Shown here piece by piece: positions 1 to 47,313 of a DNA stretch of 47,313 nucleotides. The notes beneath the pieces were generated by a model. The model did no database searches. It was not told the DNA's origin and worked only from the letters and a program-made list of their open reading frames with translations. The stretch's first letter is position 1. Each line of letters begins with the position of its first letter. The position numbers and the translations under genes are program-made. Source of the stretch: Bacteroidia bacterium (lineage in GTDB: Bacteria; Bacteroidota; Bacteroidia; B-17B0; Aurantibacillaceae); the NCBI GenBank assembly GCA_026414605.1, contig JAOAIP010000066.1, positions 1 through 47,313 on the forward strand, written 5' to 3'.

Positions 1-222
1 TGAAAGGGCGAAACCTATAAGGAAAAAAGTAAAAAGTATTAAGGCGCTACATCATTATATTGAAAAATATCTCCCTTTACTTTCAAACTTCTACTTTCTA
101 CTTTCAACTTTTTACTCTTTACTAATGTGTTCTTTGTGGTAAAAATTTTTTGAATAAAAAATCAACATCTGAGAAAAAACTTTTTATTACATTCGCCCCC
201 TTAAAATAAAATTAAAAAATTT
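1..222. repeat. Leader region with 7-bp-periodic A+T repeat arrays
   Basis: No gene is visible here. A short run of AAAAAGT-type heptamers (about 22-40) is followed by the complementary pyrimidine-rich type (CTTTACTTTC, CTACTTTC, AACTTTTTAC; about 70-122). The two could fold back on each other. The same array pair recurs at 6441-6569 and 46759-46960. The last part, 123-222, is the upstream region of the next gene and contains TACATTCG at about 187-194, a near match to the Bacteroidota -7 element TAnnTTTG. Confidence 0.6.
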
Positions 223-2370
223 ATGAGCGTATTAGAAAGCATTCGAAAAAGAACAGGTTTATTAGTTGGTTTAACGGGCTTAGCATTGTTGATATTTATT
301 TTAGAAGCCCTTTTAGGTTCAGGTAGAAGTATTTTTGTTTCAGAAGACAGAACCGTCGGAGAAATAGCAGGCGAAAAGATTGATTACATTGAGTTTCAAA
401 AGTTGATAGACCAGCAAATTCAAAGCATTATGCAAATGAATCCGAATGCGAATATCGATGAAAATATGAAAAAGAACATCATTGAAAATGTATGGACACA
501 ACTCGTCAATGAAAAAGTAATACAATCTCAATATCAAAAAGCAGGTATAAATATCGGTGAAGAAGAATTATTTTATTTAATGCTTATTGAGCCCCATCAA
601 ATGATATTACAACAACTTACAGATCAAAAAACAGGTAAAATTTACGAAGGATTTGCTAATCCTGATGGAAGTTTGGATACCAGAAAACTTCAAATGTGGG
701 TGAATCAAATGAATCCTGACCAAGAAAGATTTTGGAAAAGTATGGAAAAAGCCCTTTCTGATTATAGAAAAGCCGAAAAGTATTCTACATTAATCAAAAA
801 ATCTCTATATACCCCCACATTTTGGGCAGAAATCATCAATAAAGAAAGTAATAATAAAATGTCCGTTACTTATGCTATGAAAAAATACGATGCTATAAAA
901 GATGCGGATGTAAAATATACTGAAGAAGATATTGAAAAATATTACAAAGAACACAAATATGAATTTTTTAATCCTGCTACATCAAGAGTGGTAGAGTATG
1001 TTACTTTTGAAGCCATTCCTACCGAAGAAGATGTAAAAGCCATAGAAAAAGAAATGCAAGAAATTGCCAAGAAGTTCAAAGAAATAGACCCAAAAGAAGA
1101 TTCTTCATTTATTGCAGATAATAATGAAAATGGCGAAGTAATCATCAACAATTTTACTAAAACAACATTAATTGTACCCGATAGTTCATTTTTTGATGCT
1201 AATGTTGGATATGTATATGGACCATTCAAAGAAGGTAATTACTTTAAAATTTACAAATTATTAGCCAAGCAAGAAGTGGCTGATTCTGCAAGAGTTAGAC
1301 ATATTTTAATTGGTTTAAATGATGTTAGAAACAACAAGCAAAGAACAAAAGAAAGGGCAAAAGCTATTGCAGATAGTTTATTAACTTTAATTAAAGCAAA
1401 AAAAGTAAGTTTTGATACTTTAGTAAAAACCGTGTCAGATGACCCAGGTTCTATTGATAAAGGCGGCGACTATGGATGGTTTAACGAAAATACGGGTTTT
1501 GTAGAACCTTTCAAAAAAGCTGGGTTACTTGGCAAAAAAGGAGATATTTCTGTAGTTGAAACACAATTTGGGTATCACATTATTGAAGTTTTAGATGTGT
1601 CTAAAAATAAACACGTAAGTTACAGAGTAGGTCAAATTTATAGAGAAATTGCTCCAAGTAGCGAAACTATTAATAAGTATTATTCAGAAGCTGCTTCTTT
1701 TGCGGGAAAATACAATACAGCAGAAGCATTTGATAAAGCCGTTGAAGAATTGAAACTATCCAAAAGAATTTTAGAAAATATCCACGAAGGAGATAACTAC
1801 TTACCAGGATTAGAAAACGCTAAGGAATTTTCAAGATGGGTATACAAAGCCCAAAAAGGAGAAGTATCCCCTGTGTTTGATTTTGGTAGAAAATACATTG
1901 TGGCTAAATTAACCCATATTAAAGATAAAGGTATTTTGCCTCTGGATGAAGTGAGAGAAGAGGTTATTGCAAGAGTGATTAGAGATAAAAAAGCAGAGAA
2001 AATGATAGAAGAATTTAAATCTGCAAAAGCCAATGATATTTCAGAATTAGCCAATAAACTCAACATTTCTACTCAAAAACAAGATAATCTTGTGTTTAAT
2101 TCTTTTAATGTATTTGGAATAGGAAGAGAAGACGCACTAATAGGAACTGCTTATGCTTTACCATTAAATAAACTATCCTCACCTAAAAAAGGCGAAAATG
2201 GTGTTTTTGTAGTTATTAAAACAGGTGAAAAAATGGAGACAAATGTAGATGTAAAAACACTTAAACAACAAAACAACCAAATGATGGCAGGTCGTTCAGA
2301 ATACGAAGTGTATAATGCTTTGAAAGAAAAAGCTAACATAGAAGACCACAGAGGAAGATTTGATTTTTAA
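223..2370 (+). CDS. ppiD: PpiD/SurA-like periplasmic peptidylprolyl isomerase
   Basis: Membrane-anchored folding chaperone and prolyl isomerase expected to help outer-membrane and secreted proteins fold in the periplasm. One N-terminal membrane segment lies at residues 12-32. A SurA_N/PpiD-like helical chaperone region covers roughly 40-240. A parvulin (PpiC) rotamase domain spans about 353-458, with typical stretches RHILIG, GGDYGWF and TQFGYHIIEV. A long C-terminal part ends at residue 715. That length and the single N-terminal anchor fit Bacteroidota PpiD better than soluble SurA. The ATG at 223 places the anchor directly at the N-terminus. The ferredoxin gene begins five bases after its stop, so the two are probably cotranscribed, although no functional link is evident. 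A second, unrelated PPIase gene (cyclophilin-FKBP) lies at 45571-46638. Confidence 0.9.
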   Translation: MSVLESIRKRTGLLVGLTGLALLIFILEALLGSGRSIFVSEDRTVGEIAGEKIDYIEFQKLIDQQIQSIMQMNPNANIDENMKKNIIENVWTQLVNEKVIQSQYQKAGINIGEEELFYLMLIEPHQMILQQLTDQKTGKIYEGFANPDGSLDTRKLQMWVNQMNPDQERFWKSMEKALSDYRKAEKYSTLIKKSLYTPTFWAEIINKESNNKMSVTYAMKKYDAIKDADVKYTEEDIEKYYKEHKYEFFNPATSRVVEYVTFEAIPTEEDVKAIEKEMQEIAKKFKEIDPKEDSSFIADNNENGEVIINNFTKTTLIVPDSSFFDANVGYVYGPFKEGNYFKIYKLLAKQEVADSARVRHILIGLNDVRNNKQRTKERAKAIADSLLTLIKAKKVSFDTLVKTVSDDPGSIDKGGDYGWFNENTGFVEPFKKAGLLGKKGDISVVETQFGYHIIEVLDVSKNKHVSYRVGQIYREIAPSSETINKYYSEAASFAGKYNTAEAFDKAVEELKLSKRILENIHEGDNYLPGLENAKEFSRWVYKAQKGEVSPVFDFGRKYIVAKLTHIKDKGILPLDEVREEVIARVIRDKKAEKMIEEFKSAKANDISELANKLNISTQKQDNLVFNSFNVFGIGREDALIGTAYALPLNKLSSPKKGENGVFVVIKTGEKMETNVDVKTLKQQNNQMMAGRSEYEVYNALKEKANIEDHRGRFDF

Positions 2371-2374
2371 TGTT

Positions 2375-2707
2375 ATGAAAGATATTCATATTACTGTTAT
2401 TGACAAACAAGGCAATAAGCAAGAGTTAGTGGCTCCATCTGATATGGGGTTAAGTTTAATGGAGTTCCTTAAAGCCAGTGGTTATCCTATATTAGCCACT
2501 TGTGGAGGAATGGCTCTCTGTGCTACTTGTCACGTCGAAGTTTTAAAAAACTACGAACAACTGCCCGAACCTACTAATGATGAACTCAATATGTTGGATA
2601 CCTTACCCGAAGTATTTCCAACTTCAAGATTATCTTGTCAAATCAAATTGACCGAGGAAACCCCCGATTTAGAAGTCGCCATTAGAGGAGAATTGGAAGG
2701 TGAGTAA
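2375..2707 (+). CDS. 2Fe-2S ferredoxin, adrenodoxin type
   Basis: Small soluble electron carrier of 110 residues. The cluster ligands are visible as CGGMALCATC (Cys-x5-Cys-x2-Cys) plus a fourth cysteine in LSCQIKL, the spacing of adrenodoxin/ISC-type ferredoxins. Translation is best started at the ATG at 2375. An in-frame TTG at 2360 would overlap the upstream gene and add five residues without family support. The redox partner cannot be told from the sequence. The next gene, a radical-SAM enzyme, needs an electron donor, but the two are separated by a repeat block, so a dedicated partnership is speculative. Confidence 0.92.
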   Translation: MKDIHITVIDKQGNKQELVAPSDMGLSLMEFLKASGYPILATCGGMALCATCHVEVLKNYEQLPEPTNDELNMLDTLPEVFPTSRLSCQIKLTEETPDLEVAIRGELEGE

Positions 2708-2733
2708 GTGGCAATGTTTGGTAATTAGTAGAT

Positions 2734-2849
2734 AACTCACCCCCGTTTATTCCCCCTCTCTAACAGGGTTAAAGAGGGGGAAATAATGGTGAGTAGAATA
2801 ATACACATCGCCCCTCTCTTTTGAAAAAGAGAGGGGTTGGGGGTGAGTT
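2734..2849. repeat. 116-bp double-hairpin repeat element, copy 1
   Basis: Bounded by inverted arms AACTCACCCCC (2734-2744) and GGGGGTGAGTT (2839-2849). Inside are two perfect or near-perfect hairpins: TTCCCCCTCT/AGAGGGGGAA at 2750-2782 and CCCCTCTCTTTT/AAAGAGAGGGG at 2811-2836. The same architecture in the opposite orientation is found at 41541-41655. No coding capacity is evident. It is probably a MITE- or REP-like nonautonomous element. Confidence 0.8.
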
Positions 2850-2936
2850 AGAAAAAGAGAGGGGGAACAATGAAATAAACCAATTATCGTATCGCCCTTC
2901 TCTTTTTCAAAAGAGAAGGGACGGGGATGAGTTAAA
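2850..2936. repeat. Double-hairpin repeat element, degenerate copy 2
   Basis: Directly follows copy 1. It keeps one hairpin, CCCTTCTCTTTT-tc-AAAAGAGAAGGG (about 2898-2924), in which both arms carry a matched change relative to copy 1. The terminal arm is altered to CGGGGATGAGTT. The left hairpin survives only as AAAAAGAGAGGGGGAA. Confidence 0.65.
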
Positions 2937-3003
2937 TAAGCCCCGAAGGGGCGAAATACCTGAGTACAAATCAAAGCCCTGTCTTAAATTTAAAATAAAT
3001 GAG

Positions 3004-4158
3004 ATGTCTTTAATCATACCAAATAATGTTCATCAAAGTATTTCAGAAAGACAAGAGTTAATTATCAATCATCCTTTGTATTCTCAATACCAATCCATTG
3101 TAGATAAAATTTTAAATCAACAAAGAATATCTGATGCTGATGCATTAGCGTTATATCACATCCACGATTTGTCTTATCTTTCTCTCTTGGCCGACTATGC
3201 TAATTATTTGAAAAATCAAAACAAAGTTTACTACAACAGAAACATTCACATAGAACCTACCAATATCTGTGTATACTCTTGTGCGTTTTGTTCTTATTCT
3301 CGCCTTATTAAACAAAAAGAAGAAGGATGGCAATATACTATAGAAGACATTTTGAATATCTTGAAGAAATACGATCATCAGCCAATTACTGAAGTGCATA
3401 TTACTGGTGGTGTTATTCCTCAACAAGATTTAAACTTTTACATAGAATTATTTAAGCAAATAAAAAAACATAGAGATATTCACATCAAAGCCCTTACACC
3501 TGTTGAGATTCATTATATTTCAAAGAAAGCCAAATTATCTTATGCCGAAACATTAGAGAAATTAATGGAAGCAGGATTGGATAGTATGCCTGGTGGTGGT
3601 GCTGAAATTTTTAATAAAGAAATTCGGGATAAAATAGCAGGCGGTAAATGCACTACTGAACAATGGCTGGAAATACATAGAATTTGGCACCACAAAGGAA
3701 AACGTTCAAATGCTACAATGCTTTATGGACATATTGAGACCTACGAACATCGTGTTGAACATATGCGATTATTAAGAGAACTGCAAGATGAAACGGCGGG
3801 CTTTCAAGCATTTATTCCACTTAAGTTTAGAAATAAAAATAATCAAATGAGCAATGTGCCTGAGGTGAGCATCGTTGAAGATATGAAAAATTATGCAGTA
3901 GCCCGTTTGTATTTAGATAATTTTCAACATTTAAAAGCATATTGGGCGATGCTTGGAAGACACAATGCTCAAATGGCTTTGCATTTTGGTGCCAATGATT
4001 TGGATGGAACCATTGATGATACTACAAAAATTTATTCAATGGCAGGAAGTGAAGAACAGCATCCATCAATGACTACAGAAGAAATTGAGCAACTCATTTT
4101 ACAATCCAAAAAAATTCCAATAGAACGAGATACTTTGTATAATCCTATTAAACGATAA
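3004..4158 (+). CDS. mqnE: Aminofutalosine synthase (futalosine menaquinone pathway)
   Basis: Radical-SAM enzyme that joins SAM to 3-[(1-carboxyvinyl)oxy]benzoate to give aminodeoxyfutalosine, the second step of the futalosine route to menaquinone. The 4Fe-4S ligands are C89-x3-C93-x2-C96 in TNICVYSCAFCSYSR. Family stretches PGGGAEIF, SNATMLYGHIETYEHRVEHM and LRELQDETAGFQAFIPLKF match MqnE; the paralogue MqnC would read roughly ATMMFGHVE. The length, 384 residues, is normal. The ATG at 3004 is chosen. An in-frame extension to 2821 exists, but it is translated from the double-hairpin repeats and is rich in Lys/Arg/Glu low-complexity residues, so it is not part of the enzyme. No other mqn gene is in the window. 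Confidence 0.93.
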   Translation: MSLIIPNNVHQSISERQELIINHPLYSQYQSIVDKILNQQRISDADALALYHIHDLSYLSLLADYANYLKNQNKVYYNRNIHIEPTNICVYSCAFCSYSRLIKQKEEGWQYTIEDILNILKKYDHQPITEVHITGGVIPQQDLNFYIELFKQIKKHRDIHIKALTPVEIHYISKKAKLSYAETLEKLMEAGLDSMPGGGAEIFNKEIRDKIAGGKCTTEQWLEIHRIWHHKGKRSNATMLYGHIETYEHRVEHMRLLRELQDETAGFQAFIPLKFRNKNNQMSNVPEVSIVEDMKNYAVARLYLDNFQHLKAYWAMLGRHNAQMALHFGANDLDGTIDDTTKIYSMAGSEEQHPSMTTEEIEQLILQSKKIPIERDTLYNPIKR

Positions 4159-4276
4159 ATGTTTGTTTAGTAATAAGGAATTAATTTTTATGTATTTTTA
4201 AATTCTTTTTTAGTTTGTTGTAGTTGATAAATTTTTACTCTTAAATGTACAAGAGGAATAAGTTTGATCTTATATG

Positions 4277-4876
4277 TTATTTTACTTTTGATTTTTCTTG
4301 TTGGATTTTTTCTGCAATTTGTTCTATAACTTTTGGGTAAAATTCGTATTCTAATTGATGCACTCTTTGTGCTAAGGTTTCCTCTGTATCTGTTTCTAAC
4401 ACAGGGCATTTGTATTGCATAATTATTTGTCCTTCATCGTATTCTTCGTTGACATAATGAATGGTAATGCCTGTTTCTTTTTCTTTGTTTTGTAAAACGG
4501 CAGCGTGTACGTGGTTTCCATAAAAGCCCTTTCCTCCATATTTAGGCAATAAAGCAGGATGAATATTGATAATTTTATTTGGATATTCTTGAATAATTTC
4601 TTTGGGTACTTTGAGTAAAAAACCTGCAAGCACTATTAAATCAATTTCTTCTTCTTTGAGAAGTTCTATGACTCTATGAACTTTTTCATATAATACAGAT
4701 TTAGGAATAATATGAACTGTTTTTTTTAGTTTTTCTGCCCTTTGAATAACACCAGCAGAAGGATTGTTTGTTACAATCATTTTTATTCTGATGAATGGAT
4801 GATTTTTGAATTTCAAAATTATGTTTTCAGCATTGGTTCCACTACCTGATGCCCATATAGATATGTTTACTGCCAT
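4277..4876 (-). CDS. purN: Phosphoribosylglycinamide formyltransferase
   Basis: Purine biosynthesis enzyme that transfers a formyl group from 10-formyltetrahydrofolate to GAR, giving FGAR. It is cytoplasmic. The start shows the GART signature ASGSGTNAENI. The folate-site stretch INIHPALLPKYGGKGFYG holds the conserved Asn/His pair, and HYVNEEYDEGQII carries the catalytic aspartate region. The length of 199 residues fits the short bacterial PurN. It faces mqnE tail-to-tail across 118 bases without an obvious terminator. It is monocistronic as far as visible, and no other pur gene is nearby. Confidence 0.95.
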   Translation of the reverse strand: MAVNISIWASGSGTNAENIILKFKNHPFIRIKMIVTNNPSAGVIQRAEKLKKTVHIIPKSVLYEKVHRVIELLKEEEIDLIVLAGFLLKVPKEIIQEYPNKIINIHPALLPKYGGKGFYGNHVHAAVLQNKEKETGITIHYVNEEYDEGQIIMQYKCPVLETDTEETLAQRVHQLEYEFYPKVIEQIAEKIQQEKSKVK

Positions 4877-4952
4877 AAATAGAACTTTTAATTTTATGTT
4901 TTATGCGAGATTTGATACTTAAATTATTGAACTTTCAACACATCAATATGTA

Positions 4953-6323
4953 TTAATCATTCATAAAGTATTTATCCACCATCATTACAAAAGCACTGAT
5001 AGCACCACCGCCAAGTTCTAATTCTCTTTTGTGTACATTTTCAAAGACATCATCTTTGGTGTGATGTAAATCAAAATATCTTTGATTGTCGGGTTCATAC
5101 GAACATAAAGGGATATTAAATATCTTTTTTAATGGGCTAATGTCTGCACCACCACCGCCTTTGACAATTTCAATGTAGTATGGCTTAAATAAAGGATTCC
5201 AAGATTGTGCTAATTTGAGTAAACCATTAGTTGTGTCAGTACCAATATAGCGAGGGGTAAATCCACCAGCGTCGCTTTCTATGGCAGTGATGTGTTTTTC
5301 TTGTTTTTTAGCGGCTTCTCTGGCATATACTTTTCCTCCCATTAAACCATTTTCTTCATTCATAAATGCGACTATTCGTATTGTATTATTGGGACGATAG
5401 ATTTTTTTGAAAACATAAATAGCATCTATAGATTGAACAATTCCTGCACCATCATCGTGAGCCCCTTCGCCTACATCCCAACTATCTAAATGTCCACCGA
5501 TAGTAATATACCTATTTGGGTACTTTTTTCCTTTAATTTCCGCAATAACGTTGTATGATAAAACACTATCTTGTGTAGCGTTTTCTGTATATAATTCAAG
5601 TTTTAATTGGGGGTATTTATTCAATAATGTTGAAAGTGTATCAGCATCTTGGTAACTAATAGCAAGAGCAGGAATTTTTTGTGAACTAATTTTTTCATCG
5701 TATTGCATATTTCCAGTATGAGGAGATTTGTTATGTGATAAAGTCATACTTCTCACGATACACGCCTTTGCCCCATATTTTGCAGCATACGAAGCCCCAA
5801 TGTATCTGTATTTTACGCACTCACCATAAGATTGGGAGGTAGATATATTTTTAGGATTAAATGCTACATTGAAAAATACAATTTTGTCTTTGATTTTTTC
5901 TGTGCCTATTTTTTCTAACTCTTGTTCATTTTTGATTTCCACTACTTCCGCTACAATAGTGTTATTAGAACTTACAGAGTTTCCTAATGCTAAAACATTT
6001 ACGGGCAATTTTTTATTATCCACAATAATGTTTGCAAATGCTTTTCCTCTTTTCCAAACAGGCACTTTGACGGGTTGTAGATACACCGTATCTGCTCCTG
6101 CTTTTTTCATTGTTTCATAAGCCCATTGAACGGCTTTTTGAGCAGCATCTGATCCACTTAAACGATGTCCAATTTTTTTGCAGAGATAATGCAAATTGTC
6201 ATAACATTTTGACTCCGTTAAAAAGTAATCGTAAATTTTACGAATAAGGATACTGTCTTCATTGTTTTGAGAAATCAATGTTGATAGTGAGAAGGTAAAT
6301 AAAATGATGAATGATGTTTTCAT
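4953..6323 (-). CDS. Secreted M28 metallopeptidase, carboxypeptidase Q-like
   Basis: Predicted exported zinc exopeptidase of 456 residues with an N-terminal signal peptide (residues 1 to about 19, ending LISQ). The dinuclear zinc ligands of family M28 are recognisable: H278 and D290 in GGHLDSWDVGEGAHDDGAG, the catalytic and ligand glutamates in NEENG (about 323-324), D351 in ESDAGGF, and the histidine of DLHHTKDD (about 420). A PA-like insert lies around 110-230. The GGHLDSWDVG...AHDDG pattern is closest to plasma glutamate carboxypeptidase/carboxypeptidase Q, so it likely trims dipeptides or short peptides in the periplasm or outside. No T9SS C-terminal domain is present. A second M28 enzyme of different subtype is at 27952-29169. 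Confidence 0.9.
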   Translation of the reverse strand: MKTSFIILFTFSLSTLISQNNEDSILIRKIYDYFLTESKCYDNLHYLCKKIGHRLSGSDAAQKAVQWAYETMKKAGADTVYLQPVKVPVWKRGKAFANIIVDNKKLPVNVLALGNSVSSNNTIVAEVVEIKNEQELEKIGTEKIKDKIVFFNVAFNPKNISTSQSYGECVKYRYIGASYAAKYGAKACIVRSMTLSHNKSPHTGNMQYDEKISSQKIPALAISYQDADTLSTLLNKYPQLKLELYTENATQDSVLSYNVIAEIKGKKYPNRYITIGGHLDSWDVGEGAHDDGAGIVQSIDAIYVFKKIYRPNNTIRIVAFMNEENGLMGGKVYAREAAKKQEKHITAIESDAGGFTPRYIGTDTTNGLLKLAQSWNPLFKPYYIEIVKGGGGADISPLKKIFNIPLCSYEPDNQRYFDLHHTKDDVFENVHKRELELGGGAISAFVMMVDKYFMND

Positions 6324-6579
6324 TAAAAGTAATTTTTATGTTGGTTTTATGGTTGGGCTTTATCAATGGTGAAAGTTAGATGTTTTTCGTCCTTAAAACT
6401 TTACATCACCAGAGATGTTTTTTACTCACCCCCTTTTATTAGTTGAAAGTTGAAAGTGAAAAGTAAAAAGTAAAAAGTAAAAAGTAAAAAGTTTTAGGTC
6501 ACTATAACTTTAAATCTCTAAATTGAAAAAGTATTCTCATTACTTTCAACTTTTTACTTTCAACTTTTTGCTAATTTTT
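6324..6579. repeat. Intergenic repeats: truncated element end plus 7-bp arrays
   Basis: No gene is seen. ACTCACCCCC at about 6424-6433 looks like a truncated end of the double-hairpin element. It is followed by GAAAGTTGAAAGTGAAAAGT and then four to five tandem AAAAAGT heptamers (to about 6492). A 45-bp spacer separates this from the inverse arrays TACTTTCAACTTTTTACTTT (about 6541-6569). The arrays form an inverted pair. Confidence 0.7.
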
Positions 6580-7030
6580 GCGTGAGGGATGCGGAGGGCG
6601 GCGGCGAGCGAAGCGAGCCGCCGGTACTGCCTCGCCTTCGTTTGAGTGCGTCGTTGCGATGGGCGAAGTCCGAAGCGTCTTACGTCATTGCGAGTCCTTT
6701 TTTAAGAAGGGCGAAGCAATCTCTTATTGGGTGAGTGGTAGTTCTGAGGTTGCTTCACTTCGTTTGCAATCACGCGTGTTTCGCAGTGTTTTTAATAACA
6801 AAGGCGTGGATTGTTCGCCATCTGTTTTTTATATCAAGGTACTCACGAATGTGCTTAAATTAACACATTTAAGCACATTTACCGAAGCGATAGCGAAGCC
6901 CGAAGTAGCCCGACCCGAGCGGGCAACAGCCAATTGAAAATGGGAACGACATTTTATGTCGTTTAAAATTTTCATTATTTATTGGTTTGTTTTTGAATGG
7001 TGTATGCTATTGCCCGCGAGGGACACGCCC
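6580..7030 (+). repeat. Composite interspersed repeat, copy A
   Basis: About 451 bp from GCGTGAGGGATGCGGAGGG to GGGACACGCCC, much richer in G+C than the surroundings. Modules in order: a GGCGG...CCGCC hairpin with GAGCGAAGCGAG; a CGTCATTGCGAG module with paired arms GAAGCAATCTC (6713-6723) and GAGGTTGCTTC (6746-6756); a perfect 11-bp palindrome TGTGCTTAAAT/ATTTAAGCACA (6850-6877); ACCGAAGCGATAGCG...AGCCCGACCCG; and a nested terminal hairpin (6919-7017) with outer stem GCGGGCAA/TTGCCCGC and core AACGACA-tttta-TGTCGTT (6945-6963). Copies B (41156-41540, inverted) and C (47134 to the window end) share these modules. The long open frame across it is a by-product. Confidence 0.85.
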
Positions 7031-7041
7031 AAAAAATTGTT

Positions 7042-7341
7042 TTAATAAAAAATAATGTCTTCAATAAATTCTTCTTGGATGGTTTGATGGATGTTTTTGA
7101 TGATTTGATTTTTCATAAATATCAATTCGTTTTTTAAAGCATCGGATTTTACATTGACGATTAATGCATTGTTATTAAAGTGTAGATTAAAAGTATTGCG
7201 TGCAATATGCGGTCCTACAATGTCTTTCCATAGTGCAATTACTTTGGCTTTGCGAATCTTGTCGTCTAAGCCATTATTTTTTAAGAAGGCATTTAGGGCT
7301 TCGGAAATGCTTTTGATATTGTCTTCTGATTCAAGATTCAT
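7042..7341 (-). CDS. DUF721 (DciA-like) protein
   Basis: Protein of 99 residues with the DUF721 core ALWKDIVGPHIARNT followed by a strand-rich stretch (LIVNVKSDALKNELIFMKNQIIKNI). DUF721 includes DciA, which helps load the replicative helicase in many bacteria. The short Bacteroidota members have not been assigned firmly, so a replication role is an inference. The start at 7341 is favoured because its ATG overlaps the TGA of the upstream gene (ATGA arrangement), which marks translational coupling. An earlier in-frame ATG at 7389 would lie deeper in the upstream gene and adds a basic, unrelated sequence. It is the last gene of the operon that begins at 12079. Confidence 0.8.
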   Translation of the reverse strand: MNLESEDNIKSISEALNAFLKNNGLDDKIRKAKVIALWKDIVGPHIARNTFNLHFNNNALIVNVKSDALKNELIFMKNQIIKNIHQTIQEEFIEDIIFY

Positions 7342-8573
7342 TGTTTGTTTTTTAAGGCAAAGAGTAAAACGTCTTTTTTGTTTCCCCAATGATAGCCCAA
7401 GTGAAAGGGTAGTTTGGGGATATAAGCACTGTCGGATTTCATTTTTTTGGCAAGGTCTATTTGGTAGCCCATTTTTCCAAAGTCCTTGACGGGCTTGGTG
7501 TATTCGCCATAGATTTTAAGTGTCCATTTTGTAGAGTCAGCAAGGTATTTGTAGGGTACGCCTGTGTCGTCTTGAAGTATAGCAATAGAGTTATGGAGTA
7601 TAAGATTTCTTATGTTTGTCATAAAGGGATTATGAAGTAAATAAGAAGCACTTTTGATGTAAGTAACATAATTGTTGAAATGGCTAATATATTGATAAAA
7701 AGTACTGCTATCATTAAAAAATTTATCCATTACATTGTATCGGAAATAATAAATGGTTTTTGCACAAGAATCTTTTATGGCAGTGATTTTTACGCCAAAT
7801 GGCTTGTGTGATGGTTTTGAGAAATAATCAGTTTCTTTAATAGAAGCAGTGCTGTCTTTGTAAATATACTTTATGTCTGCAATAGAGTAGTCCATTTTTT
7901 TAATAAAGAAACACAATACGGGTAAGAGTCCATTTAATTTTTGTGGTTGAAAGTCATTAAGCATTTTTCTTGTAATAAAATAACTTTTGTCAAATATATC
8001 GGATAAGGCATTGGTAAAACTGGAAGTATATTCTTGTTGTTTTTCGGGTGTCATTTTTGAAAAGTCAGGTAATGTTCCAACGGGCTCTAATCCAAGTAGA
8101 ATAAAGGTATCTGCTTTTGGAAAAAAAGTCGCAGCAGTCAAAAAATCAGGACCTGAAAAGGGATAAAAAATCGTGTGTGTTAATGTATCTATTGTGGCTA
8201 TTTCTTTTTCACGCCATTGTTTGATTTTATTTAATCTTTGTTGTTCTAATTTAGTCCAAGAGGTAGAAATATATTCACTATAAAATTCCCAATGTGGATG
8301 ATTAAAAATAGTGGTGTTACTATGATTTTTCTCGCCTGTAAGTAGTGATACTTGTGAATTAAAAAAATTATTTAGGTTAAAATGATAAGGTATACAAGTA
8401 GATTGAAATTTTTTGAATGGCTTTGTTACTTCTGTTGATGAGGATATGTTTTTATTTAAACTATCTTGTGGCTTTTTGGGTACTTGATTTCCTGAATCAG
8501 AGCACTTTATACTAAAAACAATGAGTAATAAATAAAAAATGTCTTTACTTTTGATTTTTAAATATTTGTTCAT
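7338..8573 (-). CDS. Unrecognised exported protein, possible lipoprotein
   Basis: I do not recognise a family. The 411-residue product begins with a basic N-terminus and a hydrophobic stretch ending FSIKCSDSG, resembling a lipoprotein signal with the cysteine at about residue 24. The -1 Lys departs from the usual lipobox, so lipidation is uncertain. A Ser/Lys/Pro linker follows to about residue 55, then a soluble region with stretches such as YPFSGPDFLTAATFFP, FILLGLEPVGTLPDF and PFHLGYHWGNKKDVLLF. It overlaps the upstream serine hydrolase gene by 29 bases and the downstream DUF721 gene by four, so it is translated with them. Candidate envelope function from context only. Confidence 0.8.
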   Translation of the reverse strand: MNKYLKIKSKDIFYLLLIVFSIKCSDSGNQVPKKPQDSLNKNISSSTEVTKPFKKFQSTCIPYHFNLNNFFNSQVSLLTGEKNHSNTTIFNHPHWEFYSEYISTSWTKLEQQRLNKIKQWREKEIATIDTLTHTIFYPFSGPDFLTAATFFPKADTFILLGLEPVGTLPDFSKMTPEKQQEYTSSFTNALSDIFDKSYFITRKMLNDFQPQKLNGLLPVLCFFIKKMDYSIADIKYIYKDSTASIKETDYFSKPSHKPFGVKITAIKDSCAKTIYYFRYNVMDKFFNDSSTFYQYISHFNNYVTYIKSASYLLHNPFMTNIRNLILHNSIAILQDDTGVPYKYLADSTKWTLKIYGEYTKPVKDFGKMGYQIDLAKKMKSDSAYIPKLPFHLGYHWGNKKDVLLFALKNKQ

Positions 8574-9783
8574 AATTGCGAATTTTAGGAGAAGTTTTTA
8601 TTTGTGTTTTTTCGTAATCATAAATGAGGCGGCTAATTTGATAAAATAATTGATAAGCAAGTTCATAATTATATTTTCCATCCATTAAATTATTAGGATT
8701 TACATAAATAGAAGCACTGATGAGAAAATGTATGTTATTTTTGAAATCTACAATGTAGGCCGTTTCTGATAAAAAACCATAAGCACGACCAATGATGTTG
8801 ATACTTCGTAAGGTATCTTCTTTTACTCTTTTATATTTTCCGCCATACATAAAAAACTTTTTCCAAGTATCATAATAATTCGTTGTATCTACTTGTAAAT
8901 CAGGATATTCTCGGGGATAACTGCCCATAAATTTAATTAAAGAATCCTTGTAGTTTTTAGGCAAATCAAGAATTTTTAATTCATCGTCAAAAATAAGATA
9001 TTTTAATAATTGATGAGAATAAAATAAAGGCCAATCGTTGTGCTTTACAAAGACCTTTGGTTCTTTAATTCGTATTCTTTTTCTTTTTTGCTTTATGGTT
9101 TTAATAGTATATCCGATGCTATAATTTTTATTGAGTGTTGAAAATTTGCAAGCACTATCTTGATATTGAATGTATAAAGTATCTTGTTTTTCATTGAGAA
9201 TGTAAATAGTGGGAGTGTAATAAGTGCTATCGTTGATACATTTTGAAATAAACTTGTGCTTTATTTGTGCTTTGTCAAATCCCCATTGATACAGCCATTG
9301 ATGAAAGGTCTTGCAATTAATAAAATCATAGGTGTGAGTATATGCTTCATTATCACTAATGATGAGCATTCTTTTAATCCATTTGTGTAAATGAGGATAA
9401 GCAGGCGATCCAATAGAATCGTTAATCAATGCTTTTTGACAAAATAAAGAATCCATTAGTAGTTTGCTATTCCAATCTATTCCTTTGTTGTGTAAGATAG
9501 AAATTTTTTTTAATGCTACAATACTTGCAGGAAGTTTGACCATACTTGCAGGATAGTTGTAGAGCGAATCCGAATAATTGAAAAAATAATCTTCAAAATG
9601 GACTTGTCCATCTTCAGAATAATTGATTTTAGTATAAATAATTTGTAAGCGATAATTATTGGCTTGTTCAAGAATGTTACGAGTATCTAATGGCAAGGTA
9701 TTAAGCAAAGAATCCAACAATGAATATTGTGCAGATAAATGAAATGCAATGACATTAAAGTATAAAAATAATTTTTTAATCAT
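8545..9783 (-). CDS. Secreted serine hydrolase, class A beta-lactamase fold
   Basis: Exported protein of 412 residues (signal peptide about 1-19, ending LSAQ). It has two of the three active-site motifs of the penicillin-binding/beta-lactamase superfamily: S80-M-V-K83 (SxxK) and S143-D-N145 (SDN). The third motif, normally K-T/S-G before a strand, appears as GRAYGFLSETAYIV, so the lysine is not conserved. The middle (about 200-320) is an insertion relative to classic class A enzymes. It could be a peptidoglycan-directed hydrolase rather than an antibiotic resistance enzyme, and clustering with an M23 peptidase supports an envelope role. It overlaps the permease gene by eight bases and the following gene by 29. 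Confidence 0.78.
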   Translation of the reverse strand: MIKKLFLYFNVIAFHLSAQYSLLDSLLNTLPLDTRNILEQANNYRLQIIYTKINYSEDGQVHFEDYFFNYSDSLYNYPASMVKLPASIVALKKISILHNKGIDWNSKLLMDSLFCQKALINDSIGSPAYPHLHKWIKRMLIISDNEAYTHTYDFINCKTFHQWLYQWGFDKAQIKHKFISKCINDSTYYTPTIYILNEKQDTLYIQYQDSACKFSTLNKNYSIGYTIKTIKQKRKRIRIKEPKVFVKHNDWPLFYSHQLLKYLIFDDELKILDLPKNYKDSLIKFMGSYPREYPDLQVDTTNYYDTWKKFFMYGGKYKRVKEDTLRSINIIGRAYGFLSETAYIVDFKNNIHFLISASIYVNPNNLMDGKYNYELAYQLFYQISRLIYDYEKTQIKTSPKIRNYEQIFKNQK

Positions 9784-11092
9784 TCCTTTTTGGGCTAAAA
9801 TATTGAATCCACAGATAAACCATCCAACCTACAAAAATAGTCATTAATGAAAATATTAAAACAGAAAATTCTTTTAAGGACATATACACTAAAATCCATC
9901 CATTTAATACAATAAAAATCAATGCAGGAAGTGGATAAAAAGGCATTTTAAATATCGGTAAATAATCTTTTCTTTTTCTCAAAATAAAAATCCCAAGGGC
10001 TGTAATAGTTGTAAAAATAATCAAAGTAATTCCAATATAATTGATGAGCCATTGAAAAGAGGAACTCAAAATCATTAGCATTGCAATACAATAAATAAAC
10101 AATACCGATACATAAGGGGATTGATATTTGTTACGTTGATTAAACACAGAAAGAATTTGAAAATCTTCGCCGATGCTTGCTAAAACTCTTGGAGCCGCCA
10201 TCATCATAGAACTAATAGTAGAAATTAATAATATTGAAATGAGTAAACCAATGATATTTCCAATTTGTTGCCCAAAAATAAAATGAGCACTAATAATACC
10301 GACTTCAACATTTCCTTTTAATTCTTGAATAGGTGTAGAATATAAGAAACTCAAATTAAGCAATACATAAAAAATTAAGACAATAAATGTGCCTATAATA
10401 ATAGATAGGGCTAAATTTTTTTCGGGTTTTTCAATTTCATCAGCAATATACGCAGCCGCATTCCATCCTGAATAAGCATAACTGACATAGATTAAACTCA
10501 CTGCAAATGCAGGCGAAACAAGAGTGTTAGCAATAGTTTTAATATCCCATTCAAATGCGGCAGGATTAGCATTATTCTTCATAAAAGCCCAACCAAATAA
10601 TATCATTATCACTATCTTTAATAAGGTTACAACTTTCTGAAAATTTCCTGCAACCTTAATGTTCAATAAATGCACACTGCTTATTAATGTTAAAACAAAA
10701 ATAGCCAACCAACTTGAATACGTATAAGATTCAGAACTTGAAAATAATGTATAAGACAAATACTTTCCAAATGCCACACAGGCCGCTGCTATTGGTGCTG
10801 CAAATCCTACGATAATAGATACAAATCCTGCTATAAATCCTAATGCAGGATGAAACAAGCGATTCAAATAAACATACTCTCCACCATTTTTAATAAAATA
10901 AGAACCAATTTCCGCATAAGTAAATGCCCCCGACAAAGCAATTATTCCGCCTACTATCCATAATAAAACAATACTCCAAGCATTGTTGATATTCAACAAT
11001 TGAAATCCCAAACTTGTAAATACACCTGTACCAACCATATTTGCAACGACAACGGCTGTCGCTGTCCACTTATCAATTTTTTGAAATGTCAT
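9776..11092 (-). CDS. APC-superfamily amino acid permease
   Basis: Inner-membrane transporter of 438 residues with about 12 hydrophobic helices over its full length. The first helix contains MVGTGVFTSLGF, the APC GxGxF-type substrate loop, and a second conserved stretch GGIIALSGAFTYAEIGSYF follows. AYSGWNAAAYIADEIEKPEKN is the typical helix 6 and loop signature. Likely substrate is an amino acid, by proton symport or exchange; specificity cannot be read. It starts six bases after the M23 peptidase gene, and its end overlaps the serine hydrolase gene. The cluster could couple peptide or cell-wall digestion to uptake of the released amino acids, which is inference. Confidence 0.92.
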   Translation of the reverse strand: MTFQKIDKWTATAVVVANMVGTGVFTSLGFQLLNINNAWSIVLLWIVGGIIALSGAFTYAEIGSYFIKNGGEYVYLNRLFHPALGFIAGFVSIIVGFAAPIAAACVAFGKYLSYTLFSSSESYTYSSWLAIFVLTLISSVHLLNIKVAGNFQKVVTLLKIVIMILFGWAFMKNNANPAAFEWDIKTIANTLVSPAFAVSLIYVSYAYSGWNAAAYIADEIEKPEKNLALSIIIGTFIVLIFYVLLNLSFLYSTPIQELKGNVEVGIISAHFIFGQQIGNIIGLLISILLISTISSMMMAAPRVLASIGEDFQILSVFNQRNKYQSPYVSVLFIYCIAMLMILSSSFQWLINYIGITLIIFTTITALGIFILRKRKDYLPIFKMPFYPLPALIFIVLNGWILVYMSLKEFSVLIFSLMTIFVGWMVYLWIQYFSPKRND

Positions 11093-11098
11093 AAAAAC

Positions 11099-12079
11099 TT
11101 AATCAAAACTTTGTGTAGATTGATTGGCACGTTCAACAAGAATAGCATATTCTTCTTCACTAATTCCACTAAATATGTAATTAATGGGATTCACTTTTTC
11201 ATTGTTTTTAATTACTTCATAATGCAAGTGTGGTGCAGTGCTTAATCCAGTAGAACCAACATAGCCAATCAATTGTCCCCGTTTAATTTTTTCTCCCACT
11301 CTCACGGATACTTTACTCAAATGTGCATATAATGTTTGATACCCAAATCCGTGATTGATGATGATGTGTAAGCCATAACCACTATTATCAAAATTGGCAA
11401 ACTCTACACTTCCATTTCCCGTAGCATACACAGGCGTTCCTTGATTAGAAGGGAAATCCAAACCAGGATGAAATTCTTGCGTTTTATAAATAGGATGTAT
11501 TCGCCATCCAAAACCGCTTGTTACTTGTCTTTTTAAGTCCTTTACTTGTATAGGAATGATGGCGGGGATAGATGCTAAAAGTTCTGATTTGTTTTGGGCT
11601 AACTCTGCTATTTCATCCAGAGATTTAGATTGAATGTAAAATTGTTTGCTTATTTGTTGCAACTTTAATTGCGTTTGTTTGATAATATCTGCGTTTTCAA
11701 GCCCTTCCCATTCATTCATTGCTTTACCACCAAAGCCCGCTGACCTTATATCAGATGGTAAAGGGTCGGCTTCTAATATCACACGATAAATGTTTTTATC
11801 TCTTTCTTGCAATTCATTCAGTGCTACTTGCAATTTACTTATTTTGTTTTGTAATAAATTATATTCTGTTTTCAATATCTCAATTTCTCTTTTTAATAAT
11901 TTTTCTTTTGGCGAATCAAAAAAATTGTATGCTACATAGATAGTAATGGCTGCAAAACCAATACCTGTTAATAAATAAGAAAATATCTGTGCAATAATTG
12001 CCAGTGTTGATTTTCGGGCTAATTCATACCTCAATGTTTGAGGATTAAACACGTATTTTGTTCTCTTCCAAAATTTCAT
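11099..12079 (-). CDS. M23 (LytM-type) murein endopeptidase, membrane anchored
   Basis: Protein of 326 residues: a cytoplasmic basic N-terminus, one transmembrane helix (about 30-50), a coiled coil (about 56-95), then a periplasmic M23 domain from about 185. Zinc ligands are visible as His and Asp in EFHPGLDF and the HxH of TAPHLHYEV; a further histidine is in TLYAHLSK. All key residues appear intact, so it should be an active peptidoglycan peptidase, unlike EnvC-type activators that lack ligands. It is the first gene of a five-gene minus-strand operon (M23, APC permease, serine hydrolase, unknown lipoprotein, DUF721). Divergent from the T9SS adhesin gene at 12301. Confidence 0.92.
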   Translation of the reverse strand: MKFWKRTKYVFNPQTLRYELARKSTLAIIAQIFSYLLTGIGFAAITIYVAYNFFDSPKEKLLKREIEILKTEYNLLQNKISKLQVALNELQERDKNIYRVILEADPLPSDIRSAGFGGKAMNEWEGLENADIIKQTQLKLQQISKQFYIQSKSLDEIAELAQNKSELLASIPAIIPIQVKDLKRQVTSGFGWRIHPIYKTQEFHPGLDFPSNQGTPVYATGNGSVEFANFDNSGYGLHIIINHGFGYQTLYAHLSKVSVRVGEKIKRGQLIGYVGSTGLSTAPHLHYEVIKNNEKVNPINYIFSGISEEEYAILVERANQSTQSFD

Positions 12080-12276
12080 AATTAATTTGAGCCGTTAAAC
12101 CTACTAAATATTACGCAATACTTTAATTTAATTTATTTCATTTACAAAGAGATATATTGATTTTTTATAAACTTAATCAATTATCATAGTCATTTTATTT
12201 TTTAATAAAATAACATTGTTTTTTACAATCGGTAATATATTTATTTGAATGAAATGAAAATGCTTTTTTTATTCAC

Positions 12277-12284
12277 TATTTTTG
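12277..12284 (+). promoter_or_regulatory. Putative -7 promoter element TATTTTTG
   Basis: TATTTTTG matches the Bacteroidota -7 consensus TAnnTTTG and lies 17 bases before the start codon of the T9SS protein gene. A TTTG about 19-21 bases upstream is not obvious, so the -33 half is weak. The rest of 12080-12300 is A+T-rich with no other feature seen. Confidence 0.5.
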
Positions 12285-12300
12285 CAAAAAATTTCTTTTT

Positions 12301-15300
12301 ATGAAAATTCAATCTATTTTTACAAAAGTAGTTGTTACAGGATTATTAACTACCAATAGTATTTTATTAGCCCAAGAAAATTGGGTGAAATTAAAAGAAG
12401 AAGGGGCTAATTATTATCAAATAAAAGCAGCATTTCAAGCAGAACATCAGGAAAAGAAAATTCATAGCAAGAAAAAAATCAAAATAGAAAAAGAAGAAGG
12501 TGGTGAAGCATTATTCAAGAGATGGGCGTGGTATGCAGAACCAAGGGTTTACCCATCGGGTGATTTGAAATATGCTTCTTGGAGTTATGCTTATGAAGAA
12601 TATACGAAATGGTTAAATGAACACCCTCAATTTATGACTGCAAGAGGAGGGGCTGCCATTCCTACTGCTACAACGGCTAATTGGACACCTCTTGGTCCTT
12701 TTGGCGATCCTGTTGGAAGTAATGCGGGACGAATGGTGTGTGTGCGTTTTCATCCTACGAATCCTAATATCATTTATGTAGGAACACCTGCAGGTGGAAT
12801 GTGGATGAGTAATAATGGAGGTAGTACTTGGACAACTACTACGGATAATCTTGGACAACTTGGTGTATCTGATATTGCCATAGATCCATCTAATCCGAAT
12901 ATCATTTACATTGCTACCGGCGATATAGATGCAGGAGATACTCGTTCTATTGGTGTATACAAATCTACTGATGGAGGACTTACTTGGTCACCCACAGGTT
13001 TGACATTTTCTGTTACTCAAAACAGACAAATAGGGCGTCTTCTTATCAATCCATTGAATCCAACTACTCTTTTTGCTTTTACTTCCGCAGGAATTTACCG
13101 AACAAGAAATGGGGGATCAACTTGGACATTGGTTAAATCTGGCAACTTCAAAGATGGAGAATACAGACCCACAGATACTACTATTATCTATGGTGTTACT
13201 TCATCAGGTTTTTATCGTTCTACCGATGGAGGTAATACCTTTACTACGATTTCTTATGGTGCTGTGGGGAGTATCATTCGTTTGTCTATTGCAGTAACTC
13301 CTGCTGACCCAAACTATGTCTATCTATTAGCGAGTAAAAACGATTATAGTTATGGTGGGGTTTATCGTTCTACTTCATCAGGTGCAGCAGGTACATGGTC
13401 AGTAATGAGCACTACGCCCAATATCTTTGATTGGAGTACCAATGGCAGTGGAAGCGGCGGTCAAGGATGGTATGATATTGCTATTGGGGTATCGCCTACG
13501 AATCCCAACGAAATTGTATGTGGTGGAGTAAACACTTGGCGTTCTACCAATGGGGGTGCTTCTTGGACATTATTTACACATTGGTATGGAGGAGGCGGAA
13601 AGCCCTATGTTCACGCAGATTTGCACGATGTTCAATATACATCAGGAACAACTATTTATCTCGCCACTGACGGAGGATTATTTAAAACTACTAATGGAGG
13701 TTCTTCTTTTACTGCCATAAATGGGCAAATGAATATCGCTCAAATATACAAAGTAGGTATTTCCGCTCTAACATCTTCATTATTGGTAACTGGACATCAA
13801 GATAATGGAACTAATAAGATGAGTGGCACTACTTGGACAGCAATATATGGTGGTGATGGCGCCGATTGTTTTATTAGTTGGAATAACAATAATACAATTG
13901 TAGCATCTTATGTTTACGGAGATTTTCAAAGAAGTACCAATGGAGGGGCTTCTTGGACATCTATTGCACCATCTACAAGTGAAAATGCAGCATGGGTAGC
14001 ACCTATTATTCAACACCCAACTAATCCTAATACGTTTTTATGTGGGTATGAAAATGTTTGGATTTCTACAAATCAAGGAACTTCTTGGACGAAGCCAGGC
14101 ACTATCGGAAGTGGGGCAGGGGAGATTTTAGGAGTGAAAGTAGCACCATCTAATACCAATGTTATTTATGCTTTTAGGTCAAATGCACTTTATAGAAGTG
14201 CTAATAATGGTGTTTTATGGACCAATATCTCATCAGGGTTGCCCGTAGGTTCTGCAGCAATTACAGATATTGCCATTGATAATACAAACGAGAATAATAT
14301 CTATGTAACATTTTCAGGTTATTCATCGGGGAATAAAGTTTTTCATTCTACCAATGGTGGTGCTTCTTGGACGAATGTTTCTTCGGGGCTACCCAACATT
14401 CCTGTTAATTGCATTGTGTATACAAAAAATTCTCCTGATGCTATTTACATTGGTACAGATGTAGGTGTTTATTACAAAGAATTAAGTATGAGTTCGTGGT
14501 TGCCCTATTCTCAAGGATTGCCAAATGTTATAGTAAGTGATATGGAAATTGATTATTTGAGTAACAAACTCATTGCGGCAACTTATGGGAGAGGTGTTTG
14601 GCAAACAGATTTGTATAGTAATCCAACAGCCACGCCCAATAGTTATTTTACAACATCCTATTCGGTGGCATGTATTAATACTCCATTTCAATTTACAGAT
14701 GCTTCATCCAATAATCCAACTTCATGGTCGTGGAGTTTCCCTGGAGGTAATCCGTCTTCATCAACAGCACAAAACCCTTCTGTAACATATACGGCTACAG
14801 GTACTTACACTGTGTCTCTTACTGCTTCTAATGGTAATGGCATGGGGACAACTTATGTGTCTACCATTTCAGTATCCCCTTCTCCAACTGCGGCTTCCAG
14901 TTTTACAACGATTTGCCAAGGTTATGGTTCCTATATTTACGCAAATACAAATGCATCGTCTATAAGTTGGAATAATGGTGCTACAACATCTTCTGTATAT
15001 GTATCTCCAACGGTAACAACAATTTATACTTACACTGCAGCTAACGGTCAATGTCAAGTAGTAGCCAATGTTACAGTGAATGTTTCTCCAACGCCTCCTC
15101 AACCCACCTTGAGCGTTAATGCACCAACTCTTATTTGTAATCCTTCGGCCACATCTTATCAATGGTATCTAAATGGATCGCCTATAAGCGGTGCTACATC
15201 TCAAACTTATGTAGCCACACAAGATGGTTGGTACAGTGTTTGGATTGGTAATAGTTATGGCTGTCAAAGTTCTTCTTCTTCTGTTTATGTAATCGTTACA

Positions 15301-15564
15301 GGAATAGTGAATTCGGCTTCTTCTCAAGGAATTTTTATTCATCCAAATCCTGCCAATGATTTTATTGAATTTACCTCTCAATTGCATCAAACATTAGATA
15401 TTAGAATTATTGATATTGCAGGAAAAGAGGTGTGGAGTGGAAAAATTGATATGATCAATAAAGAAAAATATAAAATGGACTTGAGTGCTTTTGAAAGTGG
15501 TATTTATTTAGTTGAAATAAAAGTGGGTGATATTAAAATGGTTGAGAAGTTGTTGAAAAATTGA
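12301..15564 (+). CDS. T9SS-secreted sortilin/BNR propeller protein with PKD domain
   Basis: Large extracellular or surface protein of 1087 residues. A signal peptide covers about 1-25. Residues about 130-770 hold roughly ten Asp-box/BNR repeats (for example STDGGLTW, RNGGSTW, STNGGASW), forming a sortilin-Vps10-like beta-propeller or pair of propellers. A PKD-type Ig domain follows at about 785-860 (WSWSFPGGNPSS, GTYTVSLTAS), then Ser/Thr-rich Ig-like segments. The last 75 residues form a type A T9SS sorting domain (IFIHPNPANDFIEF ... GKEVWSG ... GIYLVEI) ending in basic residues. It is therefore a T9SS cargo, released or attached to the cell surface. Similar proteins are common in Bacteroidota and their ligands are mostly unknown; adhesion or polymer binding is a guess. 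Confidence 0.92.
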   Translation: MKIQSIFTKVVVTGLLTTNSILLAQENWVKLKEEGANYYQIKAAFQAEHQEKKIHSKKKIKIEKEEGGEALFKRWAWYAEPRVYPSGDLKYASWSYAYEEYTKWLNEHPQFMTARGGAAIPTATTANWTPLGPFGDPVGSNAGRMVCVRFHPTNPNIIYVGTPAGGMWMSNNGGSTWTTTTDNLGQLGVSDIAIDPSNPNIIYIATGDIDAGDTRSIGVYKSTDGGLTWSPTGLTFSVTQNRQIGRLLINPLNPTTLFAFTSAGIYRTRNGGSTWTLVKSGNFKDGEYRPTDTTIIYGVTSSGFYRSTDGGNTFTTISYGAVGSIIRLSIAVTPADPNYVYLLASKNDYSYGGVYRSTSSGAAGTWSVMSTTPNIFDWSTNGSGSGGQGWYDIAIGVSPTNPNEIVCGGVNTWRSTNGGASWTLFTHWYGGGGKPYVHADLHDVQYTSGTTIYLATDGGLFKTTNGGSSFTAINGQMNIAQIYKVGISALTSSLLVTGHQDNGTNKMSGTTWTAIYGGDGADCFISWNNNNTIVASYVYGDFQRSTNGGASWTSIAPSTSENAAWVAPIIQHPTNPNTFLCGYENVWISTNQGTSWTKPGTIGSGAGEILGVKVAPSNTNVIYAFRSNALYRSANNGVLWTNISSGLPVGSAAITDIAIDNTNENNIYVTFSGYSSGNKVFHSTNGGASWTNVSSGLPNIPVNCIVYTKNSPDAIYIGTDVGVYYKELSMSSWLPYSQGLPNVIVSDMEIDYLSNKLIAATYGRGVWQTDLYSNPTATPNSYFTTSYSVACINTPFQFTDASSNNPTSWSWSFPGGNPSSSTAQNPSVTYTATGTYTVSLTASNGNGMGTTYVSTISVSPSPTAASSFTTICQGYGSYIYANTNASSISWNNGATTSSVYVSPTVTTIYTYTAANGQCQVVANVTVNVSPTPPQPTLSVNAPTLICNPSATSYQWYLNGSPISGATSQTYVATQDGWYSVWIGNSYGCQSSSSSVYVIVTGIVNSASSQGIFIHPNPANDFIEFTSQLHQTLDIRIIDIAGKEVWSGKIDMINKEKYKMDLSAFESGIYLVEIKVGDIKMVEKLLKN

Positions 15565-16003
15565 TGGTATTGGCAAAATCTTTTTTTGAGCTGCTGATTA
15601 GGATTAAAATTTTTGAGTACAATTTGAGTAAATGAGTATAAATTGATTTTTTAGTTTTTTGAATTATAATCTCTTGTTTTTGTTATCTAAAAAATTTCAG
15701 TTCCGTAGGAACAAAAGATATTTTAGCAATGGACTTTAGTCCATTGAACAAAAGATAGAAACAAAATGAGTTCCGTAGGAACGACCCATTTTTGATGATT
15801 AAATATGAGCCGATCCGATGGATCTTTGTTGGGTTTAGATTTTATTTCGGGCGGACTGAAGTCCATCCTTACAATACAAAAGGTAATCGTGCCTATGGCA
15901 CTTTTTCTTTATAATAAATACTAACACCTCAAAAAAATATCAAGAAAATAGAATTATAAGATTAGCAGTTGTTTTAATACATTTGCCTTAAAAATTTTTT
16001 TTT
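15565..16003. repeat. Intergenic cluster of short palindromes
   Basis: No gene is seen in 439 bp. At least six short perfect palindromes lie between 15700 and 15901: GTTCC-gta-GGAAC (15700-15712 and 15770-15782), CAATGGACT-tt-AGTCCATTG (15727-15746), GATCC-gat-GGATC (15812-15824), GGACT-ga-AGTCC (about 15853-15864) and GTGCC-tat-GGCAC (15889-15901). The phrase CAAAAGATA follows two of them. The downstream end holds the promoter of the next gene. Confidence 0.8.
15978..15985 (+). promoter_or_regulatory. Putative -7 promoter element TACATTTG
   Basis: Exact match to the Bacteroidota TAnnTTTG element, 18 bases before the acetyltransferase start codon. A clear -33 TTTG was not found at standard spacing. 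Confidence 0.5.
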
Positions 16004-16687
16004 ATGAGAAAGACCAAAAAACTTGTTTTGTTTGGAGATAGTTCATTTGCAGAAATTGCGTATGAATACTTCACTTATGATTCGGAATATGAAGTATGTG
16101 CATTTACAGTTAGTCAAGCATACTTAAAGAAAGACAAACTTTTTGGATTGCCAATTGTTCCCTTTGAGGAGGTAGAAAAATTATATCCACCTTCTGAATA
16201 TGAAATGCATGTTGCTTTAGTGTATAATACTTTGAATAGAAATAGATCAAAGTTTTATTATGAAGCCAAAAATAAGGGTTATACTTTGGCAAATTACATA
16301 AGTAGTAAAGCATTTGTTTGGAGAAATGTAACTATGGGAGATAATGTATTTATTTTTGAAGATAATACCATTCAACCATTTGTAAAGATGGGTTCTAATA
16401 ATGTATTGTGGAGTGGAAATCATATAGGGCATCATTCGGTGTTAGGAAGTCATTTGTTCATTTCATCTCATGTTGTTATTAGTGGGCATTGCACGGTAGG
16501 AGATTATTGCTTTTTTGGAGTAAATAGTACAGTAGGAAATAATATTAATGTCGGAAAAGATTGTTTAATTGGTGCTGGAGTATTAATAGTCAAAGATACA
16601 GGAGATGGAAAGTTATTTAAGGGAACGCCTTCAAAATCAGATGAAATATCAGTATATGAAAAATTTGGCATCAAGGAAAATGAATAA
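16004..16687 (+). CDS. NeuD-type sugar O/N-acyltransferase (left-handed beta-helix)
   Basis: Cytoplasmic acyltransferase of 227 residues. The N-terminal part (1 to about 90) is a small nucleotide-binding-like fold, LVLFGDSSFAEIAYEY, seen in NeuD/PglD-family enzymes. The C-terminal part (about 95-215) has hexapeptide repeats of the left-handed beta-helix, for example VFIFEDNTIQPFVKMGSNNV and GDYCFFGVNSTVGNNINVG. The expected reaction is acetyl-CoA-dependent acetylation of an amino-sugar or sialic-acid-like sugar. The next gene starts nine bases downstream and encodes a glycosidase-like propeller, so the pair probably works on a glycan. The exact acceptor is unknown. Confidence 0.85.
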   Translation: MRKTKKLVLFGDSSFAEIAYEYFTYDSEYEVCAFTVSQAYLKKDKLFGLPIVPFEEVEKLYPPSEYEMHVALVYNTLNRNRSKFYYEAKNKGYTLANYISSKAFVWRNVTMGDNVFIFEDNTIQPFVKMGSNNVLWSGNHIGHHSVLGSHLFISSHVVISGHCTVGDYCFFGVNSTVGNNINVGKDCLIGAGVLIVKDTGDGKLFKGTPSKSDEISVYEKFGIKENE

Positions 16688-16696
16688 GTTTGAACT

Positions 16697-17632
16697 ATGA
16701 AATGGCTAAAAAAAGGAAGAATTTTTGAACCCAAAGGACAAACACCATGGATGAAAAAATATGGTATTTTGCCTACGCCTTATTATATTCCTGAAAAAGA
16801 GATTATTCGTATATTCTTTGGAACTTCTGCAGAAGATAATATCTGTAAAATCACATACATAGATGTTAGTGCTAATAACCCATCGGAAATTATTCATCTT
16901 CAAAAAGAACCATTATTAAGCGAGGGAGAAATTGGCTTATTTGATGAACACGGATTAAATCCTTCGCAATTAGTTATTATAAATAATAAACCGTATTTGT
17001 TTTATATTGGATATCAAAGGATGATGAGTGTTCCCTATTTATTGTTTGCATCTTATGTAGAATTAAATAGTAGTTTAGATAAAGCAATTTTAAGACGTAA
17101 AATTCCCTTGCTGGATAGAACAGAACAAGAACCATATATTCGTTCTGCAATTACAATTATACAAGAGTCGGATACTTATTTTTTGTGGTATGTATCGGCA
17201 TACAAATGGGAATTATTAAATACAGAGTTGTTTAAGAATAAATTAATGCCTAATTATCATATCAAATTTGCAAAAACCAGGAACTTTATTGATTTTGATA
17301 TTTATGAAAAACCAGTCATTAAAGCAGAAAGTGAGGATGAGTTTGGTTTTGGAAGACCTTGGTGTATAAAAGAAGGAGATACATACAAGATGTGGTATTC
17401 TTTAAGAAGAAAAAATATACCATATAGAATTGGTTATGCAGAATCTATGGATGGAATTAATTGGATAAGAAAAGATGCTGAAGTGGGAATTGATGTTTCG
17501 GAAAATGGATGGGACAGTGAAATGATATGTTATCCTGCAGTAATTAAAGTGAAAGATAAAGTTTATATGTTTTATAATGGTAATAATAATGGTGCAACGG
17601 GCTTTGGCTACGCTGAATTGGTAGAAGAATAG
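16697..17632 (+). CDS. Glycosidase-like five-bladed beta-propeller protein
   Basis: Soluble protein of 311 residues without signal peptide. Repeated motifs such as FIGYQRMM, YFLWYVSAYKW, FGFGRPWCIKEGDTYKMWYS, RIGYAESMDGINWIR and KVYMFYNGNNNGATGFGYA are typical of GH43/GH130-like five-bladed propellers, in which acidic residues sit on the inner strands. Whether it hydrolyses, phosphorolyses or only binds sugar cannot be decided here. It follows the acetyltransferase by nine bases and most likely belongs to the same transcript. Similar proteins occur in LPS or capsule gene clusters. The TAG stop at 17632 lies 17 bases from the convergent phoU. Confidence 0.75.
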   Translation: MKWLKKGRIFEPKGQTPWMKKYGILPTPYYIPEKEIIRIFFGTSAEDNICKITYIDVSANNPSEIIHLQKEPLLSEGEIGLFDEHGLNPSQLVIINNKPYLFYIGYQRMMSVPYLLFASYVELNSSLDKAILRRKIPLLDRTEQEPYIRSAITIIQESDTYFLWYVSAYKWELLNTELFKNKLMPNYHIKFAKTRNFIDFDIYEKPVIKAESEDEFGFGRPWCIKEGDTYKMWYSLRRKNIPYRIGYAESMDGINWIRKDAEVGIDVSENGWDSEMICYPAVIKVKDKVYMFYNGNNNGATGFGYAELVEE

Positions 17633-17649
17633 CCAAACTGAAAATTTAT

Positions 17650-18312
17650 TTAAATCTTTCCTTGATGTTTTAAAATCTTGGCTTCTAAATAAAAAATAAT
17701 TTCACGGGCTATATTTTTGGATTGGTCTTGAATTCTTTCAATTTTTCTAATGAGAGATAAAATGCTTAAACCATATTCTGTTTTATCAGGATGTTGACGA
17801 ATGTATTCTGCAATTTTAATTTGTGCTTCGTCGCAGAGTTCTTCAATATCTGTATTTTTTTCAATAAGTTGATAAGCCAATTTTACATCTTCTTTTTCAA
17901 AAGCATCTTTTACTAATAATAATGATTTAAATGCTATTTCATAAAGGTCATTTAAATTAATTTTTTGAATAATATCTTCGTCTAATATGTATTTTTTCTT
18001 GATGACAAATTTTGCAATGGCTTTACTACTATCACCTATTCTTTCTAAATTGTAAATAATACGCAATACAGACATTAAAAAGCGAAGGTCAATTGCCACA
18101 GGATTAAATAAGGCAAATACATTTTCAACCTGTTTTTCAATTTCTACTTCCATTCTGTTTATTTGTTCTTCTTTATTTTTAATAGCCATTGCCAAAGCCA
18201 CATCCTTTGTAAATAAGGATTTATAAGCATTTTCAACTTGTTCAATGGTTAGTTGAAACATTTTTAGAGTATCTTCTTTTGTCTTTAAAATTTCTTCTTC
18301 TAAATGTGTCAT
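17650..18312 (-). CDS. phoU: Phosphate uptake regulator PhoU
   Basis: Cytoplasmic regulator of 220 residues made of two three-helix PhoU repeats. Each repeat carries an acidic metal-binding stretch; NLERIGDSSKAIAKF and KIERIQDQSKNIAREI are the E/D-x-x-R-I-x-D signatures of repeats one and two. PhoU relays the state of the Pst transporter to the PhoR sensor kinase and limits phosphate uptake. It is the last gene of the pst cluster, 141 bases after pstB, a gap that could hold its own promoter. No phoB or phoR is in the window. Confidence 0.95.
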   Translation of the reverse strand: MTHLEEEILKTKEDTLKMFQLTIEQVENAYKSLFTKDVALAMAIKNKEEQINRMEVEIEKQVENVFALFNPVAIDLRFLMSVLRIIYNLERIGDSSKAIAKFVIKKKYILDEDIIQKINLNDLYEIAFKSLLLVKDAFEKEDVKLAYQLIEKNTDIEELCDEAQIKIAEYIRQHPDKTEYGLSILSLIRKIERIQDQSKNIAREIIFYLEAKILKHQGKI

Positions 18313-18453
18313 AGTTTTTTGAGTTTTTTATTTTTGTTTTAAAGCATAAATATCTTTTTCAGATTTTAATATGAACTATTGCTATTTTATTGTTCTTATA
18401 GAGAAAATTAGTTTCAATTAATCACGCATCTTTGATAATTTGCAAATATATTT

Positions 18454-19209
18454 TTATCCAAAGCGTCCTGTAATGTATTTTTGAGTAAGTTCTACTTTTG
18501 GATTAGTAAATAATTCGCGAGTATCATTGTATTCAATAAGTTCTCCCATATAAAAAAATGCTGTTCTATCGCTCACTCTTCCTGCTTGTTGCATATTGTG
18601 TGTAACGATGACAATAGTATATTGTTTTTTTAATTGATAAATAAGTTCTTCAATAGTAGCCGTAGAGATGGGGTCTAATGCAGAGGTGGGTTCATCCATT
18701 AAAACTACGGATGGTTCTACAGCTAATGTACGGGCTATGCAAATTCTTTGTTGCTGTCCGCCCGATAAAGCCATAGCAGATTGATGTAATTTATCTTTTA
18801 CTTCATTCCAAATACCAACTTGTTGAAGTGTTTTTTCTACTACGCTATCCAAGTATTTTTTATCATTAATTCCTTGTATTCTTAATCCATAAACGATATT
18901 CTCATAAATACTTTTTGGAAAAGGATTGGGTTTTTGAAAAACCATTCCTACTTTTTTACGAAGTTCTTCTACTTTTATTTTACTATCGTAAATATCTTCA
19001 TTATCAATTAAGATTTCTCCTTCCATTTTAAAACTTTCAATGAAATCATTCATTCTGTTTAATAATCTTAAAAAAGTTGATTTTCCACATCCTGATGGAC
19101 CTATAAATGCAACTACTTCATTAGGCATAATATCTAATGAAACGTTTTTAATTACGTGATTAGTTCCATAATAGACATTCACGTTTTTAGAAATAATTTT
19201 TGCTTGCAT
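18454..19209 (-). CDS. pstB: Phosphate ABC transporter ATP-binding protein
   Basis: ATPase of 251 residues that drives the PstCA permease. Walker A is GPSGCGKS (37-44), the signature is LSGGQQQR, and Walker B is [12 protein letters not shown], followed by the switch histidine in [30 protein letters not shown] is characteristic of PstB rather than other ABC subunits. It acts on the cytoplasmic face of the inner membrane. It lies 55 bases downstream of pstA. Confidence 0.97.
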
Positions 19210-19264
19210 ATTTTATTTAATAGTTAGTGTTTAATTGTTAGTTGTTTGTGTTTAGTGATGTTTT

Positions 19265-20128
19265 TTACCATTTTACTTTACTTTGCCATTTGTTTCGCAA
19301 ATAAATGGCTATTCCATTTAATATAAATGTAATGGCTAATAAGACAATAATTGCAGCCGTTGCATTTTCAATAAATCCTTTTTGTGGGCGAGAGAGCCAG
19401 TTGTATATTTGTATAGGCAATACTGAAAAGTCATCTAAAGGATGAGTGGGGATTGTTGTAATGTACAACATTGCACCTATAACTACCAAAGGTGCTGTTT
19501 CTCCAATAGCCCGAGATATGGCTAATATAACGCCTGTAAGAATTCCCCCCGCGGCAGAAGGCAGTACAGCATTCCAAATTGTTTTCCATTTGGTTGCACC
19601 TAATGCATAAGATGCTTCTCGTATTGTTTTGGGGACGCTTTTTAGGGCTTCACGAGTAGATACAATCACAATAGGTAAAATCAATAAAGATAAGGTGAGA
19701 GCACCTGACAACAAACTTCTGCCAAGTCCCATAATTCTAACAAATATCTCTAATGCTAACAATCCGTAAATAATAGATGGAACACCAGCCAAATTAGCGA
19801 TATTCACTTCAATAAATTCTGCAAACTTGTTTTTTTTCCCATATTCTTCAAGATATATAGCAGCGGCTATTCCAATAGGTACAGCAATAATGGTAGTGAG
19901 TATCATTATCCAAAGCGTTCCTAATAAAGGCACCAGTATTCCTGCGGAAGAAGGACGGCGAGATGGTAAGGATGTAAAAAATTGCCAATTTAATCTATCC
20001 CATCCTTCAATAATAATACTGTATAAAAATACGGCTAAAATTAATACTCCTGAAACTGTACAAATTAATCCGTACCAATAAAATATTTTATCTTTCCATC
20101 TATTGATTGTAATTTGATGATTATTCAT
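19265..20128 (-). CDS. pstA: Phosphate ABC transporter permease PstA
   Basis: Inner-membrane permease of 287 residues with six hydrophobic helices. The conserved start motif FFTSLPSRRPSSAGI, the loop stretch AAIYLEEYGKKNKFAEFIEVNIANLAGVPSIIYG and the EAA-like loop TREALKSVPKTIREASYALGATKW identify PstA. Its ATG overlaps the TGA of pstC by four bases, indicating coupled translation of the two halves of the channel. Confidence 0.96.
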   Translation of the reverse strand: MNNHQITINRWKDKIFYWYGLICTVSGVLILAVFLYSIIIEGWDRLNWQFFTSLPSRRPSSAGILVPLLGTLWIMILTTIIAVPIGIAAAIYLEEYGKKNKFAEFIEVNIANLAGVPSIIYGLLALEIFVRIMGLGRSLLSGALTLSLLILPIVIVSTREALKSVPKTIREASYALGATKWKTIWNAVLPSAAGGILTGVILAISRAIGETAPLVVIGAMLYITTIPTHPLDDFSVLPIQIYNWLSRPQKGFIENATAAIIVLLAITFILNGIAIYLRNKWQSKVKW

Positions 20129-20997
20129 AATTGATATTTTTGATACTTCTTGCGAATATAATAACTAATGTTATTCAAAATGAAAGTCATTACAAAAAGT
20201 GTAATACCAGCGGCAAATATCGTTTTATATTCAATAGAACCTTGAATAACATCCCCTAAACTAACTTGTACAATATAGGTAGTAATGGTTTCTACAGGGA
20301 CTAAAGGATTGAAAGTAAAATTAGGTTGTTGTCCTGCGGCTATGGCTACTATCATTGTTTCTCCAAATGCCCGTGAAATGGCTAAAATGATAGATACAAT
20401 AATTCCCGAAGATGCAGAAGGTATCAGAACCTTAAAAACCGTTTGTAGTTTTGTTGCCCCCATTCCATAAGATGCTTCTCTTAAACTATAAGGAATGGCA
20501 TATAGAGCATCTTCACTTAAAGAAGAAATCATTGGAATAATCATTATGCCCATTACGATACCAGGCGACAAAGCATTAAAACCAGAAAGATTGGGAATAA
20601 AGTTTTGTAAAAATGGTGTTACTACCATTAATGCAAAATAACCATATACCACAGTAGGAATAGCGGCTAAAACTTCTAAAATTGGCTTCAAAACATTTCT
20701 AACTTTTCTATTAGCATATTCATTTAAAAAAATAGCAATACTTAATCCAATAGGTACTGCTACTATTATAGCAATAAAAGAGGTGAGTAAAGTGCCAGAT
20801 AATAAAGCTAATATCCCATAATGTTTGTCACTAAATAGAGGCGTCCACTGTGTTTCTGTTAAAAATTCTACAATGGATACTTCTTTGAAAAAATCTATTG
20901 ATTCTGAAATTAAAACATACAATATCCCTAAAGTAGTGAATATACTTATAGCAGCAGAAAATTGTAGTAATTTCTCTATGATTTTTTCCTTTAACAC
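20125..20997 (-). CDS. pstC: Phosphate ABC transporter permease PstC
   Basis: Inner-membrane permease of 290 residues with six hydrophobic helices. Typical stretches are TQWTPLFSDKHYGILALLSGTL, VPIGLSIAIFLNEYA and the EAA loop YALREASYGMGATK-type sequence IPYSLREASYGMGATKLQTV. The start used is a GTG at 20997; there is no in-frame ATG close upstream, and the GTG places the first helix correctly. Together with PstA it forms the phosphate channel. It lies 224 bases downstream of pstS; that gap contains an inverted repeat. Confidence 0.95.
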   Translation of the reverse strand: MLKEKIIEKLLQFSAAISIFTTLGILYVLISESIDFFKEVSIVEFLTETQWTPLFSDKHYGILALLSGTLLTSFIAIIVAVPIGLSIAIFLNEYANRKVRNVLKPILEVLAAIPTVVYGYFALMVVTPFLQNFIPNLSGFNALSPGIVMGIMIIPMISSLSEDALYAIPYSLREASYGMGATKLQTVFKVLIPSASSGIIVSIILAISRAFGETMIVAIAAGQQPNFTFNPLVPVETITTYIVQVSLGDVIQGSIEYKTIFAAGITLFVMTFILNNISYYIRKKYQKYQL

Positions 20998-21101
20998 AAA
21001 ATTTATTTTTATGGTTAATTGTTTAGTTTTTTAATAATTAATTTTGATTGCTATTTCATAATTCCAAAATTCCTAATTACTATTTTTCAAAAAATAGCAC
21101 A

Positions 21102-21182
21102 CATAGATGACACAGATTTTTCAGAATGAAACAGATTTTTGTTATTGTCTACTTTCTATCCTTTAAATCTGCATCATCTATG
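21102..21182. repeat. Imperfect inverted repeat between pstS and pstC
   Basis: Arms CATAGATGACACAGATTT (21102-21119) and AAATCTGCATCATCTATG (21165-21182) are complementary at 16 of 18 positions around a 45-bp centre. It could form a hairpin in the pst transcript between the binding-protein gene and the permease genes. A looser relative (ACATAGGCGATACGGATTTTG...AATCTGTTCTATATG) lies at about 31378-31443. Confidence 0.6.
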
Positions 21183-21221
21183 TTTCATTTATTCTCTCAT
21201 TTACAATGACTGCTTTCTTTC

Positions 21222-22163
21222 TTAATTCTTCTTATGCTTGCTTAAAAATTCTTCCCATTTTGTTTTTACGGCTTGTAATTCATCATTACTTAGAGGAATA
21301 TAACCAACCTCGGGAACTAAACTTGTTATTTTGTCTAAATAGAATGAAACAAACTCTTGTACTTCTTTTCTTTCAGCCGCTTTGTTATTAATGTAGATAA
21401 AAAGAGGCCTTGAAAGTGGCGAATAGGTTTTGTTTTTTACTGTTTCTACTGAGGGTAAAACAGGTCCATTTCCATTATCAACAGCCACAAGTTTTAATTT
21501 ATCTTTATTTTCTTCATAATAAGCAAAACCGAAGAATCCAAGAGCATTAACATCGGATGAAACGCCTTGAACTAAAACATTGTCGTCTTCAGATGCGGTA
21601 TAGTCACCGCGGCTACTATGTGCTTTTCCAACAATCGCTTCAGTAAAATAATCATAAGTGCCACTTTCAACACCGGCACCATACAAATGCAATGGTTGAT
21701 TAGGCCATTCAGGACGAATTTGATTCCAATGAGTAATTTTACCTTGTGCTTCGGGCTCCCATATCTTTTTCAATTCTTCTACTTTAATATCATTACACCA
21801 CGTGTTTTTAGGATTTACAACAACTGCCAAACCATCATAAGCCACTACTAATTCAATATATTCAATACCATTTGCTTTTGCTACACTATCTTCATAATGC
21901 GAAATAGGACGAGAAGCATCGTTAATATCTGTTTCTCCTCTTACAAATTTTTTAAATCCACCACCTGTTCCAGACAGTGCTACTGCCACTTTTACATCAG
22001 GATAAACTTTTTTGAATTCTTCTGCTACTGCTTCAGTTATAGGATAAACTGTGGATGATCCATCAATGTTGATAGTTCCTGTAAGTTGATTTTGTTCTTG
22101 TTTTTTTCCTCCACAAGAAAAAAGAACAAGCGATGTGCTAACTAAAATGGCTATTTTTCTCAT
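21222..22163 (-). CDS. pstS: Phosphate-binding protein PstS, lipoprotein
   Basis: Periplasmic high-affinity phosphate receptor of 313 residues. The signal ends LVLFSCGG, with C17 as the predicted lipid-attachment cysteine. The mature part begins with the PstS phosphate loop region [21 protein letters not shown], then [26 protein letters not shown] and [18 protein letters not shown], which provide the Ser/Thr/Asp phosphate contacts. First gene of pstSCAB-phoU on the minus strand, divergent from the bTHX gene. Pho-type regulation is expected from the family, but I could not identify a Pho box with confidence. Confidence 0.96.
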
Positions 22164-22289
22164 AATATTATTTTTGGGGTGCTAACATACGGACAAAGCT
22201 TCATTCTAATGTTAAGAGAATATTAAATTTTTTATCAAAATTTTATTTTCCTGAAAAATAATTGACAAAAATTCTCTTCTCATTTATAT

Positions 22290-22321
22290 TTTGATAATAA
22301 TTGAAATATTACATACTTTTG
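22290..22321 (+). promoter_or_regulatory. Bacteroidota sigma-A-type promoter of the bTHX gene
   Basis: TTTG at 22290-22293, a 20-bp spacer and TACTTTTG at 22314-22321 match the TTTG-N19/20-TAnnTTTG consensus closely. The predicted start of transcription would be a few bases upstream of the ATG at 22338, giving a very short leader. Confidence 0.75.
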
Positions 22322-22337
22322 CAGCAAAAATAAAATT

Positions 22338-22439
22338 ATGGGAAAAGGAGATAGAAGATCCAAAAGAGGAAAAATTCATTTAGGTACTTATGGAAAATCA
22401 AGACCTAAGAAAAAGAAAAAAGTTGCTAATAGTAAATAA
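22338..22439 (+). CDS. thx: Small ribosomal subunit protein bTHX
   Basis: A 33-residue, strongly basic protein that starts [20 protein letters not shown] and ends in a Lys-rich tail. This matches the bTHX family, whose members begin MGKGDxKTxRGKI and contain GTYGxxRP. bTHX sits in a cavity at the head of the 30S subunit and stabilises RNA packing in Thermus and in Bacteroidota. The gene has its own consensus promoter and its own terminator, so it is a monocistronic ribosomal gene between the divergent pstS and the downstream lpd gene. Its size makes it easy to miss in automated gene calling. Confidence 0.93.
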
Positions 22440-22466
22440 TTCGCTTATTAGCCAAAAACTATGTTC

Positions 22467-22507
22467 GGCTCGTATATCCTTAAAATAGGGTAAAGCGAGC
22501 CCTTTTT
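22467..22507 (+). terminator. Rho-independent terminator after the bTHX gene
   Basis: GGCTCG (22467-22472) pairs with CGAGCC (22496-22501), with an inner CCT/AGG pair in the loop, followed directly by a T-run (CTTTTTCTTTT). It lies 28 bases after the bTHX stop and before the lpd gene. Confidence 0.7.
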
Positions 22508-22557
22508 CTTTTAAAAAAGATAAACATTCGTTTTTTAAATTACTAAAATAAAACAAT

Positions 22558-23961
22558 ATGGAACAATTTGATGTAGTAGTAATAGGTTCAGGACCAGGTG
22601 GGTATATTTCGGCTATTCGTTGTGCTCAACTTGGTTTTAAAGTGGCTATTGTAGAAAAATACCTTTCTCTCGGAGGTACTTGTTTAAATGTAGGTTGCAT
22701 ACCTTCTAAGGCCTTATTGGACTCGTCAGAGCATTATTTTAATGCAGTTCATCATTTTGAACAACACGGTATTAAAATAAAAGATATTAAGCCCGATATT
22801 AAACAAATGATTAATCGTAAAAGACAAGTAGTAAAAGAGAACAGCGACGGTGTTGCGTATTTAATGAAAAAAAATAAAATAACTGTATTTAATGGTATTG
22901 GTTCATTTGTGTCACCGCAACAAGTAAAAGTAAGTTCAGAAAAAGGAACACAAGAATTATCTGCTAAATACTTTATAATTGCAACAGGATCTAAGCCAAG
23001 TACTTTACCAGGAATTGAAATTGACAAAAAGCAAATTATAACCTCAACAGAAGCATTAGAATTAGAAACTATTCCCAAACATTTAATTGTTATTGGTGGA
23101 GGCGTTATTGGTTTAGAATTGGGTAGTGTATTTGCCCGCCTTGGCAGTAAAGTATCGGTAGTTGAATATCTGGATAGAATTATTCCTACAATGGATGGTG
23201 CATTATCTAAAGAACTGCAAAGGTTACTTAAAAAGAATTTAGGATTTGAATTTTATTTACAACACAAAGTTTTATCTGCAGTAAAAAAATCTAAAGAAGT
23301 AATTGTAACAGCACAAAATAAAAATGGAGAAAATATAGAATTAAAAGGCGATTATGTATTGGTGGCTGTGGGTCGCCGCCCCTATACAGAAAATTTAGGA
23401 TTAGAAAAGGCAGGCATCAATACAGATGAAAGAGGTAGAATAATAGTAAACGATCATCTACAAACATCACAACCACATATTTATGCTATTGGAGATGTGA
23501 TTAGAGGTCCAATGTTAGCCCACAAAGCCGAAGAAGAAGGCGTTTTTGTAGCAGAAGTTATTGCAGGACAAAAGCCACATATTAATTATCTTTTAATACC
23601 TGGCGTTGTTTATACTTGGCCAGAAGTTGCTTCTGTAGGTTATACAGAAGAACAATTAAAAGAACAAAGTATCCCCTATAAAGTAGGCCAATTTCCATTT
23701 AAAGCCAGTGGAAGAGCCAAAGCCAGTATGGATACAGATGGATTTATTAAAGTATTAGCCCATCAAACCACAGATGAAATTTTAGGTGTTCATATGATTG
23801 CACCACGTGCAGCCGATTTGATTGCAGAAGCCGTAGTGGCTATGGAATATAAAGCCACCGCAGAAGATATTGGAAGAATATGTCATCCGCATCCTACATT
23901 TAGCGAGGCATTTAAAGAGGCCTGCTTGGATGCTTTTGAAAAAAGGCCTTTGAACTTTTAA
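22558..23961 (+). CDS. lpdA: Dihydrolipoyl dehydrogenase (E3)
   Basis: Flavoprotein of 467 residues that reoxidises dihydrolipoamide of the pyruvate, 2-oxoglutarate and branched-chain dehydrogenase complexes and glycine cleavage, passing electrons to NAD+. FAD-binding GSGPGGY is at 10-16. The redox disulfide is C42/C47 in [13 protein letters not shown], the NAD site is [19 protein letters not shown], and the C-terminal catalytic His-Glu pair is in [10 protein letters not shown]. All essential residues are present. It stands alone, with no E1 or E2 gene nearby. clpX starts 20 bases after its stop and may share the transcript. Confidence 0.96.
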
Positions 23962-23981
23962 TTGACCTAAAAAATAAAAAT

Positions 23982-25265
23982 ATGGCAAAATCATCAAGAG
24001 GTAATAGATCAGCCGTGTGTTCTTTTTGCGGATCATCTGGAAATGATGTGCTATTATTAGCAGGACACGATGCTTATATTTGCGAAGCGTGTGTAGAAAA
24101 AGCGTATGAAATTATAGATCTGAATAGACACGCAGATAAAATACAAAATCAAAAAAAAGTATTTAAGGAAGCACAACTTCTTACACCCAAAGAAATTAAG
24201 AAATTCTTAGATGAATATATAATTGGACAAGAAGAAGCAAAAAAGATATTAAGTGTTGCTGTTTATAACCATTACAAACGAATAGCCCAATCTGATAATG
24301 TAACAAAGAAAAAGGAAAATGAAGTAGAATTAGAAAAATCAAATGTATTACTTATTGGAGAGACAGGAACAGGAAAAACATTATTGGCGAGAACGATTGC
24401 TAAATTATTACAAGTTCCATTCTGTATTGCAGATGCTACTGCTATTACAGAAGCAGGTTATGTAGGGGAAGATGTAGAAACTATTTTGACGCGTTTGCTT
24501 CAAGCCGCTGATTATGATGTAAAATCAGCTGAAAGAGGCATTGTGTTCATTGATGAAATTGATAAAATTGCAAGAAAATCGGGAGATAATCCGTCGATTA
24601 CAAAAGACGTGGGCGGAGAAGGTGTTCAACAAGCATTATTAAAAATTTTAGAGGGATCAGATGTATTTGTTCCACCACAAGGCGGACGCAAGCATCCTGA
24701 ACAACAAATGATAAAAGTAAACACTAAAAATATCTTGTTTATTTGTGGTGGTGCTTTTGTTGGATTAGATAAAATTATATCATCAAGAATTAATCTCAAT
24801 GTTATAGGATTTAAAGGGAAATTAGAAGATGAAATTGATAAAAATAATATTTTGCAATATGTAACTTCTCACGATTTGAAAACGTTTGGTTTAATCCCTG
24901 AATTATTGGGTCGTCTACCCGTTATAGCCACGCTTCAACCTTTGGATAGAGAAGCACTCAAGAGAATTTTGTTAGAGCCCAAAAACGCAATTATTAAACA
25001 ATATATTTATTTATTTAGTTTAGATAATATTGAACTTAAATTTGAAGACGAAGTTCTTGATTTAATTGTGGATACTGCTTTAGAATTAAAATTAGGAGCA
25101 AGAGGATTACGCAGTATATGTGAAACAATAATGACGGACTTAATGTTTGAATTACCTAATAAAAAAGGCACAGAAAAAATAGAGTACACAATCACAAAGG
25201 ACTATGCAGAAAAAAAACTTCAAAAATTAAAATCCATTAAGCATCTGACTAAAAAAGCCATCTAA
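23982..25265 (+). CDS. clpX: ClpX, ATPase subunit of the ClpXP protease
   Basis: AAA+ unfoldase of 427 residues that delivers proteins to ClpP. The N-terminal zinc-binding domain has C13, C16, C34 and C37. Walker A is GETGTGKT (126-133), Walker B is VFIDEID, the pore loop is GYVGEDVE, and sensor and RKH-type regions lie downstream ([36 protein letters not shown]). The LGF/IGF loop contacting ClpP is the IGF in VIGFKG. clpP is not in this window, which is unusual only in that the two are often adjacent. Confidence 0.97.
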
Positions 25266-25355
25266 TACAATTTGATAAAAAGAGATAGTATTTTCTTATT
25301 CATTTGATCTTTTACAATTAACAATAAGCAATTAATTTTGCAGAAAAGAAATTTT

Positions 25356-25778
25356 ATGAAACTTATATGTTGGTTTGAAATACCTGTAAAGGACATGAAT
25401 CGTGCGGTGCAATTTTATCAAAATGTATTTGATGTGAATTTTGATATGCAACTATTTGGGGGTATTCCTCATGCCGTATTTGTTAGTAAACGAGATAATT
25501 TTGATATTACGGGAGCATTAAGAGATATTTCAGATGTTGACAAAGAGATTTTTGGTTCTGTTATCTTTTTTGATGTAAATGTTTTAGGTATGGATAATGT
25601 TTTAAGAAAAGTAGAACAATTTGGTGGAAGGATATTAATGCCTAAAACATTGTTGAAAAATAAATTAGATGATGGAAGAATAACCATTGCTCGAACATAC
25701 ATAGATAATCAAAGTGGTTATGTTGCCTATATTTTGGACACAGAGGGAAATAAATTAGGTTTATATTCTCATGGGTAA
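25356..25778 (+). CDS. VOC-family (glyoxalase/bleomycin resistance-like) protein
   Basis: Protein of 140 residues with the paired beta-alpha-beta-beta-beta modules of the vicinal oxygen chelate fold. It begins KLICWFEIPVKDMNRAVQFYQNVFD and ends NQSGYVAYILDTEGNKLGLYSH, typical of the glyoxalase-like VOC group close to the YaeR/PhnB-type small proteins. Substrate is unknown. The ATG at 25356 is used; an in-frame TTG at 25338 falls on the promoter-like TAATTTTG and is rejected. It follows clpX by 90 bases, apparently as a separate unit. Confidence 0.85.
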   Translation: MKLICWFEIPVKDMNRAVQFYQNVFDVNFDMQLFGGIPHAVFVSKRDNFDITGALRDISDVDKEIFGSVIFFDVNVLGMDNVLRKVEQFGGRILMPKTLLKNKLDDGRITIARTYIDNQSGYVAYILDTEGNKLGLYSHG

Positions 25779-25953
25779 ATTAATTTTTTACCAATATTTA
25801 TCCTCCATATATCAAGTGAATAAAATAAGATCATAGGAGTAGATTGTATTTTTTTACTCTTTATATTCATGTAAAAAGTCCATTTATTTAATCAACAATT
25901 TTTTGAAATTTAAACTAATTTTTTTTGTACATTTGCAAAAGTTAAATAACATT

Positions 25954-27936
25954 ATGAAAAAAATAGCAAGTTTTGTAATGATTAGCAGTTTTGTTTTTAA
26001 CTGCTGGATTTCCACAAATGTGGTTTTTTCACAAAATAAAAAAGACAAAAAGTTAAAAGAAACTGTTGTCAAAAAAGATGGGGATGTCTCTGGGCAACAA
26101 GCACAGCAAGATGTTCCTGTTATAGATAGTATTAAAGTTAAAATTAATAAATTAGGACCAAATGTAAATTCTCCTTATGATGAATATGCTCCTAACATCA
26201 GTGCAGATGGATTAGTATTATTCTTTACATCAAAGCGACCTTTTACAGAAAAAGAAAAAGCAAAAAATAAGCCCTCTAAAGAAAAAATTTATATTAGTAA
26301 AAGAAATAGTCCCAATGAAGAATGGGGACCTGCTATTCCACTTTCGGATTCTATCAATATTCCGACAAAGAATGTATCTAATATCGCCATCTCCAATGAT
26401 GGGCAAAGATTATTGATTTATTTTGACGATAAAGGAAATGGTGAAATTTATGAAAGTTATTTAAGAGGTAATGAATGGTCATCACCAAAATCTCTTGGTG
26501 ATCCAATAAATACAGTTTATCACGAGTCATCAGCGAGTTTTTCTCCAGATGGGAAAACAATTTATTTTATTTCTAATAGAAAAGGTGGAAAGGGGGGAAG
26601 AGATATTTGGGTTTCTACTCAAAAAGATAATGGACAATGGACTGAACCTAAAAATTTATCTGAATTAAATACTTCCGAAGATGAAGAAGCCGTTTACATT
26701 CATCCTGATGGAAAAACATTGTATTTTTCTTCAAAAGGATACAAAGGATTGGGAGGATATGATATTTATGTTTCCAGATTTGAAAATGGGAAGTGGCAAC
26801 CTCCTGTAAATATGGGACCTCCGATCAATACACCTGGTGATGATTATTTTTTAGTAATTAATGCCGATGGTACCTTGGGTTATATGGCATCTTCTGGTGG
26901 TGGAGAAAATAGAGATATTTATGAAGTAGTGTTCGAAAAGAAAAAAGCGTTGGTGGATTTATTAAAAGGTGTTGTTAAAGATGCAGATACTCAACAATTT
27001 TTAGAAGCACAAATTGTTAGTAAAATAATGCCCAATAATGAAGAGTATGGAAAATATACTTCTAATAAATCAACGGGTGAATATCTTGCCGCTTTACCAG
27101 GCGGAAAGCAATATCAAGTGATTTGGAGTGCTCCCGATTATGCTCCTTATGATCAAGATTTTGATTTGTCAAATTTGACAGAATACAAAGAAGAAATTTT
27201 GAATATTGAATTATTTAAGAAAGATACTTTTGATAGATATATGAACATAAGTGGTTATGTAACAGATGCTAATGGGCAACCTATTAAACAAATTACTGTT
27301 ATTTTAAAAGCCAAAGATGGCACTTTGGAAAAACAAACTCTAACCGCAGACAATGGATATTTTATTTTCAAACGAGTGCCACGCAATAAAGAATATGACA
27401 TTATAGTAAATTATAATGCAGATTATACTGTAAGGGGTAACGTATTGGACTTGTATAATAAAAGAGGTATAAAAGATCAAAAAATTCACGATCAAATTAC
27501 AGATGATGCGGGGTCTTATCAATTCAAAAAAGAATTAGATGGATTAGAAAAATATCTTATCCCATTTAATAAGGATAATCTTGCCAATGCAGTTCAATTT
27601 GATGATGCTACCTTTCAAAAATTCTTGGCTAAGTATGGCAATTATCAACATCCTGATTTGAGTTTTAAAGTACAAGTTGGTGCTTATGAAAATCCTCAAA
27701 ATTTTGGTATAAAATATAAGAAGCAATTTGAAAAATTAGACAAATTAGAGAATTTAAGACTGGAAGATAATCTTACACGATTTAATTTGTACTCTAATAT
27801 CCCTACATTCAATCAAGCCATTGCACGGCGGAATGAAGCCCGTCAATTAGATCCAAGAGATGCCTTTATCACTATTTATTTCAAAGGACAAAGAATGTTA
27901 ATCAGTAAAGAAATTCTAAAAGCACTTACTAATTAA
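25954..27936 (+). CDS. PD40 propeller / CNA-like / SPOR protein, PorE-related
   Basis: Exported protein of 660 residues (signal peptide about 1-27, ending VVFSQ). Residues about 50-330 contain WD40-like PD40 repeats (SPDGKTIYFISNRKGGKGGRDIW, HPDGKTLYFSSKGYKGLGGYDIY). About 335-430 and 430-520 are carboxypeptidase-regulatory-like beta domains (ISGYVTDANGQPIKQITV). The last 85 residues, beginning LSFKVQVGAYENP, look like a SPOR peptidoglycan-binding domain. T9SS protein PorE combines a propeller, a CRD and an OmpA-like domain; here SPOR seems to replace the OmpA part. It may link a T9SS or other envelope complex to the cell wall; this is inference. The ATG at 25954 is preferred over a TTG at 25903 because a TACATTTG promoter element sits at 25928-25935. 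Confidence 0.8.
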   Translation: MKKIASFVMISSFVFNCWISTNVVFSQNKKDKKLKETVVKKDGDVSGQQAQQDVPVIDSIKVKINKLGPNVNSPYDEYAPNISADGLVLFFTSKRPFTEKEKAKNKPSKEKIYISKRNSPNEEWGPAIPLSDSINIPTKNVSNIAISNDGQRLLIYFDDKGNGEIYESYLRGNEWSSPKSLGDPINTVYHESSASFSPDGKTIYFISNRKGGKGGRDIWVSTQKDNGQWTEPKNLSELNTSEDEEAVYIHPDGKTLYFSSKGYKGLGGYDIYVSRFENGKWQPPVNMGPPINTPGDDYFLVINADGTLGYMASSGGGENRDIYEVVFEKKKALVDLLKGVVKDADTQQFLEAQIVSKIMPNNEEYGKYTSNKSTGEYLAALPGGKQYQVIWSAPDYAPYDQDFDLSNLTEYKEEILNIELFKKDTFDRYMNISGYVTDANGQPIKQITVILKAKDGTLEKQTLTADNGYFIFKRVPRNKEYDIIVNYNADYTVRGNVLDLYNKRGIKDQKIHDQITDDAGSYQFKKELDGLEKYLIPFNKDNLANAVQFDDATFQKFLAKYGNYQHPDLSFKVQVGAYENPQNFGIKYKKQFEKLDKLENLRLEDNLTRFNLYSNIPTFNQAIARRNEARQLDPRDAFITIYFKGQRMLISKEILKALTN

Positions 27937-27951
27937 GCATTGGTTTATTCT

Positions 27952-29169
27952 TTAAAAATTATTTGTCCACTCTATAATGAGACGAAAAATTTTTTCATAA
28001 TTATTAAACTTCAAATTTTGAGGAACATCTTGTGTATCGTGATATGCTGTAATGTCGCCCAGTGTGTAAATAAAAAAACTTTTTATTCCTCTTTCTGTAA
28101 ACCAATAATGATCGCTGTTTTGGGCTTTGCCTCTACTTTTAATGGGGATATTAAAATTTTTTTCTTTGTTGATTGTTTCTAATTTTTGAAAATCCTTTTC
28201 AAAAATTTTACCATTCACTACCATAATCCCTTCGCTTCCTCCGCCCATCAAATCAAGATTTATCAAGCATTTGATTCTCTTCAAGTCAAATAAAGGATGT
28301 TCTACGTAATATTGTGACCCTACTAATCCAATTTCTTCTCCTGTAAAAAAATAAAATGCTACTGAATATCGGTGAGGATGTGTTTTAAAATATCGCAGTA
28401 AATCCAATAATACTGCTACACCTGAAGCATTGTCATTTGCCCCAGGAAAGTAAGTAGTATCAATATTTCCAAGATGATCATAATGTGCAGAAAACACAAT
28501 AAAACTATCTGGATACTGAGTTCCAGGAATAAAAGCATAGATATTATCGCTAAAAATTTTTTCTACTTTAGCATCTATTTTGATTTTACAAAAAATCTTC
28601 TTTTCCTTGCTTGATAAGGATTTTTGATGGATATGTATAAGAGCAAAATCTTCTTGAATAGGGGATGCAGAGTGCATTAATTTTTTTTCAAGTTGAATAA
28701 TAATTTTTTTTTCTTGATTTATGTAATGAAGAGAATCGTAATATTCTAATTCTCCACTAAAATCAATAGGTGGACAAGTAGCATCAGGCAAATAATCAAT
28801 ACCTAATAATAATGGTTTATCGTTTATACTTATATTTGATTTTAAGATATTATTAGTGTTTATTGAAAGTTCTGAAGGATTAATTTTATTAGTGAAATTA
28901 AGGTTTTCAAAAGAAATACGTTTTTTGAAATGGTTGCTTTTAGTAATATATTTCTTTAAATCATAAGCACCTATTTTTTGAATTTCTTGAATAATTCTTT
29001 TTTCGGCTTTGTGTATTCCAATATCTTTTGAATTGGGAAATGATGTATATCCTCTTCCTGCATATTCTCTGGATGCTAACTCATTGCAGATGGATTGAAC
29101 ATAAACTATGTCCTGAGCATAATTGAGAGAGATTATTATATTCCAAATAATGAATACAAATTTTTTCAT
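27952..29169 (-). CDS. Secreted M28 family aminopeptidase
   Basis: Predicted exported zinc peptidase of 405 residues with signal peptide about 1-18 (ending LNYAQ). Zinc ligands are in FSAHYDHLGN (His), FPGANDNASGV (Asp), FTGEEIGLVGS (Glu-Glu), NLDLMGGG (Asp) and a C-terminal YHDTQDVP (His). The pattern AHYDHLG...GANDNASG is that of bacterial leucine/arginine aminopeptidase-like M28 enzymes, different from the carboxypeptidase Q type at 4953-6323. It lacks a T9SS C-terminal domain. The start at 29169 is taken; 11 extra residues from 29202 would disrupt the signal. It ends 15 bases from the convergent PD40/SPOR gene. Confidence 0.88.
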   Translation of the reverse strand: MKKFVFIIWNIIISLNYAQDIVYVQSICNELASREYAGRGYTSFPNSKDIGIHKAEKRIIQEIQKIGAYDLKKYITKSNHFKKRISFENLNFTNKINPSELSINTNNILKSNISINDKPLLLGIDYLPDATCPPIDFSGELEYYDSLHYINQEKKIIIQLEKKLMHSASPIQEDFALIHIHQKSLSSKEKKIFCKIKIDAKVEKIFSDNIYAFIPGTQYPDSFIVFSAHYDHLGNIDTTYFPGANDNASGVAVLLDLLRYFKTHPHRYSVAFYFFTGEEIGLVGSQYYVEHPLFDLKRIKCLINLDLMGGGSEGIMVVNGKIFEKDFQKLETINKEKNFNIPIKSRGKAQNSDHYWFTERGIKSFFIYTLGDITAYHDTQDVPQNLKFNNYEKIFRLIIEWTNNF

Positions 29170-29241
29170 TAGATTATTTTTATACAATTTATTTTTACTC
29201 AAAAAATTATTTACAACTACCTACAAAGAATTAATAATATT

Positions 29242-31284
29242 TTATCTCAACAAAGTAATATTTCCTTTAAGTTCTAAGTATTCTCCACGAGAATTTTTGT
29301 AACGAATAAAATAAACATACACACCTTGTGGATAATTACCACCATCCCAAGCCCTATTAATATCGTTCGTTGAAAAAATAACTTGTCCCCATCTATCGTA
29401 AATCCACAAGTGATAATCTTCAGGATTCGGAAATTGGAATATAGGTTTCCATTCATAATTAACTCCATTTGGAGCAAAAGCATTTGGAATAAAAATATCA
29501 CCTTCATCAATGATATAAGCGATGTTAGAATTGGAAGATTCAATAAATCCATAAGGGTTTCCATTGTTTTCAGCGGCTATTACAAGATAACCTATTTTCC
29601 CTTGATGATCATACAAATCAGAATAATTGTCTGTAAAGGTATTCACTCCCAGAGGCACAATGCCACGAGGATTGGCTTCTCTGATATTATCAATGACTCT
29701 GTAAATGTAATAATCATTCACACCAGTTGGCCATCCCTGATAATCATTCCAATCTAAAATTGCTGTAAAAGACAAAGTTTTATCTTTTCTTGCTTTGAGT
29801 AAAATTGTTTTGGTAGTATTGCTTAGATTTCTGCGATTTCCACAACTATCTAAAATGAAAACTTTGTAATAATAGGGGTATTTGGTAGTATTGATAAACG
29901 CAGAATTATCTGTATAAAAATAAGAAGTTTGAAGTGTAGAGGTTGGAATAATTGCAATACTTTGAAAATTTATATTGTCTGAACTTCTTAATAACTCTAT
30001 ACCTTTGGATGTTTTAGTAGTATCTACATAAAAGGCAAGAAAAACTTTGTGTGTATCTTGAACAGTGGCATAACGAATGTAAGCAAAGGATGGAACGGGC
30101 GATCCATAAGCATTAAAACAAATAAGATTAGATGAAACAGTTATTCCTGTAGAACTTTTTGCTCGGATAAAAAAACAATAATTGCTGTTGTAATTGAGTT
30201 GATTATATTGATAAGATAAAGCAGTAGTGCTATCTATAAGGATATAAGGATTCCCATTTTCGGAAGCATAGATAAAGTATTTTATATTTGAATTGGCAAT
30301 AGTGGATGGGTTCCATTGAAGTAAAGTGCTATGGTTACAAACATTATAGTTTGATTTCAAAAATAATGTTGTTTGAGAACCGCTTAAAATACTGACATTG
30401 CGACAACTATCAATAGCAGACACTACAAATTGAACAGAATTAGTAGCAGCAGTTGTATTTGTATAGGTGTATGTTGTATTGTTGTATCCCCATATTGTAT
30501 CAATAGGCACATTGATGCCGTTGATGACTTGATAAATGATATATCCTGCTACATCAGGAGAATTGGAAGCAGACCAACCTAAGACCGTTTGACCATTTGA
30601 TAAAACACTGGCAGAATCTAAGGTAGGCACATTGGGCGGTAAATTGTCCAAAAAAGTACCATTAGCGATATTAGACAATGATGAACAACCTGATGAATCT
30701 TTTAATTCAATATAGTAATAATAACTCAAGCCATTACATAAACGATTGACAGTGTCGTTATATTTATATTGAGATGTATTTGCAAGAAAATTGTAAGGAA
30801 ATGTATTGGTAGTATTTCTGTAAATATCAAATTGAGGATAAGAGGAAGACAAATGCGGAATATGAATGTCATTATAATTTAATTTAGCCACTCCGCCGCC
30901 TATTCCTGTTAAGGATAAAAAGATAGAACGTAATGTATCAGAAAATGCAGATGCAGTCATACCGCCAGGTCCCCATCTTGTACGAATGAAATAGTAACGA
31001 CTTTGTGTATTACCACCTGCACCTATATGAGTAAATGAATTAGTACCAATTGTATTGATAGTAGAGATTAAAAGATATGGACCAAGATTAGAGTTAGATT
31101 GAAAAATTTCGTATGCATAAAATTGATTATTAGGATCAATAGGTGGCGTCCATGTTATGGTAATATCGCCTGAACCATTAATAACAGAAACGCATTTCAA
31201 TTTTGCAGGATATGCTTGCAATCCTTGCGATTTTAAATCAGACAAAATAAATAATCCAACAATTATGGCAATAAAATACTTCAT
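29242..31284 (-). CDS. T9SS type B-sorted surface protein with fibronectin-III-like repeats
   Basis: Surface protein of 680 residues with signal peptide about 1-20 (ending DLKSQ). Most of the length consists of FnIII-like beta domains, recognisable from repeats such as ITITWTPP, GYIIYQVINGI and YFIYASENGNPYILID. The last 85 residues are a gliding-motility-associated (CHU_C/type B) sorting domain: IFIPNAFAPNGVNYEWKP, then LWIYDRWGQVIFS, WDGG and GVYVYFIRYK. Type B cargo usually needs a PorP/SprF-like partner for export, and none is next to it. The ATG at 31284 is preferred to 31359 since it directly precedes the signal sequence. A role in adhesion is likely but not shown. Confidence 0.88.
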   Translation of the reverse strand: MKYFIAIIVGLFILSDLKSQGLQAYPAKLKCVSVINGSGDITITWTPPIDPNNQFYAYEIFQSNSNLGPYLLISTINTIGTNSFTHIGAGGNTQSRYYFIRTRWGPGGMTASAFSDTLRSIFLSLTGIGGGVAKLNYNDIHIPHLSSSYPQFDIYRNTTNTFPYNFLANTSQYKYNDTVNRLCNGLSYYYYIELKDSSGCSSLSNIANGTFLDNLPPNVPTLDSASVLSNGQTVLGWSASNSPDVAGYIIYQVINGINVPIDTIWGYNNTTYTYTNTTAATNSVQFVVSAIDSCRNVSILSGSQTTLFLKSNYNVCNHSTLLQWNPSTIANSNIKYFIYASENGNPYILIDSTTALSYQYNQLNYNSNYCFFIRAKSSTGITVSSNLICFNAYGSPVPSFAYIRYATVQDTHKVFLAFYVDTTKTSKGIELLRSSDNINFQSIAIIPTSTLQTSYFYTDNSAFINTTKYPYYYKVFILDSCGNRRNLSNTTKTILLKARKDKTLSFTAILDWNDYQGWPTGVNDYYIYRVIDNIREANPRGIVPLGVNTFTDNYSDLYDHQGKIGYLVIAAENNGNPYGFIESSNSNIAYIIDEGDIFIPNAFAPNGVNYEWKPIFQFPNPEDYHLWIYDRWGQVIFSTNDINRAWDGGNYPQGVYVYFIRYKNSRGEYLELKGNITLLR

Positions 31285-31526
31285 TCTTGTTGCAAATATA
31301 ACGAATTGTTTTAAAATAAATTGCTTTTGAAAAAATAGAGTTGGGAAAAAAAACTTCATTTTATGATATAAGACAGCACATAGGCGATACGGATTTTGCA
31401 GATTTGAAAGAGATTTGACTATCTGTTTTAATCTGTTCTATATGTTATTATTATTCAAATTCTGATATTTAGTTCCTACAAGACACACTGCTTTTAACTT
31501 TCCACATTCAAACTATTAACTCATTA

Positions 31527-33905
31527 TTAAAAAACAATTCCCATTGTCAAATAAGGCATTATTGGTAATTGATAAATAATATCAAAAGTAAATCTATCTA
31601 CATAAAAGATGTTTTTACGATTGTAGATATTGGTGGCACCTGCATTAAGTTCTAACTTTGTTTTTTCAGAAAAATTATAAAAATAGCGAAAACCAATATC
31701 TAACCTATGATAATCAATCAATCTACCTGAGTTTAATACACCAGGAATATATCCCAAGTTAGCATTTGCATTTACATAGTTAAAATTGATGTTGTTGTTG
31801 AATTGTATATTGGGGTAAAATCCTTGTGTAGGTGTAAATGGATAAGGTGATCCAAAATTCCAACGAGCGTTTATTTCAAATTGTTTTTTTCTACCAAAAG
31901 TATATGATGCTACTATATTGACATTATGTCTTCTATCAAATATAGGTGGGTACTCAAATACTTGTCCTGTTGTAGCATTGCCTGCCCATCTGTGCGTTAC
32001 CATATAAGAATATACTATCCACACATATACTTTTTTGGTTTCGTATTTGAGAGTAAAATCAGCACCTAAGGCATCGCCTTGTTCTATAATGTAAACTTTT
32101 TTATATTCATCAGGGATATTTTGATTGATTTGATTATCGTCGTATAATTTATCTCTATTGATATTGATAATAGTATTGAAGAATTTGTAATAGGATTCTA
32201 CATTGATTTCAAAGAATTTTAAAAAATCATATTCTATACCTGCCACAGTATGCCAAGCTTTTTGAACAGATGAAGAGGTTTGTTTTTTATTACCTTTATT
32301 ATCAAGGTATTCGTTTGGAAATTTATCACTATCAGGTCCGTGAATGTAGCCATAAAACAGATTCACTACATCTCTATCAGAATTAGCACTGAATAAAGAT
32401 TGTGAATAAATACCGCCTGCGGCTTTGAATCTTAAAGTATTTGAGATATTGTATTTGATACCAATTCTTGGTTCAGGTGAAAAGATGTTTAATGTAGCAT
32501 AATACTGTGTTCGTATCCCTGGTTCTATCACAAGATGTTTATCTAAAAGAATCCATCTAAATTTTAAGTAAGCACCTATTGTAGTCGTAGAACGTTGTTC
32601 TTGAATAGCAGAAAAATTAGGGTTCTGAATTTGATAGTCCGTGCTTAAGATATTAGCATCCAATCCAAAGCGAATATCATTTCTTCCAACAAAACGAATA
32701 AAATTAAATCCTGCATCAAAATTATTGACAGCACTTGTTTTACTATCTCCTGTGATAGTGTTATTGGTATATTTAATTTTATAGTTCGAAAAATTGACAA
32801 ATCCATCCATTATCAAATTGGAAGCAGGGGGAATAATATAGAAGGTAGTTCCGCCACCAAAGTTTTTCCATTGAAAAGTAGCAATATTTTTGAAGTCGGC
32901 TTTATCATTAAAGTTAAACGCAAAGAAATTGATTTTAGATCCACTTTGAGTATTGAAAGAAGTTTTTGCATAAATGTCTGTGAAATAATAAGGCAATCCA
33001 TTGGTTTTATTATTAGTGAAATCATTGGCATATTTGTATAGAATGGGCGAGGTTTGCGGCAAATAAGAATGTTTTGCAGAAATGACATAAGAGGCACCTG
33101 CTCTGTTGCTATCTTGTTTGATAATGGGACCTTCTAAACTGAGTTTGCTTGAAAATGTAGATGCTTGGATTTTTCCAGAAATGTGTTGTTTGTTTCCATC
33201 TTTAGTGCGAATGTCCATTATTGCAGAATTTCTACCACCGTATTCAACATTGTATCCTGCTGAATAAACATCTGCTTGTTTGATAATATCATTGTCAAAT
33301 ACTGAGAATAATCCTAATGAATGAAAGGGATTAAAAATTGTCATTCCATCGAGTAAAATTTTATTTTGCACAGGCAATCCACCACGAATATAAATTTGAC
33401 CACCTTGATCGCCTGTTGATACAACACCAGGTAAAACTTGTAAGTATTGAGCAATATCAGGTTCGCCAATACTTGGTAATTTGTTGATAGCAATAGGGTC
33501 AATTTTTGTTACAGCGATATTGACTTTTTCTGTCTTTTCAGTTTGAGCCGCCGATACTTCGACTTCTTGCAGTTGGATGCTTTTTCTTGATCCAAAATAT
33601 TTTTTATTTATCATAGCATTTTCTGTAACTTGAATAACATCTTGAATGGTGTCAAATTCTAATGAAGTAATAACTAATGTTTGAGTACCTACTGGAACTT
33701 TTGAAAGAGTAAAATAGCCATTAATATCTGTACTTACACCTATTGTTGTTCCTTTTATGTAAACATTACAAAAAGCAGCCGATTCTCCTGTGGCTTTAAT
33801 GTATACAACACCTTTAATAGTACCATATTTGGCGTGTTGTCCAAAAAGCAATGTAGTGGTGAATAAAAATAGTTGAATAATAATTGTATTTCTGATGAAG
33901 ATCAT
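31527..33905 (-). CDS. TonB-dependent outer-membrane receptor
   Basis: Outer-membrane transporter of 792 residues. After a signal peptide (about 1-22), a carboxypeptidase-like regulatory domain covers about 25-110 (GVVYIKATGESAAFCNVYIKG, GVSTDINGYFTLSKVP). A plug domain follows at about 120-230 (YLQVLPGVVSTGDQGGQIYIRGG ... NKILLDGMTIFNPFHSLGLF). The rest is a 22-strand barrel ending in an aromatic residue (TMGIVF). No SusD partner is adjacent, which argues against a starch-utilisation-type glycan system; the substrate could be a siderophore, cobalamin or peptide. It lies 242 bases upstream of the FnIII/T9SS gene, separated by an A+T repeat region, so cotranscription is uncertain. Confidence 0.92.
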   Translation of the reverse strand: MIFIRNTIIIQLFLFTTTLLFGQHAKYGTIKGVVYIKATGESAAFCNVYIKGTTIGVSTDINGYFTLSKVPVGTQTLVITSLEFDTIQDVIQVTENAMINKKYFGSRKSIQLQEVEVSAAQTEKTEKVNIAVTKIDPIAINKLPSIGEPDIAQYLQVLPGVVSTGDQGGQIYIRGGLPVQNKILLDGMTIFNPFHSLGLFSVFDNDIIKQADVYSAGYNVEYGGRNSAIMDIRTKDGNKQHISGKIQASTFSSKLSLEGPIIKQDSNRAGASYVISAKHSYLPQTSPILYKYANDFTNNKTNGLPYYFTDIYAKTSFNTQSGSKINFFAFNFNDKADFKNIATFQWKNFGGGTTFYIIPPASNLIMDGFVNFSNYKIKYTNNTITGDSKTSAVNNFDAGFNFIRFVGRNDIRFGLDANILSTDYQIQNPNFSAIQEQRSTTTIGAYLKFRWILLDKHLVIEPGIRTQYYATLNIFSPEPRIGIKYNISNTLRFKAAGGIYSQSLFSANSDRDVVNLFYGYIHGPDSDKFPNEYLDNKGNKKQTSSSVQKAWHTVAGIEYDFLKFFEINVESYYKFFNTIININRDKLYDDNQINQNIPDEYKKVYIIEQGDALGADFTLKYETKKVYVWIVYSYMVTHRWAGNATTGQVFEYPPIFDRRHNVNIVASYTFGRKKQFEINARWNFGSPYPFTPTQGFYPNIQFNNNINFNYVNANANLGYIPGVLNSGRLIDYHRLDIGFRYFYNFSEKTKLELNAGATNIYNRKNIFYVDRFTFDIIYQLPIMPYLTMGIVF

Positions 33906-34065
33906 TTTTTATTTTTTGAGCGTGCTAATGTAGTGTTTAATTTAATTGGATATGTGAGGATTTTAAATTTTTAGAGGGTAAATAATTCATTATGAATACT
34001 TGGTTTATTCTTATTTTCTTATACAATTTCTATAAAATTACCGAAATTAGAGCCAAAATTTTAAT

Positions 34066-35967
34066 GTGAAAAGATATCAGCCCAAAATTTTAAATAGTAT
34101 TTGGAAAATTAATATCCCAAGATTTATCATAATCATTTTTGATTTATTTTTAGCCATAGTTTCATTATTTGTATCCATACTTTTGAGATTTAATTTTGAA
34201 AGCATTCCAGAAGCAGACAAAAAAAATATCCCATTAAATATCGCATTTGTTCTTATAGTTAGATTTATTTTTGAATTGTTATTTAGTATACATAAAGGAA
34301 TGTTACGGCATAGCAGTTCAAGGGATGCATTACGTATTTTTTACAGTACATTATTAGGAACGGCAACATTGTTTGGTATTAATTTTTTTTGGTTATTTAA
34401 ATACGGTCATTTTGTATTTCCCACATCTGTTTTAATAATTGATTTATTGGTTTATATTTTTCTAATGGTTTCTGCAAGAATTTTGGTAAAAACACTTTAT
34501 ATTGAATATAAAAATCCCTATAAAAATAAAAAGTACGTATTAATATATGGTGCAGGGGAAGCAGGGATTATTACCAAACGCACGCTTGATAAAGACAATG
34601 CCGCCCAGTATAAAGTCATTGCTTTTATTGATGATGATGAAAAAAAACAGGGCAAGAGAATTGAAAACACAATGGTTTATTCGCCCGAAGATTTGGACGA
34701 ACTTGTTCAAGACAAATCTATTGATGCTATCATCATAAGCGTTCAAAATTTATCTACGGAAAAAAAACAAGCCATTGCAGAAAAAGCACTGGGTTTGAAT
34801 TTGCAAGTACTTTATGTTCCGCCTGTATCACGGTGGATAAATGGACAATTAAACACGCATCAGATCAAGTCCATTAATATAGAAGATTTGTTGGAAAGAG
34901 AACCTATCAATTTGAACAATCCAAAAGTAAAAGAAGAACTACATAACAAAATTATTCTTATTACAGGATCGGCAGGTTCTATTGGTAGCGAAATAGCCCG
35001 TCAGTGTGCTTATTATCAGCCCAAACATTTGATTTTACTGGATATAGCCGAAACGCCATTATACGAATTAGAACTTGAGATGAAAGAAAAATTCCCTAAT
35101 TTATCTTTTGAAACCGTTATTGGAGATATTAAAAATAAAGTGCGAATGGAAAGAGTATTTTCGCATTTTCATCCTGACATTGTTTTTCACGCAGCAGCAT
35201 ACAAGCATGTTCCAGTGATGGAAGAAAATCCATCTGAAGCGATATTTAATAATGTTTTAGGTACGCAAATAATAGCCGATTTGTGTGAAAAACACAATGT
35301 TCAAAAAATGGTACTAATTTCTACAGATAAAGCAGTGAATCCTACGAATGTGATGGGGGCATCTAAACGCATTGCGGAGATTTATGTGCAAAGTAAAAAT
35401 AAAGTTAGTCAATCGACACGTTATATTACTACACGATTTGGAAATGTTTTAGGTTCTAATGGATCTGTTATTATCCGATTCAAAAAACAAATAGAAAGTG
35501 GAGGACCTGTTACGGTTACACATCCTGATATTACACGTTTTTTTATGACAATCCCAGAGGCGTGTCAATTAGTATTAGAAGCCGCAACGATGGGAAAGGG
35601 AGGAGAAATTTTTGTCTTTGATATGGGAAAGCCCGTAAAAATTTTAGACCTTGCTAAAAAAATGATTCGTTTATCAGGACTTAAAGAAAACGAAGATATT
35701 CAAATTGTATTTACAGGACTTAGACCAGGTGAAAAATTATACGAAGAAGTATTGGCTGATTCAGAATCAACGATACCTACACATCATCCAAAAATTTTGA
35801 TTGGCAAAGTAAGAGAATATGATTTTTCAGAAGTGCAAAAAGAAATAGACCAACTCATCGCTGCATTTGATACACAAGATAATTTTTTGATTGTGCAATT
35901 GATGAAAAAATTAGTCCCCGAATTTTCAAGCAATAATTCAGTATTTGAACAACTTGATAAAAAGTAG
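34066..35967 (+). CDS. Membrane-bound nucleotide-sugar 4,6-dehydratase (PglF/WbpM/CapD type)
   Basis: Enzyme of 633 residues for surface polysaccharide or glycoprotein sugar synthesis, expected to convert UDP-GlcNAc to a 4-keto-6-deoxy sugar. Four N-terminal membrane helices (about 18-145) precede a first Rossmann domain with GAGEAG (162-167). The second, catalytic short-chain dehydrogenase domain begins GSAGSIGS (301-308). The usual YxxxK is M430-x3-K434 in STDKAVNPTNVMGASK, the altered Ser-Met-Lys motif known for this group. The gene starts with GTG at 34066; the ATG two bases earlier runs straight into TGA. It likely serves capsule, LPS or T9SS-cargo glycan assembly. Confidence 0.93.
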   Translation: MKRYQPKILNSIWKINIPRFIIIIFDLFLAIVSLFVSILLRFNFESIPEADKKNIPLNIAFVLIVRFIFELLFSIHKGMLRHSSSRDALRIFYSTLLGTATLFGINFFWLFKYGHFVFPTSVLIIDLLVYIFLMVSARILVKTLYIEYKNPYKNKKYVLIYGAGEAGIITKRTLDKDNAAQYKVIAFIDDDEKKQGKRIENTMVYSPEDLDELVQDKSIDAIIISVQNLSTEKKQAIAEKALGLNLQVLYVPPVSRWINGQLNTHQIKSINIEDLLEREPINLNNPKVKEELHNKIILITGSAGSIGSEIARQCAYYQPKHLILLDIAETPLYELELEMKEKFPNLSFETVIGDIKNKVRMERVFSHFHPDIVFHAAAYKHVPVMEENPSEAIFNNVLGTQIIADLCEKHNVQKMVLISTDKAVNPTNVMGASKRIAEIYVQSKNKVSQSTRYITTRFGNVLGSNGSVIIRFKKQIESGGPVTVTHPDITRFFMTIPEACQLVLEAATMGKGGEIFVFDMGKPVKILDLAKKMIRLSGLKENEDIQIVFTGLRPGEKLYEEVLADSESTIPTHHPKILIGKVREYDFSEVQKEIDQLIAAFDTQDNFLIVQLMKKLVPEFSSNNSVFEQLDKK

Positions 35968-36067
35968 ATTATTTAATTAAGCAATTATAACTTAATCTCT
36001 CTCTTTCTATATTCACTTTTTTGATTTTATTTTTATTATATTTAAGTCCCAAATACTTTAATTGTTA

Positions 36068-39000
36068 ATGGTACAGTTTAAACATAAGCGAAGTAGGTTA
36101 AATTTTAATGTTTTATTATTTATAACTCTGTTTTCATCAGGTTTTTTAATTGCTCAACAGTATGGCAATGAATGGATAAATTATTCTCAAGTTTATTTCA
36201 AATTTCCTATCTATCAACAAGGTATTTATCGCATTGATTCTATAACATTAGCCAATGCAGGATTCCCTTTACAAAGTATTGATCCAAGAAATATCCAAAT
36301 TTTCTTGTATGGACAAGAACAATATATTTACATCAAAGGAGAACAAGATGGTGTGTTTAATTCCAATGATTTTATAGAGTTTTATGCAGAACCCAATCCT
36401 GCTATTTTAGATAGTTTGCTGTATACTAATATCTCTGCACTTCCCAATCCTTATGTAGGTGTTTGTTCAGGTGGACCTGGAAAGAAAGATACTGTATATG
36501 CTTTTATTACTTATAACAATTCTTTGTCAAATAAAAGAATGATAATAGAAACAGATACCTCGTTTTTATCTCACGGTTCGCCTGAACCTTATGTTTACAC
36601 CGAACAAATTTCTGCGCCTAAAAACAATTATAATTATTTACCTCAATATACTAATGAAGGACTTAGCGATCCAAGATATACCAAAGGGGAAGGTTGGGGA
36701 ATGTATTATGGACGTGGTGGTTATGCTTCGTTTCCTTCACCATTATCTAATTTATACACAGCATCAAACATACCTGTATATTTAAAGTGCTCTGTATCAG
36801 GATTAGGCGTTGATTTTATGATGCCTCAAGATCATCATTTAAGAATAAAATGGTATGATGGTGGAAGTATTAATATTACTGTATTGGATACAACTTATCA
36901 AGGATGGCAATATGTATTAAAAACATCTACTGTATCTGCGAATGTATTGAATAATTCTGTTAGACCTTATGTTGAATTGGTTGCCGATGCAGGAACTTCA
37001 AGCAATTCTAATATCGCACAAATCTCTCATTATATTTATGCTAAATATCCTATTAATTCTAATTTTTTAGCAGCAAACAAAGGAATTATTTTTGTCAATG
37101 ATAATTTTTCAAAGCCATCATCTTTTGTTTATCTGACTAACATTACAGGGGGGACTAATAATGAAATTATTTTTTATGATTTAACTAATTATAAAAGAAT
37201 AGAAAATCAATTTATTTCAAATACATTAAAAGTTCTTGTACCAAATAGTGGTGGCGAAAAAAAATGTTATCTCACTGCAAGTTCAGAAGTCATCAATGTT
37301 TCACAAATTAGGAAGGTCAGTGCCAACACAGGATATTTTGTAGATTATTCTACTCCAAAAGATTCTGCCTTTGTAATTATTACACATACATCTTTGCTAT
37401 CGTCTGCTAATCAATATAAGTTATATAGAGAAAGTGCATTAGGTGGAAATTATCAAGTGATATTAGCGGATATAGAAGAGTTGTATGAACAATTTGCTTA
37501 TGGTACGCCAAAGCATCCGCAAGCCATTCGTAATTTTTGTAAGTATCTCATAGATAATATGCCATCTCCTCCTCGTTATTTGCTATTGATTGGAAAAGGA
37601 ATTACTTACGAATATTTAAATCAAAATTACAATCTTGATCAAAATCTTGTCCCCACAATGGGCTGGCCTGCTTGCGATTTATTATTAACAGCAAAATTAC
37701 ATTCTACAAATGATTTAAAACCAGAAATACCAACAGGAAGAATAGCCGCATTGAATAATTCGCAAGTGCTTAATTACTTGAATAAAGTGCAACAAACAGA
37801 AAACCCTGAAATTGATGAATGGAAAAAGAAAGTGATACATTTTGCAGGCGGTATTAATGCCTCTGAACAAACTACTTTTTTGGGCTATATGAATAATCTT
37901 AAAACAATCATAGAAGATACTTTATTTGGTGGAAAGGTTGTAACTACTATCAAAAAAACAAGTTCTGCCCCTGTACAAACGACAGTTTCTGATTCTATTA
38001 AACTCATCATAAATGATGGTGTAGGACTTATTGGCTATTTTGGACACGGATCTCCAAGTGGTTTTGATATTGCCATAGAAAATGTCAATGATTACAATAA
38101 TGTAGGAAAATATCCTGTTTTTATCGTAAATGGTTGTTATGCAGGAAATATCTATTTACCCAACAATACTACTGTATCCGAAAATTGGATTTTATCACCT
38201 CAAAAAGGGGCTGTTGATTTTATTGCAAGCGGTTCATTAGGACTTGCAAATTATTTGTATTTGTATAATTACAATTTCTATAAAAATCTTTCTTATTATA
38301 CTTATGGTAAAGGCATTGGAAAACATATTCAAAAAACAGTAGAAGCCGCTTCTTTATCAAATGATATTTTATTTCAGTTGATTACAGCCGATATTTCATT
38401 GCACGGCGATCCTGCTATTAAATTATGGAATGGCAATTTACCTGATTACAAAATTACAAATGCGGATGTTCAATTTGATACCCAAACGTACCCTGATTCT
38501 ATTGGTATTATTGTAAATGTCAAAAATCTTGGAAAAGCCATTAATGATAGTTTTTTTGTAAAAATCACAAGAATTTTTCCTAATAATGATACCAGCATTT
38601 TAATACGAAATGTCAAAGCACCTTATTATCAGAATACTTACAAATTCTTTGTTTATACAGATTATTCAAGGGCGGCAGGGATCAATAAATTTTCAGTATA
38701 TGTAGATGCCTATTTTGAAATTGCTGAAAGTAATGAAACCAATAATTCTACTATTGGTACAGTTGATTTATTTATCCGTGGTGGCGATATAGTTCCTGTT
38801 TATCCATACAAATATGCTATTGTGCCTAAAACATCTACTATTACCTTAAAAGCATCTACCATAGATCCATTGATTTCAAATACAGCGTGGCGTTTCCAAT
38901 TAGATACTACAGATGCTTTTACTAATCCTATTCAACAAGCAGTTATACACAGTAGCGGTGGAGTAGTGGAGTGGCAAGTGAATTTGCCTTTCAAAGACAG

Positions 39001-41131
39001 CACCGTATATTATTGGCGAGTAAGTAAAGATTCAGCATCACCAAGCGATAAATTTAATTGGCGGGAAAGTTCCTTTCAAACTATTGGAGATAAAAGAGGT
39101 TGGGGACAAGCCCATTATTTTCAATTTAAGAATGATTATTATCAATATGTAAAATTTAATCGTCCTCAACGTAATTTTATTTTTGTCAATAATAAAATAT
39201 CAGTGTATTGTCGTAATGGATTTTTAGGAACATTAAACTATGATCAAATTATTTATGCCTTAAATAGTGATGTCAAACATATTTGGTCTTGTACGCCCGA
39301 TGGTTGGACAGTGGCTGTATTTGATTCTATAAGTGGAAATCCTTGGGCTACCACTTTGCCTAATTATTCTAATCCTAACCCTCAAGTAGGAATGTATGGC
39401 AATTGTCATTGCGATGGTTCAAGACCTTTGTATGCTTTTGATTTTGGAAATGGTTACTGCGGTTCTCTTCCTAATTGGCAACAAGATATGGCTAATTTTA
39501 TATTAAATGATGTGCCTAATGGAAATTATGTTTTAGTTTATTCCCCAAAATTCGTTCCTACTTACACTCTAATTCCCCAACTCACAACGGCAATGCAAAG
39601 CATAGGAAGTGCTAATTTTATTAACTACAAAGATACTCTATCAATGATTATTTTTGGTAAAAAAGGTGCTCCTATTGGTACAGCCAATGAAATTTTATCA
39701 CCCAATTCTCAAACATACATTGAACTTCACGATACTATTGTAACCCGATGGAAAAACGGATGGATAGCATCCGAAATTATTGGTCCTGCTGAAAAATGGG
39801 GCAGTTTACATTGGCGTGTAGCATCATTAGAATCCCCAAAAACGGATACTACTATTATCAAAGTGCTTGGCATTAAAGCCAATGGTCAAAGAGATACATT
39901 AGCCACTTTTACAGAAGATAGTTTAGATGTTTTGGACTTGTATAATTACGCTGATGCTTCGGTCTATCCTTATATGCAGTTGCTTGCTTTTGTCAAAGAC
40001 AATGTTTATCACACAGCACCACAACTAAAACGTTGGCAAGTCCTTTATGATGAAGCCCCTGAATGTGCCATCAATCCTAAAAAAGCATTTTACATCAAAA
40101 ACGACACAATCCAACAAGGCGACAAAATAGTATTGGCTTATGCTATTGAAAATATCAGTTACAAAACTTTCAATGATAGTTTGCTTATCACTTATTATTT
40201 AGAAAAAAATAATATCAAAACACCTTTGCCTGATAAATTAGCCATAAAACCTTTTTATCCTGCCGCAATAGTTGTAGATACTATAATTGTGCCTACTTTA
40301 ACTCTTTCCGATAATATCAATTTGTGGATAGATGTTAATCCCCCAGGACATCCCAAATATCAAAACGAACAATATCATTTTAATAATATCCTTCAAATGG
40401 CTTTTAATGTCTCAAAAGACCGTATCAATCCTTTATTAGATGTAACTTTTGATGGAGTGCGAATTTTGAACGGGGATATTGTTTCAGCTAAACCCAATAT
40501 CCTCATTTCTGTGGCTGATGAAAATAAATACCTCCTACTCAACGATACCAGCGATATTAAAGTGTTTATTAAAAAACAAGGACAACAAGAAAGACAATTG
40601 TTTTTTGCCAAAGACCTGAATTTTATCCCTGCTACAAGTGGAAATAAAAACAAGTGTAAAATAGAATACAAGCCAACTTTAGAAGATGGCACTTATACTT
40701 TGCGAGTCAAAGCCACTGATAGAACATTAAATACTTCAGGAGATAATGATTATAGCATTAGTTTCAATGTGATAAATAAACCCAGTATTACTCAAATTCT
40801 CAATTATCCTAATCCTTTTTCTACGGCTACACGATTTGTATTTACATTAACAGGTTCAGAAGTACCCGAACAAATAGATATTCAGATATTCACAATTACA
40901 GGAAAGGTTGTCAAAACCATTCGCAGAGAAGATTTAGGATTTCTACACATTGGACGAAACATTACAGAATATGTATGGGATGGAAGAGATGATTTTGGAG
41001 ATAAATTAGCCAATGGTGTTTACTTTTACAAAGTTAATGTTCGTCTTCATAATCAAGCCATAGATTTAATGCCTACCGAAGCCGACAAAGGATTTGAAAA
41101 AGGAATAGGCAAATTAGTGATATTAAGATAA
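36068..41131 (+). CDS. Giant C25-family (gingipain-like) peptidase, PorU-like
   Basis: Secreted protein of 1687 residues with a signal peptide ending FLIAQQ. The C25 caspase-like domain spans about 480-790; catalytic H660 lies in GYFGHGSPSGFD and C690 in FIVNGCYAGN. Family members include gingipains and PorU, the sortase that cleaves T9SS cargo and joins it to A-LPS. The end has a FlgD-like/T9SS-type C-terminal domain (NYPNPFSTATRFVFTL ... WDGRDDFGDKLANGVYFYKV). At 1687 residues it is markedly longer than typical PorU (about 1100-1300), because of a long Ig-like region from about 800 to 1600. It is therefore a PorU paralogue ('PorU2'-like) or a surface protease. The ATG at 36068 is used instead of the TTG at 36062. 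Confidence 0.85.
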   Translation: MVQFKHKRSRLNFNVLLFITLFSSGFLIAQQYGNEWINYSQVYFKFPIYQQGIYRIDSITLANAGFPLQSIDPRNIQIFLYGQEQYIYIKGEQDGVFNSNDFIEFYAEPNPAILDSLLYTNISALPNPYVGVCSGGPGKKDTVYAFITYNNSLSNKRMIIETDTSFLSHGSPEPYVYTEQISAPKNNYNYLPQYTNEGLSDPRYTKGEGWGMYYGRGGYASFPSPLSNLYTASNIPVYLKCSVSGLGVDFMMPQDHHLRIKWYDGGSINITVLDTTYQGWQYVLKTSTVSANVLNNSVRPYVELVADAGTSSNSNIAQISHYIYAKYPINSNFLAANKGIIFVNDNFSKPSSFVYLTNITGGTNNEIIFYDLTNYKRIENQFISNTLKVLVPNSGGEKKCYLTASSEVINVSQIRKVSANTGYFVDYSTPKDSAFVIITHTSLLSSANQYKLYRESALGGNYQVILADIEELYEQFAYGTPKHPQAIRNFCKYLIDNMPSPPRYLLLIGKGITYEYLNQNYNLDQNLVPTMGWPACDLLLTAKLHSTNDLKPEIPTGRIAALNNSQVLNYLNKVQQTENPEIDEWKKKVIHFAGGINASEQTTFLGYMNNLKTIIEDTLFGGKVVTTIKKTSSAPVQTTVSDSIKLIINDGVGLIGYFGHGSPSGFDIAIENVNDYNNVGKYPVFIVNGCYAGNIYLPNNTTVSENWILSPQKGAVDFIASGSLGLANYLYLYNYNFYKNLSYYTYGKGIGKHIQKTVEAASLSNDILFQLITADISLHGDPAIKLWNGNLPDYKITNADVQFDTQTYPDSIGIIVNVKNLGKAINDSFFVKITRIFPNNDTSILIRNVKAPYYQNTYKFFVYTDYSRAAGINKFSVYVDAYFEIAESNETNNSTIGTVDLFIRGGDIVPVYPYKYAIVPKTSTITLKASTIDPLISNTAWRFQLDTTDAFTNPIQQAVIHSSGGVVEWQVNLPFKDSTVYYWRVSKDSASPSDKFNWRESSFQTIGDKRGWGQAHYFQFKNDYYQYVKFNRPQRNFIFVNNKISVYCRNGFLGTLNYDQIIYALNSDVKHIWSCTPDGWTVAVFDSISGNPWATTLPNYSNPNPQVGMYGNCHCDGSRPLYAFDFGNGYCGSLPNWQQDMANFILNDVPNGNYVLVYSPKFVPTYTLIPQLTTAMQSIGSANFINYKDTLSMIIFGKKGAPIGTANEILSPNSQTYIELHDTIVTRWKNGWIASEIIGPAEKWGSLHWRVASLESPKTDTTIIKVLGIKANGQRDTLATFTEDSLDVLDLYNYADASVYPYMQLLAFVKDNVYHTAPQLKRWQVLYDEAPECAINPKKAFYIKNDTIQQGDKIVLAYAIENISYKTFNDSLLITYYLEKNNIKTPLPDKLAIKPFYPAAIVVDTIIVPTLTLSDNINLWIDVNPPGHPKYQNEQYHFNNILQMAFNVSKDRINPLLDVTFDGVRILNGDIVSAKPNILISVADENKYLLLNDTSDIKVFIKKQGQQERQLFFAKDLNFIPATSGNKNKCKIEYKPTLEDGTYTLRVKATDRTLNTSGDNDYSISFNVINKPSITQILNYPNPFSTATRFVFTLTGSEVPEQIDIQIFTITGKVVKTIRREDLGFLHIGRNITEYVWDGRDDFGDKLANGVYFYKVNVRLHNQAIDLMPTEADKGFEKGIGKLVILR

Positions 41132-41155
41132 GTAGAGTAAAAATTTTTTTTATTT

Positions 41156-41540
41156 GGGCGTGCCCCTCACACACCACAGCATTTCCAATCTTTGTAAATG
41201 TTTTTATTCCACTGTTTCAAAACGACAAACTGTGTCGTTTAAAAATTTCAATCGGCTGTGGTGGGGTCGGGTCGGGCTGCTACGGGCTTCGCTTACGCTT
41301 CGGCAAATGTGCTTAAATGGTAATTAACGCACATTCGTGAGCACCTTGATAAAAAAGATAGACGGCGAACAACCCTCGCCTTATCGTCATTGCGAACGAA
41401 GTGAAGCAATCTCAATTGGAATTTTTACTACTCCACACGAGATTGCTTCGTTGCTTCGCTCCTCGCAACAACGCTGCAAAACGAAGGCAAGGCAGTGCTG
41501 CGGCTCGCTTCGCTCGCCGCACCCTCCGCATCCCTCACGC
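41156..41540 (-). repeat. Composite interspersed repeat, copy B (inverted)
   Basis: Same element as at 6580-7030, read on the other strand: GGGCGTGCCCC at the left and CCCTCCGCATCCCTCACGC at the right. Terminal nested hairpin: outer stem CACCACAGC (41172-41180) with GCTGTGGTG (41255-41263), and core AAACGACA-aactg-TGTCGTTT (41220-41240). The CATTGCGA module has perfect 11-bp arms GAAGCAATCTC (41403-41413) and GAGATTGCTTC (41439-41449). It abuts the double-hairpin element without a gap. Confidence 0.85.
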
Positions 41541-41655
41541 AACTCACCCCCTTCCCCTCTCTTTGAAAAAGAGAGGGGCGATAAGTTATTAAAATTATAA
41601 ACTATTGTCCCCCTCTCTAACAGAGTTAGAGAGGGGGAATTAAAGGGGGTGAGTT
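41541..41655. repeat. 115-bp double-hairpin repeat element, copy 3
   Basis: Outer inverted arms AACTCACCCCCTT (41541-41553) and AAGGGGGTGAGTT (41643-41655) are perfect over 13 bp. Inside are hairpins CCCCTCTCTTT/AAAGAGAGGGG (41554-41578) and CCCCCTCTCTAAC-aga-GTTAGAGAGGGGG (41609-41637, perfect 13-bp stem). It is the inverse of copy 1 in hairpin order. A remnant end, AAAGGAGGTGAGT, follows at about 41678-41691. Confidence 0.85.
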
Positions 41656-41820
41656 AGAAAATAGAGACGTAGAAATTAAAAGGAGGTGAGTGAAAGATTA
41701 AAGAAAAAATAAAGATCCATAAGTTAAACATTATTCACCAAAAACAAAAACTTTCCTTATCCAAAAATTTCTATCAAAAGAGTTTTTTATTTTCAACAAA
41801 TTTGCAACAAAACATAATTT
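41656..41820. other. Remaining leader of nadC
   Basis: A+T-rich 165 bp with a degenerate element end (about 41678-41691) and, close to the gene, AAATTTGC at about 41803-41810, a partial match to the -7 promoter element. Nothing else is seen. Confidence 0.4.
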
Positions 41821-42687
41821 ATGACTGGATTTTTTGAACAAAATAAACATCATTTTTCCTTTGAAAAATTTGTCAAAGATGCTTTATCAGAAGATATTGG
41901 GTCAGGAGATATAACCTCTTTAAGCACAATTCCTGTAGATAAGCAAGGGAAAATGCAATTATTGGTAAAGCAAGAAGGTGTAATAGCAGGCGTAGAAGCT
42001 ATTCAAAGAATGTTGAATTATGTTTATCCCGAAGCACAATTAGAAATCCTTATACAAGATGGAAAAGATATAAAACCAAAAGATGTTGTGTTTTATATCA
42101 ATGGAAATGTACAACGGTTATTATCTTATGAACGTTTGATTTTAAACATAATGCAAAGAATGAGTGGTATTGCTACTAAAACAAGATATTTACAATCTTT
42201 GTGTGCAGGCACAAAAGCAAAAGTTACAGATACTCGCAAAACTACGCCATTGTTTCGTTTTTTTGAAAAATGGGCTGTTGCTATTGGTGGAGGAGCTAAT
42301 CACAGATGGGGATTATACGATATGGTTTTGATAAAAGATAATCATATAGATGCTGCGGGAGGCATTGATAAAGCCATTCTCAAATGCAGAGAATATCTGA
42401 GGCAACAGCATTTAAATTTGAAAATAGAAGTAGAAACAAGAAATCTCGAAGAGGTTAAAATGGCTTTAGGATATCAACCTGATAGAATAATGCTGGATAA
42501 TTTTTCAGTAGATAATGTTCATAAAGCCGTGGAGATTATCAATGGTCTTGCAGAAACAGAAGCATCAGGGGGAATAAACGAATCTAACTTAAAAGCGTAT
42601 GCACAAACGGGAGTAGATTTTATTTCTATTGGTGCTTTAACGCATCAAATACAAAGTTTGGATTTGAGTTTGAAGTTGTTGAAATAA
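41821..42687 (+). CDS. nadC: Nicotinate-nucleotide pyrophosphorylase (carboxylating)
   Basis: De novo NAD synthesis enzyme (quinolinate phosphoribosyltransferase) of 288 residues that turns quinolinate and PRPP into nicotinate mononucleotide and CO2. The N-terminal domain has EDIGSGDITS. The catalytic barrel contains the substrate-binding basic residues in TDTRKTTPLFRFFEKWAVAIGGGANHRWGLYD, the KDNHI motif, EVETRN and RIMLDNFS. All catalytic Arg/Lys residues are present. nadA and nadB are not nearby. The gene is followed closely by a strong hairpin terminator shared with the convergent lipoprotein gene. Confidence 0.97.
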   Translation: MTGFFEQNKHHFSFEKFVKDALSEDIGSGDITSLSTIPVDKQGKMQLLVKQEGVIAGVEAIQRMLNYVYPEAQLEILIQDGKDIKPKDVVFYINGNVQRLLSYERLILNIMQRMSGIATKTRYLQSLCAGTKAKVTDTRKTTPLFRFFEKWAVAIGGGANHRWGLYDMVLIKDNHIDAAGGIDKAILKCREYLRQQHLNLKIEVETRNLEEVKMALGYQPDRIMLDNFSVDNVHKAVEIINGLAETEASGGINESNLKAYAQTGVDFISIGALTHQIQSLDLSLKLLK

Positions 42688-42707
42688 GTAGAATGGATTT
42701 AAAACAA

Positions 42708-42739
42708 AAAAGCCCATTCACTAATTTGAATGGGCTTTT
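42708..42739. terminator. Bidirectional hairpin terminator
   Basis: A perfect 13-bp stem AAAAGCCCATTCA (42708-42720) and TGAATGGGCTTTT (42727-42739) encloses a CTAATT loop. A-runs on the left and T-runs on the right let it work for both nadC (+) and the convergent lipoprotein gene (-). Confidence 0.85.
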
Positions 42740-42760
42740 GTTTTTTAGCAAGATGGTGCA

Positions 42761-43027
42761 TTATTTTTTCTTACCACCTTTTTTAGCTTCTTCTGCTTTA
42801 GCAATAGAGTCAGCTTTTCTTGCTGAATCTGCTTTAGCAATAGAGTCCGCTTTTGCTTTTGCAGCAGCTTCTGCAGCAGCGATAGAGTCAGCTTTTGCTT
42901 TTTCTACTGCAGCAATTGAATCTGCTTTTGCTTTTTCTCTTGCTTCAATTTCTTCTTTTGAAGGTCCGCAAGCTACGATAGCTACACCTGCGATGGCAGC
43001 TAATACGATAGATACTGTTTTTTTCAT
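42761..43027 (-). CDS. Small repetitive Ala/Lys/Asp-rich lipoprotein
   Basis: Predicted lipoprotein of 88 residues. The signal ends GVAIVAC, with C20 as the lipidation site. The mature part is almost entirely a charged helix built from repeats of about 11 residues containing KADSIA (KAKADSIAAVE, KAKADSIAAAE, KAKADSIAKAD, RKADSIAKAEE), ending GGKKK. The hendecad spacing suggests a long helix or right-handed coiled coil. A Braun-lipoprotein-like tether role would fit its size and basic C-terminus, but no homology shows it. It has a good promoter (TTTG-N21-TACATTTG, 43081-43049, minus strand) and the shared terminator, so it is a monocistronic gene. Confidence 0.85.
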   Translation of the reverse strand: MKKTVSIVLAAIAGVAIVACGPSKEEIEAREKAKADSIAAVEKAKADSIAAAEAAAKAKADSIAKADSARKADSIAKAEEAKKGGKKK

Positions 43028-43048
43028 GGTTTTTTAATTTTTGTGCCG

Positions 43049-43081
43049 CAAATGTATGTAAAATACTTTTGTATTTACAAA
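43049..43081 (-). promoter_or_regulatory. Bacteroidota sigma-A-type promoter of the small lipoprotein gene
   Basis: On the minus strand, TTTG (43081-43078), a 21-bp spacer and TACATTTG (43056-43049) match the consensus. The start codon lies 22 bases downstream of the -7 element. Confidence 0.7.
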
Positions 43082-43155
43082 TTTTTTGTAATTATTGTTA
43101 AAAAATAATTTATTGAAAATCAATTATTTGTAAAAAAAGTTCAAAAACAAGTTTT

Positions 43156-44613
43156 TTAAGATAAATCTACACAGATATTTTTATCTTCATTAAAGAAATC
43201 AAGGGCTTTGAATCCCCCTTCTCTTCCTACACCTGATGCCTTCATTCCGCCAAAGGGAGTACGCAAATCTCTATTTAACCAAGTATTTATCCAAACAATA
43301 CCGCTTTCTAATTGATGAGCAACACGATGTGCACGAGTTAAGTTTTCAGTCCATATAGTGGCAGAAAGTCCATATTCCACGCTATTTGCCATAGTAATTA
43401 CTTCTTCTTCGGTATCAAAGGGCGTGATGGTTACTACAGGACCAAAAATCTCTTCTTGATTAGTTCTGCAAGTATAGTGTAGCCCTTCAATAATAGTGGG
43501 TTCAATGTAAAATCCACTATTGTAAGGCGTATCTAATATCTTTCTATTTCCACCGCATAGAATTGTTCCGTCTTCCTGTTTGGCTAATTCAATATAACTT
43601 AAAATTTTATTCATATGTTGTTCAGAAACCACTGCCCCTATTTGAGTATCTTCATTTAATGGTGGGCCTACTTTTAATGATCTTGTTTTTTCTACAAAGT
43701 CATTTTTAAATTTGTCATAAATTTTTCTTTCCACAAAAATTCTTGAACCACATAAACAGATTTGACCTTGATTGGCAAAGGAGGACTGAATGGTAGTTTT
43801 GATCATTTTATCATAATTACAATCTGCAAAAATGATGTTAGGATTTTTTCCACCTAATTCTAATGAAAGTTTTTTGAACATTGGTGCCGCCGTAGAAGCA
43901 ATGGTTTTGCCTGTTTTAGTGCCACCTGTAAAGGATATGGCTTTTATTTTAGGATGTTCAATTATACTTTGTCCTACTTTATGTCCATAGCCGTGAACGA
44001 TATTTAGGACGCCTTTTGGAAGCCCTGCTTCAATGCCTATTTCGGATAATAAATAAGCCGTCATTGGGGTAATTTCGGATGGTTTGGCAACAACAGTACA
44101 TCCTGCGGCTAATGCGGGGGCTATTTTCCAAGTAAATAAATAGAGGGGTAAATTCCACGGTGATATGCAACCTGCAACGCCAATAGGTTGTTTGAAAGTA
44201 TAATTAAAAGATGTTCTTTCATTGATGTGTGCTTGCGAATAATAATGCAGTATGGCAGTAGCATAAAAACGAAAATTAGCCGATGCTCTTGGAATGTCTA
44301 CACGTTTGGCTAATTTTAATGGCTTCCCATTATCAATAGATTCGGCATAAGCCAAATAGTCCATTTTTTTATCAATTAGTTCTGCGATTTTCATTAGATA
44401 CTCAAACCTTTTTTGATGGGGGAGAGTGCTCCATTCTGGAAATGCTTGAATAGCGGCTTGTGTGGCTAATTCTACATCTGCTTTATCGCTATCTGCCACT
44501 ACCGAATACTCTTGTCCTGTAGAAGGGTTGATATTTGAAAAGTAATTTTTGCTAATGGGTTCTACAATTTCACCATTGATATAATTTTTGATTTTGCTTG
44601 GAAGTTCAAACAT
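43156..44613 (-). CDS. NAD-dependent aldehyde dehydrogenase, (amino/hydroxy)muconic-semialdehyde type
   Basis: Soluble ALDH-superfamily enzyme of 485 residues. Catalytic E252 is in LELGGKNPN and C286 in NQGQICLCGS. Cofactor contacts are in SPWNLPLYLFTWKIAPALAAG and FTGGTKTG, and the C-terminal signature is TPFGGMKASGVGREGG. The ELGGKN and GQICLCGSR details resemble 2-aminomuconic/2-hydroxymuconic semialdehyde dehydrogenases (ALDH8-like) rather than betaine or succinate-semialdehyde enzymes. In that case it would act in tryptophan (kynurenine) or aromatic ring degradation, but no partner gene is in the window, so substrate is tentative. It is transcribed alone, 94 bases downstream of the STAS gene. 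Confidence 0.88.
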   Translation of the reverse strand: MFELPSKIKNYINGEIVEPISKNYFSNINPSTGQEYSVVADSDKADVELATQAAIQAFPEWSTLPHQKRFEYLMKIAELIDKKMDYLAYAESIDNGKPLKLAKRVDIPRASANFRFYATAILHYYSQAHINERTSFNYTFKQPIGVAGCISPWNLPLYLFTWKIAPALAAGCTVVAKPSEITPMTAYLLSEIGIEAGLPKGVLNIVHGYGHKVGQSIIEHPKIKAISFTGGTKTGKTIASTAAPMFKKLSLELGGKNPNIIFADCNYDKMIKTTIQSSFANQGQICLCGSRIFVERKIYDKFKNDFVEKTRSLKVGPPLNEDTQIGAVVSEQHMNKILSYIELAKQEDGTILCGGNRKILDTPYNSGFYIEPTIIEGLHYTCRTNQEEIFGPVVTITPFDTEEEVITMANSVEYGLSATIWTENLTRAHRVAHQLESGIVWINTWLNRDLRTPFGGMKASGVGREGGFKALDFFNEDKNICVDLS

Positions 44614-44707
44614 AGGTTTATTTTTGGGGAATTAATGAGGATGAAGGAGTTCAATAAATTTTAAAGAGCAATAATAATTTTATTAATATCCCAAACTATT
44701 TTTAGTA

Positions 44708-45058
44708 TTATTGAATATTCAATAATTTGATGGCTTCTTTTTGACTATCTGCAATTTTAAAGATGGTGTGTAACTTGGTGATTAAAATAAGTTCATTTAT
44801 TTTTTTATTTAAATGATAGAGAATGGCTTCACCATTGTTGTTACGGGCTTTTGTAAATATCTGAATCAAAACATTTAAGCCACTGCTATTGAGGTATTTT
44901 AAATCGTTTAAATCAAAAATAAAATTAGGGATATTATTTTCAATGTATTCATCAATTTTTTCAAGCAATGCTTGTGCTTGTGTTTTATCAATGAGTTCTC
45001 CTTTTAGTTTAATATCTATGTATTTTTTATGTTCTTTTATTTCAAAACTAAAGTTCAT
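44708..45058 (-). CDS. STAS-domain anti-sigma factor antagonist-like protein
   Basis: Protein of 116 residues with one STAS domain (about 5-105). DLNDLKYLNSSGLNVLIQIF is the conserved region carrying the serine (NSSG) that is phosphorylated by anti-sigma kinases in SpoIIAA-type proteins. The expected role is phosphorylation-controlled protein binding in a partner-switch. No cognate kinase or phosphatase is in the window, so the partner is unknown. It starts five bases after the Fur-family gene and should be cotranscribed with it and the PPIase gene. Confidence 0.85.
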   Translation of the reverse strand: MNFSFEIKEHKKYIDIKLKGELIDKTQAQALLEKIDEYIENNIPNFIFDLNDLKYLNSSGLNVLIQIFTKARNNNGEAILYHLNKKINELILITKLHTIFKIADSQKEAIKLLNIQ

Positions 45059-45063
45059 ATATA

Positions 45064-45564
45064 TTATTTTTTGTGTTTACATTGACCTGTAGTTTCAAGA
45101 GTTTTGCATTTTCCAGAAAATTGTAAAGAGTGCTGAGTGATTGTAAAACCTAAAAGATTTTCGGTAGTTTTTTGGATTTGCATAATTCTTGGGTCGCAAA
45201 ATTCAAATACTTTATTGCAGTCAAGGCATATAAGATGATCGTGTTGTCTATAATTGTATGCTCTTTCGTATTGGGCAGTATTGCTTCCAAATTGATGCTT
45301 GATCACTAATCCCGCATCTACAAAAAGGTCTATATTGTTATAGATGGTGGCTCTACTTACGCGGTATTTTTTGTTTTTCATTCGTTCATAGAGTTCTTCT
45401 ATTTCAAAATGATCGTTGATGTCGTAAATTTCTTGTAAAACATAGTATCGTTCTAATGTTTTTCGCAATCCTTTTTTCTTCAAGTAGTCATCTAAGATTT
45501 GTTTTACCTGTTCAAATATCTGAGTGTTTTCTTTTGAATCTTCACTCTTTTTTTTGCTGGTCAT
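45064..45564 (-). CDS. Fur-family transcriptional regulator
   Basis: Metal-responsive DNA-binding repressor of 166 residues. A winged-helix domain (about 20-95) is followed by the metal-binding and dimerisation part. Metal ligands are H108 and H110 in RQHDHLICLDC, the C113/C116 pair, and a second cysteine pair at C153 and C162 near the C-terminus, as in structural zinc sites. Whether it senses iron, zinc or peroxide cannot be told from sequence alone, so no symbol is given. It is the middle gene of an operon: PPIase, six bases, this gene, five bases, STAS. Confidence 0.93.
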   Translation of the reverse strand: MTSKKKSEDSKENTQIFEQVKQILDDYLKKKGLRKTLERYYVLQEIYDINDHFEIEELYERMKNKKYRVSRATIYNNIDLFVDAGLVIKHQFGSNTAQYERAYNYRQHDHLICLDCNKVFEFCDPRIMQIQKTTENLLGFTITQHSLQFSGKCKTLETTGQCKHKK

Positions 45565-45570
45565 AAAAAA

Positions 45571-46638
45571 CTATTTGATGTCTAATAATTCTACATCAAA
45601 GATGAGCCAAGATTTTGGAGGAATTACTCCTGGATAACCTTGTTCGCCATAGCCAAGGTAATAGGGGATAATTAATTTTGCTTTGCTTCCTTTTTTGAGT
45701 AACATAATACCTTCGTCCCAACCTTTAATAACGCGTCCTACACCAATTGGAATTTCAATCGGTTGATTTCTGTCATAACTGGAGTCAAATTTTTTACCAT
45801 CTAAAAATGTGCCTGTGTAATGCACCACTACGGTTTGTCCTTGTTTGGGGGTATCGCCTGTGCCTTCTTTTTCAATGATGTATTTAAGCCCAGAAGCGGT
45901 TGTTTGAGCATTGGCAAATTTTTCTTGAATGAGTTTTTGTTCTTTTTCTTCTCTTTGTTTTTCGGCTTGAATAACGGCTTCTTCTTTTTGTTTCTTTAAG
46001 GTTTCAAATACTTTTGGAGCGTCAAAATGTTCAGCGTCTTTGCCTTTTCTTAAAATGATTACTTTTCGGATGGTATCGTTTTGTTGAATAGCATCTACTA
46101 CTTCTTGTCCTTTAACTACATGTCCAAAGACAGAATGTTTGCCGTCCAGCCAAGGTGTGGCTTTGTGGGTAATAAAAAACTGCGAACCATTGGTATTAGG
46201 TCCTGCATTAGCCATAGATAGGATACCAGGACCACTGTGTTTGAGTGTAGTGTCAATTTCATCAGGAAATTTATAGCCAGGGTCTCCTGTTCCATTGAAT
46301 TTTGGGCAGCCGCCTTGGATCATAAAATCTTTAATTACTCTGTGAAAAATCAAACCATCGTAAAAGGGTTGATTGGGGCGAGCGGTGTTAGGTATAGTGC
46401 CTTCGGCTAATCCGACGAAATTTGCCACCGTCATAGGGGTTTTTTTGTATTCTAATTGTAAATAAATATCACCTTTGTTGGTTTCAATTTTGGCATAAAT
46501 GCCATCGGGTTGTGTTTTTAAGAATTCTTTGTCCATTTTGCTGATATTTTTTTTGTTGTCTTGTTTTTTTTGTGCTGAAGATACGGATATAGTGGCTAAT
46601 GTAAAAACAGCAGATGCAAGGATGTACGATATTTTCAT
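45571..46638 (-). CDS. Exported cyclophilin-FKBP fusion peptidylprolyl isomerase
   Basis: Protein of 355 residues with a signal peptide (about 1-23, ending VSSAQ) and two unrelated prolyl isomerase domains. Residues about 40-215 are cyclophilin-type ([57 protein letters not shown]). A charged linker (about 215-245) leads to an FKBP domain (about 250-355: [50 protein letters not shown]). This order corresponds to the dual-family immunophilins reported in some Flavobacteria. It probably acts in the periplasm on exported proteins. The ATG at 46638 is used rather than a TTG at 46656; a TATATTTG promoter element sits at 46661-46654 on the same strand. Confidence 0.93.
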
Positions 46639-46653
46639 AGTAAAAATTTTTGT

Positions 46654-46661
46654 CAAATATA
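46654..46661 (-). promoter_or_regulatory. Putative -7 promoter element TATATTTG
   Basis: Minus-strand exact match to TAnnTTTG, 15 bases upstream of the cyclophilin-FKBP start codon. The -33 half was not identified with confidence. It would drive the PPIase-Fur-STAS operon. Confidence 0.5.
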
Positions 46662-46758
46662 CTGAAAAAGATACGAATACTATGAAATATTTATTGCATT
46701 TTTGCGGTGAATTAAAATGGGAAGAGTATTTTTTTACACGCCCCCTTTTATTTATTAG

Positions 46759-46966
46759 TAGAAAGTGAAAAGTGGAAAGTGAAAAGTTAAGATTTGAAGA
46801 ATATGAAAATACAGAGATTTGAAGGTATCATTGCTTGGCAAAAAGCAAAGGATTTGGCGGTCAGTATTTATATTGAATTTTCTGTAAATAAAGATTTTAG
46901 GTTTAAAGATCAAATTCAACGACCGGGAAAAACTTTCTACTTTCCACTTTTGACTTTTAACTGAAG
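46759..46966. repeat. Inverted pair of 7-bp-periodic arrays flanking a gene remnant
   Basis: Left array GAAAGTGAAAAGTGGAAAGTGAAAAGT (about 46762-46788, given as heptamers GAAAGTG/AAAAGTG) and right array CTTTCTACTTTCCACTTTTGAC (about 46933-46955) are complementary over much of their length. CGCCCCCTTTTATTTATTAGT (about 46740-46758) precedes the left array, as a similar phrase does at 6427-6441. The truncated four-helix-bundle gene lies between the arms. Confidence 0.65.
46803..46964 (+). pseudogene. Truncated four-helix-bundle protein (23S rRNA intervening-sequence type)
   Basis: An open frame of 53 codons starts [20 protein letters not shown] and continues to KDQIQR. This matches the first helix and a half of the S23/four-helix-bundle family, which usually reads on into an MNNIAEGF-type stretch and has about 120 residues. 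After QIQR the frame runs into the heptamer repeat array and ends PLLTFN, so about 60% of the protein is missing. The repeat is the likely cause of the truncation. Too small to be called by standard gene finding. Function is lost or unknown; intact members are found within 23S rRNA genes and as free genes. Confidence 0.75.
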
Positions 46967-46978
46967 TTTGTGTGATTT

Positions 46979-47100
46979 ACTCACCCCCTTTAATTCCCAT
47001 TCTCTAAATGAATTAGAGAGGGGGAACAATTGAATGAAAAAACTTTCGTATCGCCCATCTCTTTTTCAAAAGAGAAGGGAAGGGGGCGGCACAGCCGCTT
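46979..47100. repeat. Double-hairpin repeat element, degenerate copy 4
   Basis: Begins ACTCACCCCCTTTAATTCCC, then TTCTCTAAATGAATTAGAGAGG, then CGTATCGCCCATCTCTTTTTC paired with AAAAGAGAAGGG. The right arm has decayed to AAGGGGGCGG. CGTATCGCCC is shared with copy 2 at about 2889-2898. Confidence 0.7.
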
Positions 47101-47133
47101 TGACTACTTTAATCATTTTTACATTATAAAATT

Positions 47134-47313
47134 GCGTGAGGGATGCGGAGGGCGGCGAAGCCGGTACTGCCTCGAGGAGCGAAGCGACGAGGGGATTACC
47201 GAAGCGATAGCGTAGCCCGTAGCAGCCCGACCCGAACACACTACAGCCAATTGAAATTTTTTAAACGACATTTTTTGTCGTTTTGAAAAATTGATTGTGA
47301 ATATCAGCAATAG
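47134..47313 (+). repeat. Composite interspersed repeat, copy C (runs off the window)
   Basis: Starts GCGTGAGGGATGCGGAGGGC. The central CATTGCGA and TGTGCTTAAAT modules of copies A and B are replaced by about 25 bp (CGAGGAGCGAAGCGACGAGG), so the two shared ends are nearly joined. The terminal hairpin begins with AACACACTACAGCC (about 47234-47247) and the core AAACGACA-ttttt-TGTCGTTT (47263-47283). The right end lies beyond 47313. Confidence 0.8.

Follow-up and report, generated by a model that had tools for sequence, protein, structure and literature searches.

Small non-coding repeats with complementary ends, such as MITEs, ERIC, BOX and Correia elements, are found in bacteria, those of the BOX type being modular. 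The REP/BIME/REPIN repeats, which are mobilised by TnpA-REP (RAYT), consist of palindromes of 20–40 bp that carry a GTAG or CGTC tag, occur as many dispersed intergenic copies and in composite arrays, and are proposed to be recognised as a folded single strand. For a superfamily of CGTC-tagged REPs, one study reports occurrence in Bacteroidetes but no dedicated transposase, and also describes REPs inserted within longer palindromes (PMC3733652, BMC Genomics 2013).

The window analysed here, a 47,313-nucleotide stretch, is one (C31) of the 76 contigs that make up the 2.48-Mb draft assembly of a Bacteroidia bacterium, and contains three copies of a hairpin with the core AACGACA/TGTCGTT. This hairpin caps helix P2 of a modular, structure-forming and dispersed intergenic repeat, referred to here as the frame. 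The frame shares with REP/BIME/REPIN elements the many dispersed palindromic copies between genes, the composite arrays and the proposal that a folded single strand is what is recognised; however, it is branched, ranges from 77 to about 470 bp across its forms (77–150 nt in the compact forms) and resides in a genome without RAYT. The tag of RAYT-associated REPs was not found on the frame, which starts with GGGCGTG and ends with CACGC, CGTC being present only at the start of nested modules. Read by eye, these nested CGTCATTGCGA...GCAATCTC modules look similar to the CGTC-tagged superfamily, for which CGTC, an AT-starting stem of 8–9 bp and a loop of 4–5 would be diagnostic, whereas the frame and its AACGACA tip are not themselves CGTC repeats. 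As in MITEs, ERIC, BOX and Correia elements, the frame is small and non-coding with complementary ends, and it is modular as BOX is; dispersed insertion, as expected of MITEs, is reflected in at least 57 copies and in a site of one copy that lacks the element in two congeners. Conversely, the P1 ends comprise 5 bp only and covary rather than forming an inverted repeat of fixed sequence, and a parent transposon was not found, nor was a target duplication read for the frame. The element is filed among the palindromic, dispersed and modular bacterial repeats (REP- and MITE-like) but as a member of neither group, because defining features that were tested failed or stayed open.

The core was found without mismatches at positions 6945–6963, 41221–41239 and 47264–47282, in agreement with the preliminary description, and a scan of the window that allowed up to two core mismatches yielded five matches, compared with 0.07 expected. 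The three loops were also shown to differ as had been described, although that account had mixed strands: copy B is on the plus strand, whereas A and C are minus-strand copies, and the tips of A, B and C read in one orientation are AACGACA-TAAAA-TGTCGTT, AACGACA-AACTG-TGTCGTT and AACGACA-AAAAA-TGTCGTT, respectively. Copy A extends from GGGCGTG (7030) to CACGC (6580) on the minus strand, and the left arm of its outer P2 stem (GCGGGCAATAGC, 7006–7017) pairs with the right arm (GGCTGTTGCCCGC, 6919–6931) at 12 of 12 positions, one of them as G.T. On the plus strand within this copy, a nested palindromic module (CGTCATTGCGAG...GAAGCAATCTC, 6683–6723) was likened by eye to CGTC REPs (PMC3733652). 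Copy B (41156–41540, plus strand), which likewise runs from GGGCGTG to CACGC, carries the arms ACACACCACAGC (41169–41180) and GGCTGTGGTGGGG (41254–41266) and, in the P3 position, a module (CGTCATTGCGAACGAAGTGAAGCAATCTC ... GAGATTGCTTCG..., 41385–41473, plus strand) likened to the same REPs. The earlier claim that the outer arms differ between copies and yet pair holds fully for copy A, while in copy B pairing fails at 2 of 12 positions owing to two outer mismatches. The folding z-score of copy B was –4.33, and a second computed z-score was –5.7.

Copy C (47134–47313, minus strand) is cut by the contig end and goes on in contig C60, the first 141 bases of which are identical to the last 141 of the window and represent the sole other 100% match in the genome. 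Its right arm (GGCTGTAGTGTGT, 47236–47248, minus strand) had been predicted to find a complement beyond position 47313. With the partner recovered from C60 (ACACACCACAAC), 10 of 12 positions are paired and the other two are A.C mismatches, so that the arm was found where expected with imperfect complementarity. Two further repeats were observed in the window. One, CTCACCCCCTT...AAGGGGGTGAG at 41541–41655 and 46980–47095, is palindromic, contains two inner hairpins and often comes directly after the frame. The other consists of AAAGTTGAAAGT / ACTTTCAACTTT units ending in AAAGGGGGTGAGT at 6424–6575 and 46745–46970, and it also follows many of the copies in other parts of the genome.

Across the genome, AACGACA-N5-TGTCGTT yielded 43 exact matches, compared with none for a reversed-pattern control, and 40 of these hairpins sit inside one oriented composite element, the other three being located outside. 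Two AACGACA hairpins on contig C19 (L016 and L017) lie outside any frame and are a possible source of tips. In total, at least 57 frames were identified, about 41 of which carry the AACGACA tip. Nearly all copies start with TTTGGGCGTGCCCCTC or a close variant preceded by T-rich sequence. The outer left arm comes next and is separated by ~40 nt from the core hairpin, which in turn lies ~15 nt ahead of the right arm; TCGGGTCGGGCTGCTACGGGCTTCGCTATCGCTTCGG, at least one more hairpin and a terminal ...GCATCCCTCACGC complete the element. In frames without the AACGACA core, the tip site is empty or is occupied by a small hairpin (GTGGCTGTGCCAC) or by a long module that contains CGTCATTGCGA...GCAATCTC. 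In the fold, the two ends pair as P1 (GCGTG with CACGC), P2 (CCC...GGG) lies inside P1, and P1b (GGG.TN with NA.CCC) encloses P3; the P2 tip accepts almost any hairpin, the AACGACA hairpin being one of several interchangeable tips. Many elements start 7–50 nt past a stop codon, many copies are also located upstream of a gene, and several lie upstream of opposite-strand genes. Divergent gene pairs are under-represented around elements (5 of 40, compared with 33 of 132 background intervals).

Covariation across many copies, by which the preliminary description had proposed to judge the hairpin, was assessed in 41 aligned copies. Stem and core cells were paired in 95.2% of cases, compared with 90.6% after shuffling, and 46 double-change cells were observed, compared with 12.5 in shuffles; 0 of 500 shuffles matched either value. 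In the outer seven positions, a copy's own arms pair at 6.17, compared with 4.82 for arms swapped between types. The 19–118 pair fails in eight copies, and mismatches in the variable stem comprised 6 G.T and 10 A.C, small numbers that are only suggestive of an absent G.U preference. The hairpin of fixed core and changing stem is confirmed as real.

The frame was furthermore found by motif patterns in relatives of the same family, of the class and beyond. Among the matches listed in a GTDB scan were Flavobacterium, Algibacter, Pedobacter, Mucilaginibacter, Chitinophagaceae, Cytophagaceae, Tannerellaceae and others, and of 198 genomes of the phylum, 34 were found to carry the compact frame with a covariance model (R1) built from compact elements. 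This model, being too short-tipped, did not find the long forms of the own genome significantly, and the kinship of these with the compact elements therefore rests on shared motifs and helices. The P1 end pairs vary jointly (GCGTG/CACGC, GCGTT/AACGC, GCGCA/TGCGC, GCGCT/AGCGC, GCATT/AATGC, GCACA/TGTGC and others), as does P1b (GGG.TA, TT or TG with TA, AA or CA.CCC). Across the phylum, 300 of 300 P1 and P1b cells were paired. The phylum-wide counts are based on rows chosen by motif, and a few rows (e.g. elements of G051 that are shifted by one base) were excluded from the concatenated set, so that the full pairing leans towards the motif. Reading P1 and P1b off the same sequences also inflates this fraction but cannot alone create the 38 matched double changes observed, and the covariation score was reached by 0 of 500 shuffles. 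In whole compact elements, 98.7% of cells were paired and double changes were found at 11 of 21 pairs; one P3 pair is G.T (U.G) in 30 of 32 elements, besides which frame mismatches comprised 3 G.T and 2 A.C. The fold of the frame is thus conserved and covaries across Bacteroidota. Decay of repeats alone, against which the preliminary description had already argued, is excluded because structure is kept far beyond chance in both the genome and the phylum.

Rfam 15 contained no family above the gathering threshold at the element in the window and in three relatives, loose thresholds giving only chance miRNA-like matches. No description of the frame was found in the open-access literature searched, and searches with the motif letters returned only unrelated primers and sites. 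Three further occurrences were noted: a GC-rich form of the frame motif (GGGTCGGGCCCCTGCGGGCT; L090–L094) with 60 matches in a genome of another family of the class (G089); a frame that by eye apparently interrupts a DNA methyltransferase gene with a likely restriction gene adjoining (L133; G217 C1, about 2555400); and a frame in a metagenome-assembled genome labelled Spirochaetes (L186), reflecting transfer or mis-binning.

The preliminary description had read the matched change of both arms as the product of selection on structure. Structure is indeed kept, but the matched change alone does not show selection on RNA, as hairpin exchange or template switching would give the same pattern. Three observations favour the exchange of whole hairpins. 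First, unrelated tips are found on identical arm alleles. Second, on a tip tree built without the arms (from few columns and with many open forks), the arm type switches 7 times, at least 4 of them on well-supported branches, and the tail module 23 times. Third, two Flavobacterium genomes share an orthologous locus, its flanks being 88–94% identical, at which P3 reads AAGTCC/GGGCTT in the first genome and ATCTTTTAT/ATAAAAGGAT in the second, both arms having been replaced as a block. The suggestion that the stem serves as a copy-specific tag fails because many copies share arm alleles, ACACACC being the outer left arm in 19 of 41.

The frame has multiplied in this lineage, and its tips and arms are interchangeable. 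The AACGACA tip, numerous here, is absent from three congeners, gave single matches in only 2 of 120 relatives and had no record in the GTDB genome scan, a set that may not include the own genome. The gene order p411-DciA-M28 peptidase is kept in congeners G002 and G003, in which the DciA-M28 interval measures 9 nt and about 32 nt, respectively, compared with about 700 nt here, where it holds copy A and another repeat. As both congeners lack the element at this site, the simplest reading of the compared sequences is that copy A was inserted in this lineage after its split from them; the flanks of the empty site are too diverged for a target duplication to be read. An empty site for copy B was not found in the congeners, in which its flanking genes are not syntenic. 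In Flavobacterium and Algibacter, elements are shared at orthologous places and are 91–98% alike, exceeding their immediate flanks; these elements look old, with selection or homogenisation between copies behind their conservation.

We consider it probable that the element is a REP/MITE-like structured repeat which evolves by whole-hairpin exchange and is mobilised in trans by an enzyme. The repeat would work like a REP or a MITE: a trans-acting enzyme would act on the folded strand that it recognises, copying or moving the element into T-rich sites, and new stem sequences would spread through recombination between copies. Both arms would change together because such recombination would swap whole hairpins, while pairing of P1 and P1b may be kept by selection or by the enzyme's need for the fold. 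RAYT was rejected as the owner of the frame, given that this genome has no Y1 gene and that relatives show no clear association of such genes with the frame. A Y1 transposase (PF01797) was not found in the own genome, which is 96% complete, and among the Y1 loci retrieved from 14 frame-bearing genomes, a whole frame adjoins the gene only in G086 (L106), with a single motif at L100. In G086 (C3, 219330–219447; L106/L127), the frame lies, possibly by chance, ~200–300 bp upstream of the Y1 (RAYT-like) transposase gene and in the same orientation.

A tentative reading is that the frame represents an undescribed class of structured nucleic acid that is native to Bacteroidota and is served by a dedicated mobilising or binding protein of its own, with P2 as a plug-in site for any hairpin.

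A functional structured RNA or 3' UTR element, in which the matched changes would reflect selection on an RNA fold, is an unlikely though serious alternative. It is consistent with the perfect covariation of P1 and P1b, with the folding z-scores (–4.3 and –5.7), with the better conservation of orthologous elements than of their own flanks and with the constant P3 wobble pair, which hints at an RNA role of the frame. However, homogenisation between copies could also give this conservation, and selection on RNA pairing would be expected to make G.U mismatches outnumber A.C, whereas the variable stem showed 6 and 10, respectively. The uneven and lineage-specific copy number, the elements upstream of opposite-strand genes and the lack of an Rfam match also argue against it.

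During replication, template switching at the palindrome would copy one arm onto the other without selection or exchange between copies. The mechanism is documented (PMC8794818), and the excess of double changes in the tip stem over single G.T intermediates (46 and 6) would be in line with it. According to PMC8604942, loop inversion is possible through template switching; none of the 41 core loops, read in one orientation, was inverted. Moreover, the recurrence of arm alleles with unrelated tips and the replacement of P3 by another family-wide type point to exchange between copies, making template switching an improbable source of the pattern.

That the elements act as transcription terminators after genes would suit their frequent position behind stop codons and the scarcity of divergent gene pairs, but is very improbable: the closing hairpin lacks a U-run on either strand, many copies lie upstream of a gene, and a scan for intrinsic terminators (GC-rich hairpin and T-run) found no excess of such sites over shuffles. 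Chance palindromes or an assembly artefact, to which the several contigs ending within these repeats might point, are refuted by the exact matches against an empty reversed control and by the same frame in many independent genomes, single-contig ones included.

Covariation in repeats can stem from whole-hairpin exchange, and a covariation test alone is therefore no proof of RNA function. If the frame does represent an undescribed class, each lineage would dress the same frame with its own tip. The folded repeat extends over much of a major bacterial phylum, with up to dozens of copies per genome, and it breaks assemblies and enlarges intergenic regions.
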